This document shows, piece after piece, positions 1 through 48,195 of a stretch of DNA of 48,195 bases. Under the pieces are notes generated by a model. The model made no database searches and was not told where the DNA came from. It saw only the letters and a program-made list of their open reading frames with translations. Position 1 is the first letter of the stretch, and every line of letters starts with the position of its first letter. Source of the stretch: Candidatus Bathyarchaeota archaeon (GTDB taxonomy: Archaea; Thermoproteota; Bathyarchaeia; Bathyarchaeales; Bathycorpusculaceae); the NCBI GenBank assembly GCA_016927895.1, contig JAFGLT010000083.1, positions 1 to 48,195 on the forward strand. The letters run 5' to 3'. A program made the translations under genes and the position numbers.

Positions 1-825
1 ATCCAAGATTTCAGGCATCTCATCTATGTTGCTCTTGGTTGCCGTAGTGGCGATGCACGCGCACAAGTCCGCTTCCACACAAGTCTTCAACCCAGCAACC
101 GCCTTGTCAAACGCGCTTGGAACGCCCCTGAACGAGTCGTGGGTTTCGGATGTGGCACCATCGATGCTTACCTCCACGTAGTTAATTTTGGCTTCCTTGA
201 GCTTCTTGACGTTCTCTTTGGTAAGCAACGTGCCGTTGGTAGCAACCGAAACGTATAATCCGCGTTTTGCAGCGTAGCTTGCCACTTCAAAAAAATCCTT
301 CCTGGTTAACGGTTCTCCTCCTGAAAACGCGAGGGCAACCACGCCGGCGTCCGCAAGCTGATCAACCACTTTCAATGCTTCTTTTGTGGTGAGCTCCGTT
401 TCTCGTGTTGCGCCCGAGTTTGAGTAGCAGTGTTTGCAGCTTAAGTTGCAGTTGTGCGTGAAATCCCACACCACAAGGAATGGGGCGTAAATACTAAGCG
501 GCTTTTTTATGCCAAAGTGTCTTAACGACCGCACAAGAGTGATTATGGCTCTCCGCGCGTAAGGGTCTGCCAAAAGCTTCTCCACTTTCTCCCTTCTTAT
601 GGCTAAGCTGCGCCTGAGGAAATCTATCCAGAAGCCTATAATCCGCGAGTATAAGCCGCCGCACTTACACTTCTTATCCTTGTTGCCCACGTAATCGTCC
701 AATGCTGTTTCAAGGATTGTTCTATCACACGCGCCGCATTTCTTCAGGGATAACTGTAGCATTTTTTTCGTGGTGGGCAAGCTGATTACAGCGTTCCAGA
801 AGCTGTCATGGCTCAGTACACTCAT
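1..825 (-). CDS. Radical SAM protein, 3' end outside window
   Basis: The frame is open from the ATG at 825 down to base 1 (275 codons) without a stop, so the C-terminus lies beyond the left edge. The N-terminal part has a Cys-rich segment (CGACD, then KCKCGG) that could bind metal. The radical SAM signature CNLSCKHCYS (CX3CX2C) follows in the middle, and after it come FSGGEPL (the GGEP motif) and ATNG, both usual for the SAM-binding barrel. The family binds a [4Fe-4S] cluster and generates a 5'-deoxyadenosyl radical. Any C-terminal SPASM domain cannot be seen, so the substrate is unknown. The next gene on the same strand, cobY, ends 188 bp upstream, so co-transcription is possible but unproven. 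Confidence 0.85.
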   Translation of the reverse strand, partial: MSVLSHDSFWNAVISLPTTKKMLQLSLKKCGACDRTILETALDDYVGNKDKKCKCGGLYSRIIGFWIDFLRRSLAIRREKVEKLLADPYARRAIITLVRSLRHFGIKKPLSIYAPFLVVWDFTHNCNLSCKHCYSNSGATRETELTTKEALKVVDQLADAGVVALAFSGGEPLTRKDFFEVASYAAKRGLYVSVATNGTLLTKENVKKLKEAKINYVEVSIDGATSETHDSFRGVPSAFDKAVAGLKTCVEADLCACIATTATKSNIDEMPEILD

Positions 826-1013
826 CGGTTTTCCCCTGAAGCGGCAAACTTGTACTAGATTGGATGCGCCACGGTGTTAAAGATTTCTCTAAAAAAGCTA
901 AATTCAACTACTCACCTCAAAAAGCTGCCTCATGAACAACTTCACTGAACAGCAAGCACCAAACCAGCATATTTGCTGCCTATTAGTATCCTATTAGAAA
1001 TTCATTGCAGAAA

Positions 1014-1649
1014 CTATAGAGGAGGACCTATCCCAACGCGCTTCTGCATTATTTTCTCAGATATTTCTAGGTCTTTAAGCGTGTTGATGTTCAGGAGAAC
1101 TTCTGTTTCTCCTGTTATTATGGCGCTTGTCTCGATTTTCCCCTCTTCCTGAATCTTCTCGCCATTCACGATGTTGACTCCGGAAACTGCGTGCCAAACA
1201 CCCTTGTACTCGTCTGTGGAAGAAATCGAAAGCCCCAGTTCCTCACGCTTTTCTATCGGAACGAAAACAGCCAAGAAATCTTTCCCGCAAACCTCAAACT
1301 CGCCTATCACCTTGTCCAAGAAACTTCCAGTTACAGCTGGCAAATCTGCTGGAATCGTTAACACCGCACCAGCCAACTCAGCATCGCGAACGGCCTGCTT
1401 CAAATCAGAATGGTAACCCTTCGCGTCAGTCCGAAGAAACTTCCATCCCTTGCTCTTGCAGCGCTTCTCAGTTTCAGGCGTATTCTCGCTCGTCACCACA
1501 TAAAACTCTGAAACCTTCTCAGCCGAAGCAACAGCCTCCGCCACCCAGTCAAGCAAAGGCTTGTCCAGAAATGGCAGTAATGGCTTCTCAACTGGCAACC
1601 CCATTCTCTTGCCTTTGCCGCCCGCCATTATCAACGCAGGAACCTTCAT
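1014..1649 (-). CDS. cobY: Adenosylcobinamide-phosphate guanylyltransferase (CobY), copy 1
   Basis: This 211-aa nucleotidyltransferase starts with ALIMAGGKGKRMG (about residues 5-17), the nucleotide-binding loop of the GT-A/NTP-transferase fold, followed by EKPLLPF. Archaeal CobY transfers GMP from GTP to adenosylcobinamide phosphate, giving the activated corrinoid used by CobS. The assignment rests on its fold plus its position: the start overlaps the end of cobS by 4 bp, so the two are translationally coupled. A second, clearly homologous CobY lies at 15577-16197, also next to a cobS. Alone, the fold could belong to MobA or another sugar-nucleotide transferase; the neighbour makes CobY much more likely. 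Confidence 0.85.
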   Translation of the reverse strand: MKVPALIMAGGKGKRMGLPVEKPLLPFLDKPLLDWVAEAVASAEKVSEFYVVTSENTPETEKRCKSKGWKFLRTDAKGYHSDLKQAVRDAELAGAVLTIPADLPAVTGSFLDKVIGEFEVCGKDFLAVFVPIEKREELGLSISSTDEYKGVWHAVSGVNIVNGEKIQEEGKIETSAIITGETEVLLNINTLKDLEISEKIMQKRVGIGPPL

Positions 1650-2440
1650 AACATTAACACACCCGCCAAAACCACCAATGTTACAGCCCTTGCGGTCTCG
1701 TTCGCAGCACCTATTGCGTCTCCAGACACTCCACCAAAAACGCTCTGCGCAACCCTCTCCATAACCGCACCCACCAAAACACTAAGTAAAACCACCCACA
1801 CGCCAGTCAAACCCAATAGTGGATAAACAATCAAAACCGCCAAAAAATAAGCCACAATATTACGATTCCGCTTTGCCATCCCAAGAAAAATAGATCCTAA
1901 CCCAGTGTGAGTAGGCTTCCCAAGCCACACAATCGTAACCATACCCAACTTAGCAGCAACCTCAGCCGCGATTATTGCCCCAACAGCAAAATCAGCATCT
2001 GCAAAAAACAACCCGGCAACCGCCAAAAACTCAACAAAAATCGCTAGAAACGCGCCCTTATGAGAAACCGTCCAAGCGTGCGCAGCTTCCCGTCTCTCCT
2101 TCAGGTTGCCAAGACCTATCGCGTTACCCAAATCTACAAGTCCGTCAAAATGCTGAAGCCCAGTTAAAACAAGCAGAAACGCAAGCGTCATCACAGCAGG
2201 CAAAAACCTCAACAAGAAATCAAATGGAATCTGAATAAACGAATCGACGAAAGTTAGAATATGCGACATCAAAAAGCTGCACCCCAGAAAGTACCCTGCT
2301 CCCAGCAACCCGATGAATCCGCCTATCACGGGGAAAAGAAAAAGAGCCTCAGCTGACGTCACCACAAAATCGTCCGTCTTTCCCAACGGAATTATTGTTA
2401 GGAAAGCCAGTAAATCCCTAAAAGTTTTTATAGGCTTCAT
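1646..2440 (-). CDS. cobS: Adenosylcobinamide-GDP ribazoletransferase (cobalamin synthase), copy 1
   Basis: This 264-aa polytopic membrane protein of the CobS family joins adenosylcobinamide-GDP with alpha-ribazole (or its phosphate) at the cytoplasmic membrane. The N-terminus LLAFLTIIPLG and the following FLFPVIGGFIGLL are typical. HFDGLVDLGNA (about residues 97-107) matches the conserved Asp-rich HxDGLxD region, and GDAIGAANETAR near the C-terminus matches the second conserved block. The ATG at 2440 faces the epimerase start across about 57 bp, so the two share a divergent promoter region. The plus strand here is A+C rich, so this minus-strand gene is read from a G+T-rich coding strand. It is paralogous to the copy at 14834-15586. 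Confidence 0.92.
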   Translation of the reverse strand: MKPIKTFRDLLAFLTIIPLGKTDDFVVTSAEALFLFPVIGGFIGLLGAGYFLGCSFLMSHILTFVDSFIQIPFDFLLRFLPAVMTLAFLLVLTGLQHFDGLVDLGNAIGLGNLKERREAAHAWTVSHKGAFLAIFVEFLAVAGLFFADADFAVGAIIAAEVAAKLGMVTIVWLGKPTHTGLGSIFLGMAKRNRNIVAYFLAVLIVYPLLGLTGVWVVLLSVLVGAVMERVAQSVFGGVSGDAIGAANETARAVTLVVLAGVLML

Positions 2441-2497
2441 CTTCGAACATATAGCCTAACTCAACCAATTAAAGATATAGACTTTGTCGTGAATTTC

Positions 2498-3433
2498 ATG
2501 GGTCAACTCAACGGGAAGAACATATTGGTTACTGGTGGCGCAGGCTTCATAGGCTCCCACCTCTGCAAAAAACTTTCCAGTTTAACCAGCAACCTGACAA
2601 TATACGACAACTTATCCAGCGGAAAAGTTGAAAACGTCAAACACCTGCCAAAAGTCCATTTTGTAAAAGCAGACATCCTCGACCTCAAAAAACTCCAATC
2701 CCAAGAAAAAACCGACCTACTCTGCCATCTAGCGGCTCAAGTTGTTGTCCCGTACTCGATGGAAAACCCCATAGAAGACTTCGAAACCAACGCAAGAGGA
2801 ACACTAAACGTCCTCGAAAAAGCACGCAAAGACGACGCAAGAGTAATTTTCGCCTCAAGCGCCGCAGTATACGGCAACACTACCCAGCTCCCCACACCCG
2901 AAACCCACGGTTTCAGCCCAGACTCCTGCTACGGCTTATCCAAAGTAGTCGGCGAACAATACTGCAACATGTACTCAAAACAATACGGACTAGACGTAAC
3001 CATAGTAAGGTTCGCTAACGTTTACGGGCCGAAATGCCACGGTGTCATAAGTGACTTTCTGGATAAAATCAGCAGAAACCCAGAACAACTGGAAATCATC
3101 GGAAGCGGAATGCAATCCCGCGATTTCGTTCACATTTACGACGTTGTAGATGCTTTACTTCTTTGTGCGACAAGTGACATTGCCATCGGAGAAACCTTTA
3201 ACATAGGATTCGGAAAAACAACAACCATTATAGACCTCGCAAAAATAATTCTGAAAATCCTCGGTTTATCCGAAAAAACCGTTTTAAAACCCACGAATGT
3301 TCCTTGGCACGGCGACATCAAAACCATCTGGTTTGACATAAGCAAAATTAAAAAAACCCTGAACTGGGCTCCTAAAATAACCCTTGAAGACACCCTGAAA
3401 GAACTAATCTTGGAGAGGAAAATGTTAAGATGA
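2498..3433 (+). CDS. NAD-dependent epimerase/dehydratase (GalE-like)
   Basis: This extended short-chain dehydrogenase has an N-terminal NAD-binding motif TGGAGFIGSHL and a catalytic Tyr-Lys pair in YGLSK; the SSAAVYG segment supplies the usual Ser. The family interconverts or dehydrates nucleotide sugars such as UDP-glucose/galactose, but sequence alone does not give the substrate. The ATG at 2498 is preferred over the in-frame GTG at 2489; no clear Shine-Dalgarno is seen, which suits a leaderless transcript. It overlaps the next gene by 4 bp (ATGA), so epimerase, prenyltransferase and Tes-like protein form one operon. It may supply a sugar for a glycolipid headgroup. Confidence 0.88.
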   Translation: MGQLNGKNILVTGGAGFIGSHLCKKLSSLTSNLTIYDNLSSGKVENVKHLPKVHFVKADILDLKKLQSQEKTDLLCHLAAQVVVPYSMENPIEDFETNARGTLNVLEKARKDDARVIFASSAAVYGNTTQLPTPETHGFSPDSCYGLSKVVGEQYCNMYSKQYGLDVTIVRFANVYGPKCHGVISDFLDKISRNPEQLEIIGSGMQSRDFVHIYDVVDALLLCATSDIAIGETFNIGFGKTTTIIDLAKIILKILGLSEKTVLKPTNVPWHGDIKTIWFDISKIKKTLNWAPKITLEDTLKELILERKMLR

Positions 3434-4287
3434 CGGTAACGCCTGCCAGAGGACTACTTGCGCTTTTACGGCTTCCCTACTGGATGATGACAGGCGGCTT
3501 ATCACTAATAACCGCGTTCGCAATCACCAAAGAACTCATAAGCTTCGACAGTATCTTGCTGATTTTCTTCTCGATGGCGTGCATAACGTCCGCAGGCTTT
3601 TCCATAAATGACTACTTCGACAAAGAAAGCGACGCCATAATCAAACCAAAACGGCCCATACCTTCTGGCGCCTTGTCCCTAAAACAGGTCATAGCAACAT
3701 CTGCTATGTTATTCACAGTAGGTCTAGCCCTAGCATTTCTAATTAACTGGCCAAGCTTCCTCATTCTGCTAATTGACTGCATTCTACTCGTAATTTACTC
3801 AGCATTTATCAAACGAAAGTCCGGTTTCGCCGCAAACGTTCTCGTCGGCCTACTAGTAGGCACAGCATTTCTTTACGGGGAAGCCACTGTTACCCAAAAC
3901 GTAAGTCTCATCTCGATAAGTCTATACCCCATATGCTTCGGAACAATCGGCGGCAACATTCTAAGGGATATTCTAAGCTTCGAAGGAGACTCCCAAATCG
4001 GGTATCCAACACTTCCCAAAAAAATCGGCAACAAGGGCTCCATACAAATCGCGGCTTTATTCTTCGTTGCAACTGCAATACTCGCACCGCTTCCCTTCTT
4101 TTTCCAGTTTTTCTCCATTTACTACCTATCTCTGATAACATTATGGGGAATTCTCCTCGTTTACTCTTCAATCCGTCTCCTAACTTCACAACCTACAATT
4201 GACAATGTAAAGAAGTATGAACGCCTAATCACCATGTCAATGATGCTGCTTATACTATCCCTAATCCTTGAGGCTGTTGTTGGATGA
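3430..4287 (+). CDS. UbiA-family prenyltransferase, DGGGP synthase-like
   Basis: This 285-aa multi-spanning membrane protein carries both Asp-rich UbiA motifs: NDYFDKESD (residues 60-68) followed by KPKRPIPSG, and DILSFEGD in the second half followed by GYPTLPKKIG. The prenyl diphosphate and Mg2+ bind at these motifs. In archaea the commonest member is (S)-2,3-di-O-geranylgeranylglyceryl phosphate synthase, which adds the second ether chain, and the KRPIPSG stretch fits that group. A quinone or heme prenyltransferase is the alternative. It overlaps the genes on both sides by 4 bp, and its partner downstream resembles tetraether lipid synthase, which supports a role in membrane lipid assembly. 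Confidence 0.85.
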   Translation: MTVTPARGLLALLRLPYWMMTGGLSLITAFAITKELISFDSILLIFFSMACITSAGFSINDYFDKESDAIIKPKRPIPSGALSLKQVIATSAMLFTVGLALAFLINWPSFLILLIDCILLVIYSAFIKRKSGFAANVLVGLLVGTAFLYGEATVTQNVSLISISLYPICFGTIGGNILRDILSFEGDSQIGYPTLPKKIGNKGSIQIAALFFVATAILAPLPFFFQFFSIYYLSLITLWGILLVYSSIRLLTSQPTIDNVKKYERLITMSMMLLILSLILEAVVG

Positions 4288-5750
4288 AAAAAACTAAAAG
4301 CATCTGTCCAGTATGCCAGAAAAAAATAGACACAGAACTCACCGAGTTAGACGGTCGAATTCTGATTACCAAAACCTGCAAGGAACACGGTACTTTTTCA
4401 GCCACTCACTGGGAAAGCCCAAAAGTCTTCAAGTTCGCAGAGAAATTCGACTACTTCAAGTATTTCGGAGACGCGAACGCGCCGAAAAACCCTGAAGGTT
4501 GCCCCTACATCTGTGGTTCCTGCAAAAACCATGTTTCAAGCACAGTTATAGGCGTTATTGACGTGACGAAACGGTGCGATTTGAAGTGCAGTATATGCTT
4601 CGCTACTTTTGATGAGCATGAGGTTAACTATGAACCTAGCAGAGAAAAAATCGTGGAAATGTTGAAGTTTCTGAGTAAGCGCAACCCTAAACCTCCCGCG
4701 CTTTTGTTTTCTGGCGGAGAACCCTTGCAACGCGAGGACATGCCCGAGATCATAGGCGCCGCACATAAACTGCGGTTCATGACCATATTGGCAACTAACG
4801 GTGTTCGACTGGCTGAATCCCCTACACTTGCTGCCAAGCTGAAGAAGAACGGCTTAAACATCGTTTACCTGCAGTTTGACAGTTTCCATGATGAATTCTA
4901 CGAAAAAATACGCGGCAGAAAACTTCTGAAAACCAAAATGAAAGCCATAGAGAACTGCCGCAAGTATGACATAGAAATAATCCTGGTTAACACTTTGATG
5001 CGTGGATTAAACGATGACGAAGTTGGAGATATCATAAGGTTTGCAGCGGAGAACTCCTACATAATAAGAGGCGTAATTTTCCAGCCAATAGCATGCACTG
5101 GACGCGCAACTGCTAGTCCATCCAGAGAAGACTGGCGAGATTGGCATTTTGCAGAGGAAGTTGAAAATCAAAGCAACGGCGAGATAGAAACCACCGACCT
5201 CTTTCCGCTGTCAGTGATGACTTCACCCATAATGGTTATGAGTAGGTTCATGAAAAAGCCGTGGCCTCTGTTTTCCTGCAGTCCTCAATGTGGTCTCGTA
5301 AACTGGATTTACGTTTCAAAAAGCGGCAAGATTATTCCCATAAATCACTTTGTTAATTTTGAAAGGTTCTTCCGCATCCTCCAGAAAACGGCGAAATCTG
5401 TCGAGTCAAAAGGACGATTTTCTATTCTTTCATCGCTATTTTTAGCTTCAATGCAATCTTTAAACTGGCCTCTAGTCACTAAAGAAATCGGTATCTTCAC
5501 TCTGATGAAAACTATTCTGAAAATGCACATTTCCCCTTCCTATCAATCACTTGCCAATTTACGGCGTAGAATCTTCCTTCTCGGCTGCATGGCCTTTATG
5601 GATACTTACACCTTCGACGTGAACCGTGTTAGAAGATGCGTGGTACACTACGTTACTCCAGACTTGAAAATCATACCTTTCTGCGCCTACAACAACGTCC
5701 ACAGAATAGAAACCGAAGAGGAATATGCTGCGAGGCAGGTAAAAGCCTAA
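4284..5750 (+). CDS. Tetraether lipid synthase-like radical SAM protein (Tes/MJ0619 family)
   Basis: This 488-aa protein has the layout of the Tes family. An N-terminal zinc-finger-like part has CPVC (8-11) and CKEHG (32-36). A second cysteine group is CPYICGSC (73-80), and the radical SAM motif CDLKCSIC is at 98-105, followed by FSGGEPL. C-terminal cysteine segments CSPQCG and VRRCVVHYVTPDLKIIPFC probably hold auxiliary clusters. Characterised Tes couples the phytanyl ends of two archaeol-type lipids to make macrocyclic tetraethers. It overlaps the UbiA gene by 4 bp. Paralogues with other C-C coupling or methyl-transfer roles exist, so the exact product is inferred from family and neighbour. 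Confidence 0.82.
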   Translation: MKKTKSICPVCQKKIDTELTELDGRILITKTCKEHGTFSATHWESPKVFKFAEKFDYFKYFGDANAPKNPEGCPYICGSCKNHVSSTVIGVIDVTKRCDLKCSICFATFDEHEVNYEPSREKIVEMLKFLSKRNPKPPALLFSGGEPLQREDMPEIIGAAHKLRFMTILATNGVRLAESPTLAAKLKKNGLNIVYLQFDSFHDEFYEKIRGRKLLKTKMKAIENCRKYDIEIILVNTLMRGLNDDEVGDIIRFAAENSYIIRGVIFQPIACTGRATASPSREDWRDWHFAEEVENQSNGEIETTDLFPLSVMTSPIMVMSRFMKKPWPLFSCSPQCGLVNWIYVSKSGKIIPINHFVNFERFFRILQKTAKSVESKGRFSILSSLFLASMQSLNWPLVTKEIGIFTLMKTILKMHISPSYQSLANLRRRIFLLGCMAFMDTYTFDVNRVRRCVVHYVTPDLKIIPFCAYNNVHRIETEEEYAARQVKA

Positions 5751-5762
5751 ACCGATTCAGAT

Positions 5763-6287
5763 TTACTCTTCGACTTCTACGTTCAAAACGCAGTAGTTGT
5801 AAGAGAAGTCAAGTGCCCCTGTTTCATTATAAATCCAAAGCTCAAATATAACAGAGTAACTTCCAGGCTCATTTATTGTAACTGTAGCTAAGGTTTCCCA
5901 CGATTCTCCGTTTTCTATGGTTTGCGCGTAACTGCTCTCTACATCTGTATCAACTGGAAATGAAGGAATCATATCTCCAATCACTTTCTGCAGAACTTCA
6001 CAGGATTGTGTTGCACCAATTTTGTTTTCAACTACAACCCAAACGTTAAATGTGCTGTTTTCGTTTACGACTAACAGTTCAGGATAATCTATTGCCTTTT
6101 TGTGCTGGTAATCAAGCAGGTAAATTGTGCTATATCCCTCTGGCGGAAGTGTCGAAACAAAATAGTAACCTATAAGCAAGCTAGAAACAAATATGAGCGT
6201 AAACGCAATCGCGATTTTGTAACCCTTATTCTCGATTAAACTCGGGATATTCCCAAGTTTTCCATTTGTTTCCGAATGTATTTTCAC
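5763..6287 (-). CDS. DUF1616-family membrane-anchored protein
   Basis: This 174-aa protein has one membrane segment near the N-terminus (about residues 22-45) and an extracytoplasmic beta-rich domain. STIYLLDYQHKKAIDYPE and NVWVVVENKIG are typical of DUF1616, and the C-terminal half looks like an immunoglobulin-type fold. The start is GTG at 6287; its codon overlaps the stop of the upstream glycosyltransferase by 4 bp, so the two are coupled. DUF1616 proteins often sit near archaeal cell-surface glycosylation genes; the biochemical role is not known. The gene ends 13 bp from the convergent Tes-like gene. Confidence 0.75.
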   Translation of the reverse strand: MKIHSETNGKLGNIPSLIENKGYKIAIAFTLIFVSSLLIGYYFVSTLPPEGYSTIYLLDYQHKKAIDYPELLVVNENSTFNVWVVVENKIGATQSCEVLQKVIGDMIPSFPVDTDVESSYAQTIENGESWETLATVTINEPGSYSVIFELWIYNETGALDFSYNYCVLNVEVEE

Positions 6288-6967
6288 TTTAAAAATCCCT
6301 TAACCATAGTGGTAAATATTTCAATCCCTGACTTTATTCTCCGCATTTTCGGGTTTCCATATTTTCTCGGTCGGTAAGATGATGGAACTTCAACCATTTT
6401 AAAGTCTTTCTTGGCGAACTGCACCAGCATTTCGGTTGCGAACGCCATGTCATCCTCGTAGAACTCAACTTCTTCGAGTGCAGAACGGGATATCGCTCTA
6501 AAACCAGACTGCGTATCGCTGAGAAACTGACTGTAAAAGAAGTCGAAACAAAATGTTATAATTTTGTTAGCCACGAAATTCGTGAATCCCATAGCTTTTC
6601 TCAAGTCATACATTCGTGTTGCTTGACACAGTTCTGCATTGTTTTCTATCAGAGTTTCAATCAAAAGGTTGATGTGTCTTACTTCGTAGGTTCCATCGCC
6701 ATCAACCATGACGACAACATCGCCTTTCGCATTTTTAATTCCGGTTCTAAGAGCGAGACCATAACCGCGTCTAGGCTCTATAATAAGTCTGCAAAATCCC
6801 ATGTCTTCAACGATTTCTTGTGTTCCATCGGTTGAATTTCCATCTACAATAATTATTTCTTTAGGATACGCTAATTCCTTGTGAATCGTAGTCACTGTTT
6901 CACGAATGTTTCCTGCTTCGTTAAGTGTTGGAATTACCACTGAAACCATTTCTAGCTTTGATATCAT
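6284..6967 (-). CDS. Family 2 glycosyltransferase, dolichyl-phosphate mannosyltransferase-like
   Basis: This 227-aa GT-A enzyme begins VSVVIPTLNEAGNI, followed by DGNSTDGT and the DxD motif in MVDGDGTYE. GYGLALRTGI and DTQSGFRAISR are usual in the DPM1/DPG synthase subfamily, which charges dolichyl phosphate with a hexose at the cytoplasmic face of the membrane. There is no C-terminal membrane domain, so it is the short soluble form. It is coupled to the DUF1616 gene and lies downstream of a GT4 enzyme on the same strand, which suggests a surface glycan module. Translation could start at the first Met or at MVSVV six residues later. Confidence 0.88.
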   Translation of the reverse strand: MISKLEMVSVVIPTLNEAGNIRETVTTIHKELAYPKEIIIVDGNSTDGTQEIVEDMGFCRLIIEPRRGYGLALRTGIKNAKGDVVVMVDGDGTYEVRHINLLIETLIENNAELCQATRMYDLRKAMGFTNFVANKIITFCFDFFYSQFLSDTQSGFRAISRSALEEVEFYEDDMAFATEMLVQFAKKDFKMVEVPSSYRPRKYGNPKMRRIKSGIEIFTTMVKGFLK

Positions 6968-7016
6968 CTCTTTGTGACTCTCGTTTTCTGAAAGCTATAT
7001 AGTTTCTAACAGCTTG

Positions 7017-8174
7017 TTAAATAAGCTCTTCGTATATTTCGCCCAGTTTTTCCACATTCTTGTCCCAACTATATTTCTGCTCCATCATAATCCGCAACTC
7101 CTTTTTTAGCGCTGCCAAGTCTTTGCGGGAAAACTCTACTATCGCTTCTGCAAGAGAATCAGGTGAGTTAGGCGGCACCAGTTTTCCGTAATCTTTACTC
7201 ATGACCTCTGATGTTCCTCCAACGTTTGTTGCTATCACGGGTAATCCGCAAGCCATGGCTTCAAGCGCAACCAAGGGCAAGCCTTCGCCAGACTTAGAAG
7301 GCAAAGCAAACAAGTCTGCAACATTATAGTAAAGTGGCAAGTCCTCGTCTGATACAAAACCTGTAAGCCTGAAGTTTCTCTGCATCCCTAGGTGCGCTAT
7401 TCTCTCTTTGACTTCCTCAAAATCTGGCCCTTTGCCCACAACAACAAAAACCAGTTTAGGGTTCTTTTTAACAGCAAGTTCTGCGCTTTCCAGTAACGTG
7501 TCGATACCGTTCTTGTACACCAGACGCCTTACCGTTAACACGACGCTTGCGTCTTCAGAGATGCCGAGCTTTTTACTCATTTCATCTTTGACTCCAGATA
7601 AAGGCTTGAAACGGTTCAGATCAACGCCGTTGTGAAGCACCTCTACTTTTTCAGGGTCTGCGCCCAAGCTCAGAACGTAATTCTTTGTTGCGTTGCTGAC
7701 AACAATTATTTTGTCTGCTTCTTCAAGCACCTGTTTTCCAATCGCAAGATCATTCAGCTTCTCCGCCGTGTCCCAAATGTTGTTGTATTCTATGAACGTG
7801 TTGTGCTGAGTTAGCACCAACGGTTTCGAGTATCTTTTTGCGATTTTAGCGGCAAGAAAAGACGACAGGTAAGGGTGGCCATGTACGTGTATGAGGTCGT
7901 TGGATTTAATGGTTTTCAGAAAAGTTTTGAGGCTACTTACGTGCGGAATGGCGTAAGGAATCCCAAGTCTAAACCCAATGTTCATCGAATCGTAGCATTG
8001 AACTCTTATTCCGTCAAAAACATAGTTACTATCCGTGTAGTTTCGATGCGTCAACACCATAGGTTCATACTGCTTCTGCATCAACCGCTTGCACTGTTCA
8101 TAAACAACCCTTTCTATGCCGCCGACGTGAGGCAGAAACGTGTGAGTGACAACACACAAGCTTGTTTGAACCAT
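7017..8174 (-). CDS. Family 4 glycosyltransferase (GT-B)
   Basis: This 385-aa retaining glycosyltransferase has the N-terminal acceptor domain start THTFLPHVGGIERVV and the C-terminal nucleotide-sugar site with the EX7E pattern in GEGLPLVALEA, followed by ACGLPVIATNVGG. VLHNGVDLNRFKP marks the linker between the two Rossmann domains. Enzymes of this type add hexoses or N-acetylhexosamines to lipids or glycans; the donor is not predictable here. It ends 49 bp before the GT2 gene on the same strand, consistent with an operon 8174-5763. The start ATG lies 153 bp from the divergent gene at 8328. Confidence 0.9.
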   Translation of the reverse strand: MVQTSLCVVTHTFLPHVGGIERVVYEQCKRLMQKQYEPMVLTHRNYTDSNYVFDGIRVQCYDSMNIGFRLGIPYAIPHVSSLKTFLKTIKSNDLIHVHGHPYLSSFLAAKIAKRYSKPLVLTQHNTFIEYNNIWDTAEKLNDLAIGKQVLEEADKIIVVSNATKNYVLSLGADPEKVEVLHNGVDLNRFKPLSGVKDEMSKKLGISEDASVVLTVRRLVYKNGIDTLLESAELAVKKNPKLVFVVVGKGPDFEEVKERIAHLGMQRNFRLTGFVSDEDLPLYYNVADLFALPSKSGEGLPLVALEAMACGLPVIATNVGGTSEVMSKDYGKLVPPNSPDSLAEAIVEFSRKDLAALKKELRIMMEQKYSWDKNVEKLGEIYEELI

Positions 8175-8327
8175 GACACTCCAACTGCTTAAATCTCCTC
8201 AATCAGCAAACTATTATAATCTTATGGTTCTTTGCTTTTCCCGTTTAAAAGCAGAGTTTTATAAGCTACGTTTAGATGACTTATCCATCTGCTCGCTCTT
8301 TCAGCAAGCTCTGCCGGAGGAAGAAAA

Positions 8328-8981
8328 ATGAACCTAATAGTTGGAGGCGGAAAATATGGTTGCTATGCAATTGAGTATCTGCGACAGAAGGGCAAAGATT
8401 TCTTGGTGGTAGATACCAACCCGAACTGTCTCGCTATCAAAAGGTTCAGCCTGAAAACCTTTGAACTCCCTGCCTCAAATAGAGAGAGTTTCGTTAACGG
8501 TGGGCTTCCGAAAGTGTTAGAGTTAATAGGTGAAATTAAACCTGAATATGTGTTTCCCACTGCGCCAGTCCACATAGCCGCAGATTTGGCTAAACTCAAA
8601 TTTAACCTCGTACCCTGGAGTGAAGCAATAACTGACATACTTCCCAGATTACCAGAAGTGGTTGTGCTGCACGCTGAAAACGAAAAACTTGTTGTAAGCT
8701 TCAACAAAGGCCACGAATGCATAGAAAAATGCTCAATGCCTGAAGTCTGTCCTTCTTCCGGAATAAAGAAACCCTGCACGATGACCAAGCTGATGAGGTT
8801 CGCCAGTCCCGAAGCCTTCATGTTGATAAGCTATTCGATGGCGCCGGGGTTGGGCGCGCTCAAGGGCAGTGAACTCTCAGAATTGTTCAAGTGGGCAGAA
8901 ACCAAGGAAAGGTTCATAGTTGCTACAGCTTGTGACTGCCACGGCGTTTTCTCAGCTTTTCAAAAGCGAGATAAGACCTAA
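8328..8981 (+). CDS. Rossmann-like protein with a C-terminal cysteine cluster, function unknown
   Basis: The 217-aa protein opens with NLIVGGGKYGCYAIEYL and an acidic strand end (VVDTNP), the pattern of a TrkA-N-like dinucleotide-binding fold. The second half contains cysteines at 131, 135, 141 and 150 plus C202 and C204 in TACDCHG, enough for one or two metal sites. GGAGGAA sits about 8 bases before the ATG, a clear Shine-Dalgarno. I do not recognise a characterised family. It is divergent from the GT4 gene and converges on cobZ with a 7-bp gap. A redox or iron-sulfur role is a guess from the cysteines. Confidence 0.75.
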   Translation: MNLIVGGGKYGCYAIEYLRQKGKDFLVVDTNPNCLAIKRFSLKTFELPASNRESFVNGGLPKVLELIGEIKPEYVFPTAPVHIAADLAKLKFNLVPWSEAITDILPRLPEVVVLHAENEKLVVSFNKGHECIEKCSMPEVCPSSGIKKPCTMTKLMRFASPEAFMLISYSMAPGLGALKGSELSELFKWAETKERFIVATACDCHGVFSAFQKRDKT

Positions 8982-8988
8982 GCCTGGC

Positions 8989-9462
8989 TCATTTTGCGTT
9001 ACGAAAAGCCCGCGTGTACACGTTGGATGACACGCCTGCGACTAAACCGCCTATTGCATCGTTCGTGATTGGTCCAAGTTTTTTTAGGATTCCCGGCTTG
9101 GCTTGGTCGAACCTAGTGAATTCAAAGACCCCTCTTACTCCTGCAATGTAGTTAGCTATGGCTAATCCTAACAATTCGTCAGAAACCAGTCCTGGGCGTC
9201 CCATGAATCTTTCTTTGGACAGTCCGGGAATCAACCCGTTCTCGGCGTCTTCTTGAGCGCGGAAGCAGGCTACCACCAGAGTGGAGACATTCACGTCTGA
9301 TAAGGTGTCAAGGAATTCTTCTCGGAGCATTTCAGTGGCTTTTACTTCTGTTTCCAAGCCTGGATGGGGAACAAAAAGCTCAAGCGCCGTTTTTATGAGG
9401 TCTTCTAGTGTAATGCCTTTCTTTTCTAAATATTCCAGTAGAGGAGGCGTTTCGGTGCTCAT
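8989..9462 (-). CDS. cobZ: PgpA-family phosphatase, probable alpha-ribazole-5'-phosphate phosphatase CobZ
   Basis: The 157-aa protein has the PgpA core: DELLGLAIANYI, then FTRFDQAKPGILKKL and the C-terminal ITNDAIGGLVAGV, with the paired acidic residues of the metal site. In bacteria PgpA dephosphorylates phosphatidylglycerophosphate. In methanogens the homologue CobZ removes the phosphate from alpha-ribazole phosphate as the non-orthologous replacement of CobC. This gene is divergent from the btuFCD-cobTSY operon across 107 bp and no other lower-loop phosphatase is seen there, so CobZ is the better reading. The soluble character (few hydrophobic stretches) also fits CobZ. Confidence 0.75.
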   Translation of the reverse strand: MSTETPPLLEYLEKKGITLEDLIKTALELFVPHPGLETEVKATEMLREEFLDTLSDVNVSTLVVACFRAQEDAENGLIPGLSKERFMGRPGLVSDELLGLAIANYIAGVRGVFEFTRFDQAKPGILKKLGPITNDAIGGLVAGVSSNVYTRAFRNAK

Positions 9463-9569
9463 TTCGTATCAGCACCCTCTCTAATGGTGGAGTTTGTTTT
9501 AAATATTGTGTGTTTGGAGAAACATTTATTAACGTAGGATGGATAAACCGACCATTGAGGAGTGATTAA

Positions 9570-10526
9570 ATGAACACAAAATACACTATTGCAGCAGTTG
9601 TCATTATTGTTTTAATAGTTTCAGCAGCTTTCATTATCTACTATCAGGCTCAGGCTCCGGATGAGGGTTTAGAGGCTCTACAGAATTTGGTGGATGACGA
9701 CAACTACACGACTAGCCTAACCGCTTATCCTGAAAAGATCATATCTGTTGCGCCAAGTTGCACGGAGATATTGTTTGCCATCGATGCAGGTGATAAGGTA
9801 GTGGCTGTTACTGACTACTGTGACTATCCTTATGATTTCTCAGCGTGGGTAGCTGCAGGTAACATGACCAGCGTTGGTGATTTCACAACCCCGAACATGG
9901 AAGTGATCACTGCTCTTGACCCAGATTTGATACTTGCGAGCGGCGGCGTGCAAGATGACATCGTTAGCACATTACGCGATCGCGGTTACAAAGTGTTGGT
10001 GTTAGACCCGACGAGTGTCTCTGGTATTCTTTATAACATTGAGCTTGTGGGTAATGCAACTGGCAACCGTGATGAAGCAACGGCTCTTATAAACAATCTA
10101 ACCAGCCGGATTGATGCAGTAAGTGAAACAGTGGCGAATGCAGCTAAACCGAGAGTTTACTACGAGGTTTATTATGAACTCACGTCTTCATGGACAATTG
10201 GTTCATTGGCATGGCAAAACGAGCTCATAGAAAAAGCAGGTGGAACTAACATTTTCAACGACCAAGAAATAGACTATTACCAGTATCAGGTTGAAGCGCT
10301 TATCGACAGAAACCCTGATGTTATAGTGTTACCCGCTAGCGGCATGGGTACTGGGCAACTGGAAAGTTTGGACGCTGTCAAGGCACGACCTGGATGGGAT
10401 ACAACAAACGCTGTACAAGATGATAGGCTACACCAAATTGACTCCAACATTATAGAACGGTCAGGACCTAGAGTAGCAGATGCAATAGAGCAATTGGCAG
10501 AGTTCTTCCATCCTGAACTCTTTTAA
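9570..10526 (+). CDS. btuF: Corrinoid ABC transporter substrate-binding protein BtuF
   Basis: This 318-aa periplasmic-binding-type protein has an N-terminal membrane anchor (about residues 6-28) with no lipobox, so it is probably held at the outer face of the membrane. The mature part starts with the family hallmark KIISVAPSCTEILFAI and continues VVAVTDYCDYP, the usual BtuF/FhuD-type two-lobe fold joined by a helix. GAGGAGTGAT lies just before the ATG. It is the first gene of the transporter and cobamide-assembly operon. The family also binds heme and siderophores, but cobT/cobS/cobY downstream point to corrinoid. Confidence 0.88.
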   Translation: MNTKYTIAAVVIIVLIVSAAFIIYYQAQAPDEGLEALQNLVDDDNYTTSLTAYPEKIISVAPSCTEILFAIDAGDKVVAVTDYCDYPYDFSAWVAAGNMTSVGDFTTPNMEVITALDPDLILASGGVQDDIVSTLRDRGYKVLVLDPTSVSGILYNIELVGNATGNRDEATALINNLTSRIDAVSETVANAAKPRVYYEVYYELTSSWTIGSLAWQNELIEKAGGTNIFNDQEIDYYQYQVEALIDRNPDVIVLPASGMGTGQLESLDAVKARPGWDTTNAVQDDRLHQIDSNIIERSGPRVADAIEQLAEFFHPELF

Positions 10527-10557
10527 ACTCCCTCATCCTTTTTTGTGTGGAAAAAAA

Positions 10558-11646
10558 ATGAGCACAGATGAAGTTGAAAGCACTTTTTTTCAGCGTACCT
10601 CAAGATGGAAATTTATCTTAATCCTTTTAGTTTTGGCTTTAATCATAACAGTTATAATATCTCTAGGCGTGGGTTCTACCCCCGTTCCGCTTTCAGACAT
10701 AGTTACCGTAATAGGCAAGAATATCCCATTTTTAGGTGGCCACATTGATTCTTCAGCGGTTACCCCTCAGAATGAGGCAATTATTCTTGAAGTACGTTTG
10801 CCGAGAATAATGGCCGGCGTTTTAATCGGCGCTGCCTTAGCAGCAGCAGGCGTCTTGTACCAAGGAGTATTCAAGAATCCTATGGCGGATTCATACGTGC
10901 TGGGCGTTTCAGCTGGCGCCGCGGTGGGAGCCTCTGTAGCTATACTTTCAGGTATAGGTTTTGTATTTCTTGAGTTGCGGCTTGTGCAGATTGCGGCTTT
11001 TCTCGGCGCTATATTCGCCATGTTTCTGGTTTACAACCTTTCGAGGGTCGGGTCTAGGGTTCCCGTGACAACGTTGTTACTCTGTGGAATCGCCGTCAAC
11101 TTCTTCTTGTTCGCAGTTGTCGGAATTTTGGAGATAGTAGCTGGCAACCAGCTTCCCGATATTGTGTTTTGGCTCATGGGGGGGTATTCAAACGTTTATT
11201 GGAAGGACATATTTGCAGTGCTGCCTTTCATAATAATAGGTATTATACTCGCGTATTTCTACGCCCGTGACCTTAACTTGCTTGCTATGGGTGAAGAAAC
11301 TGCTCATCACCTAGGTTTAAACGTTGAAAGAACTAAGCAGATTCTTCTGGTTTTGGCCTCTTTGATAACGGCGGCAGCGGTATCCATTTGTGGCCTCATA
11401 GGCTTCGTAGGTTTGATGATTCCTCACCTGACAAGACTTGTAATTGGACCTGACCATCGCATTCTCTTTCCAACCTCCACTATAATTGGTGCGATATTCT
11501 TAGTGATTTGCGATGATTTGGCTCGGGTTGTAGCGACTCCATTTGCATCAACCCTTGAAATACCCGTTGGAATCGTAACCATGCTTTTTGGTGCACCTTT
11601 TTTCATTTTCCTCCTAAAAAAGAAAAAACAGAGTTATTCAGCATGA
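10558..11646 (+). CDS. btuC: Corrinoid ABC transporter permease BtuC
   Basis: A FecCD/BtuC-type permease of about 362 aa with roughly ten membrane segments. VRLPRIMAGVLIGAALAAAGVLYQGVFKNPMADSYVLG (as separate blocks VRLPR, GVLYQG and NPMADSYVLG) is diagnostic, and GLIGFVGLMIPHLTR near the C-terminus includes the coupling helix that contacts the ATPase. The ATG at 10558 is chosen over the in-frame TTG at 10543; the A-rich stretch before it leaves no clear Shine-Dalgarno. It follows btuF by 31 bp and is separated from btuD by a single base. Confidence 0.9.
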   Translation: MSTDEVESTFFQRTSRWKFILILLVLALIITVIISLGVGSTPVPLSDIVTVIGKNIPFLGGHIDSSAVTPQNEAIILEVRLPRIMAGVLIGAALAAAGVLYQGVFKNPMADSYVLGVSAGAAVGASVAILSGIGFVFLELRLVQIAAFLGAIFAMFLVYNLSRVGSRVPVTTLLLCGIAVNFFLFAVVGILEIVAGNQLPDIVFWLMGGYSNVYWKDIFAVLPFIIIGIILAYFYARDLNLLAMGEETAHHLGLNVERTKQILLVLASLITAAAVSICGLIGFVGLMIPHLTRLVIGPDHRILFPTSTIIGAIFLVICDDLARVVATPFASTLEIPVGIVTMLFGAPFFIFLLKKKKQSYSA

Positions 11647-11647
11647 G

Positions 11648-13015
11648 ATGGTGGTGGCAAAATTGGTGTTATTAAACGTTGATGGTGTCGAGTGTCGTTA
11701 TGGGTCTACAAAGGTTCTGGACGATGTGAGTCTTTCGGTTAAGGGCGGTGACTTCGTTGGTATTCTCGGTCCTAACGGGTCTGGAAAAACCACTTTGCTT
11801 AAAAGCATAAGTCGGAGCCTCAAACCTTACAAGGGCGCCATTCTACTTAACGAAAGTGACATATATTCTCTCAAGAATGTTGACGTAGCAAAACAAATGG
11901 CCGTAGTGCCACAGGAAACTAGCATCGGCTTCAACTTTTCCGCGTTGGATGTCGTTCTCATGGGACGCAATCCGCACATGAAACGGTTCCAAATGGAAAG
12001 CGCTAATGATATGGCTATTGCACGCAAAGTTATGAACCTCACCAACATCTGGCATTTGGCAGAAAGACCGATAAACGAGTTAAGTGGCGGCGAGAAACAA
12101 CGAGTAATAATTGCTCGCGCTCTGGCTCAGGAACCGAAGATTTTGCTGCTAGATGAACCCCTGACACATTTGGACATTGTGAATCAACTGGAAATCATGG
12201 ATCTCGTCAAAGACCTCTGCGTGAAAGAAAAACTGATTATTCTGGCTGTTTTTCACGACTTCAACTTAGCCGCACGTTACTGTAACTCAGCGATAATCAT
12301 TAAAAAAGGCAAGATTTTCGCCGCTGGAAGCTTACCTGCAGTTCTGACGAGCGAAACCATAAAGAGCGTTTTCAACGTCGACGCCATCGTGACAAAGCAT
12401 CTCGTCACAAACTCCGTATTCGTTATCCCATTATCACCCCAGAAGCCATCTCCGTGTAAAGAATGCTCCATACACCTCATTTGCGGCGCTGGCACCGGCA
12501 CTACTTTGATGAAAGTTCTTTTAGATGAAGGTTACAGCCTCACCGCAGGTGTTCTTAATGTGTTGGATACGGACTTTGAGACTGCGCAGTTTCTAAAAAT
12601 TCCAGTCACAACTGAGGCCCCGTTCTCGCCAATAACGGAGAAAACCCACAAGGCTAATTTGGAGATGATAAGCGAAGCCAGCACTGTAGTTTTGACTTCT
12701 GTTCCGTTCGGCGATGGTAACCTGCAGAATTTGGAGGCCGCTTTAGCCGCTGTGAAACGGGGAATTCCCACTTTCGTTATTGAGGAAGTACCCATCGAAA
12801 GACGGGACTTCACTGGCGGAAAAGCAAAGGCGCTACTCGCCGAGCTTAAAAGCAAGGGAGCCGAGTTTGTTAAGGACCAAAATGAGCTGTTATCCCTGCT
12901 AAACGTGTCTGTCGAAAAATTACAAATAGCTAAAGAAGAAAGAGACCGACTTCTTAATCACCTGAAACCGGGAGAAATTTCCAAAGAAACTACAATGAAA
13001 GATAAGGATGAGTGA
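11648..13015 (+). CDS. btuD: Corrinoid ABC transporter ATPase BtuD with an extra C-terminal domain
   Basis: Residues 1 to about 260 form a standard ABC ATPase: Walker A GPNGSGKTT, Q-loop VPQET, signature LSGGEKQR, Walker B ILLLDEP and the switch His in VFHDFNLA. At 455 aa it is nearly 200 residues longer than E. coli BtuD. The extension begins near PCKECSIHLICGAGTG and looks like an independent alpha/beta domain with a Gly-rich loop, ending in a helical tail. Similar tails occur on some archaeal BtuD proteins; their role is not known to me. The gene sits one base after btuC and 21 bp before the Dph6-like gene. Confidence 0.9.
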   Translation: MVVAKLVLLNVDGVECRYGSTKVLDDVSLSVKGGDFVGILGPNGSGKTTLLKSISRSLKPYKGAILLNESDIYSLKNVDVAKQMAVVPQETSIGFNFSALDVVLMGRNPHMKRFQMESANDMAIARKVMNLTNIWHLAERPINELSGGEKQRVIIARALAQEPKILLLDEPLTHLDIVNQLEIMDLVKDLCVKEKLIILAVFHDFNLAARYCNSAIIIKKGKIFAAGSLPAVLTSETIKSVFNVDAIVTKHLVTNSVFVIPLSPQKPSPCKECSIHLICGAGTGTTLMKVLLDEGYSLTAGVLNVLDTDFETAQFLKIPVTTEAPFSPITEKTHKANLEMISEASTVVLTSVPFGDGNLQNLEAALAAVKRGIPTFVIEEVPIERRDFTGGKAKALLAELKSKGAEFVKDQNELLSLLNVSVEKLQIAKEERDRLLNHLKPGEISKETTMKDKDE

Positions 13016-13036
13016 AAGTAAGGAGGAAAAAATGGT

Positions 13037-13714
13037 ATGAAACTTGTTGCTGCGTGGAGTGGCGGCAAAGACAGTTGCTTTGCGTGCTACAAAGCTATTC
13101 AAGAAGGCCATGAAATTTCGAATCTTTTAATTATGATGTCCGACCCGAATGAGTCAAATTTCCACTTGATCCGCGCTGATATGCTGGATGCACAATCGCA
13201 AGCCATGGGGATTCCGATAGTGAAGCAGACTACTATCCCCAACACTTACGAGCAGGAATTCAAAAAGGCGTTGCTGAAAATGAAAGCTGAGGGTGTTGAA
13301 GGCATTGTGACGGGAGACGTCTTCGATGTTGCTTTGCATGAGGCAGGATGGCTAGATCGCATCTGCAAAGAAGTGGGCCTTACGCCTGTAAGGCCTCTGT
13401 GGCACCGTGACACACAGCAGATTCTAGAAGAATTCATAAACGAAGGTTTCAAAGCAACCTTGGTCAGAATAAAAACAGACGTGTTGGGCATGGATTGGCT
13501 TGGAAGAGAAATTAACACGAAATTTTTCGATGATTTACTCAAGCTTGGTACGGTAGACCCTTGCGGCGAAAACGGTGAATTCCACACGGTTGTAACTGAC
13601 GGTCCGCTATTCAAGAAGAACCGAATCGAAATTCTCGAAAGCGAAAAGGTAAAGCTTAACGGTAGTGGTCGTTTAGTAATAAAACGCTTCGAGGTTAAGC
13701 CTAAAGGGAGCTAA
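13037..13714 (+). CDS. Dph6-like ATP-pyrophosphatase (diphthine-ammonia ligase family, MJ0570 type)
   Basis: This 225-aa protein has the PP-loop motif AAWSGGKDSC at its N-terminus and the Dph6-specific second half: VTGDVF, RPLWHRDTQ and DPCGENGEFHT. Dph6 uses ATP and ammonia to amidate diphthine on elongation factor 2. A Shine-Dalgarno (GGAGG at about 13022) precedes the ATG; an earlier ATG at 13032 runs straight into a stop. The length equals that of ordinary archaeal Dph6. Its place inside a corrinoid uptake/assembly operon is odd: it could simply be the genomic dph6, or a paralogue that amidates or activates a corrinoid side chain. Confidence 0.85.
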   Translation: MKLVAAWSGGKDSCFACYKAIQEGHEISNLLIMMSDPNESNFHLIRADMLDAQSQAMGIPIVKQTTIPNTYEQEFKKALLKMKAEGVEGIVTGDVFDVALHEAGWLDRICKEVGLTPVRPLWHRDTQQILEEFINEGFKATLVRIKTDVLGMDWLGREINTKFFDDLLKLGTVDPCGENGEFHTVVTDGPLFKKNRIEILESEKVKLNGSGRLVIKRFEVKPKGS

Positions 13715-13723
13715 TTAAAACAA

Positions 13724-14824
13724 ATGAAAAAAGTATTCGACGTGCTGCTAGCTCACAACGAATTCAAAGCAGAAGCTTTCATCAAAGAGCTGGAAGGAAA
13801 GAAGCCACTGTTTGTCTGCACTATCGCCACGACAGAAACCGCCAAGATCCAAGGGATTTCTGCTGCTGGAGAAAATCCCGAGTTCACAGATTACACGCCG
13901 CCTGCTGACGCTGAGCTGCTTTTGCTTGGAAAATGCAAGTGCATAAAGGGTGTGCCTGTGACTCCCGACGGCATTCCTACGCCAGCTTTGATAACCATGT
14001 CCGCTTTGAGGCTTGCGGATGTCCCTGTGTTGGTTGCCAGTGGCGGATTGAAGGTGAAACCCCAAATTCCGTTCTTGGAGTTGGGTGGGAATCCTGGTAG
14101 GGACATCAAAACTGGAAATGCAGTTGACAATGTTGAAGAGGTGATTCAAAGAGCCATTTTGGCAGGTAAACACTTGGCGAAAACTGCGGATTACCTTGTA
14201 ATAGGCGAAAGCATACCTGGCGGCACCACAACAGCTTTGGGCGTCCTATCAGCTATGGGTATAAAAGCTGAAGGAAAAGTCAGTAGTAGCATGCCAGAAA
14301 ACCCGCACGGATTGAAAAATAAAACAGTTCAGACGGGATTAGCGGCTTCAGGTGAGAGTTTCGGCAGTTTGGCGAAAAACCCGGTTAAAGCTGTTGCATG
14401 TCAAGGTGACCCCATGATGCCTGCTTTTGCAGGGTTAGTTATTGGTGCTGCTGCGTATGTTCCTGTTTTGATGGCTGGAGGCACTCAGATGACCTCCGTA
14501 TTAGCGGTTGTAAACGCTTTGAACCCAGATGTCCTCTGTAACGTGGGGATTGGCACCACAAGATGGGTAGTGAACGATAGTTCATCCGATATTCGCGGTA
14601 TCGTTGCTCAGATTGCCGATGTACCTGTGCTGGCGGCTGACATAGACTTTTCGCAGTCTCGATTTTCAGGTTTGAAAGCTTACGAGAAAGGTATTGTTAA
14701 AGAAGGCGTGGGTGCTGGAGGCGCTTCTATAGTTGCGATGGCCAAATTAGGTGACGGTGTAACTAAGGACATATTACTTAAAGAGATTGAGAACAACTAT
14801 GTTGCGTTAATGGAAAAAAAGTGA
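13724..14824 (+). CDS. cobT: Archaeal CobT-type nicotinate-nucleotide phosphoribosyltransferase
   Basis: The 366-aa protein belongs to the archaeal branch of CobT (the MJ1598-like group), which moves ribose phosphate from nicotinate mononucleotide to a lower-ligand base, giving alpha-riboside phosphate. Recognisable blocks are the Gly-rich ELGGNPGRDIKTG, GESIPGGTTTALGVLSAMG and CQGDPMMPAFAGL, and VGIGTTRWV in the second half. The enzyme is cytosolic. It supplies the substrate for CobZ and CobS. It lies 10 bp after the Dph6-like gene and 10 bp before cobS. The base used (dimethylbenzimidazole, adenine or a phenol) cannot be told from the sequence. Confidence 0.9.
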   Translation: MKKVFDVLLAHNEFKAEAFIKELEGKKPLFVCTIATTETAKIQGISAAGENPEFTDYTPPADAELLLLGKCKCIKGVPVTPDGIPTPALITMSALRLADVPVLVASGGLKVKPQIPFLELGGNPGRDIKTGNAVDNVEEVIQRAILAGKHLAKTADYLVIGESIPGGTTTALGVLSAMGIKAEGKVSSSMPENPHGLKNKTVQTGLAASGESFGSLAKNPVKAVACQGDPMMPAFAGLVIGAAAYVPVLMAGGTQMTSVLAVVNALNPDVLCNVGIGTTRWVVNDSSSDIRGIVAQIADVPVLAADIDFSQSRFSGLKAYEKGIVKEGVGAGGASIVAMAKLGDGVTKDILLKEIENNYVALMEKK

Positions 14825-14833
14825 TGAGGCTGA

Positions 14834-15586
14834 ATGCTTAAAGAGATCAAGAACCTCTTTTCTTTTCTCACAACTATCCCAGTAAGCATGGACGAAGACA
14901 TTCTAACCGACACCGCGAAATGCATGTTTCTTTTTCCTTTGGTAGGCGCTTTTATCGGCTTACTAGCTGGGCTGTGCGGTTGGGCGACTTCCCACTTTCT
15001 CCCCAGCTTAATCGTCGGAGCGATAGTGCTGGGCTTTTTGCTGCTGATAACTGGACTCCATCACACTGATGGCTTGCTGGATTTCGGAGACGCAGTCATT
15101 GCTCATGGTTCACCAGAAAGAAAAATCGAGATTATGCATGACCAATTGACTGGTGCCGGTGGCTTATCTTTGGGAATCATAACCTTCTTGATTACAGCGT
15201 TCTCTATAGCTGAATTAGACACGGGTATAATCATTCAAGGTTTAGTGGTGGTGGAGGTTTCAGCAAAACTTTCCATGGTAGTTGGCGCTTGGGCTGGAAA
15301 AGCTGTTCACGAGGGGATGAGTTCCTCGTTCCTAGACGCGATGCACGGCAAGAAAGGTACTGCCCGCTTGATTATCGCCTTAGCTATCTCTTTCGGAATC
15401 GCCCTGCCCCTGCTATGGTTAACAGGTGGGGTAACCGTGTTGGCGGCTGTTATGGCCAGTCTCATTATGGTGGGAATTTCCCACAGCCACTTCAAGGGCG
15501 TAACAGGAGACGTTTTAGGCGCGACAAACGAGCTTACTCGAGTGGTTGCACTAATAACTTTGTTGGCGATGATAAGATGGCTGTAA
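14834..15586 (+). CDS. cobS: Adenosylcobinamide-GDP ribazoletransferase (cobalamin synthase), copy 2
   Basis: This 250-aa membrane protein is homologous to the copy at 1646-2440 along its full length. The N-terminal FSFLTTIPVS and FLFPLVGAFIGLLAG, the HHTDGLLDFGDA block and the C-terminal GDVLGATNELTR match the conserved CobS regions. It catalyses the last step of nucleotide-loop assembly at the membrane. Its stop codon overlaps the start of cobY by 10 bp. As part of the transporter operon it is the copy most likely dedicated to salvaged corrinoid; the other copy has no transporter next to it. Confidence 0.92.
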   Translation: MLKEIKNLFSFLTTIPVSMDEDILTDTAKCMFLFPLVGAFIGLLAGLCGWATSHFLPSLIVGAIVLGFLLLITGLHHTDGLLDFGDAVIAHGSPERKIEIMHDQLTGAGGLSLGIITFLITAFSIAELDTGIIIQGLVVVEVSAKLSMVVGAWAGKAVHEGMSSSFLDAMHGKKGTARLIIALAISFGIALPLLWLTGGVTVLAAVMASLIMVGISHSHFKGVTGDVLGATNELTRVVALITLLAMIRWL

Positions 15587-16197
15587 CCGCGCTTGTCATG
15601 GCTGGCGGAAAAGGCTCGCGCATGGCGCTTTCAGAAGAGAAACCTTTACTTCAGGTCAGAGGGAAACCCGTCATCGAACACGTCCTTGCCGCGTTGAAGA
15701 ACGCTAAAAAAATCGACTCTGTTGTGGTTGCGGTTAGCAATTATACGCCTAAAACCGCCAAGCTGCTGTCCAAGCTTCATGTTTCTGTCATCAAAACTCC
15801 TGGGAAAGAGTATGTTTCTGACATGGGGTACGCTGTTAGGGCTCTAAAGTTGCAGACCGTCTTAGCTATCGGCGCTGACTTTCCACTGATAACGGCTGAG
15901 GTCATCGATGCCATTGTGGGGCATTATGAACAGTGTGGAAAGCCTGCTTTGAGCGTAGCGGTTTATATGGAAACAAAAGCGAAGCTCGGATTAAGCGGAA
16001 AGTACGGGTTTGAATTAAATGGAAAGCATGTGGTTCCTGCTGGGATCAACGTGATTGATGGGCGAAGAATTAACGAGGACGAACTGGACGAGGAAATTTA
16101 TGTGTCAGACCGAAAAGAAGTTGCTGTTAACATCAATACTGTCCAAGAGTTGCGAATAGCTGAAGAACTTTTTTCAGAAAAACACTCACAAAGTTAG
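15577..16197 (+). CDS. cobY: Adenosylcobinamide-phosphate guanylyltransferase (CobY), copy 2
   Basis: The frame is open from far upstream, but the real start is the ATG at 15577, which puts TALVMAGGKGSRMALSEEKPL (in blocks TALVMAGGKG and EEKPLL) at the N-terminus exactly as in copy 1. This gives 206 aa. It adds GMP to adenosylcobinamide phosphate. The start lies 10 bp inside the end of cobS, which indicates translational coupling. It is the last gene of the operon and converges on the kinase gene with a 30-bp gap. Sequence similarity to copy 1 runs to the C-terminal NINTLK/NINTVQ block. Confidence 0.87.
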   Translation: MAVTALVMAGGKGSRMALSEEKPLLQVRGKPVIEHVLAALKNAKKIDSVVVAVSNYTPKTAKLLSKLHVSVIKTPGKEYVSDMGYAVRALKLQTVLAIGADFPLITAEVIDAIVGHYEQCGKPALSVAVYMETKAKLGLSGKYGFELNGKHVVPAGINVIDGRRINEDELDEEIYVSDRKEVAVNINTVQELRIAEELFSEKHSQS

Positions 16198-16227
16198 GCT
16201 CTCTTGCAGAGCAAGCCATAACAGAGT

Positions 16228-18489
16228 TTAGATTATTTCGTAGAGTTTTTTGCCGTCTTTGGCGTTTTTCGGTATTGTCATCGTGAATTGTGCGCCTTTT
16301 CCGTGTTCGCCCGTTTCCTGTATCTTCCATCCGTATCCTTCACATATTCTTTTTATCAAGTAAAGTCCAAAGCCTGTGCCTTTCCCGTATCCTTCTCGGA
16401 AAAGCTTGCTCTTTTCTTCATCAGGTATTCCCACTCCGTCATCTTCATAAATCAGTTTCAACTGGTCTTTCTCTTCCTTGTAATATACTCTGATTTTGCT
16501 GGTTTTCTCACTATACTTCAACGTATTATCCATCATATTGTAAAGTAGCTGTCTCAGCATCGAATCCGCAAGCACCGTCAACCCGTTGCAATCGTTGATG
16601 AGCTTTGCACCTTTCAAATCTGAGAAGAGCAAGGATGCTTCAGTAACGTACCTTCCCACATCGACGTTTTTCAGTTCTTCCGAACCAACTTGCACGTAGT
16701 TCTTTTCGAACTCCAGAATTCTCAGCATTTGATGTGAGGCTAACTCCATCTCTTTCAGGTGCGATAAGGCTTCAGTATTGCCGTTGAGCCGTTTCTTAAC
16801 CAGAAAAATTCTGCCATTCAATGCAGCCAGCTTATTTCGGATATCATGTCTGGTTAAGCTTTCAACCACGTGCAATTTTTCGTTAAGCTCTGCAACTTTT
16901 CCGATTGCTTCATTTAGCACTTCTAGCATCCATTTTTGCTCGCTAATATCTGTTGAAACACCGAGAATACCAACAGGCTCCCCCGCATCATTAGTAATAG
17001 GCGAAGTTGTTATTATGACTGGCAAAGCGGTGCCATCTCGACGTTTTAGGATGGCTTCACCTGTCCAAGATTTTTTGCCACTTATATGATTGAGAACCTC
17101 TTGCTTATCTTCTTGAACGATATCTTGAGGAAGGATTTCAATTATATTGCGCCCTAGAACTTCTTCCTTTTCCCATCCGTAAAGCTGTTCTGCCGATTTA
17201 TTCCAATGTATGATTTCTCCATTATTGCCGGCGGCTATAACGGCTTGTCCAATAGAGTTCAATAAGCGCGCTTGAAACCGAATTTTTTCTTCCACTTTTT
17301 TGCGTTCTGTTACATCTCTAAATATGCCCTGCAGTATTTTCTTGCCATTAACTTCGACTAGGCTGCCTTTTAATGCAACATCACGGATTTCGCCATTTTT
17401 TGTGATTATTTGTGTCTCGATCAAATGTCCTTCTTTATCCCCGAGGTGTTTCGCGAAAGTCTCACTAAATTTTCCTTTACGCTCCGATTCTGGATGAAGG
17501 AATCGTTGATGCAGACCAATTAATTCTGATTTTGCCTTACCCGTTAACTTCGTTGCTGCCTGGTTACAATCAATGAGAATTCCTGTTTCACCGTCAGCAA
17601 CAAAGATGGCGTCAATGGCTTCGTTAAACAGCTTTCGGTATTTTTCCTCAGAATCTCTTAAAATCTGTTCGATTTTTTTGCGTTCCGTAATGTCACGAGA
17701 AGTTAGCACTGCCCCAGTTACCTTACTCTTTTCATCAACTAAGAGTTTTCCGATGCCTTCTAAAAACACATATCTTCCGTCAGCACGCCTGACACGCGCT
17801 TCAAATCTTCCTACGGAATTCTCTTCGAACGCCTTTTTGGTGGTTTCAATTATTTTTGGCAAGTCATCTGGATGAACAAAATCGTATGCTTGCTTTCCAA
17901 CTATTTCACTTGCCGCAAAACCTGTAATCGATTTGTATGAAGCGCTTGCAAACTTTATCACCAAGTTCTCGTCAAGTAACAAGAGGAGGTCTTGCATGTT
18001 ATCCGTGATTTGGCGCAGACGTTTTTCAGCTGCCTGCAAAAGTTTTTCTGCCCTATGTCCTCTAACCGCGTCGCAGATGCTACGTTTCAACTCTTCGTAA
18101 GTTACTTCAGCTTTGCCCTCTTTACCAACGTAGCGATATACGCCAGAATTTAATGCTTCAATGACGATTTCTTCTTTACCTTTGCATGTGAACAATATGA
18201 AAGGCGTATCGTTTCCCTGCTGTCTTAACTCTCCTAAAAGTTCCAAACCGTTTTTCCCAGGTATTTGATAATCGCATATAATGGCATCATACTTTGATCG
18301 CTTAATTTTTTCGAGGGCTTCTTTAGCTGACAACGCCGTGTCAACTTGGATTTTACTCTGTTCTTCTAAACATTGTTTGGCAACAGCTAAAACTCCGGCT
18401 TCATCATCAATATGTAGAACTTTTATTCTTTCATCCTTACAGAGGTCAACATAAACTCCCTCTGTTGACTCAACCGAGACCTTAGCCAT
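16228..18489 (-). CDS. Hybrid sensor kinase: receiver, three PAS domains, histidine kinase
   Basis: About 753 aa from the ATG at 18489; a GTG 24 bases further upstream is also in frame. The order is: receiver domain (IKVLHIDDEAG, phospho-acceptor Asp in ICDYQIPGKNG), then three PAS domains each closing with a PAC-like RDITERKK or TDISEQK motif. A dimerisation helix with the H-box SLTRHDIRNKLAAL comes next, and a HATPase domain with DNTLKYS, DDGVGIPDEEK and GTGFGLYLIKR ends the protein. There is no membrane segment, so it senses a cytoplasmic signal, possibly redox or a ligand in PAS. An N-terminal receiver fused to a kinase is common in archaea. No separate response regulator is nearby. Confidence 0.9.
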   Translation of the reverse strand: MAKVSVESTEGVYVDLCKDERIKVLHIDDEAGVLAVAKQCLEEQSKIQVDTALSAKEALEKIKRSKYDAIICDYQIPGKNGLELLGELRQQGNDTPFILFTCKGKEEIVIEALNSGVYRYVGKEGKAEVTYEELKRSICDAVRGHRAEKLLQAAEKRLRQITDNMQDLLLLLDENLVIKFASASYKSITGFAASEIVGKQAYDFVHPDDLPKIIETTKKAFEENSVGRFEARVRRADGRYVFLEGIGKLLVDEKSKVTGAVLTSRDITERKKIEQILRDSEEKYRKLFNEAIDAIFVADGETGILIDCNQAATKLTGKAKSELIGLHQRFLHPESERKGKFSETFAKHLGDKEGHLIETQIITKNGEIRDVALKGSLVEVNGKKILQGIFRDVTERKKVEEKIRFQARLLNSIGQAVIAAGNNGEIIHWNKSAEQLYGWEKEEVLGRNIIEILPQDIVQEDKQEVLNHISGKKSWTGEAILKRRDGTALPVIITTSPITNDAGEPVGILGVSTDISEQKWMLEVLNEAIGKVAELNEKLHVVESLTRHDIRNKLAALNGRIFLVKKRLNGNTEALSHLKEMELASHQMLRILEFEKNYVQVGSEELKNVDVGRYVTEASLLFSDLKGAKLINDCNGLTVLADSMLRQLLYNMMDNTLKYSEKTSKIRVYYKEEKDQLKLIYEDDGVGIPDEEKSKLFREGYGKGTGFGLYLIKRICEGYGWKIQETGEHGKGAQFTMTIPKNAKDGKKLYEII

Positions 18490-18671
18490 AAATATCAACT
18501 GCTTATTTTTCACTGACTAAACAAAATGTTTTCACGATTAAGATTAAAATGGTTATGAATTAGTTGTATGAATTTAGATTTAACGAGTAAAACCTGAAAA
18601 TCAGAAGAGCCTGACTCTTTTTGCACATGTAAGATAGCTCTTTATATGACGCGTTATTAAACCTAAATTTA

Positions 18672-19220
18672 GTGACCGCAATGGCTGAACGAAGGCAGAT
18701 TCTGTTTTTTGAATTGGCTGGTATCGTTTTCATTATTATCTTTGGAAGCATATTGCATTTTACTTTTGAGTGGTCTGGTGGTCAGGCAGTTATCGGAGTG
18801 TTTTCAGCAGTTAACGAGAGTGTATGGGAGCATCTTAAACTAGGTTTCTGGCCTGCCCTAGTATTCGCCCTTATAGAATTCAAATATTTGAAGAAAACAA
18901 GCAATTTCCTGTTCGCCAAAGCCATCGGCATTTATCTAATTCCCATCATAATTACTGTTATCTTCTATTCGTACACAGTTATCCTTGGCGAAAGCATACT
19001 GGTTATAGACATTCTCTCATTCATCATTGCCGTTATTGTCGGGCAATTAGTAAGCTATAGGTTACTGACTGGCAAAACGTTGCCATACAATTTAGACATG
19101 GTTTCATTAATTGCTTTGATTCTGTTAGGTCTTGCCTTTGTGCTTTTCACTTTCTACCCCCCAGAACTGGCGCTCTTTCAGGACCCTCTAACGGGTGGGT
19201 ACGGAATCGCCGCTCATTAA
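18672..19220 (+). CDS. Polytopic membrane protein, DUF6512-like
   Basis: The 182-aa protein has about five membrane segments. FGSILHFTFEWSGGQAVIGVF and VNESVWEHLKLGFWP are the conserved blocks of the DUF6512 group, found in archaea and Firmicutes; no function is established. Start could be the first codon or ATG at 18681 (MAERRQ). It is divergent from the kinase gene over about 180 bp of A+T-rich sequence. Conserved His, Glu and Trp within the membrane blocks could bind a cofactor or metal, but this is only an inference. Confidence 0.72.
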   Translation: MTAMAERRQILFFELAGIVFIIIFGSILHFTFEWSGGQAVIGVFSAVNESVWEHLKLGFWPALVFALIEFKYLKKTSNFLFAKAIGIYLIPIIITVIFYSYTVILGESILVIDILSFIIAVIVGQLVSYRLLTGKTLPYNLDMVSLIALILLGLAFVLFTFYPPELALFQDPLTGGYGIAAH

Positions 19221-19369
19221 ATATGCTGAGTGTAGACGTGAAAGTGTGCACTCGTTCTTATTTGTGAGTTTTCAAACTTAACTAGAAACGGGTAATTGTT
19301 TAACTCTGATTCAGTTTCCGAGTTCATAATAGTTATTAGCGTGGTTAATGAAAAAAGACAGAGGCGTTA

Positions 19370-20095
19370 ATGTTGACACAAACAGTGAATGATGATAAAA
19401 TTGTTATCTCAGCGGAAGCTCCAATCATAAAAGAAAACATTGTTGACAGGAAAACTATTGTTTATGAAGCAAACATCGACCCAACAGTTATCAGGGTTTC
19501 GGGCGAAAAACTCAAACAGCAACTTTTCGCCAAATTTGGTTTATTCAAGCCCAAATCAGAAGAAATCCAGTTTATCTCATTGGATAAATATTATGAACCA
19601 TACATAGTGATAAGTGGAAAATACTTCCTTGACTATTACCGTAAATGCACTTATGTGTTCAAAGTTGATCAAGGCGTCAAAGAAGTTGTATTATTAGACC
19701 ATAAATTCATACCTGAGACTTCTAAGTCAACAAAAACCATCAAGCTGCACGGGGAAGAACGGCTCAACAAGGACGGCAAAGCTTTTCTAATCTTGGATAA
19801 GTATGGCAAGGATGCAATGGTGGATAATCTTCCATCTGCGCCTTCTGAGAAGAAACCGGAGAAAATAATTGCGGAATATAAGATAGAAGAGATCCCTGAA
19901 GACGCGGATGTGAATTACGTCAGGCGGAGAATAGGTGAACGCCCAAGAGACGTGAGCAGAGTTGTGGAAGAGGTCTTTGAAATAACTGACCGCTCAGTGA
20001 TTTACACCCCTAGATTTAAGCTCCTTTTCAGGAACTTAAAGACTGGCGACGAAAAAGTAATGATTATTGACGGCGTTACATCTGAAAAACTGTGA
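19370..20095 (+). CDS. Conserved-looking hypothetical soluble protein
   Basis: This 241-aa protein has no signal peptide or membrane segment and no motif I recognise. GAGGCG sits just before the ATG as a plausible ribosome site. The middle is rich in beta-strand patterns (YEPYIVISGKYFLDYY, CTYVFKVDQGVKEVVLLD), and the C-terminal third has EDADVNYVRRRIGERPRDV and ends in DEKVMIIDGVTSEKL. Codon use is like the neighbouring genes. It stands alone: about 150 bp of non-coding DNA lie upstream and the next gene, on the same strand, begins 177 bp downstream. Confidence 0.7.
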   Translation: MLTQTVNDDKIVISAEAPIIKENIVDRKTIVYEANIDPTVIRVSGEKLKQQLFAKFGLFKPKSEEIQFISLDKYYEPYIVISGKYFLDYYRKCTYVFKVDQGVKEVVLLDHKFIPETSKSTKTIKLHGEERLNKDGKAFLILDKYGKDAMVDNLPSAPSEKKPEKIIAEYKIEEIPEDADVNYVRRRIGERPRDVSRVVEEVFEITDRSVIYTPRFKLLFRNLKTGDEKVMIIDGVTSEKL

Positions 20096-20272
20096 CCGCG
20101 TAAGCCTCTGTTTCAAAAATACCAAAATATTTAACCTTCTCTTTTTGAAAAAAGCACCAAAAGCAGTCTTGGAAAAAATAGACGTAACCGGAGACCAGTG
20201 CTTCAAATCCTTATTTTCTCTTCATAAACTATTATTTTTCCTTTCGGCTATCTTGGAACAAGTGAAGACGTA

Positions 20273-20626
20273 ATGAGCGAACCAGTCACGCTTAGCGAAT
20301 TGCAGATAAAACGCCGCGAATTGGAAAATGAGTTAGCTTCGTTGTCTCAAACTGAGAAAATGCTGCAAAGCGATTTGAAGACTCTTGAAGCAAGAATCAT
20401 CGAGAAGCTCAAAGCAGAGATTCAAGCGAAAAAGTCAGCTTTGCATGGTCTTGAAACCCGGAAAAGCGACTTGGAGAAAAAACTGAACCATATGCAAGAT
20501 AACACGGCAAGTTCGCAAACGGTTGAAGAACAAACTGTAACCGCTGAGGCTGAGGAACCTGTTCAGCAGAATGCCGTCGTAGAAAATGATGCTGAAGTAA
20601 CTGTTGTCAGGTATCAAGAAGAATAA
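20273..20626 (+). CDS. Small coiled-coil protein
   Basis: The 117-aa protein is almost entirely a heptad-pattern helix from about residue 8 to 82 (LQIKRRELENELASLSQ, SALHGLETRKSDLEKKL), followed by an acidic, Glu/Val-rich tail without predicted structure. Such short archaeal coiled coils can be structural partners or DNA- or chaperone-associated proteins; nothing more specific can be said. An A+T-rich stretch with AATATTTAA about 150 bp upstream may be the promoter. The non-coding stretches on both sides are 150-180 bp and show nothing notable. Confidence 0.7.
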   Translation: MSEPVTLSELQIKRRELENELASLSQTEKMLQSDLKTLEARIIEKLKAEIQAKKSALHGLETRKSDLEKKLNHMQDNTASSQTVEEQTVTAEAEEPVQQNAVVENDAEVTVVRYQEE

Positions 20627-20784
20627 GTCGCATACTACCCGCCTTCGAGTTTTTCCTAAACGATAGGTTTGCTGTACCTCCAGAAGGGAATTACTTTAAC
20701 TTAACTCTCCACTGTGCTTAGCAGTCGGTGTAACACTTGCTTTTTTAGCGTTTTACCATAAAAACCATAAAAATGTGATTGCAT

Positions 20785-21009
20785 ATGACGAAAGCCGAGG
20801 TTTTAACCACCGAAGACGACCTCTCGGTCGATTTTACCTTGCACGATTTTTCGGCGACTTTACTCACTGAATTTGCCGAGAAAATTGTAAGACTTTACTA
20901 TTCGGGCAACATGAATAATGCTGTTAAAGACCTCATGCGCAAGGCCATCCGCGAAGAGCAACTCGTTCTTAACCATTTGAAATCTGGTAAAAACCTGCAA
21001 CGATGTTGA
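20785..21009 (+). CDS. Small hypothetical protein
   Basis: From the ATG at 20785 this gives 74 aa; an in-frame TTG two codons earlier is less likely. The sequence is acidic at the N-terminus and then forms two amphipathic helices (LLTEFAEKIVRLYYSGN and NAVKDLMRKAIREEQLVLNHL). The pattern resembles small archaeal regulatory or oligomerisation modules, but I do not recognise a family. No Shine-Dalgarno is evident. The next gene is convergent and ends 54 bp away. Confidence 0.6.
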   Translation: MTKAEVLTTEDDLSVDFTLHDFSATLLTEFAEKIVRLYYSGNMNNAVKDLMRKAIREEQLVLNHLKSGKNLQRC

Positions 21010-21062
21010 AAAATTCAAAAAGGGGCGTTATGTAGTGCCCATTCAGGTTCGGATGAGCTTGC

Positions 21063-21578
21063 TTAGACTCTTATCATCGAACGCAAAAGTAGATTGGTCT
21101 TGCTGTTTTCAGTTTGCAATGAACCGAATATCCTGGCTACGTGTACGCGTCCCCACATCCAGAAGTATCTTCCTGCTAGTTTTAGAGTAACCGACTCACC
21201 ATCTGGGCCCGTGCCTTGCGCTTGCAAGATAAAGACGTGTTTTTCGCGGATCACTGCGCCGTTTCCTTCTGTCATAGTGTAGTCTGTTCCGTTTATTCTG
21301 ACTATGCCATCTACAACATCGAATTTTATGACTGTAGCGTTAATCTCTGTGGCTTCTAAGGATAGGGCAAAACCTGTTTGGGTTATCACTATTTGGCTGC
21401 TGGCTTTATCCACGGCAATACCTTTTGCTAATAACATTCTTGTCTGACTTGAGTGTGTTTCATCTGTTTTAGTAGCTGGATTTGAAGCGGAAGCGTATGG
21501 GAGAGATACCATGAAGACAAGCGCTAATGCTGTTGTTGCCGTGAAAAGCAGTTTGTGTTTCTTTTTTAGGGTAAACAT
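21063..21578 (-). CDS. Secreted or membrane-anchored hypothetical protein
   Basis: The frame extends up to 21674, but the start at 21578 is preferred because GGAGGTG (21590-21596) lies about 12 bases upstream and because the protein then begins with a normal signal peptide: basic KKKHK followed by a hydrophobic run ending in SLPYASASNP. The mature part of about 140 residues is beta-rich (SQIVITQTGFALSLEATEI, VDGIVRINGTDYTM) and contains N-glycosylation sequons. It ends in a basic tail. It is the last gene of a three-gene unit with a 2-TM membrane protein and a winged-helix regulator. Confidence 0.68.
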   Translation of the reverse strand: MFTLKKKHKLLFTATTALALVFMVSLPYASASNPATKTDETHSSQTRMLLAKGIAVDKASSQIVITQTGFALSLEATEINATVIKFDVVDGIVRINGTDYTMTEGNGAVIREKHVFILQAQGTGPDGESVTLKLAGRYFWMWGRVHVARIFGSLQTENSKTNLLLRSMIRV

Positions 21579-21655
21579 TTCATTTTTCACCTCCGCGGTT
21601 ACTTCAATGTTTACCTTTTTGCTCAGGTGTTTAAAAAAGAAGCCGCACTTGTGAT

Positions 21656-21672
21656 GTGCACCAAAGGTGTAC
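21656..21672 (-). promoter_or_regulatory. Palindromic operator-like site, copy 1
   Basis: GTGCACCAAAGGTGTAC is an inverted repeat with 7-bp arms (one mismatch) around AAA. It lies about 78 bp upstream of the chosen start of the secreted-protein gene and immediately after the stop of the membrane-protein gene. Fourteen bases are identical to the site at 22065-22078. A winged-helix gene heads the same unit, so it is the natural candidate for the binding protein. Confidence 0.5.
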
Positions 21673-21673
21673 A

Positions 21674-22057
21674 CTAAGACTGTGGTTCGTCGAGTTTTCC
21701 AGCGAGTATTTCTTCCTCAAGGTGGAGAAGCAGTCCTATTCGGCGCTCCCACTTGTTGAAGAACCGGTACTGGGAATACATTGCATATATGCTGTATCCG
21801 AGGAATATGCTTGCTACAGCTAAAAACAGGAGAGCACCGACTCCAAGGTCCGTTCGTCTTATGATTAGAATCAGCCACATGACAACTACAAACAAGAATC
21901 CTGAAGAAATTAGACCTATGAGCGTTCCGTTTCTGAATTTGCTCCATTCCATGTCTAGCTCGAACAGGAAGTCATGTAGAGACTTAACTGGATATGGCCT
22001 TTCGTTTTTTTCTTCACCCATTTCTTTTCCTTCCTTTTCTTTTTTCCCGTTGTTCAT
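21674..22057 (-). CDS. Two-TM membrane protein
   Basis: The 127-aa protein has a charged N-terminus (Lys/Glu rich), an amphipathic stretch SLHDFLFELDMEWSKFRNG, two membrane helices (about residues 44-66 and 72-94) and a cytoplasmic tail with a helix WERRIGLLLHLEEEILAGKL. I do not recognise a named family. Similar small 2-TM proteins are often next to winged-helix regulators in archaea and may act in membrane-linked signalling, which is inference. It lies downstream of the winged-helix gene, with an operator-like palindrome directly before its start codon. Confidence 0.68.
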   Translation of the reverse strand: MNNGKKEKEGKEMGEEKNERPYPVKSLHDFLFELDMEWSKFRNGTLIGLISSGFLFVVVMWLILIIRRTDLGVGALLFLAVASIFLGYSIYAMYSQYRFFNKWERRIGLLLHLEEEILAGKLDEPQS

Positions 22058-22064
22058 ATAGATA

Positions 22065-22078
22065 GTGCACCAAAGGTG
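22065..22078 (-). promoter_or_regulatory. Palindromic operator-like site, copy 2
   Basis: GTGCACCAAAGGTG (CACCTTTGGTGCAC on the coding strand) lies 7 bp before the start codon of the membrane-protein gene, close enough to block transcription or translation start. It repeats the site at 21656. The inner CACC-AAA-GGTG is a perfect inverted repeat. Confidence 0.5.
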
Positions 22079-22087
22079 AATTCTGCT

Positions 22088-22360
22088 TTACAGGATGGCG
22101 GGTAATGATTTGCGTAACTCAAGGTAGAGGCTTCTTCCTCCCTCTGTTAACGCGCAGCCTCCTTCCTCGTTTTCTTTCACTAATTTTTTCTCTACGAGGA
22201 AAGCCAGATGCTTAAGAAAATCGTCGTAAGAGAGGTTTGTGGATTTTCGCCAAACTTTCGTGCGTAGCTGGGGCTTGGAGTTGAAGAAAAGGAACTCTAA
22301 GATTTCAAACCGAATCTGAGCAGCCCCTTTTCTCATTCGCCCCATCTGTAACTCCACCAT
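22088..22360 (-). CDS. Winged-helix transcriptional regulator
   Basis: The 90-aa protein is a single winged-helix domain: RFEILEFLFFNSKPQLRTKVWRKSTNLSYDDFLKHLAFLVEKKLV (as helices IRFEILEFLF and LSYDDFLKHLAFLVEKKLV) followed by the wing in GGCALTEGGRSLYLEL. The short size and LTEGG wing are typical of small archaeal regulators related to the ArnR/PadR-like COG3432 group. It would bind DNA as a dimer. Its likely targets are the two palindromes within its own operon. Start could be the first Met or MGRMRK. Confidence 0.8.
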   Translation of the reverse strand: MVELQMGRMRKGAAQIRFEILEFLFFNSKPQLRTKVWRKSTNLSYDDFLKHLAFLVEKKLVKENEEGGCALTEGGRSLYLELRKSLPAIL

Positions 22361-22434
22361 TCACCGTATAGCCATAGTTTGCTAAACGGAAATATATGAT
22401 TCGTTTTCTTAAAATCGACTGCAAACCGATGTAA

Positions 22435-23856
22435 CTATTTAAGCTCGCTGAGTATGTTTACTGCTAGAGGCACAAGCATTTCTTCCTCGTTTAGTCCTCC
22501 ATGCTGGCCGACGGGGTTGTATTTCATGTCTGGGAAATGTTCAAACCAGACTGTTTCGTTTCTATATGGCAAAATCAGCAGGTTTCCCGCTCGTTCAATG
22601 AACTCTTTGGTTATCTTGCCTCGTCCAAACAGTCCTTTGTTTAATGCGTCTTTGGTTTCAATGATTTTGGCTTTGTTGCCTATTTTTTCCGTCAGTATTT
22701 TCTGTGTTTCGGCGAGTTTTTTTTCTTTGACGTGGAGAAACACGTCTCTGGCGCTTCCTGTGGGTAGAATGGTTTTTCCTGTTTTGCCTTGTTTGAGGTT
22801 GTTTAGTACGTCGGTGAAATCGTTGAGGTATGTTGTGTCTTCGGGAGCTATGTGTACTCCTCCGTGGTCTGAGGTCATTAGAAGCAGGGTTTGTTTTGCG
22901 GTTTCCAAGCTGATCTTTTGTATTAATTCTTTATTTAGCAGGTATGAGATGGCTGATAGTTCGGCTGTGTATTCGTAGCTTTTTGGTCCGTACTCGTGCG
23001 ATATCATGTCGAGGTCGCTTAGGTGCACGAAGAAGTATGCTGGTCCTTTTTCCTGTTCCAGTTTTTTCTTTAAGTTAACGATGAGGTCTGACGACTTCAT
23101 AGAGGGTATGAATGTGCTGTCTGCAAAGAGTATTTTTGAGTAGTGGCTGTACGCGTATGAGGCAGAAATATGAGTGAATGACTTGACACCAGCCTCTTTT
23201 AACATGTTTTGAATGGTGTTTCCTCTGAACAAGATGTTTGGGTTATATCCTTTTTCTAAAAGTTCGTTTATTTTTTTGGATCCTATTGGCTTAAAACGTA
23301 GTGTGTTGACTATGCTGTCTACTTCTTTGAGGTAGATGTAGTACTCAAACAGCCCATGCTCTTGGGGCGTTAAACCTGTGTTCAAAGTTGTAAGGGCGTT
23401 AGTGGTTTGTGATGGAAAGATGCTTGTTAGGGGATAAACCTCGCTTTTTTCTGCTAGTGTGCTTAAAAACTTGTTGTTTTTGTATTGGCGTAAAAACTGG
23501 GTGTATCCGAAATCGTCTAAGACAAAAAGCACAACCTTCTCGACTTCACCGCCTACACTGGCGACTTCGATTGGAAGCCGGGGTCTTTTGTTTTTGACGC
23601 CGAACAAGTCAAGTATTGTTCCTGGAATGTTTGAAATGCAGTTATCTTCGTAGCACGGATAAAGAAAATCGCCGTCACCGCTTCGCCTTTTAATTGAAGC
23701 CCCTGCTTCTTCAAATATCATGAGACTCACCTTGGGATTTATGGAGGATAAAGGTGTAATCGACTTTCCACTCAAAAAGCTTCCCATAACCCTCAGTTTA
23801 ACGAATTTTTGCGGCGACACAGTTTCCACAACGCTCCTGAGCCGAAGCAGTTTCAT
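22435..23856 (-). CDS. Alkaline-phosphatase-superfamily phosphodiesterase/nucleotide pyrophosphatase
   Basis: The 473-aa protein is a type I phosphodiesterase. Metal and catalytic residues are visible in order: VLDDFG, the nucleophile region IFPSQTTNALTTLNTG, DLDMISHEYGP, SDHGG and GQHGG. The family cleaves phosphodiester or pyrophosphate bonds in nucleotides, lipids or phosphonates. No signal peptide or membrane helix is obvious, so it is probably cytosolic. The N-terminal 60 residues are extra to the catalytic core, and MGSFLSG (codon 24) is an alternative start. It is a single gene, with no operon partners within 70 bp. Confidence 0.85.
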   Translation of the reverse strand: MKLLRLRSVVETVSPQKFVKLRVMGSFLSGKSITPLSSINPKVSLMIFEEAGASIKRRSGDGDFLYPCYEDNCISNIPGTILDLFGVKNKRPRLPIEVASVGGEVEKVVLFVLDDFGYTQFLRQYKNNKFLSTLAEKSEVYPLTSIFPSQTTNALTTLNTGLTPQEHGLFEYYIYLKEVDSIVNTLRFKPIGSKKINELLEKGYNPNILFRGNTIQNMLKEAGVKSFTHISASYAYSHYSKILFADSTFIPSMKSSDLIVNLKKKLEQEKGPAYFFVHLSDLDMISHEYGPKSYEYTAELSAISYLLNKELIQKISLETAKQTLLLMTSDHGGVHIAPEDTTYLNDFTDVLNNLKQGKTGKTILPTGSARDVFLHVKEKKLAETQKILTEKIGNKAKIIETKDALNKGLFGRGKITKEFIERAGNLLILPYRNETVWFEHFPDMKYNPVGQHGGLNEEEMLVPLAVNILSELK

Positions 23857-23878
23857 CTGCAGATGCTAATTCATATTT

Positions 23879-23937
23879 GGAGCAGGGATGGGAATTGTGT
23901 CCACTTATTATGTGGAGGTATCTCCCTCAAAAACGCC
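23879..23937 (-). repeat. Degenerate tRNA-Cys 3'-end copy plus arm, unit A
   Basis: Bases 23885-23897 match 26038-26050 of tRNA-Cys exactly over 13 nt, with GGAGC conserved just outside. The following segment 23912-23929 matches 25345-25362 of unit B at 17 of 18 positions (GTGGAGRTATCTCCCTCA). The pattern tRNA core plus a shared arm fits an old attachment junction. It lies in the 162-bp gap between the phosphodiesterase and PQQ genes. Confidence 0.5.
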
Positions 23938-24018
23938 TATTTTTCTAAAATTTGTTGCGAAAAGATAAACCTGCAAAATGTCATTGTGCATTTATCATCT
24001 GTTCAAAAGTGAAAACCT

Positions 24019-25185
24019 TCAGGTGCCAAAAGCGTACACTTTGGCGTCGTTTGAGCCGATGTAGAGTACACCATTAGCAATTGAAGGAGTTGATTCTATC
24101 CAGTTTCCAGTTGTGTAACTCCATATTTTGGTGCCTGTTGTAGCGTCTAAAGCATAGACGTTGTTATCCTTTGAGCCGATGTAGACCATGTCGTTGGCGA
24201 CAGTGGGGCTTCCATTAATCTGGTTGTCGGTTGTGTAGTTCCAGATTTTGTTACCAGTTGCAGCATCGAAAGCATACAGGTTGTGATCATTTGACCCGAT
24301 GTACACCACGTTATTGGCAACCGCTGGAGAAGACTCCACACGATCTCCAGTAGTGTAATTCCATATTTTTTTACCGCTTGCAGCGTCCAAAGCATAAACT
24401 GTATTGCTTGCGCCAAAGTAGACTATGTCTTTAACAACAGCAGAAGAAGAGTAAATGGGACCCCAGGCAAAGAATTTCCATATTTCTTTTCCCGTTGCGG
24501 CATCTACCGCATAAGCTGTGTCATAAGAATTAACGTAGACCACCTTGTTAACGACTGCAGGAGAAGAATAAACCGAATTGCTGGTCGTGTAACTCCATAC
24601 TTCGTTTCCTGTTGACGCGTCTAAAGAGTACAACTTTTTGTCTCTTGAACCAACATACACCACGTTATCAACAACAGCAGGAGTAGAATAGACTTCACCT
24701 TTGGTGGTGAAATTCCATATTTTGTTTCCCGTTGCTGCATCTAAGGCGTACACGGTGTGGTCATGTGAGCCAAAATAGACGATGCCATCGGAAACGGTGC
24801 AAGAAGACTCCACTGAATTACCTGTAAGGAAGCTCCATATCATGTTTCCTGTTGACGCGTTCACAGCCCTAACTCTGTGGTCATTTGAACCAAAATAAGC
24901 TACGCCATCAACAACTGCAGGTGAAGAATACTCTATTTGCATTTGGGTTAAGTGGGTCCACATAGTTTGGTTTGTGAGCGGACCTGTCGAAGTTGAGTAG
25001 CCTGTACGTGCCATGTCATGATGGAATGTGTATGACCAACCCGCAATAGACTGCTGGTTATTTCCATCTTGTTGCTGGTCGTTTTGAGGTTGTTGCTGAA
25101 AAATTGTGTAGACTCCGACTCCTAAGATAATTGTTAGAGTCAAAAGAATCGCGATTGTTATTACCAATGTTGATTTTTTTAGCAT
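24019..25185 (-). CDS. Membrane-anchored PQQ-type beta-propeller protein
   Basis: An N-terminal membrane helix (LVITIAILLTLTIILGVGVY) is followed by a Gln/Asn-rich linker and seven propeller repeats of about 40 residues. Each carries DAATGxxxW plus SSPAVVxxxVYxGS, with a closing strand at the C-terminus, so an eight-bladed extracellular propeller is expected. PQQ-like folds of this type mostly bind other proteins or carbohydrates; the cofactor-binding residues of dehydrogenases are not obvious. The start ATG at 25185 is preferred over 25212 because a TATA-like TTTTTATATATGG overlaps the latter. It lies between two tRNA-Cys-derived repeats and may be the cargo of an old insertion. Confidence 0.85.
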   Translation of the reverse strand: MLKKSTLVITIAILLTLTIILGVGVYTIFQQQPQNDQQQDGNNQQSIAGWSYTFHHDMARTGYSTSTGPLTNQTMWTHLTQMQIEYSSPAVVDGVAYFGSNDHRVRAVNASTGNMIWSFLTGNSVESSCTVSDGIVYFGSHDHTVYALDAATGNKIWNFTTKGEVYSTPAVVDNVVYVGSRDKKLYSLDASTGNEVWSYTTSNSVYSSPAVVNKVVYVNSYDTAYAVDAATGKEIWKFFAWGPIYSSSAVVKDIVYFGASNTVYALDAASGKKIWNYTTGDRVESSPAVANNVVYIGSNDHNLYAFDAATGNKIWNYTTDNQINGSPTVANDMVYIGSKDNNVYALDATTGTKIWSYTTGNWIESTPSIANGVLYIGSNDAKVYAFGT

Positions 25186-25314
25186 CTCGGACTTGATGGA
25201 TAATCCAACCATATATAAAAATTTTTCCCGAAAATCACCAATTGCATCAATACCCTATCCCGTGCCTTCATCAGATAGCGCAAGAAAAATTAATGTTTAT
25301 TTAGTTAACTAAAA

Positions 25315-25370
25315 AGCTGGGGGAGGGAATTGCATCCATATAGTGTGGAGATATCTCCCTCATAACTCCC
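25315..25370 (-). repeat. Degenerate tRNA-Cys 3'-end copy plus arm, unit B
   Basis: Bases 25315-25343 match the 3' end of tRNA-Cys (26033-26061) at 25 of 29 positions, in the same orientation. The adjoining 25345-25370 is shared with unit A and includes the perfect 12-bp palindrome GGAGATATCTCC (25347-25358). This is the arrangement expected for the distal attachment site of an element that integrated into the tRNA 3' end. Confidence 0.55.
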
Positions 25371-25423
25371 TTTTTTCCATAAAAGATAATGGGTGGTTTA
25401 ACGTATTATTTTTTGGTGCTGTA

Positions 25424-26011
25424 ATGAAAAGCACAGCTTCAGTAGTGATACTCATCTTGCTTTTAATCTCTATGGTAATTGGAGCGAAATTGGGCGGTTT
25501 GGCAGAGGTAAACGCTCAGGAAACCCAACCACAAATCATGAGTTTTACAGAAGCAATAGAAGCCGCAAAAACGGGCAATTATACTGGACACTATTTTACA
25601 AGTGGCTTCAACTTAACTATAGAGTTCAACGGTGACCTTTTTGTAGATGAGTGGTTTTCTGGTTTTTTGATGTGGCTTGCGCCGAACGGCACATTCTATG
25701 AAGCAGAGTATCCAAGTGGTAGAGTAATGGAGGAGATTGGGTATACGCTGGGGGAGTCTGATTGGAACCCTCCAGACGGATACTATCTTTGGAAGCTTAA
25801 CTATGAAGACGGAAGAGAATACTGGGTTCTTGCCAACAATGGAACATTATTCTTTTACAATCCTCCTCCCAGAAATGGGGTTATGCCGCCTCCTACTTCC
25901 CCACCTCCTTTTTTTGTTCCACAGGAGATGTTATTTTTTGGAATAGCTACATTGCTATGGGTTGTTGTTGGTGTTATTCTAATTTTCTACTTGCGGAAAA
26001 GAAAAGAATAA
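25424..26011 (+). CDS. Signal-peptide protein with C-terminal membrane anchor
   Basis: The frame is open from 25343, but the ATG at 25424 gives a clean signal peptide (KSTASVVILILLLISMVIGA, cleavage near VNAQE). The 196-aa protein has an extracellular domain with tandem Trp/Tyr-rich strands (EEIGYTLGESDWNPPDGYYLW, EDGREYWVLANNG), several NxT/S sequons, a Pro-rich stalk (NPPPRN...PPPTSPPPFF) and a terminal membrane helix followed by RKRKE. This is a typical archaeal surface protein of unknown function. It lies between tRNA-Cys and the tRNA-like unit B. Confidence 0.72.
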   Translation: MKSTASVVILILLLISMVIGAKLGGLAEVNAQETQPQIMSFTEAIEAAKTGNYTGHYFTSGFNLTIEFNGDLFVDEWFSGFLMWLAPNGTFYEAEYPSGRVMEEIGYTLGESDWNPPDGYYLWKLNYEDGREYWVLANNGTLFFYNPPPRNGVMPPPTSPPPFFVPQEMLFFGIATLLWVVVGVILIFYLRKRKE

Positions 26012-26032
26012 TGTAATTCTTTTAGACCGTGG

Positions 26033-26105
26033 AGCTGGGGATGGGAATTGAACCCATATAGAGCAGCTCTGCAGGCTACCGCCTGAACCATTCGGCCACC
26101 CCAGC
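26033..26105 (-). tRNA. tRNA-Cys (GCA)
   Basis: A full cloverleaf can be drawn: acceptor GCTGGGG/CCCCAGC, D stem GCC/GGC, anticodon stem GTAGC/GCTGC with loop CTGCAGA (anticodon GCA), a 5-nt variable loop, T stem ATGGG/CCCAT with loop TTCAATT. The discriminator base is T (U73), the identity element for cysteine. CCA is not encoded and no intron is seen. Two decayed copies of its 3' end lie downstream at 25315 and 23879. Confidence 0.93.
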
Positions 26106-26130
26106 AAGTTGATTCTAGGTTGAGACTGAA

Positions 26131-26140
26131 ATAAAAATAT
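26131..26140 (-). promoter_or_regulatory. TATA-like element of tRNA-Cys
   Basis: On the minus strand an A+T-only stretch (ATATTTTTAT) ends 26 bp before the first base of tRNA-Cys, which is the normal archaeal TATA-box distance. Confidence 0.5.
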
Positions 26141-26268
26141 TGTTAGCTTCTAGTCCACAAAAAAGTAACGATAGGTTTGCGAGAGGCTATGTCTTATCTA
26201 GTAACGATTGAGGTTTAGGTTTTGAAGGCGCCACGATTAGACCTCCTATAGGTTTATGCATACAATTA

Positions 26269-26303
26269 CTATTAGGTTCCTAATAGGCTCCAAATATTAT
26301 GGG
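26269..26303 (+). repeat. Palindromic ATTAGG repeat, copy 1
   Basis: ATTAGGTTCCTAAT is a 6-bp inverted repeat around two bases. The following CAAATAT and GGG also recur at the same spacing in the copy at 43792-43826. Both copies are intergenic, here about 340 bp before amtB. Confidence 0.45.
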
Positions 26304-26619
26304 CGTGATTTTTTGCAATGGGTCGCGGTGAATGATTTTGTGTGAAAGTTGTGGCTTTGTGTTTAGTTTTTGTGGTTTTCTCTGTGTTTTTGGTTGTTTT
26401 TTCTCGTTTGTGGTTTTTGGGTTTTGAATGTTTTTTCAGTGTGGGTGGGTTTTTGGGAGTGGTTGGTGAAGGGGTGTTTGTTTGCTCGTGTGTTTTTTGG
26501 ATGTTTGTCTATTTTTGAATGTTTTATCTCTATCTATGGATAGTTTTAAATAGTTGTTGTTAATAATTGCACAGAAAAGCGTAATCATTCAAAACATCTG
26601 TCAAAGAGGAAAATGAAAA

Positions 26620-27885
26620 ATGGCTTCAGGAGATGTATCATGGTTAATGACAGCAACCGCACTAGTCATGTTAATGACCCCCGCACTGGGGTTCTTCTAC
26701 GGCGGTCTAGTGCGAAAGAAAAACCTAGTATCCACAATCGTTCAATGCCTAATCATATTCGCAGTCGTAAGCATAATATGGGCAATCCTAGGCTACAGCC
26801 TCGTATTTGGAACAAGCACATACGGAATAATCGGCGACTTATCACTTGTCGGCTTAAACAACATAGGCGTGCACACCGTCAACCAAGTACTCGCACCAGA
26901 CATTCCCGAACTATTATTCTTCGCGTTTCAACTTAAATTCGCAGCCATCACACCAGCACTAATCATAGGAGCATGCGCAGAAAGAATAAAGTTCCGCTCA
27001 CTCCTAATCTTCATCGTTCTCTGGTCCACACTAATCTACGCCCCCATCGCACACTGGGTCTGGAACCCCGACGGATGGCTACACTCCTTAGGCGCAATCG
27101 ACTTCGCAGGCGGCATCGTCGTCCACGTATCAGCAGGCTTATCAGCACTAGCAGCTGCCCTCGTAATCGGCAGAAGAAAAGACTGCGGGGTCCCATGGAA
27201 AGACCACATGAACGCCGCCAAGAAAGAAAGCGCTGGCGAGTTCAAGCCAACAAACATACCCTACGTAATCCTCGGTGCAGGTCTACTATGGTTCGGATGG
27301 TTCGGCTTCAACGGAGGAAGCGCTCTAGCCGCAAATGACTTCGCAGTCTTAGCACTCGTTACCACAAACTTAGCCGCAGCTGCCTCTGCCGTAAGCTGGA
27401 TGCTACTAGACTGGATGATAAAAGGTAAACCGTCAGCAGTCGGCATATCAGTCGGCGCAGTAGTCGGTTTGGTCGCCATAACTCCAGCTGCAGGCTACGT
27501 CAGCGTGACTTCAGCATTAATCATAGGCTTAGCTGCTGGAATAATCTCAAACTTGGTTGCCAACTGGAGAGCAGGCAGGTGGAAAATCGACGATTCACTA
27601 GATGTCTTCGCATGCCACGGCGTCGGCGGAATTTGGGGATCAATAGCAACCGGCTTATTCGCCTCAGCAGCTGTTAACGGCGCAAACGGTTTACTCTTCG
27701 GAAACCCAGACCTAATAGTCGCTCAAGTGCTGGCAGTTGCAGTAGTAGGCGCCTTCGCCTTTTTCGGCTCATACCTGCTACTAAAACTAGTCAACGTATT
27801 CTCTCTCCTCAGAGTAACTCCACAAGCAGAAGACGCAGGTCTAGACCTCAGCGAACACGGAGAAGAAGCATACCAACTAGACTAA
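26620..27885 (+). CDS. amt: Ammonium transporter AmtB
   Basis: A 421-aa Amt/Rh-family channel with about eleven membrane helices. DVSWLMTATALVMLMTPALGFFYGG (blocks LMTATALVMLMTPAL and GFFYGGLVRKKN) is the family start, and both pore histidines are present in HVSAGLSALAAAL and CHGVGGIWGSIATG. It conducts NH3/NH4+ across the membrane. Unlike most amt loci, no glnK/PII gene is adjacent, so local PII regulation is not apparent. The coding strand is strikingly A- and C-rich with many ATA and CTA codons. It converges on the E1-like gene with a T-rich gap. Confidence 0.95.
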   Translation: MASGDVSWLMTATALVMLMTPALGFFYGGLVRKKNLVSTIVQCLIIFAVVSIIWAILGYSLVFGTSTYGIIGDLSLVGLNNIGVHTVNQVLAPDIPELLFFAFQLKFAAITPALIIGACAERIKFRSLLIFIVLWSTLIYAPIAHWVWNPDGWLHSLGAIDFAGGIVVHVSAGLSALAAALVIGRRKDCGVPWKDHMNAAKKESAGEFKPTNIPYVILGAGLLWFGWFGFNGGSALAANDFAVLALVTTNLAAAASAVSWMLLDWMIKGKPSAVGISVGAVVGLVAITPAAGYVSVTSALIIGLAAGIISNLVANWRAGRWKIDDSLDVFACHGVGGIWGSIATGLFASAAVNGANGLLFGNPDLIVAQVLAVAVVGAFAFFGSYLLLKLVNVFSLLRVTPQAEDAGLDLSEHGEEAYQLD

Positions 27886-27906
27886 CCACACAAAAACAAA
27901 ACCGCA

Positions 27907-27920
27907 CCCTTTCTTTTTTA
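27907..27920 (+). terminator. T-rich terminator after amtB
   Basis: CCCTTTCTTTTTTA follows the amtB stop in the 32-bp convergent gap. Oligo-T runs terminate archaeal transcription; no hairpin is needed or seen. Confidence 0.4.
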
Positions 27921-28964
27921 ATCTCGTTTTATGCCCATTTTCTTGAGAATCTCTCTGTGCGCCTTCAACGCCGCGGCTTCGTTCGGAACGTTTTTTATGA
28001 GCATGCGCCCGCCATTAAACAGGCTGACCTCCAAGTTCCCATAGTCGAAAATTATGGCAAGATGCGATTTCAAGCGAACCTTAAACTGCTGCCTAACTGT
28101 CTCATAAACCTCGTCAAGGTTCAAATTTAAAGCTTTTTCAGGGTTAACGTTAGCAGTGTTCTGTCCGCAAAGCCAAACAAGCTTTTCTCGCGGTTCTACC
28201 CGAGATAGCTTATCCATGCAAGCTGGGCAGTTCGAGGCTTTCGAGGTGTCAACTGTGGTGAAGTACATGTCGCTGAAGTCGCAAACCATGAGTTTGCCCT
28301 TCAACGGTGAACCCATGCCCGTCAGAACTTTGATGGCTTCCATAGCTTGCATCGCCCCGATTATTCCAGGCGTAGCCCCAACTACGCCGCGCGTGTCACA
28401 CTTCATCAAGTCGTTGTCTGACATGTTTGGCAGCAAGCATTCTAAACATCCGGTTTCAGGAGGCGCAAAGACTGAGAGGTTTCCCTCTATACCGATGGCT
28501 GCACCGAAAACGTACGGAACATCCGTTTTCACGCAGGCACGATTTATCAAATAGCGAGTGGACATGTTGTCCAAGCCGTCAACGACAAGGTCCACCCCAG
28601 CTAAAAGCTTCTCTACGTTGCCTGTGTTCATGTTCTCTGAGATAGGTTCAGTCGACAAAAGTGGATTAAGCTTCTCCAAGCGCTTGCCAGCAACCTCAGC
28701 CTTCGGGTAATGCAAGTCATCTAGGGTGTAAAGGATTTGGCGGTGAAGATTCGCAGTTTCCACCGTGTCTTGATCTATCAAACGTAGATGCCCAACTCCT
28801 GCCAACGCTAGATACAGCGAAGACACGGTGCCTAACCCGCCTACGCCGACCACTGCAACCTTCGATTTTGCCAGTTTCTGCTGGCCTTTCACGCCTAACT
28901 CTTTGAGGATTATCTGGCGACTGTAGAATTCAGAAGCAAACGCTTTTTTGTCCGCCGCATCCAT
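27918..28964 (-). CDS. ThiF/MoeB/E1-like adenylyltransferase with C-terminal extension
   Basis: The 348-aa protein starts FYSRQIILKELGVKGQQKL and has the nucleotide loop VVGVGGLGTVSS, the acidic LIDQDTVETANLHRQ, the GLDN motif, the zinc pairs CLEC and CPAC, and KCDTRGVVGATPG with a candidate catalytic Cys. Such enzymes adenylate the C-terminal Gly of ubiquitin-like sulfur carriers (ThiS, MoaD, SAMP). After the core, about 85 residues form an extra alpha/beta domain (EVYETVRQQFKVRLKS, AIIFDYGNLEVSLFNGGRMLI) that could bind or mimic a carrier protein. No carrier gene is nearby. Confidence 0.88.
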   Translation of the reverse strand: MDAADKKAFASEFYSRQIILKELGVKGQQKLAKSKVAVVGVGGLGTVSSLYLALAGVGHLRLIDQDTVETANLHRQILYTLDDLHYPKAEVAGKRLEKLNPLLSTEPISENMNTGNVEKLLAGVDLVVDGLDNMSTRYLINRACVKTDVPYVFGAAIGIEGNLSVFAPPETGCLECLLPNMSDNDLMKCDTRGVVGATPGIIGAMQAMEAIKVLTGMGSPLKGKLMVCDFSDMYFTTVDTSKASNCPACMDKLSRVEPREKLVWLCGQNTANVNPEKALNLNLDEVYETVRQQFKVRLKSHLAIIFDYGNLEVSLFNGGRMLIKNVPNEAAALKAHREILKKMGIKRD

Positions 28965-28993
28965 CTCTTTTCTCGCCTAAGAGAAAATGAGCG

Positions 28994-30688
28994 TTAGTAT
29001 GCTTTATATTTGCCTTTTTTGGCGAACTGCCTCTCATAGATTTCCCTGACCTTCTCGATAGTGTCCGCGTCCTCTGCGCTCTTGTCGGCGCGTATGCGGC
29101 TTATACGGGCAAAACGTAACGCCATCTCGCTCTTGTACTTGCGGCTTTTCTGGATTTCGTTGTACGCAACTTCAACCACTACTTTCGGAAGAACTACCAC
29201 GAGATTGTGTTCTTCACGCACGGCTAACTCTTTCAGCCGCTGGGTCATCTCAACCATTTCCGCGTCCGTCAAACCCTTAAACGTTTTACCCACGTTCAGG
29301 AACTCGCCAGTTGCTTGGTCAAGGGCAGCTAAATAATAGTCTGAAAGCCAACCATGCCTCCGTCCGTAACCGTACTCAGCAGCCGTGATAACCAAATCCA
29401 AAGGCTCCAAAACAGGTTTTATCTTTAACCAGCGTTTCCCACGGATTCCAGGCGTGTATGCTCCGTCAAGCTTCTTTGCCATCAACCCTTCATGCCCCGC
29501 GTCCATAGCTTCGTTAAGGAATTTTTTCGCCTGCTTCTTTTTGTTGGTGACAAGTTGCGTGGTCAACGGTATTTCTCCAGCGTTTTCAGCTAGAACTATC
29601 CTGCGTTGCAAGTACGGCAGCGCAATCAAGTTTTCTCCATTGAGAAAGAGAACGTCAAACAGGTAGAGCTTAACAGGGATTTTCTCAGCCATACCCCGCA
29701 CTTCGCGAATCCGCTTGAACCGGCGCATCAGGTGCTGAAACGGAATCGGGTGTCCCCTCTCATTTACGGCTATAACTTCACCCTCAACTATCGCCTCGTC
29801 TGCTTTGATGTTGACTTTCACTGCTTCAACCACTTCGGGCAGGCTCTGAGTCGCGTCTGTGAGCCTTTTGCTGAAAACGCGCACCTCATCTCCCTGCTTG
29901 TGGATTTGAACCCGAGCTCCATCATACTTGTACTCAAACGCTGTTCTATCCTCATGTGCCGTTAACGCTTCGCTGACAGTGTCGGCGGTCTGAGCGAGCA
30001 TGGGCTTAACGGGTCTAAAAACTTGGAAATCTATCTGCGACAAGCCCTTTTCGCCCTTAGTCTTAGCTATGGCGGCTACTTCGCCGATGTCACCCATGGC
30101 CATACTTGCTTTCTGCACTGTCGCCAGAGGAGCCTCAAAAGCTTTCGCCACTGCCTGCTCCATCAACCCTTCATGTAAACCCGTCCTCATTTCACCCACA
30201 AAAATCTTCATCAGATACTTGGCTTCCACAGGCGAAGCTTGACTCAGCAAGGCAGTTATTAACCGTTCTTTCTTTTCTCTTGAACCTGAACCAGCAGTCC
30301 CCGCTATGGCTTGCAGCAAGCGTCTAACTTCATTTATCGTCAACGTTTTCTCCAGCAGCAAAGCCTGCTTTTTCACGTTAGTTTTTTCAAAAACAGCCTT
30401 TACAGCAGCGCCTACATCACCAATGCCTGCGAAAGCTTCACGGAAAACATCCCAGTCAACTCCTGTTACCCGCTGCAGAACGCCGCTGAGAGTCACCCAG
30501 CTCACCTCCAAAGTTTTCTGGCTCCACTTCGGGAACGCCCGCCCAAGAACCATGGACACCGCAGGCTCCACCTCCTCTGCTTCTAAACGCTTCAAAAAGT
30601 CGGCGGTCATGCCTGTTATTTCCAGCCTTTTTTTGGTGGATTCTACTTTTTCGAGGAGCTCCGCCAGAGACTTGAAAAGCGTAGGCAT
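28994..30688 (-). CDS. lig: ATP-dependent DNA ligase
   Basis: The 564-aa protein has the three-part archaeal/eukaryal ligase I layout: an N-terminal DNA-binding domain, an adenylation domain with the nucleophile Lys254 in FEYKYDGARVQ, and an OB domain ending with RKYKSEMALRFARISRIR. Other nucleotidyltransferase motifs are visible (VEGEVIAVN, EGLMAKKLDGAY, RWLKIKP). It seals nicks in replication and repair using ATP. Size and motif order are complete. The E1-like gene follows 29 bp downstream on the same strand. Confidence 0.95.
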   Translation of the reverse strand: MPTLFKSLAELLEKVESTKKRLEITGMTADFLKRLEAEEVEPAVSMVLGRAFPKWSQKTLEVSWVTLSGVLQRVTGVDWDVFREAFAGIGDVGAAVKAVFEKTNVKKQALLLEKTLTINEVRRLLQAIAGTAGSGSREKKERLITALLSQASPVEAKYLMKIFVGEMRTGLHEGLMEQAVAKAFEAPLATVQKASMAMGDIGEVAAIAKTKGEKGLSQIDFQVFRPVKPMLAQTADTVSEALTAHEDRTAFEYKYDGARVQIHKQGDEVRVFSKRLTDATQSLPEVVEAVKVNIKADEAIVEGEVIAVNERGHPIPFQHLMRRFKRIREVRGMAEKIPVKLYLFDVLFLNGENLIALPYLQRRIVLAENAGEIPLTTQLVTNKKKQAKKFLNEAMDAGHEGLMAKKLDGAYTPGIRGKRWLKIKPVLEPLDLVITAAEYGYGRRHGWLSDYYLAALDQATGEFLNVGKTFKGLTDAEMVEMTQRLKELAVREEHNLVVVLPKVVVEVAYNEIQKSRKYKSEMALRFARISRIRADKSAEDADTIEKVREIYERQFAKKGKYKAY

Positions 30689-30811
30689 GACAATGACCTT
30701 AAAACTCTGCTACTAGAAAGGTGTTCCAGCTTTATTTATGGCTTCCAGCAAAAAAGAGCCAGCCGCTGAAGGGCTGAAAAAGGATGGTTTATTCTAAGTG
30801 GAAAGTGATGT

Positions 30812-31186
30812 TTAGAAGGAGCTTTCGAGTTTTTCTTTGACTTCTTTGATTTTCTTCGTTAACTCTTCAACTTCCTTAGTGTTTCCTAAGGCTTTGTGGC
30901 AGTCTCTCGCGTAGTCCAAAGCGCTGACGCCGAAGCGGTCGTACCCCTTATCAAAGGACAGCTCCGCAGACTGCGTGAAATACTCAATGCCTTTCTCGTA
31001 CTCTTTCAGGGCGAAGCTGCATTCCCCCGCTTTGTAAAGCATGGTTGTAGCGTCGAAATAGTTCTGTTTTTTCCGGTAAAGCTCAGCTGTCCTGAGGAAT
31101 AGCTCTCTTGCTTCCTCGTATTTTCCAGATTCCATGATGTTATTCGCGTCTTTATGCATCTTAATTGGATCTTCTTTTTCACTCAT
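30812..31186 (-). CDS. TPR-like helical repeat protein
   Basis: From ATG 31186 (an in-frame TTG three codons upstream is less likely) this gives 124 aa. Three helix-turn-helix repeats are visible: ANNIMESGKYEEARELFLRTAELYRKKQ, YFDATTMLYKAGECSFALKEYEKGIEYFTQSAEL and ALDYARDCHKALGNTKEVEELTKKI (described by their tetratricopeptide positions with A/Y/A and G/Y/A). The pattern resembles SNAP-like TPR proteins, which mediate protein-protein contacts. The partner is unknown. It lies 123 bp upstream of the ligase gene on the same strand. Confidence 0.75.
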   Translation of the reverse strand: MSEKEDPIKMHKDANNIMESGKYEEARELFLRTAELYRKKQNYFDATTMLYKAGECSFALKEYEKGIEYFTQSAELSFDKGYDRFGVSALDYARDCHKALGNTKEVEELTKKIKEVKEKLESSF

Positions 31187-31365
31187 AACCGTCAACTCTT
31201 AACTTGCTATATCAAGAAGTGCACTCCCATTTAGATTTTCCCCTTCCAAAACAGCATGTGACCCCAAAGAATCCGTTTGCTCCCGTATGTGAAGGGTGAA
31301 ATTAGATAGTTATGATGCTTTTATATTGGAAAGCTGACTTAACTAAGCCTTGTAACTAAAATGCT

Positions 31366-31911
31366 GTGAAGTTTATGAATGAATACAGAAATTTTGGAGT
31401 CACAGTTAAATTAACTCTTGCGGCAGTATTCGCTGCGCTCGTGTTTATAGTCACTTCACAGATTCCACCCATACCCATACCTGCCACATCTGGCTACTTC
31501 AACGTTGGAGAAACAATCATCTATGTTGCAGCATTACTTTTTGGTTCCTTGGTTGGTGCTCTTTCAGGAGGAATCGGCGCAATGCTGGCGGATATGTACT
31601 TAGGCTTCAGTGTCTTCGCGCCAGGTACGCTGGTGATTAAAGGTGCAGAAGGCACAATCGTCGGCTTACTAAACCTGAAACTCAGAAAATACATACCAAA
31701 CCCTACAGTTTGCGCCGTTGTTTCCGTCACAGTTGGCGGATTAGAAATGGTTGCAGGCTATTTCCTTTACGAGCAGCTTGTGCTTGGTTACCCTTATGCT
31801 GTAGCACTGGCAGAAGTACCCTTCAACATCGTGCAGATGCTCGTAGGCTTAGCTATTGCAGTGCCAATAATGCATGCAGTGTTACGTGTTTTCCCACAAC
31901 TTAAAAGTTAG
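31366..31911 (+). CDS. ECF transporter substrate-binding (S) component
   Basis: The 181-aa membrane protein has about six helices. SGYFNVGETIIYVAALLFG, GGIGAMLADMYLGF and FAPGTLVIKGAEGTIVG are the core pattern of the PF07155-like S components, which capture a vitamin or its precursor for an energy-coupling-factor ABC module. No EcfA or EcfT gene is adjacent, so a shared module elsewhere is expected. Start is GTG 31366 or ATG 31375. A TATA-like TTTTATATTGG about 45 bp upstream suggests a short leader; no riboswitch fold was recognised. The HypE-like gene follows 20 bp downstream. Confidence 0.8.
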   Translation: MKFMNEYRNFGVTVKLTLAAVFAALVFIVTSQIPPIPIPATSGYFNVGETIIYVAALLFGSLVGALSGGIGAMLADMYLGFSVFAPGTLVIKGAEGTIVGLLNLKLRKYIPNPTVCAVVSVTVGGLEMVAGYFLYEQLVLGYPYAVALAEVPFNIVQMLVGLAIAVPIMHAVLRVFPQLKS

Positions 31912-31931
31912 ACCTTACAAAGGAATAAGTT

Positions 31932-32939
31932 ATGAATCTGCCGCCTGGAAAAATCCCCGTGGACATCCTAAAAGAAGTTGTTTTCAAAAACCTAGGTTCT
32001 GAACGCAAAGAAGTCATTGTAGGTCCTTCAGCGGGCGTCGATGGCGCAGTTTTAGACTTGGGAGACAGGTCTCTAATTGTTTCCATGGACCCAATCACGG
32101 GTGCGGTTGAGCGGATTGGTTGGCTCGCGGTTAACGTTAACGCTAATGACGTAGCCACCTTCGGCGTTGAACCCGCCTTCCTGTTTTCGTGTATGATGCT
32201 TCCCGAAAACGCAGAGAGAACACTCGTTGAGACCATAAGCGTTCAAATGAACGCGGCAGCCAAAGAATTAGGTATAGCCATAGTTGGCGGACACTGCGAA
32301 TCCACACCAGGCTTGTCCAACCCAATAGTTGTGGGCTGCATTCTAGGCTTAACCGAAAAGGGATGCTACGTCACCGCGGCCGGAGCAAAACCCGGAGACA
32401 AGCTGATTTTAACAAAAAGCGCAGGGATAGAAGGCACCGCCATATTAGCCACCGACAGAGCGCAAGCGCTCAAAAAAATCATGACCAACACGATGTTGCA
32501 AGCGGCAAAGGACTTTTACAGTCAGATAAGCGTTGTTAAAGACGCTTTGACAGCGTCCAAAACAGGCGGCGTCCACGCCATGCATGACCCTACTGAAGGC
32601 GGCGTGGCGGGGGGAATCCACGAAATGGCAGACGCCTCGAACTTGGGCGTAAAAGTCATTGAAGAAGCAATTACCGTGCAGCCTGAAACCGCCCGCATCT
32701 GCAGCCACTTCCAGATTGACCCGCTACAGCTAATTGGATCAGGCGCACTGGTCATTTCAGCAGAAGCGAAAAGCGCAGACGGGATTGTTGGCAACTTGCA
32801 GAATGAAGGTGTTCCAGCTTCTGTTATCGGTGAGTTCACGGAAAACCCGGAACACCGGGTGCTGATTCGAAAAGACGGTAAAACAAAGGCTTTGCCGCGG
32901 CCTTTGTCAGATCATCTTTGGATTGCGCTGAGACGGTGA
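31932..32939 (+). CDS. HypE-like AIR synthase-family protein
   Basis: The 335-aa protein has the PurM/HypE/ThiL two-domain fold. VGPSAGVDGAVLDLGDRSLIVSMDPITGA corresponds to the GDDAAV nucleotide region (here GVDGAV), VNVNANDVATFGVEPAFL and VGGHCES are typical, and DPTEGGVAGGIHEMA marks the second domain. True HypE ends with a PRxC cysteine that carries the cyano ligand; this protein ends in WIALRR and lacks it. It is probably an ATP-dependent kinase or dehydratase-like enzyme with another substrate. Association with an ECF S component suggests vitamin metabolism. Its 3' end overlaps the convergent GT2 gene by 33 bp. Confidence 0.78.
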   Translation: MNLPPGKIPVDILKEVVFKNLGSERKEVIVGPSAGVDGAVLDLGDRSLIVSMDPITGAVERIGWLAVNVNANDVATFGVEPAFLFSCMMLPENAERTLVETISVQMNAAAKELGIAIVGGHCESTPGLSNPIVVGCILGLTEKGCYVTAAGAKPGDKLILTKSAGIEGTAILATDRAQALKKIMTNTMLQAAKDFYSQISVVKDALTASKTGGVHAMHDPTEGGVAGGIHEMADASNLGVKVIEEAITVQPETARICSHFQIDPLQLIGSGALVISAEAKSADGIVGNLQNEGVPASVIGEFTENPEHRVLIRKDGKTKALPRPLSDHLWIALRR

Positions 32940-33695
32940 TACTCTTTTGGTGCCTTGAAGGGAGAGCTGGATGAACCAGTGGAACATGAAGATAGGGTAT
33001 AAGAACATGTATTCGTACATGTGGGAGTAGACAATCCCGCACTTGAATTCAACAATAGCTTGTGAAACCCCGTTTTGCATGTTCCAATTTGTTGGTGGCT
33101 TATAATGTAAACAGTAAACGTCGTCGCCGACCACCGTTTTGTACCCTTTATTTTCAATCCAGTTGATTATATATGCGTCTTCGTAAGCGTGTAGCTGTTC
33201 AGGGATTTTTATTCCCTCCACAGCCTCGCGGCGGATAAGAGTGTCATGCATGCCGCCTCGAAGACCAAAACATTGTCGGGCGATTAGGCTCTGCAATTTT
33301 AGAATACGTTTGTTTTTCACGTTAGGGACTACATCGATATTTACGCCCCAAACGGCTCCGACATTGTCCTTCACGTTTTTTTCGGCTTTTCTGAACCAGT
33401 CTCGTCCGAGTATGACGTCGCTGTCTACGAACATGAACCATTCCGTGCTTACTTGTTGTATGCCTTTCTCTCGTGCTGTAGCTCTTGAACCGTTAACCTT
33501 GAGGACTTTAACGTTCCCGTGGTCTTCGTTGGCTTTGTCTATGATCTTCAGAGTGCGGTCGGTTGAAAAGCCATCAACTACTATCAAGTTTTTAACGGGC
33601 ACATTTTTATAGACTGAGTCTAAGCATTTGTCAAGTAAGTGTTCACTGTTTTTTGTAAGCACTACGACATCTATCGGCTGCATTATTGTGCCCAT
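32907..33695 (-). CDS. Family 2 glycosyltransferase, paralogue 1
   Basis: The 262-aa GT-A protein begins IDVVVLTKNSEHLLDKCLDS, has VVDGFSTDRT, the donor-binding FMFVDSDV and a distinctive LRGGMHDTLIRREAV block followed by HAYEDAYI. The C-terminus has a hydrophobic segment (YMFLYPIFMFHWFIQL). It is clearly paralogous to the next gene upstream over its full length. Sugar donor and acceptor cannot be inferred. The last 33 bp are shared with the end of the convergent HypE-like gene. Confidence 0.85.
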   Translation of the reverse strand: MGTIMQPIDVVVLTKNSEHLLDKCLDSVYKNVPVKNLIVVDGFSTDRTLKIIDKANEDHGNVKVLKVNGSRATAREKGIQQVSTEWFMFVDSDVILGRDWFRKAEKNVKDNVGAVWGVNIDVVPNVKNKRILKLQSLIARQCFGLRGGMHDTLIRREAVEGIKIPEQLHAYEDAYIINWIENKGYKTVVGDDVYCLHYKPPTNWNMQNGVSQAIVEFKCGIVYSHMYEYMFLYPIFMFHWFIQLSLQGTKRVSPSQRNPKMI

Positions 33696-33820
33696 TTCCT
33701 TTTTATTGTCTTGTCAAAGTTTTTTGCCTTGATAAGCTTTAATGTATTGACCCATTTGAAAATAAGAATTTACCCAATTCTCCAGCAGAATACGCCTTCT
33801 AGTAATGAACGGCATGGTGC

Positions 33821-34582
33821 CTAACTCGCTCCGCGTTTTATATTATTCGCTAGAAATTGATACACTGAGTATGCCGTGTAGAAACCATAGGCGACTGTTA
33901 ATCTAATAAACAAAGTTAGTCTGCCGGCCCTAATTGAATCAGCTATAATGTTTAAACTGCCCCGAATAGTCCAGACGCTTGCTGGTCTATAATGAATGCA
34001 GAAGGGGTCGTAACATGCAATCAGCTTGTACCCTTTCTGGGTTATCCAATCCTTTATGTAAGCATCCTCAAAAACATGGAGGACTTTCGGGATTTTTATG
34101 TCTCTGACCACGTCTGTGCGGATAAGCGTGTCATGAGTTCCACCCCGCAGGTCAAATATCTTCCGCGTTATCCACAAGAATAATTTCAGAATTGCTGGAT
34201 TCTTTATTGTAGACCATACTTCGATTCCCCATACAGCGCCTACGTCCTGACGCATATGTTTCTCAGCTTTCTTGAACCAGCCCTTACAAATAACCGCGTC
34301 GCTATCAACGAACATGAACCACTCGGTTTCCACTTGCTCTATGCCCTTTTGCCGTGCAGTGGCGCGAGTTCCGTTGTCTTGTATCACCAAAACGTTTCCA
34401 TGTTTCTTCTGAAACTCGTTCACTATTTCTAATGTTTTATCGGTTGAATATCCATCGACTAATATCAGGCGGTTGAGCGGAACGTTTTCATAAACAGCTC
34501 TGAGGCATTCCTTAAGCATGCGCTCACTGTTTTTTGTAATTATGATAACGTCCACTCGCATATTAACTATTGAACCACCCAT
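33821..34582 (-). CDS. Family 2 glycosyltransferase, paralogue 2
   Basis: The 253-aa protein matches paralogue 1 block for block: VDVIIITKNSERMLKECLRA, LVDGYSTDKT, FMFVDSDAV, LRGGTHDTLIRTDVV and HVFEDAYI. The C-terminus again carries a hydrophobic stretch. ATG 34561 (MRVDVII) is as likely as 34582. The pair arose by tandem duplication; 125 bp separate them. They would decorate a surface lipid or glycan, and the processive GT2 at 36134 lies nearby. Confidence 0.85.
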   Translation of the reverse strand: MGGSIVNMRVDVIIITKNSERMLKECLRAVYENVPLNRLILVDGYSTDKTLEIVNEFQKKHGNVLVIQDNGTRATARQKGIEQVETEWFMFVDSDAVICKGWFKKAEKHMRQDVGAVWGIEVWSTIKNPAILKLFLWITRKIFDLRGGTHDTLIRTDVVRDIKIPKVLHVFEDAYIKDWITQKGYKLIACYDPFCIHYRPASVWTIRGSLNIIADSIRAGRLTLFIRLTVAYGFYTAYSVYQFLANNIKRGAS

Positions 34583-34742
34583 TTTCTTAATTAAGATTTT
34601 TAATGATACCTTATATAAAACTACAAGTCATCAGCCCCTAAACTGATAAACTCAAAAACACTGGAACCAGCCGCTGATTCTCCATAAAACAAAAATCTGC
34701 GTTTTTAGCGTTCCCAAAGTTACGCCCTTTTTTGCCTTATGA

Positions 34743-34752
34743 CTTATATAAG
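34743..34752 (+). promoter_or_regulatory. TATA box of the radical SAM gene
   Basis: CTTATATAAG is a strong, self-complementary TATA box. With the usual spacing the transcript would begin near 34770, downstream of the GTG at 34752, which argues for a later translation start. Confidence 0.5.
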
Positions 34753-35843
34753 TGTGTTTTAAGTCTATTAAAACAGCCACAATCGACATACACGGTGCTA
34801 AATATTTGACTATAAACTTCCGGAAAGCCTCCAGAATAGCAATCAGCGCGCTTACTCCTAACAAGCCTCATCATGCTCAGTGGATGATTACAAGGAAATG
34901 CAATTACCGTTGCAGAGGGTGCAATGTCTGGAAAGAACAAGATAAGCGAGAACTGTCCACTGAAGAGGTGAAACGAGGGCTAGACATACTAAAAGATCTT
35001 GGTATTGTAGAGCTTGTAATCTCTGGCGGAGACCCGCTTTTAAGAAAAGATGCTCCCGAAATAATCAAGCACGCTTCAAACCTTTTCGTAACCACAGTTT
35101 ACGACAACGGCAGCATGGCTAAACAGAATCTTGAGGCTTTACGAAACGTGGATTTCGTGGCAATCTCAATAGACAGTTTAGACCCCGAAAAAAACGATTA
35201 CATCAAAGCTGTTCCCGGCGCTTGGAAAAAAGCTGTGGACGCCGTTGAAACGCTGCACAACGAAGGAATAAACGTGAGCGTGACGCCTACAATTTCCCAG
35301 TTGAACCTTTACGAAATCGTGGACATCACAAATCACTTCACTCAAAAAGGAGTTCCCGTTTGGTACTGCCTTTATACTTTTGATCAAACCGGCGACGAGA
35401 ACCAGCTTTTCAGAATAGGCAAAGCTAACGACGAGTTCATCATAAAGGACAAGCAAGCGATGGTTAAGCTTTGTGACACTCTTATTGAGATGAAAAAGAA
35501 GAACCGGAACATTTTAATCACGACCAAACTGTTGCAGGCGCTTAGAGCTCTCTTTCTAGAGGGCAAGCGAACGTGGGAGTGTCGTGCACTTCAGAATTTT
35601 TTAGTTCTGGATCATTTAGGCAGAATCGCTGGTTGCCATAATCACAACTTTGTTGGGTCAGTGTTTGATTTGCCAGAAATTTGGCATAGCGAAAAATTCA
35701 ACGCGCTGCGAAAGACTTACAACGAATGCTCCCAGTGCTCCTACTTGTGCTACATTTTCTACTCTCTTTATGGAAGCCCTTATGGAAACTTGATGCTGGC
35801 TAAGGATCAGTGGAAAAATGCCCGTTTTCTTTTAGAGAGGTAA
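34752..35843 (+). CDS. Radical SAM protein with SPASM-like C-terminus
   Basis: The 363-aa frame contains CNYRCRGCNVW (CX3CX2C), ISGGDPLL and a C-terminal cysteine set (WECRALQN, AGCHNH, CSQCSYLC) suitable for auxiliary iron-sulfur clusters as in SPASM/twitch proteins. The N-terminal 40 residues lack motifs. GTG 34752 coincides with the TATA box, so the TTG at 34806 may be the actual start. The HpnH-like architecture suggests modification of a lipid or peptide, but the substrate is unknown. Glycosyltransferase genes surround it. Confidence 0.82.
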   Translation: MCFKSIKTATIDIHGAKYLTINFRKASRIAISALTPNKPHHAQWMITRKCNYRCRGCNVWKEQDKRELSTEEVKRGLDILKDLGIVELVISGGDPLLRKDAPEIIKHASNLFVTTVYDNGSMAKQNLEALRNVDFVAISIDSLDPEKNDYIKAVPGAWKKAVDAVETLHNEGINVSVTPTISQLNLYEIVDITNHFTQKGVPVWYCLYTFDQTGDENQLFRIGKANDEFIIKDKQAMVKLCDTLIEMKKKNRNILITTKLLQALRALFLEGKRTWECRALQNFLVLDHLGRIAGCHNHNFVGSVFDLPEIWHSEKFNALRKTYNECSQCSYLCYIFYSLYGSPYGNLMLAKDQWKNARFLLER

Positions 35844-35845
35844 CG

Positions 35846-36109
35846 CTAAACCTCCAAGCTTGGTAAAAAGTCAATAATTTTTAACATTGTCTGGATTAAT
35901 GAGTTATCGAATTTTTGGTGGTCTTCTATGTTTGTTATGGAACTGAAGGGCGTTATGCTGTTGTTTGCGTCATTTTTTTCCAAGGTTATTATTCGTGGGC
36001 CTTTGTCTTTTGGTTTTTTTAGTTCGATAAACGCTGGTAAGAACATGAGGAGAATAAGTATGGTGGTCGTTGTAATTATTATGATAATCTCATTCAGATT
36101 CGGAATCAT
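35846..36109 (-). CDS. Small single-TM protein with IE-x2-QK-x-D C-terminal motif
   Basis: The 87-aa protein has an N-terminal membrane helix (about residues 8-28) and a cytoplasmic tail. The last 28 residues resemble those of the 65-aa protein at 39192-39389: NIEDHQKFDNSLIQ aligns with DIEHNQKVDYALVK, then KIIDFL with KIIEFL. That similarity is the reason to accept it over the overlapping plus-strand frame 35928-36137. It begins 25 bp after the processive GT2 gene in the same direction and is probably its operon partner. No family known to me. Confidence 0.62.
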   Translation of the reverse strand: MIPNLNEIIIIITTTTILILLMFLPAFIELKKPKDKGPRIITLEKNDANNSITPFSSITNIEDHQKFDNSLIQTMLKIIDFLPSLEV

Positions 36110-36133
36110 CGGCGCTCTTCTGAGCAGTATTGT

Positions 36134-37417
36134 TTAATTTCTAATATAACTATTTCCATTACCGAGATGGGTGGTCTTCGCCCATTCACTCTGACTTTTC
36201 CTCAGTATTTTCGCAACCACAAGATCCAGAAGCGCTTTTGTACATATGAGAATAGTATACAAATACACAAAGAACAAGAGAGGAATCAACCATTGGATTC
36301 TTGTTCTGCCATCTAAATACGCGCCGATTCCGATTTCAAAGAACGGTGCAAAGTTGCCTACAAGACTGTAAAAAGACACTGGAACAAAAAACCAAAACGC
36401 GTTAATAACATATGAGGAATCAAATACGATGAGAAAGGCGCCCACAAAAAATGTGATCAGCGTTAGAACAGGCATGAAATAAACGTGTAGCAGAAGCAAT
36501 CCGTCAATTTTCTCTTTTACATTCAGCTTTTTACTTCTTAAGACGCGCGGTGCGTGCTTGAAACATACCTGCATATGTCCTTTAGCCCACCTGTGCCTTT
36601 GTCTCCAGTACGCTTTCCAGTTGTTCACGGCTTCTTCGTAGCATTCAGCGTCGCCTGCGTAGCGAACTTTGAAGCCTTCGAGATAAATTTGAAACGTCAA
36701 ATCAGTGTCTTCAGTCAACATTGACTCGTCAAAACCGCCTAGTTTTTCCAAAACGCTTCGTCTGAAGCCCCCAACTGTGCCGCCGAACTGGGGTATAAGG
36801 CCCAGATTATCCCGCGCCTCTTGGTCAATCCTGTAGCCGCCTATCCTTTCCAGGGTCACTAATCGCGTTACTATGTTTTGTGATTCATTCAGTACAACAG
36901 GACGCCCCTGCACGGCTCCAATTGAGGGGTGGGCGAATTCCTTTACAAGTTTTTCCACGATATTATTCTGGGGGTAATAGTCCGCGTCGAAGCAAAGTAC
37001 AATTTCACCTTTTGATCGGGCTAGGGCAGCGTTCAAGGCTGAGGGTTTACCTTTGCCGCCGGTTTTTTCGTCGCGATGCAATACTTCTATGAACGGGTAA
37101 CGGTTTGAGAACTCTTCGGCAATTTGCCTCGTGCGGTCGGATGAAGCGTCGTCGATTGCGATGACTTGTAGCTTGTTGCGCGGATAAGTTATTTTGGTCA
37201 TTTGCTGTAGCAGTTGTCCAATTACTTTTTCTTCGTCGCGCGCTGGGATTAGGATGGAAACGGTGGGCTCGTACTTCACTTCTGTGGTATCATCTTTTTC
37301 TCTGTTTTTCTGGGCTCTTTTCAAAACGGTTAATGTGAAGACGTAGTGCCTGACAAGATACGCTATCATAACCGCAGTAAACAAAAAGAATACAATTTCC
37401 AGCGTTTCAATAATCAA
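36134..37417 (-). CDS. Processive-type family 2 glycosyltransferase, membrane bound
   Basis: The 427-aa protein has an N-terminal membrane helix, a GT-A catalytic domain with IDDASSDRT, LCFDADYYP, LTEDTDLT and QRHRWAKGH (the D, DxD, TED and QxxRW motifs of cellulose/hyaluronan-synthase-like enzymes), and three C-terminal helices. Such enzymes polymerise and translocate beta-linked sugars or add N-acetylglucosamine to poly-GlcNAc. It overlaps the upstream 132-aa membrane gene by 11 bp, and the two are probably made together. Confidence 0.9.
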   Translation of the reverse strand: MIIETLEIVFFLFTAVMIAYLVRHYVFTLTVLKRAQKNREKDDTTEVKYEPTVSILIPARDEEKVIGQLLQQMTKITYPRNKLQVIAIDDASSDRTRQIAEEFSNRYPFIEVLHRDEKTGGKGKPSALNAALARSKGEIVLCFDADYYPQNNIVEKLVKEFAHPSIGAVQGRPVVLNESQNIVTRLVTLERIGGYRIDQEARDNLGLIPQFGGTVGGFRRSVLEKLGGFDESMLTEDTDLTFQIYLEGFKVRYAGDAECYEEAVNNWKAYWRQRHRWAKGHMQVCFKHAPRVLRSKKLNVKEKIDGLLLLHVYFMPVLTLITFFVGAFLIVFDSSYVINAFWFFVPVSFYSLVGNFAPFFEIGIGAYLDGRTRIQWLIPLLFFVYLYTILICTKALLDLVVAKILRKSQSEWAKTTHLGNGNSYIRN

Positions 37418-37805
37418 TGTTTTTCATCTCTTCTTGGGTGTTTTTTAGCTTAGGGAAAAAGGCAAGGCTCAAGGACCAGAAGGATACGACCCAGATGAAG
37501 TTTAGAAAAGGGTACGAAACTGCGTATAAAAGGTCGAATGGTTCTCCGAAAAAAGCGGCTCCTGCGATGGCGAAGTAGTGGAGAACCACGTTCCAGAGTA
37601 AGCCTGTTATGTTGCCTATGGCCAATATGCCTATTTTCTTGCTGAGTGTTCCGTTAAAGTGGCTGATGAGGGAGAGAAAAAACAGGTTAAATATTAAGAG
37701 CGTGACGGCGGTGGGGATGTTGATGAGTCTTAACGTCAGGACCAAGCACAGCACGATTTCTTCAACGAAGAGTGCTGACACTAATAGACTTATCTTAGAT
37801 TCCAT
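37407..37805 (-). CDS. Four-TM membrane protein, partner of the processive GT2
   Basis: The 132-aa protein has four membrane helices joined by short loops; a Phe-Pro-Lys-Leu-Lys-rich end is cytoplasmic. No recognised motif. Its 3' end overlaps the GT2 start by 11 bp, so translation is coupled and a role as accessory subunit of the glycan synthase is a fair inference. The 130 bp before it contain A+T-rich promoter-like DNA. Confidence 0.7.
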   Translation of the reverse strand: MESKISLLVSALFVEEIVLCLVLTLRLINIPTAVTLLIFNLFFLSLISHFNGTLSKKIGILAIGNITGLLWNVVLHYFAIAGAAFFGEPFDLLYAVSYPFLNFIWVVSFWSLSLAFFPKLKNTQEEMKNIDY

Positions 37806-37935
37806 CAGTTTGATACCCTTTCCGTCTCATAGAGCGATATACTTTAAGGTTAACTCTATAGAAAAGGTTTACTTTTTAAAACTTGTGGCTTCGCTTTGTT
37901 ATTGAAGAACTTCTATGGTTAAAAAATAGTAACTG

Positions 37936-38550
37936 CTATGGCTTTTGGCTTTTGAGGATGATGTTGTCCATTACTGTGCAGAGGGTCTGGAAGACTTCCC
38001 CTGCGTTCAAGTTGTCAGTGTCCAAAACCAAATCAAAGGAATGAAGGTCCTCGCCTAGAGTGAAGCCATAAAGCTTCTTGTAGATGGCTTTTGTTTTTTC
38101 TTCTTTTTCTTTTAGCACTTGTAAGGCTTCTTCTATGGAGAGTTTGTCTCTCTCAGCGATTCTTTCAGCTCTCTTTTCTACTGACGCAATTAACCATATT
38201 TTGAAGCCAGTTTTGAGCAGCCACGGCATTGTCCAGCTGTCTAAAAGAACCTGTCCCTGTTGCGCGTATTCCAAGAGTTTATTGTCAACTGCTTTGTCAA
38301 ATTCGTGGTTTTGTTCTCTCTTCTCTAAAAAGCTGAGGCCTTCGGGGCTTTCCCACCATCCGTTGCTGGATGAATCGTATCCTTCGGTTGCTGCTAGCTC
38401 TTTTAAGGCGTCGCCGCCTGAATAGTATTTTAAATCGTATTTTTCGGCGAGTTTCTTGGCTAGCGTGCTTTTTCCGGTTCCAGCCATTCCGGATATGCAG
38501 ACTACAATTTTTTTGGTTGTGGCGCTCTCCGTTTTTTTGTTTCTGGTCAT
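37936..38550 (-). CDS. cmk: Archaeal cytidylate kinase-like P-loop kinase
   Basis: The 204-aa protein has the P-loop GMAGTGKSTLAKKLAEKY followed by YYSGGDALKELA, a lid with AERIAERDKLS and EALQVLKEKEEKTKAIYKKLYG. This is the archaeal Cmk type, which phosphorylates CMP/dCMP. Its place directly after the DUF106 gene in the secY neighbourhood is the usual archaeal order. The 19-bp gap to DUF106 supports co-transcription. truB and rpl14e, commonly downstream, are absent here. Confidence 0.85.
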   Translation of the reverse strand: MTRNKKTESATTKKIVVCISGMAGTGKSTLAKKLAEKYDLKYYSGGDALKELAATEGYDSSSNGWWESPEGLSFLEKREQNHEFDKAVDNKLLEYAQQGQVLLDSWTMPWLLKTGFKIWLIASVEKRAERIAERDKLSIEEALQVLKEKEEKTKAIYKKLYGFTLGEDLHSFDLVLDTDNLNAGEVFQTLCTVMDNIILKSQKP

Positions 38551-38569
38551 AGCGCTCAGCCATGCGTTT

Positions 38570-39034
38570 TTATGCTATAGGCGTTACGCCTACTATGCGA
38601 GAGGCTAGGGTTCCGAAGAAGAATGAGCATATCATGTACCAGTATATCACAGGTATGCCTGTTGGAGCGAGTCCCGGCACAACTGCCACAGCGTTTGCCC
38701 CATAGGTGGGAATTAGAAAGATGTACCAGATTATTATGTAGCTGAAGCTTATGGGGAGCAGTATCATTTGGGGCTTCATCATTTTGTTTTGCATGTTTCT
38801 TATTTGGGACTCTTTCTTTCTCAGTTTCTCAACGCGTTTCGTGTCGTTCGCGCGCATGGCCGCCATCAGCTGAGACTGGTATTCAGATGTCTCCTTCCGC
38901 ATTACTTTGTATTCTTCCCATCCGCATATGCGAGTAATCAAAAGGCGGTTGATGACCATGTTAAGAAACGAGACAGTAACCGCAATCAGCATTATCACTA
39001 ACGTTGCTACTGGAACAACTGTAATGTCTAGCAT
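38570..39034 (-). CDS. DUF106/EMC3-like membrane insertase-family protein
   Basis: From ATG 39034, which has GGTGA about 7 bases upstream, this gives 154 aa. The order is one membrane helix, a basic coiled-coil (EYQSQLMAAMRANDTKRVEKLRKK), then two membrane helices (IIIWYIFLIPTY, WYMICSFFFGTL). This is the archaeal homologue group of YidC/Oxa1/EMC3, which helps insert membrane proteins at SecY. In many archaea it lies right after secY-adk; here 2.2 kb separates it from secY. Confidence 0.88.
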   Translation of the reverse strand: MLDITVVPVATLVIMLIAVTVSFLNMVINRLLITRICGWEEYKVMRKETSEYQSQLMAAMRANDTKRVEKLRKKESQIRNMQNKMMKPQMILLPISFSYIIIWYIFLIPTYGANAVAVVPGLAPTGIPVIYWYMICSFFFGTLASRIVGVTPIA

Positions 39035-39191
39035 CTTTGTTTCACCTTGCACTGCCTATTTGTTTTCTTGTTAATAACCATTTTTACTCTTGGAAACTGA
39101 CAAGCTATAGTGGGGCTTCTCCTAAAATTGTTTGGCTAAGCTTTTCAGCAGAAATGGTGCATTGGTAGAATAAAATTGGAAGTGTTCAGTG

Positions 39192-39389
39192 TTAATCCTC
39201 TATATTTTGCAAAAACTCAATAATTTTCGCAAGCCGTTTCACTAATGCATAATCAACCTTTTGGTTATGTTCTATGTCCGCAAGCTGCACTGGCTTTCCC
39301 ATAATCGAATTCAATGCGCTGCCGAGTTTATAGCAATTGTCTTTGTTCAGGCTTCGAACTTCGAAGTAACGGAAGTGCTTTCCTCGCAT
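39192..39389 (-). CDS. Small protein with IE-x2-QK-x-D C-terminal motif
   Basis: The 65-aa protein is basic at the N-terminus (RGKHFRYFEVRSLNKD) and ends in DIEHNQKVDYALVKRLAKIIEFL, which resembles the tail of the protein at 35846. The N-terminal parts differ, and this one has no membrane helix. The pattern suggests a shared interaction helix. It lies 158 bp upstream of DUF106 in the same direction. Function unknown. Confidence 0.55.
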   Translation of the reverse strand: MRGKHFRYFEVRSLNKDNCYKLGSALNSIMGKPVQLADIEHNQKVDYALVKRLAKIIEFLQNIED

Positions 39390-39865
39390 ATTTTAACATT
39401 TTAATTTAATTTTCTAACTATTGGTTACGAGAAAATTGATGTTTTTACGGCTCTCACATGGCAGAAACATCGTTTTTTAGTCTAATACAGGGCTTTAACT
39501 GGTTCGCTCTCTTACAGCAGCCTTTACGACTGTCGAACTCTGGACAGTTAAAGCAGGTTGTAACCTCTTGTTTCCCCATGAAATCTAACTTCCTTAAAGT
39601 GTGGATGCAATGCTCCACATAATGTCCTCTTGGAATAGTTATTTGAAAACGTTAATTTATTTTGTGCTTCTTTTAAGCCATACACTTTCAGCTTGGCTGG
39701 ATTGCGTTGTTTAATTTTTCTTCCTCGCGTTTCCAAGAATACTTGTAATATTGGAAATGAAATAAGTAGGTAGTGCAGTGGCATCACAGTTAATCTGAAG
39801 TGTTTATACTTGGCGAAAATGAAAAATATGGGTGGCAACATAGTTAACACTTTGGGAGGATAAGA
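39390..39865. other. Accessory intergenic stretch with one micro-ORF
   Basis: This 476-bp stretch has no ordinary gene. A minus-strand frame from 39928 to 39548 is open but has no protein-like pattern, and the better-supported 39866-40027 gene overlaps its start. Within it, 39454-39579 holds a Cys-rich micro-ORF. TTTATAC near 39803 may be the promoter of the 53-aa zinc-ribbon gene. Confidence 0.4.
39454..39579 (-). CDS. Putative 41-aa cysteine-rich micro-protein
   Basis: The ATG at 39579 opens a 41-codon frame with five cysteines: CFNC (9-12), CC (21-22) and C31 in KPC. A purine-rich AAGGAAG lies about 9 bases upstream. Cys spacing fits a small zinc or iron-sulfur site. The size is at the limit of what sequence can support, and no homologue is known to me. 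Confidence 0.4.
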   Translation of the reverse strand: MGKQEVTTCFNCPEFDSRKGCCKRANQLKPCIRLKNDVSAM

Positions 39866-40027
39866 GTGGTAGAGTATGTAAAGGGGTCTCCACCTGACAG
39901 ATGGCATTGGTGTAAGAACTGCACGCAATATCCCCTATACATTTATGAGAGACGCTCTAAGAAGCCGCAATCTGACCTCTGTGACCAGTGTAGAACAAAG
40001 GAAGAAAACTACAACTGCACAACCTGA
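39866..40027 (+). CDS. 53-aa zinc-ribbon micro-protein
   Basis: GTG at 39866 is preceded by GGGAGGA (39854-39860), the best Shine-Dalgarno in the area. The 53 residues contain HWCKNCTQYP (CXXC at 16-19) and LCDQCRTKEE (CXXC at 39-42) separated by about 20 residues, a classic zinc ribbon. TTTATAC lies about 60 bp upstream. Small zinc-ribbon proteins in archaea are often nucleic-acid or ribosome associated. The two CXXC pairs and the ribosome site make this the more secure of the two micro-genes. Confidence 0.62.
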   Translation: MVEYVKGSPPDRWHWCKNCTQYPLYIYERRSKKPQSDLCDQCRTKEENYNCTT

Positions 40028-40139
40028 AAAACTATACAAAATTCGGTAGGAGTTCTCACCTGACTATGCTAAAGACTGCTTTTCTGGTTTTACATAACCT
40101 ATTTTAGGTTTATTGAACATTACTACCGTGTGATGTTTT

Positions 40140-40343
40140 ATGGGTTTTCTGAAGAAAGTTAAAGACAAAACAGAAGAATCAGTCAAGAAAGTCGGAGAAG
40201 ACGGGACAAAGCTGGGTAAGAAGGGTCTCAAAGGAACAAAAACGGTAGCTAAGAAAGGCGCTAAAGCAACTAAGACCTTTGCAAAGAAGGGCGTTAAGGA
40301 AACAAAGAAGGCCGCTAAGAAAGTAAAGAAGAAAGTTACGTAG
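40140..40343 (+). CDS. Lysine-rich 11-residue-repeat protein
   Basis: The 67-aa protein contains about 40% lysine and almost no hydrophobic residues apart from Val/Ala/Leu at fixed steps. Residues about 28-60 form three near-perfect 11-mers: KKGLKGTKTVA, KKGAKATKTFA, KKGVKETKKAA, and then KKVKKKVT. This could be an H1-like nucleic-acid compaction protein, or a LEA/synuclein-like 11/3 helix that binds membranes. The neighbours are a zinc ribbon and a wHTH-nuclease-like gene. No clear ribosome site is visible. Confidence 0.7.
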   Translation: MGFLKKVKDKTEESVKKVGEDGTKLGKKGLKGTKTVAKKGAKATKTFAKKGVKETKKAAKKVKKKVT

Positions 40344-40474
40344 CTTCTGTTCAAGATGCTGCGAGCTTTCCTTTTTTCTAAATTCCGCGGTTTCTAGGGA
40401 ACAGTCGCTTTTCCACAAAGTTATTAGAACTGAACCTTGCATACATTCATTAAATCTGCTATGGGGTTTCAAGA

Positions 40475-41203
40475 ATGGTTCCAGTTTTCAATTTGAAAGA
40501 CTCAATTGTTGAAGCATTAAACGCTTTAGGTGGTTCTGGCACAGCAACTCAGGTAAGAGATTACATAAAGTCAAATTATGGGAAAGACTGGCGAGACATT
40601 GAAAAAATAATGGACGACTTGTGTCAAGAAAGCGAGTCTTCCTTTTTCCTCCCCGCAGACAGGGTTCTAACGAAAATTGGAAAGGGAAAATACGCTCTGA
40701 AGGAAACAGCAGTTCCTGAACCGTTAGAAGCAAGTGCGGAAAGCAGAGAAGAATTGTCCGGCTTTGGATTAGAACGAAAGGTTTTCAGTTTCAAAGGCGC
40801 TGAAGAGCTTCTGCGGAGAAAAGGTCAGCTTTCAACTATTATGCAGGCTGCTTCTTTAACAGATCTTTCATCAACAGAGAATCACGACAGGATACAGCAT
40901 TTTCTTCACAAGAACATGTGGGACATAGAAGTATCGCTGTTTCCAGTGGCAACTTACAAGCTTGATGCTTTCAAAGAGAAAACAGCAATCGAAATTGAGC
41001 GGTCATTCATCGACGCGGTTCACAGGTCCCTCTTTAGATGCCTCTTAGCTTACACCAAAAACCAGTTGGACGTACTAGTTTTCATAGTTCCCACCTACAA
41101 GGAACCCAAATTTGAGCAGGTAAAACGGGATTTACTTGAATTCAAGGAAATAATTCCTTACCCAGTTTATTTGGTAGGCGTAACCCCTCTCAGCGCTAAT
41201 TAA
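40475..41203 (+). CDS. Winged-helix plus PD-(D/E)XK nuclease-like protein
   Basis: The 242-aa protein starts with a helix-turn-helix domain (residues 5 to about 75: DSIVEALNALGGSGTATQVRDYI ending LTKIGKGKYAL), like the HARE/wHTH seen in DNA-modification systems. The C-terminal half has YKLDAFKEKTAIEIERSF, where D, E and E-x-E/K order fits a PD-(D/E)XK active site of the BglII-like restriction class, then LFRCLLAYTKNQLDVLVFIVPTY. No methyltransferase is in the window. It could be a solitary nuclease, a repair factor or a regulator with a decayed site. Confidence 0.65.
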   Translation: MVPVFNLKDSIVEALNALGGSGTATQVRDYIKSNYGKDWRDIEKIMDDLCQESESSFFLPADRVLTKIGKGKYALKETAVPEPLEASAESREELSGFGLERKVFSFKGAEELLRRKGQLSTIMQAASLTDLSSTENHDRIQHFLHKNMWDIEVSLFPVATYKLDAFKEKTAIEIERSFIDAVHRSLFRCLLAYTKNQLDVLVFIVPTYKEPKFEQVKRDLLEFKEIIPYPVYLVGVTPLSAN

Positions 41204-41250
41204 GCTATATATAAGGCGGCTAAGTTTTTCCGCCTGATAGAGTTTCCCAG

Positions 41251-42663
41251 CTAGTCTCCTAAGATTCTTCTGAACGCAGGGAACATTTCTGCTGCGCGCT
41301 CACGCATCAACAGTTCGTAGTACTGGTAGATTATACCTACTGACAACAAGATGCCTGTTCCCGTTCCGAAAACGCCTAGGAAATCTGCAATTCCAGCGAT
41401 TAAGCCTACTATTATTCCACCGAGAACCGTAACCACCGGAATATACCGTTTAAGAATAGCCTGTATAGGTTTCCCAGAACGCCGATAACCTGGAATCTGC
41501 ATCCCTGAATCCATAAGTTGCTTCGCCACTTTATCAGGCCCAAGACCACCCACCTCAAGCCAAATAAGCGAGAAAACCGCACAAAACGCCACAAGAATAG
41601 CCAAGTACATCGCAGCCCTCACTGGCGCAGTAGCTACATCCGTGAGGCCATTGGGCGAAGTTACAAAGTAAGCAAGACCTCCAACAGGCGTAACGCTGCC
41701 ACTAGACGTGGTGTTATAGTCACCTATGATTTGGAAGAGCAGGTTCGTTCCGGGACTAGGTGCTCCCATCTGGCTCCAGAGCAGCTGAGAAAAGAAGTAG
41801 ACGTTAGCAAAAAGCGCAGACGCAAAGATAACTGGAAGGTTAGAAACATATAAAAGCTTAATCGGGTAACGGCTCCGGAAGCCCTTGTACCCAGCGTAAG
41901 TCATCGGCAACTCAACCCTGACACCTTCCAAGTAAATTATCACCAAGAAAGTTGCAACCGTTGCTAAGAACCCAATCAACGAGGGATAAGCTCCACCGCC
42001 AATCACCCAATCCGTTAACTGGTACGACGCATCACCTAATGAAAGCTGGTAAAGCCCACCTACGAACAAACCGGTTCCAGGATTAAACGTCTGCCAGAGA
42101 ATGTTCTGCGCAACTCCAGCCATAATGAAAAGGCTGATTCCGCTGCCCAAACCCCAACCTTTCTGAACCAGCTCATCCATCAGCATCACAATTATTCCAG
42201 CGCCAATAAGTTGCAGGAATATAATTATGGTCGTTGGTCCTGCAAGATCACCATACATGCCGCTTATTATGTATGCTGAAGCCTGAATTCCCGTAAGCAA
42301 TATGGAAAAGAATTTACTTGCAACCGTAAACAAGCCTCTGTCTTGAGAATCAGACATGTCAGCTTGTATGATAGCAGAACCAACTAGCAGCTGCAGTATT
42401 AAGCCTGCAGTAACTATGGGACCTATACCAAGTTCCATGAGCGTACCGCGGTTTGAAGCGAAAATTACTCTCAGGGAACCATAATATTCTTGCACGTCCC
42501 CGCTGATTCCATAAAGGGGGATTTCGGTCATAACCAAGTACACGATGAGAACGAGTGCTGTCCAGAAGATTTTTTCATTGAAGCTTACTTTGCGTTCAGG
42601 AACCTTGATTTCAGGAAGAACTCTTGCGAGTGGTTTGAAGAGGCTTAGAAATCTTCCGGCCAT
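41251..42663 (-). CDS. secY: Preprotein translocase subunit SecY
   Basis: The 470-aa protein has ten membrane helices in the SecY/Sec61-alpha order. EIPLYGISG near helix 1, the plug and helix 2 GPIVTAGLILQLLVGS, and the cytoplasmic loops VRVELPMTYAGYKGFRSRYPIKLLYVSN and MDSGMQIPGYRRSGKPI are characteristic. It forms the protein-conducting channel. It follows rpl15 by 9 bp. The usual next gene in archaea, adk, is not there. Confidence 0.97.
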   Translation of the reverse strand: MAGRFLSLFKPLARVLPEIKVPERKVSFNEKIFWTALVLIVYLVMTEIPLYGISGDVQEYYGSLRVIFASNRGTLMELGIGPIVTAGLILQLLVGSAIIQADMSDSQDRGLFTVASKFFSILLTGIQASAYIISGMYGDLAGPTTIIIFLQLIGAGIIVMLMDELVQKGWGLGSGISLFIMAGVAQNILWQTFNPGTGLFVGGLYQLSLGDASYQLTDWVIGGGAYPSLIGFLATVATFLVIIYLEGVRVELPMTYAGYKGFRSRYPIKLLYVSNLPVIFASALFANVYFFSQLLWSQMGAPSPGTNLLFQIIGDYNTTSSGSVTPVGGLAYFVTSPNGLTDVATAPVRAAMYLAILVAFCAVFSLIWLEVGGLGPDKVAKQLMDSGMQIPGYRRSGKPIQAILKRYIPVVTVLGGIIVGLIAGIADFLGVFGTGTGILLSVGIIYQYYELLMRERAAEMFPAFRRILGD

Positions 42664-42672
42664 TGACTAAGG

Positions 42673-43110
42673 TTACTCTCCGTTTTCCTGCGACTGGGTT
42701 AAGACTTGTCCGCCAGCTTTCTTAATTTTGTCTTCTGCAGTTTTGGAGCAGGCAGAAACTGTTACGGTTAAGGGTTTTGTGATTCTGCCTGTGCCAAGGA
42801 GTTTAGTGTAGCCTAAGCTTGTTAGGTCTACGTGTGTTTTGCCTTGTTCTTTTTCAGTTGAGAGAACAGCTATTTCGTCAAGCTTGGCGATGTTGATGAC
42901 CTTTTCTTTGCGTTTGAGGCTTTGGGGTGAAGTAAAACCGTGTTTGCCGAAGTAGTTTGGCTCGTGTGCTGTAACGTAGCTCCAGAGGTGTTTGTGGCGT
43001 CCAACTTTTCGCTGGCCTTTTGAACCTGCATCTCTGTGCTGGCCGATCCTGCCATAGCCGTGAGTTCGGCTGCCGCGCATTTTTCTAGTTTTTCTTTCTT
43101 TATGGGGCAT
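42673..43110 (-). CDS. rpl15: Large-subunit ribosomal protein uL15
   Basis: The 145-aa protein begins with the basic, Gly-rich KERKTRKMRGSRTHGYGRIGQHR and ends in KPLTVTVSACSKTAEDKIKKAGG, as in archaeal/eukaryal L15. It binds 23S rRNA at the base of the central protuberance. It lies 9 bp before secY and 2 bp after the Hsp20-like gene. rpl30 and rps5, which normally precede it in the spc cluster, are missing, so the cluster is broken here. Confidence 0.96.
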   Translation of the reverse strand: MPHKERKTRKMRGSRTHGYGRIGQHRDAGSKGQRKVGRHKHLWSYVTAHEPNYFGKHGFTSPQSLKRKEKVINIAKLDEIAVLSTEKEQGKTHVDLTSLGYTKLLGTGRITKPLTVTVSACSKTAEDKIKKAGGQVLTQSQENGE

Positions 43111-43111
43111 T

Positions 43112-43585
43112 TTAATCAGCTTTTTTGTTTATTGTTTCTTTTTTTTGAAGTTTGATTTCTAGCACGCCGTTTTTGAAGGTGGTGCGGACGGCGTTTGGGA
43201 CAACTACTTTGGGTAGGTTTAAGCTTTTATAGTATCTGCGGTTTTTCGCTTTCGCTGACAGCGTTATTTTTTGGTCTTTCACATGTATTTTCAGGGTTTC
43301 CTTATTAAAGCCTGCGATTTCGGCGACTATAGTTATCCACTTTTTCTCTTGGAAAATGTCAATGAGCGGTTTAGGGTCCTTCCATTTCCGTCTGGCGTAG
43401 CTTTGGGTGGACCTGTAATGTTGAGGATAAAGTTTCCTTGAGGTGTGCATGTTTTCGATGCGCTGGATTTTAGGGTGGCTTTCAGCGTTATCTCTAATCT
43501 CGCTGTCTTCGTCAAGCCACTTCATGTGCTTCTTGCTTCTGCGCCACTTCGTACTCAAGTTTACTTCTCCTAAATACAAAGGCAT
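43112..43585 (-). CDS. Hsp20/alpha-crystallin-like protein
   Basis: From ATG 43585 this is 157 aa (the frame also allows ATG 43657, with a hydrophobic N-terminus). The first 70 residues are basic and disordered; the second half is a beta-sandwich: DIFQEKKWITIVAEIAGF, LKIHVKDQKITLSAKA, and TTFKNGVLEIKLQKK, the GVLxI/L strand of alpha-crystallin domains. It probably acts as a holdase chaperone. It is the first gene of the rpl15-secY unit, ending 2 bp before rpl15, a partner I have not seen described in this cluster. Confidence 0.75.
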   Translation of the reverse strand: MPLYLGEVNLSTKWRRSKKHMKWLDEDSEIRDNAESHPKIQRIENMHTSRKLYPQHYRSTQSYARRKWKDPKPLIDIFQEKKWITIVAEIAGFNKETLKIHVKDQKITLSAKAKNRRYYKSLNLPKVVVPNAVRTTFKNGVLEIKLQKKETINKKAD

Positions 43586-43712
43586 TTCCAACCTAACTAT
43601 AAAATGTATCGCACAAAAAAGAAAAGAAAACAAGACTGAACCGAACCTTGATTCCATGCAAAACCGCTTTTCTGTGGCGTTGATACTGTTATGCTTGGAA
43701 AAGACTATAGCC

Positions 43713-43725
43713 CCTTTTTATATAG
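43713..43725 (-). promoter_or_regulatory. TATA box of the Hsp20-like/rpl15/secY operon
   Basis: CTATATAAAAAGG on the minus strand predicts transcription start near 43690, upstream of both possible Hsp20-like start codons. Confidence 0.5.
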
Positions 43726-43791
43726 AAACTATTTATAGAGGTGAACCGAGGCTGTGTGGGTGGACCCCCTGTAGCTTTCTGAAATGAACTA

Positions 43792-43826
43792 CTATTAGGC
43801 TCCTAATTAGCGGCAAATATGCTGGG
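43792..43826 (+). repeat. Palindromic ATTAGG repeat, copy 2
   Basis: ATTAGGCTCCTAAT repeats the inverted repeat of 26271-26284, and the following CAAATAT plus GGG are at the same distance. It lies about 100 bp before the secreted-protein gene at 43925. Confidence 0.45.
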
Positions 43827-43924
43827 TTGGTCAGGTATTTTTTTATTCTATTTTAGACTGTAGAAATTTAGAAAATGAAAAATTAAACACGGGTTTACAT
43901 CCAAAGGCGAATAGAAAGTTTTAT

Positions 43925-44803
43925 ATGTTTGGTTGGATAATTTATCATGGAAGATTGCGTGAATTATACGAGGCGAAAAAACCTCATATAGCTACATCTG
44001 CGCTATTTTTGCTATGCTTCTTCTTAGCTATACAATTAATACCGATAAGCGATGTATCAGCATCCAACGATGTCGGCGCAGCTGTATTCTGCCCTAACAA
44101 TTTCGATCCAAGTGTCGATACCGCAAATGAAATTTCGCTTGCTAGAACAACTTACGCATATATAAAAAACATGCTTAGTGCCGAATATGGATATGTTTAC
44201 TTTGCTACCGATAGCTCTTGCACTGTTAACTACTATCTTGCAGCGCTCCAAAGTATAAAGACTATTTATGATCAGGCAGTAGTTTTTTCAAAAGGACACA
44301 GGGGCGTGCCGTTCTTATATTACAATCCACCTAATACCAATCACTTCTCGCTCTTAGATTATTATGGTTCCAATGTCATAGACGCCACAATTCATGGTAG
44401 GACATCAAGTGAAAACGTTTTCACGTTTATATGGCACTGTCAAACAGCTCAGCACTATCAATATGGTGTCATACCTCATGACAGTTACGGATATTATGGA
44501 ATGCCATACTGTTGGACACACAATGCATATATGTATTCGTGGGGCACTTCTGGAAGCCAAGTTTTCTTAGGATGGGTTGGTGGCTCGCCTCAATTTGAAA
44601 CCACGGCTGAAGGCTCTTACAACTATGCTCACGTTGCATACTTATTCTGGTACTGCGTGTGCAATGGTGCCCAAGTAGACGAAGCATTGAATACCATAGC
44701 TCAGACTGTTTTCGGAGACGCAAGCTACCTCCAATGTGCACAACTTAAGGACAAGTTAGTAGTATATGGAAATAGGGACTTGACCCTGCCCGCGGAGTGG
44801 TGA
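43925..44803 (+). CDS. Exported protein with possible caspase-fold (His-Cys) core
   Basis: The 292-aa frame has an N-terminal membrane helix (SALFLLCFFLAIQLIPI) ending SDVSASND, a likely signal peptide or anchor. The mature part contains a strand followed by VVFSKGHRG and, about 50 residues on, a strand followed by FTFIWHCQTA. A Gly-His and a later Cys, each after a hydrophobic strand, is the layout of clan CD peptidases such as C25 and caspases. This is a pattern reading, not a confirmed homology. A TATA-like TTTTATATG overlaps the ATG, so the TTG at 43955 may be the true start. It is followed by another exported protein after 5 bp. Confidence 0.6.
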   Translation: MFGWIIYHGRLRELYEAKKPHIATSALFLLCFFLAIQLIPISDVSASNDVGAAVFCPNNFDPSVDTANEISLARTTYAYIKNMLSAEYGYVYFATDSSCTVNYYLAALQSIKTIYDQAVVFSKGHRGVPFLYYNPPNTNHFSLLDYYGSNVIDATIHGRTSSENVFTFIWHCQTAQHYQYGVIPHDSYGYYGMPYCWTHNAYMYSWGTSGSQVFLGWVGGSPQFETTAEGSYNYAHVAYLFWYCVCNGAQVDEALNTIAQTVFGDASYLQCAQLKDKLVVYGNRDLTLPAEW

Positions 44804-44808
44804 ACTGT

Positions 44809-45873
44809 ATGAAAAAACTATTGAAAAAAATCTGTGTGCTTCTGGTTATCACAATGATTGTAGCTTCTCTCGCAGTTTTTCCTGTTACGCATGCAGCGGA
44901 TACCGAGGCTCAAGTCCAAGCCAGAGCTTTAATGGAAAACGTGCTTCCTATGGATTTGTCAAAATACAATGCAACCCTCGAAAGCCAATCAAATGATGGA
45001 GAAGTAGATTTCTTGATATATAACTTGGATTCAGATGAAAGTACACTTCGTGTCTTTTGTCTTTTCAAAAATAATGCTCTTCTTTCTTGCAACATGTACG
45101 TGGATAAGGGGGAAGTTATCAACGACAAAAAGTACACTAACTTAATTGATGCTACAAAGAAGATACTTGAGGAGTACCAAACATACACTAAAATTGATTC
45201 AGCCGATATGATAGAGATGTTAGATGATGTTGATGTAACCAAGGATTCAAGCACGATGATAGGCAAAATCAATTTCACCAAAAACACCGTAAATGTCTAC
45301 GGGATTGAAGTTACAACGTTTAGGTGGGCATATACGGTAAATGGGGCGGAGTATACTAAATTAGAGGTCGAGTTTCAGAACGGAATCTTTTCTTGTCTCT
45401 ATGATACTCGAGGTGTCTACTCAATTGGCGATACCACCGTGAATATCTCAAGTGACCAAGCAATTGACATTGCGACGAAATACACAGAGACTTACTCATA
45501 CGCTTTGTCTGATGGTTCACGAGTTAGCGATTTCAATATAAATGAAGACAAAAGTGTAGCAAAGCTAGTCGCTTCTCCCATCAACTCTACGGAGCTTAGA
45601 CCTTACTGGCACGTTGAGTTGTATCTAGACCAAACTTACCCAGGTCATGTAGAGGGTTTAACAATCTACGTTTGGGCCAATTCCGGAGAAGTTTTCGCCT
45701 GCAGCAACATAGCTTACGGTGGGGAACTGCCTGATACGTCACCATCACCTTCATCCTCTCCCGAGAACAACACGGGATCAGTTGACATCAACACGATAGC
45801 TATAGTGGCAGCCATAGCTACAGTAGTTGTGATAGCAACAAGCGCATTATTAATTAAGAAAAGAAGCAAATAG
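44809..45873 (+). CDS. Exported protein with C-terminal membrane anchor
   Basis: ATG 44809 gives 354 aa: a signal peptide (KKLLKKICVLLVITMIVASLA, cut near THAADT), a large beta-rich extracellular region with PepSY-like repeats (ATLESQSNDGEVDFLIYNLD; AIDIATKYTETYSYAL), a Pro/Ser stalk (TSPSPSSSPENN) and a membrane helix ending in KKRSK. It starts 5 bp after the putative peptidase gene, so they form a pair; it may be an inhibitor or a substrate-presenting partner. Codon use in both genes is A+T richer than that of the ribosomal genes to the left. Confidence 0.72.
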   Translation: MKKLLKKICVLLVITMIVASLAVFPVTHAADTEAQVQARALMENVLPMDLSKYNATLESQSNDGEVDFLIYNLDSDESTLRVFCLFKNNALLSCNMYVDKGEVINDKKYTNLIDATKKILEEYQTYTKIDSADMIEMLDDVDVTKDSSTMIGKINFTKNTVNVYGIEVTTFRWAYTVNGAEYTKLEVEFQNGIFSCLYDTRGVYSIGDTTVNISSDQAIDIATKYTETYSYALSDGSRVSDFNINEDKSVAKLVASPINSTELRPYWHVELYLDQTYPGHVEGLTIYVWANSGEVFACSNIAYGGELPDTSPSPSSSPENNTGSVDINTIAIVAAIATVVVIATSALLIKKRSK

Positions 45874-46244
45874 CAACCTCCCATTTTTCTTTCTTCTAAA
45901 TGCTAAAATCGCACTATGAAAAAATGAGTTATTAACTTTAAGCTGAGGGCTTTTGTTTCCATCGTTTACAACAGTTGCAAGGAACAGAGCGTGCGTAGTA
46001 GCATTGAATTTCAATCCAACCAAAGACTTGACGTATTTTCTAAATCAAGAATTATTTTAGAAATTCAGTTTTGCTCTAACGTTAAAAATTTAAGAATTAG
46101 AAAATCCAATTTAATCTTTGAATTTTTTCTTATATATCCTCCATATAAGAAAGTTTAAAAGATAGCACCCTCAGCTCTCCACAAGTCCAATCACCAAACA
46201 TATAACAAAGAAACGCCCATCGTATGCCCTTGGATGCGAATATA
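45874..46244. other. A+T-rich intergenic region
   Basis: No gene was found. A hairpin with 8-bp arms TTTCTAAA/TTTAGAAA lies at 46037-46063 and a TATA-like CTTATATATCC near 46130. These may be the terminator of the exported-protein pair and a promoter for the integrase region. Confidence 0.4.
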
Positions 46245-46356
46245 ATGGGAACAAAACGCAACGTCATGTTGTATTTAGATAAAGAAATAGGTTGAAAAGT
46301 CGAAAGAACTAGGCTTTAATCTCTCAAAGACTTTTGAAACCCACTTAAAACAGTTA
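46245..46356 (+). pseudogene. Frameshifted N-terminal RHH-like domain of the integrase
   Basis: ATG 46245 opens a frame that begins GTKRNVMLYLDKEI and stops at 46293. Removing one G at 46290-46291 restores a frame that continues VEKSKELGFNLSKTF and runs directly into the integrase frame at 46357. YLDKEIVEKSKELGFNLS looks like the ribbon-helix-helix (antitoxin-like) N-terminus known on archaeal tyrosine recombinases. So the full gene was probably 46245-47295 and now carries a one-base insertion, or the read has an error. Confidence 0.6.
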
Positions 46357-47295
46357 ATGACGCAGTTTTCAACGTGTAATTCCATAAACAAAGTTGATTC
46401 AGCGAATGAAAATGGTGAGTGGTGGGCCGGACCGGATTCGGACCGGCGACCTTCTGCACGTCAAGCACCTGGAATACCCATTGGAGAAACACTTTCTAAG
46501 TTCAGAGAATTCTTGATTGTTGATTTGAGGCGTTCAAAGAAGACAGCATACGAGCATACCTATTACATTAAGAGATTCCTGAAGGCTGTTAATGTTCCAT
46601 CAGAATTAGTGACTTCTGAGGCTGTCCGTGAGTATCTCAAGAGTTTGAATGTGAGTTCTGCGCAGTACAAGAATATCTTGATGGCTCTCAAAGTCTTCTT
46701 TAGAGATTTCATGAAGCATCCGGAAGTTGTTGAGAGTTTTAGATTTCCTCATCAAGTGTATAAGCCGAAGCATATTGTGAGCAAAGAAGATCTGAAAAGA
46801 TTTTATGATGCAATTGAGACGTCAAAAGAGAAAGCTTTGTTTCTGTTGTATGCTACTTCTGGATTGCGGAGACAAGAAATACTTTCGCTGAAGCCTGAAG
46901 ACGTTGATTTTGAGAAGCGGATGATTACTCCTAACAATCATTTGGGAGAGACGAAGAAGTCATGGTGCAGCTTCTATAATGAAGAAGCAGAAGAAGCTCT
47001 TAATGAGTACTTGGCTACGAAGAATCAGTCTAGAAGCAAGAGGATCTTCCCAATGCAGAGGCATGAAGTTGTGGAATTGTGGAAGTCTGCTAGAGAGAAG
47101 ACTGGATTGTATGTTACTCCTCAGAAGTTGAGGGAGTGGTTCTGTTCTGAAATGATGCATTTAGGAGTATCAGAAACATATATCGACGCTTTTTGTGGAA
47201 GAGTTCCAAAATCTGTTTTGGCTAGACATTATACTGATTTTTCGCCTGAGAAGCTAAAAGAAATCTACGTAGAGTCTGAATTGAGTGTTCTTTAA
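46357..47295 (+). CDS. Archaeal tyrosine recombinase (integrase)
   Basis: The 312-aa frame has a SAM-like core-binding domain (IGETLSKFREFLIVDLRRSKKTAYEHTYYIKRF, blocks FREFLIVDLRRSK and YIKRFLKAV) and a catalytic domain with R171 in SGLRRQEI, K200/K201 in GETKKSW, QKLR at 256-259 in place of HxLR, R282 in CGR and the nucleophile Y292 in RHYTD. Residues 22-38 (WWAGPDSDRRPSARQAP) are encoded by an antisense tRNA-Val 3' half, a linker commonly seen in archaeal integrases. The ATG at 46357 lies mid-protein relative to the frameshifted N-terminal part. Confidence 0.88.
   Translation: MTQFSTCNSINKVDSANENGEWWAGPDSDRRPSARQAPGIPIGETLSKFREFLIVDLRRSKKTAYEHTYYIKRFLKAVNVPSELVTSEAVREYLKSLNVSSAQYKNILMALKVFFRDFMKHPEVVESFRFPHQVYKPKHIVSKEDLKRFYDAIETSKEKALFLLYATSGLRRQEILSLKPEDVDFEKRMITPNNHLGETKKSWCSFYNEEAEEALNEYLATKNQSRSKRIFPMQRHEVVELWKSAREKTGLYVTPQKLREWFCSEMMHLGVSETYIDAFCGRVPKSVLARHYTDFSPEKLKEIYVESELSVL
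46420..46468 (-). repeat. tRNA-Val (GAC) 3' half, attachment core
   Basis: On the minus strand the sequence reads as anticodon loop TTGACGT (anticodon GAC), a GCAG stem strand, T arm GCCGG/CCGGT, acceptor strand CCGGCCC, discriminator A and CCA. No matching 5' half (GGGCCGG) precedes it, so it is not a functional tRNA. It lies inside the integrase frame. This is the expected attachment core of an element that targets tRNA-Val. Confidence 0.8.
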
Positions 47296-47324
47296 CAAAA
47301 CGAGCACAAAATCTTCCAAAAAAC

Positions 47325-48179
47325 TTAGCCACCTTGATGTCTTTGATTCGTAGAAGGTAACTTTGCTGTAGATATAATTTCTCTTGATAACGTGCCATCT
47401 GTCCCTGGTCCAGAATACTTCGCGGACGGATGAAAGAAAGTTACGAATGCCTCTAACCCATTAAACTCCATTGTTTGTTTAAAGCCCGATGGAAAACCAA
47501 TTCTAATCACACCTGGCTTAATTTCACCGTATCCTTCAAAAAGTATGGCTGAAGGAGGCAGGCTATCTTTATCTGGAAGAAGTGGAATTTGCTTTGTCCA
47601 TCCGGAAAAGAGAATGTCACCATAAGATTGCACCTGAAACTCTTCTTTTTTCATTATCTGTATGTTCTTGGCAGCCGGAGTGTTAAAATAAACCTCACTT
47701 AACGCTTTGCGTCTTCCCAAGCCAATTGGAATGTCTTGTACATGAGCTACGGGTACGAAAGCATTGCCTTTTGCTGTCTCAAGCCACAAGGAAATTACCA
47801 ACCAATTTTCAGCTCCAAATGAGGATTTCTCATTCCATTTATACACCTCAACTATCATTTCCGGTAACTTAAGATGATTGAGTTGGCGAATAACAGCCGA
47901 TGCACGTTTACCATAAAATACAATAGCATCCAATGGTGATCTTACCGTATGTTTCGAGGCATTTCTCATTTTGCTCAAAACTTCCTTTTCAGTTACCATC
48001 TTTGGCTTTTCTTTATATGAAATAACACTTTTTCTGTAGGGGCTATCTGGCCTAGAATAAGTATAAGAGTTATCGACAAAGGCGCTTACTTCAGCAGGAG
48101 GAGATTCAAGAATGGATTCAAGAGTTGTTTTTGATGGAACCTGGGCATTCCTCCAAAGATCATCCATCATAACTTTCAT
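47325..48179 (-). CDS. Hypothetical protein, possibly truncated at the window edge
   Basis: At least 284 aa from ATG 48179; the frame stays open to the edge (five further codons without a stop), so the true start may be outside. The sequence has PVAHVQDIPIGLGRRKALSEV and GYGEIKPGVIRIGFPSGFK, suggesting beta-rich structure, but no family is recognised. It converges on the integrase with a 29-bp gap and would be cargo of the same element. No membrane helix or signal peptide is visible. Confidence 0.65.
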   Translation of the reverse strand: MKVMMDDLWRNAQVPSKTTLESILESPPAEVSAFVDNSYTYSRPDSPYRKSVISYKEKPKMVTEKEVLSKMRNASKHTVRSPLDAIVFYGKRASAVIRQLNHLKLPEMIVEVYKWNEKSSFGAENWLVISLWLETAKGNAFVPVAHVQDIPIGLGRRKALSEVYFNTPAAKNIQIMKKEEFQVQSYGDILFSGWTKQIPLLPDKDSLPPSAILFEGYGEIKPGVIRIGFPSGFKQTMEFNGLEAFVTFFHPSAKYSGPGTDGTLSREIISTAKLPSTNQRHQGG

Positions 48180-48195
48180 TTTGCCAACGTATTCC

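Follow-up and report, generated by a model that had tools for sequence, protein, structure and literature searches.

A probable stepwise accretion of small genes between secY and DUF106 in a Candidatus Bathyarchaeota archaeon, and a putative new microprotein with a conserved promoter

The 2.2-kb interval between rpl15-secY and DUF106-cmk in a genome of Candidatus Bathyarchaeota (GCA_016927895.1) probably arose step by step, as independent small transcription units accumulated in a gap that had already lost adkA, and is probably neither a mobile element nor a single system. One of these units appears to encode a new microprotein family, NID36, with an exceptionally conserved promoter. The window, that is, the whole stretch of DNA analysed, is 48,195 nucleotides long and corresponds to contig C86 of a 1.69-Mb assembly of 119 contigs (genome G000). 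We searched 257 genomes of the class (G000-G256); genera and families carry g and f numbers. We establish directly the boundaries of the block, its gene content, phylogenetic order and homologies, the fold of its nuclease, the coding status of its genes and the promoter element. The initial annotation of this block is partly confirmed in what it observed and partly supported in how it interpreted it.

The annotation had located the interval at positions 39053-41250, with genes on both strands and with DUF106 and cmk at its side, and profile matches of the flanking genes agree with that (Table 1). Five genes lie within the gap: nuc242, lys67 and z53 on the plus strand, c54 and a 65-codon open reading frame (ORF) on the minus strand. 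A nuclease-like gene with a winged helix, a Lys-repeat protein and two Cys-rich micro-ORFs had been proposed, and comparison with sister genomes supports all four as coding. In nuc242 and lys67 the changes are mostly at third positions or synonymous. For z53 and c54 the counts are smaller and the support is weaker; z53 also has homologues in 24 of the 257 genomes, with up to three copies each.

An archaeal secY-adkA-DUF106(YidC-like)-cmk neighbourhood has been described (PMC5898192). The flanks and their order are alike in our genomes, and adkA fills the slot in five relatives. In contrast, the window has no adkA there, and its gap holds five unrelated small genes, three of them on the opposite strand. 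An Hsp20-family gene (43112-43657, minus strand) stands directly before rpl15-secY, an order kept in most relatives of the order.

Table 1. Features of the window discussed in the text, with their positions and the evidence for each.
Feature	Position	Strand	Evidence
TM87, 87 aa, one predicted TM segment, NID36-like C-tail	35846..36109	-	directly after GT2 gene; NID36 profile
GT2 membrane glycosyltransferase	36134..37417	-	PF13641 E 3.7e-30; syntenic in relatives
cmk, archaeal (d)CMP kinase, flank	37936..38550	-	TIGR02173 E 6.8e-34, over cut-off
DUF106 / EMC3-TMCO1-like, YidC-type insertase, flank	38570..39052	-	PF01956 E 5.5e-8
NID36, putative 36-aa acidic microprotein, coding part of the "65-aa protein"	39192..39302	-	constant start, 34-37 aa and stop in 38 genomes
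TATA-like box CTATAAA, ~25 nt before NID36 ATG	39327..39333	-	fixed spacing from palindrome
15-bp palindrome CTTCGAASTTCGAAG, operator-like	39352..39366	.	27 of 28 non-redundant copies invariant except for S centre; one per genome
c54, Cys-rich, ~41 aa, C-x2-C-x8-CC-x9-C	39454..39579	-	homologues in g1, g10 and g14 only
z53, zinc-ribbon-type, WHWCxNC ... LCxxC	39866..40027	+	alignment; GGGAGG ribosome-binding site upstream
lys67, Lys-rich, six 11-residue repeats starting KK	40140..40343	+	33-nt DNA repeat
nuc242, N-terminal winged-helix-like domain and BglII/BamHI-type nuclease	40475..41203	+	PF09195, model, Foldseek, alignment
secY, flank	41251..42663	-	NF006341 E 5.2e-135

The block had been taken to stand in the place of a missing adk. 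The slot is indeed without adk, and AdkA (NF003122) has no match in the whole G000 assembly, with the same search positive in Methanocaldococcus and Sulfolobus controls. Adenylate kinase as such is not missing: a long-type enzyme is encoded between rtcB and archease (G000:C42:5155-5808; TIGR01351 E 6.4e-69). This long-type (zinc-LID) adk, with AdkA absent, is a non-orthologous replacement.

The secY-DUF106 gap could be measured in 24 relatives. It spans 20-284 bp in 19 of them, 613-633 bp in three and more than 1.7 kb in two. Five of about 31 relatives carry adkA within the slot, namely the three with mid-size gaps (G024, G025 and G027) and the sister genomes G033 and G039 of genus g24; most of the others have neither adkA nor the block. 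It does not hold that adk never occupies the slot in this order: a tblastn search with the long-type adk as query overlooks AdkA, which direct inspection of the gaps revealed. The secY-DUF106 slot is the ancestral adkA slot. Two close relatives of the window genome, G003 and G020, have lost adkA from the slot and yet carry no block. Hence the loss of adkA, which predates the block, does not explain it. Slots without adkA are common in relatives without the block, and the two events are unlinked.

When the locus is aligned among relatives, the block is not common to all of them, so it does not turn out to be an old trait of the lineage. By synteny across the roughly 31 relatives, the full gene set occurs in genus g1, a part of it in g10 and one block gene only in g46. 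nuc242 and lys67 are present in the window genome and in G002. In G001 the block is decaying, with nuc242 shortened to 22 codons and z53 frameshifted. The g10 genome, G011, has z53, c54 and NID36 between secY and DUF106 and is without nuc242 and lys67. In G050 (g46) NID36 lies behind secY, followed by a gene for an 864-aa secreted-type protein and then by DUF106. The 864-aa gene (L171:4925-7519), with BamB-like (PQQ) and weak Ig-like matches, is an unrelated second insertion into the same gap. A tree of SecY, L15 and Cmk joins G011 with G050 (0.98) and places that pair next to g1 (0.97). NID36 is found beside secY only in these three genera.

Read along this tree, NID36 would have arrived first (g46, g10 and g1), z53 and c54 would have followed (g10 and g1), and lys67 and nuc242 would have come last (g1 only), with decay begun since. 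Genus g1 is represented by three genomes and g10 by one, and G001 is half complete, which leaves the order of gain of z53 versus c54 uncertain. lys67 and nuc242, adjacent and on the same strand, were gained together and could be a functional pair. G011 keeps secY adjoining the block; the gene order of the window is therefore the older one. In G001 and G002 the secY side of the block has become joined to a different hsp20 and to a 136-aa gene, and in G002 (C103, C5) secY-rpl15 has moved onto a contig separate from the block.

Elsewhere the block genes occur apart. z53 is found on other contigs and in several copies, c54 occurs alone in g14, and NID36 occurs without either. Each part is gained, lost and positioned on its own, which does not support the suggestion of a single new set. 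The simplest account is that small gains and losses recurred at a permissive spot. Ribosomal or secretion operons often harbour lineage-specific genes. Therefore the block alone is of modest significance; it is ordinary genome plasticity with one interesting nuclease.

This nuclease, nuc242, matches PF09195 with an E value of 2.6e-6 (27.7 bits, cut-off 26), and its sole sequence match in the PDB is a weak one to BamHI. The ten best Foldseek matches in the PDB are all to BglII, OkrAI and BamHI (prob 1.00). The nuclease half is modelled at a pLDDT of ~80, the winged-helix part poorly (~30-70). An acidic triad, D164-x8-E173-x-E175, is present in G000 and G002. In a four-member alignment D164, E175, K167, K169 and a DAVHR motif are kept; E173 is kept in g1 only, and distant single-domain nuclease homologues have S at this position. 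The N-terminal domain forms three helices in the low-confidence model, and its best relative weakly matches DUF7669 and WH_Rok. A HARE-HTH assignment of the domain was considered, but Pfam gave no such match. The N-domain is also found stand-alone in other genomes (49% identity), and the BglII/BamHI-type nuclease domain stands alone in G014 and G118. Thus nuc242 is a fusion of two free modules. The stand-alone homologues of the N-domain are winged-helix genes of 70-90 aa (L037, L038, L039), and the copy in G036 adjoins aIF2-gamma.

nuc242 resembles BglII/BamHI-type enzymes (PF09195; PDB 1d2i, 1bhm) in predicted fold, in the D/E/E spacing and in an HRS motif past the second acidic pair. It differs from them in its N-terminal winged-helix-like extension, in an identity of only ~15% and in the lack of a neighbouring methyltransferase, its neighbours being secY, DUF106 and the micro-genes. 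Winged-helix fusions with other nucleases are 6mA-dependent type IV enzymes, mostly without neighbouring methyltransferases (PMC11037411). Their architecture is PD-(D/E)XK-wH with a C-terminal winged helix, and BamHI-type enzymes appear in that study only as a control group. Like these fusions, nuc242 combines a putative winged-helix part with a nuclease and has no methyltransferase neighbour. Unlike them, it has this part first and a BglII/BamHI-type nuclease; any methyl-dependence of nuc242 is hypothetical. nuc242 probably acts as a solitary restriction-type nuclease, in which the N-terminal winged helix would read DNA and a dimer of the BglII fold would cut it.

Such a gene invites the reading of the whole block as a defence module or mobile insertion, with nuc242 as effector and the small proteins as regulators, sensors or antitoxin-like partners. 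The restriction fold with its BamHI-like triad, the joint appearance of nuc242 and lys67 only in g1 and a weak match to the PADLOC type II REase model (E 0.0025) point that way. However, z53, c54 and NID36 are also found in relatives that lack nuc242, the block's neighbours are core genes, and the viral contigs that we searched hold no relative of nuc242. Gene content, profiles and Rfam revealed no integrase, transposase or tRNA at the block boundaries, and terminal repeats there do not exceed chance. The single Rfam match in the window is a tRNA far from the block, and PHROGs and PADLOC gave only chance-level matches for the small ORFs. We consider a defence module distinctly improbable. Of the insertion that the initial annotation suspected, lineage specificity and a restriction-type nuclease stand, and the mobile element does not. 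nuc242 could also be an ordinary type II restriction enzyme, with an unlinked genomic methyltransferase protecting the host. Its BglII/BamHI fold is characteristic of type II enzymes, and the window genome encodes a single full-length DNA methyltransferase of PF01555, which has a TSPPY motif and lies beside rpoB (G000:C119:26452-27219). Yet G011, a genome without nuc242, has the rpoB-side methyltransferase just the same; no methyltransferase adjoins nuc242; and fusion to a putative winged helix points to a type IV enzyme that depends on modification (cf. PMC11037411). The type II reading is possible but rather doubtful. The rpoB-side gene is an orphan N6/N4 methyltransferase (L184) with orthologues in G002 and G011.

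The start of c54, a gene found in six genomes, is best placed at the ATG at 39579, which matches the starts of its relatives. Across 13 aligned z53 sequences C16xxC19 and C39xxC42 are invariant, as are WHWCxNC, YP and LC. z53 is shorter than 70 aa with two CxxC pairs, and C(P)XCG motifs are absent from it (CxNC, and CxxC without G). Neither a profile search of the PDB nor a fold search with a moderately confident small model gave a match for z53. Three unlinked copies in G002 (L083, L104, L107) make z53 a paralogous set in the family, throughout which it occurs. Both z53 and c54 may be zinc micro-proteins. They resemble the haloarchaeal zinc finger micro-proteins (PMC6562870, PMC10716476, PMC11241148) in being shorter than 70 aa with paired Cys motifs; in contrast to these, they have no C(P)XCG consensus and no detectable sequence or fold relative. 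lys67 has a pI of 10.4, with 25 Lys and no Arg, and is 85-88% identical in G001 and G002. An 11-residue repeat pattern of this kind points to an amphipathic helix, such as that of LEA-like or synuclein-like proteins. lys67 might form such a basic helix and bind DNA or a membrane.

The remaining gene had been annotated as a 65-aa motif protein. Judging from sequence comparison, the N-terminal half of this ORF is promoter DNA, and only the last 36 codons (39192-39302) are coding. In relatives of the ORF at other loci these 36 codons keep one frame, and the preceding part is found in each of the three frames and is interrupted by stops. Substitution rates in NID36 are 0.34, 0.21 and 0.58 for the three codon positions, the third being the most variable, and 36% of codon changes are synonymous, versus ~10% in shifted frames. 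A profile search recovered the full standalone NID36 in 38 of the 257 genomes, one copy each and all from one family. The neighbourhood of NID36 differs, with parvulin in g12 and other genes in g14, g19 and g2; gene and promoter therefore move or are retained as a unit. The NID36 profile has no match in the PDB. For the 65-aa ORF Pfam also hinted, below its cut-off, at a T7 helicase/primase domain; this was discarded, the N-half of the ORF being non-coding.

Upstream of NID36 the elements follow in a set order: a AAATGTTAAAA-like box, the palindrome CTTCGAASTTCGAAG, the TATA-like box, 33 nt beyond the first TTCGAA, and the start codon, 60-64 nt beyond that TTCGAA. In 28 non-redundant copies of the palindrome only the G/C centre varies, plus the last base in one copy, with flanks at ~30% identity. 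Of the 38 NID36 genomes, 37 have the exact palindrome, nearly always once; G132 shows an additional match on one strand. The remaining genome, G136, carries a copy with a two-base spacer. Genomes of the same genus without NID36 are also without the palindrome, the exception being one A/T-centred chance match in G005. Palindrome matches outside the taxonomic family that has NID36 are chance matches as well, and no NID36 is found there. A distance of ~25 nt from TATA box to ATG fits a leaderless archaeal transcript, and the NID36 promoter is probably leaderless. With this arrangement the palindrome precedes the TATA box, a position suited to the binding of an activator.

Could the ORF nevertheless encode a genuine protein of 65 aa, disrupted by frameshifts in relatives? 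All 65 codons are open in the window, and the alignment with G001 covers 61 residues. However, the N-half is frame-shifted or interrupted by stops in many relatives, with its DNA conserved beyond a codon-driven pattern, and the 36-aa part always has a start codon, a near-constant length and third-position variation. We regard a 65-aa protein as extremely improbable. A further reading makes NID36 incidental and takes the palindrome region for a dif-like or origin-like site of the chromosome, or for a non-coding RNA. In its favour are the single copy in each genome, the perfection of the palindrome and the presence of another palindromic box. Yet the element always lies upstream of a NID36 start with the TATA-to-start spacing fixed at 25 nt, it has no Rfam match, and it is absent from many near-complete relatives, which is impossible for a dif site. 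This reading, too, is very improbable. From the comparisons made here, NID36 with its promoter looks like a genuine gene family.

A clue to the role of NID36 comes from TM87, only 3 kb away. The NID36 profile matches the TM87 tail of the window at 35852-35941 (E 1.1e-8) and that of G003 (E 4.2e-11), and recovers the C-tails of ORFs of 84-117 codons that are encoded after the GT2 gene. TM87, which is unlisted in Pfam, is kept beside GT2 through much of the family, including genomes without NID36. Its single hydrophobic segment is followed by KKPKDKGPR, and by the positive-inside rule the tail should be cytoplasmic. On this evidence NID36 is most plausibly a free copy of that tail. NID36 would then be a soluble look-alike of this tail with its own tightly controlled promoter and a dedicated palindromic operator. 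Our favoured hypothesis, held tentatively, is that NID36 competes with TM87 for the partner of the tail. Such competition would tune the GT2 glycosyltransferase complex. The full circuit, a new archaeal one in which a dedicated regulator binds the unique 15-bp operator and controls NID36 alone, the tail mimic that switches a membrane glycosyltransferase complex, is more speculative and, taken as a whole, unlikely. Trans-microProteins (reviewed in PMC6003976) are similar to NID36 in that they are single short domains related to part of a larger protein, with a promoter of their own. NID36 differs in being archaeal and related to the tail of a membrane protein, and an interaction or dominant-negative effect of NID36 would be hypothetical.

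Among BglII/BamHI nucleases, nuc242 is a version with a putative winged helix in front. The new part here would be NID36, whose 36 residues are a size that gene callers often skip, and the case illustrates that promoter DNA through which an ORF chances to stay open can be mistaken for protein sequence. An invariant operator-like site that occurs once per genome and travels with NID36 poses a sharp one-site regulator problem. If the proposed competition is true, NID36 may exemplify, in archaea, regulation through a micro-protein that mimics a protein tail.
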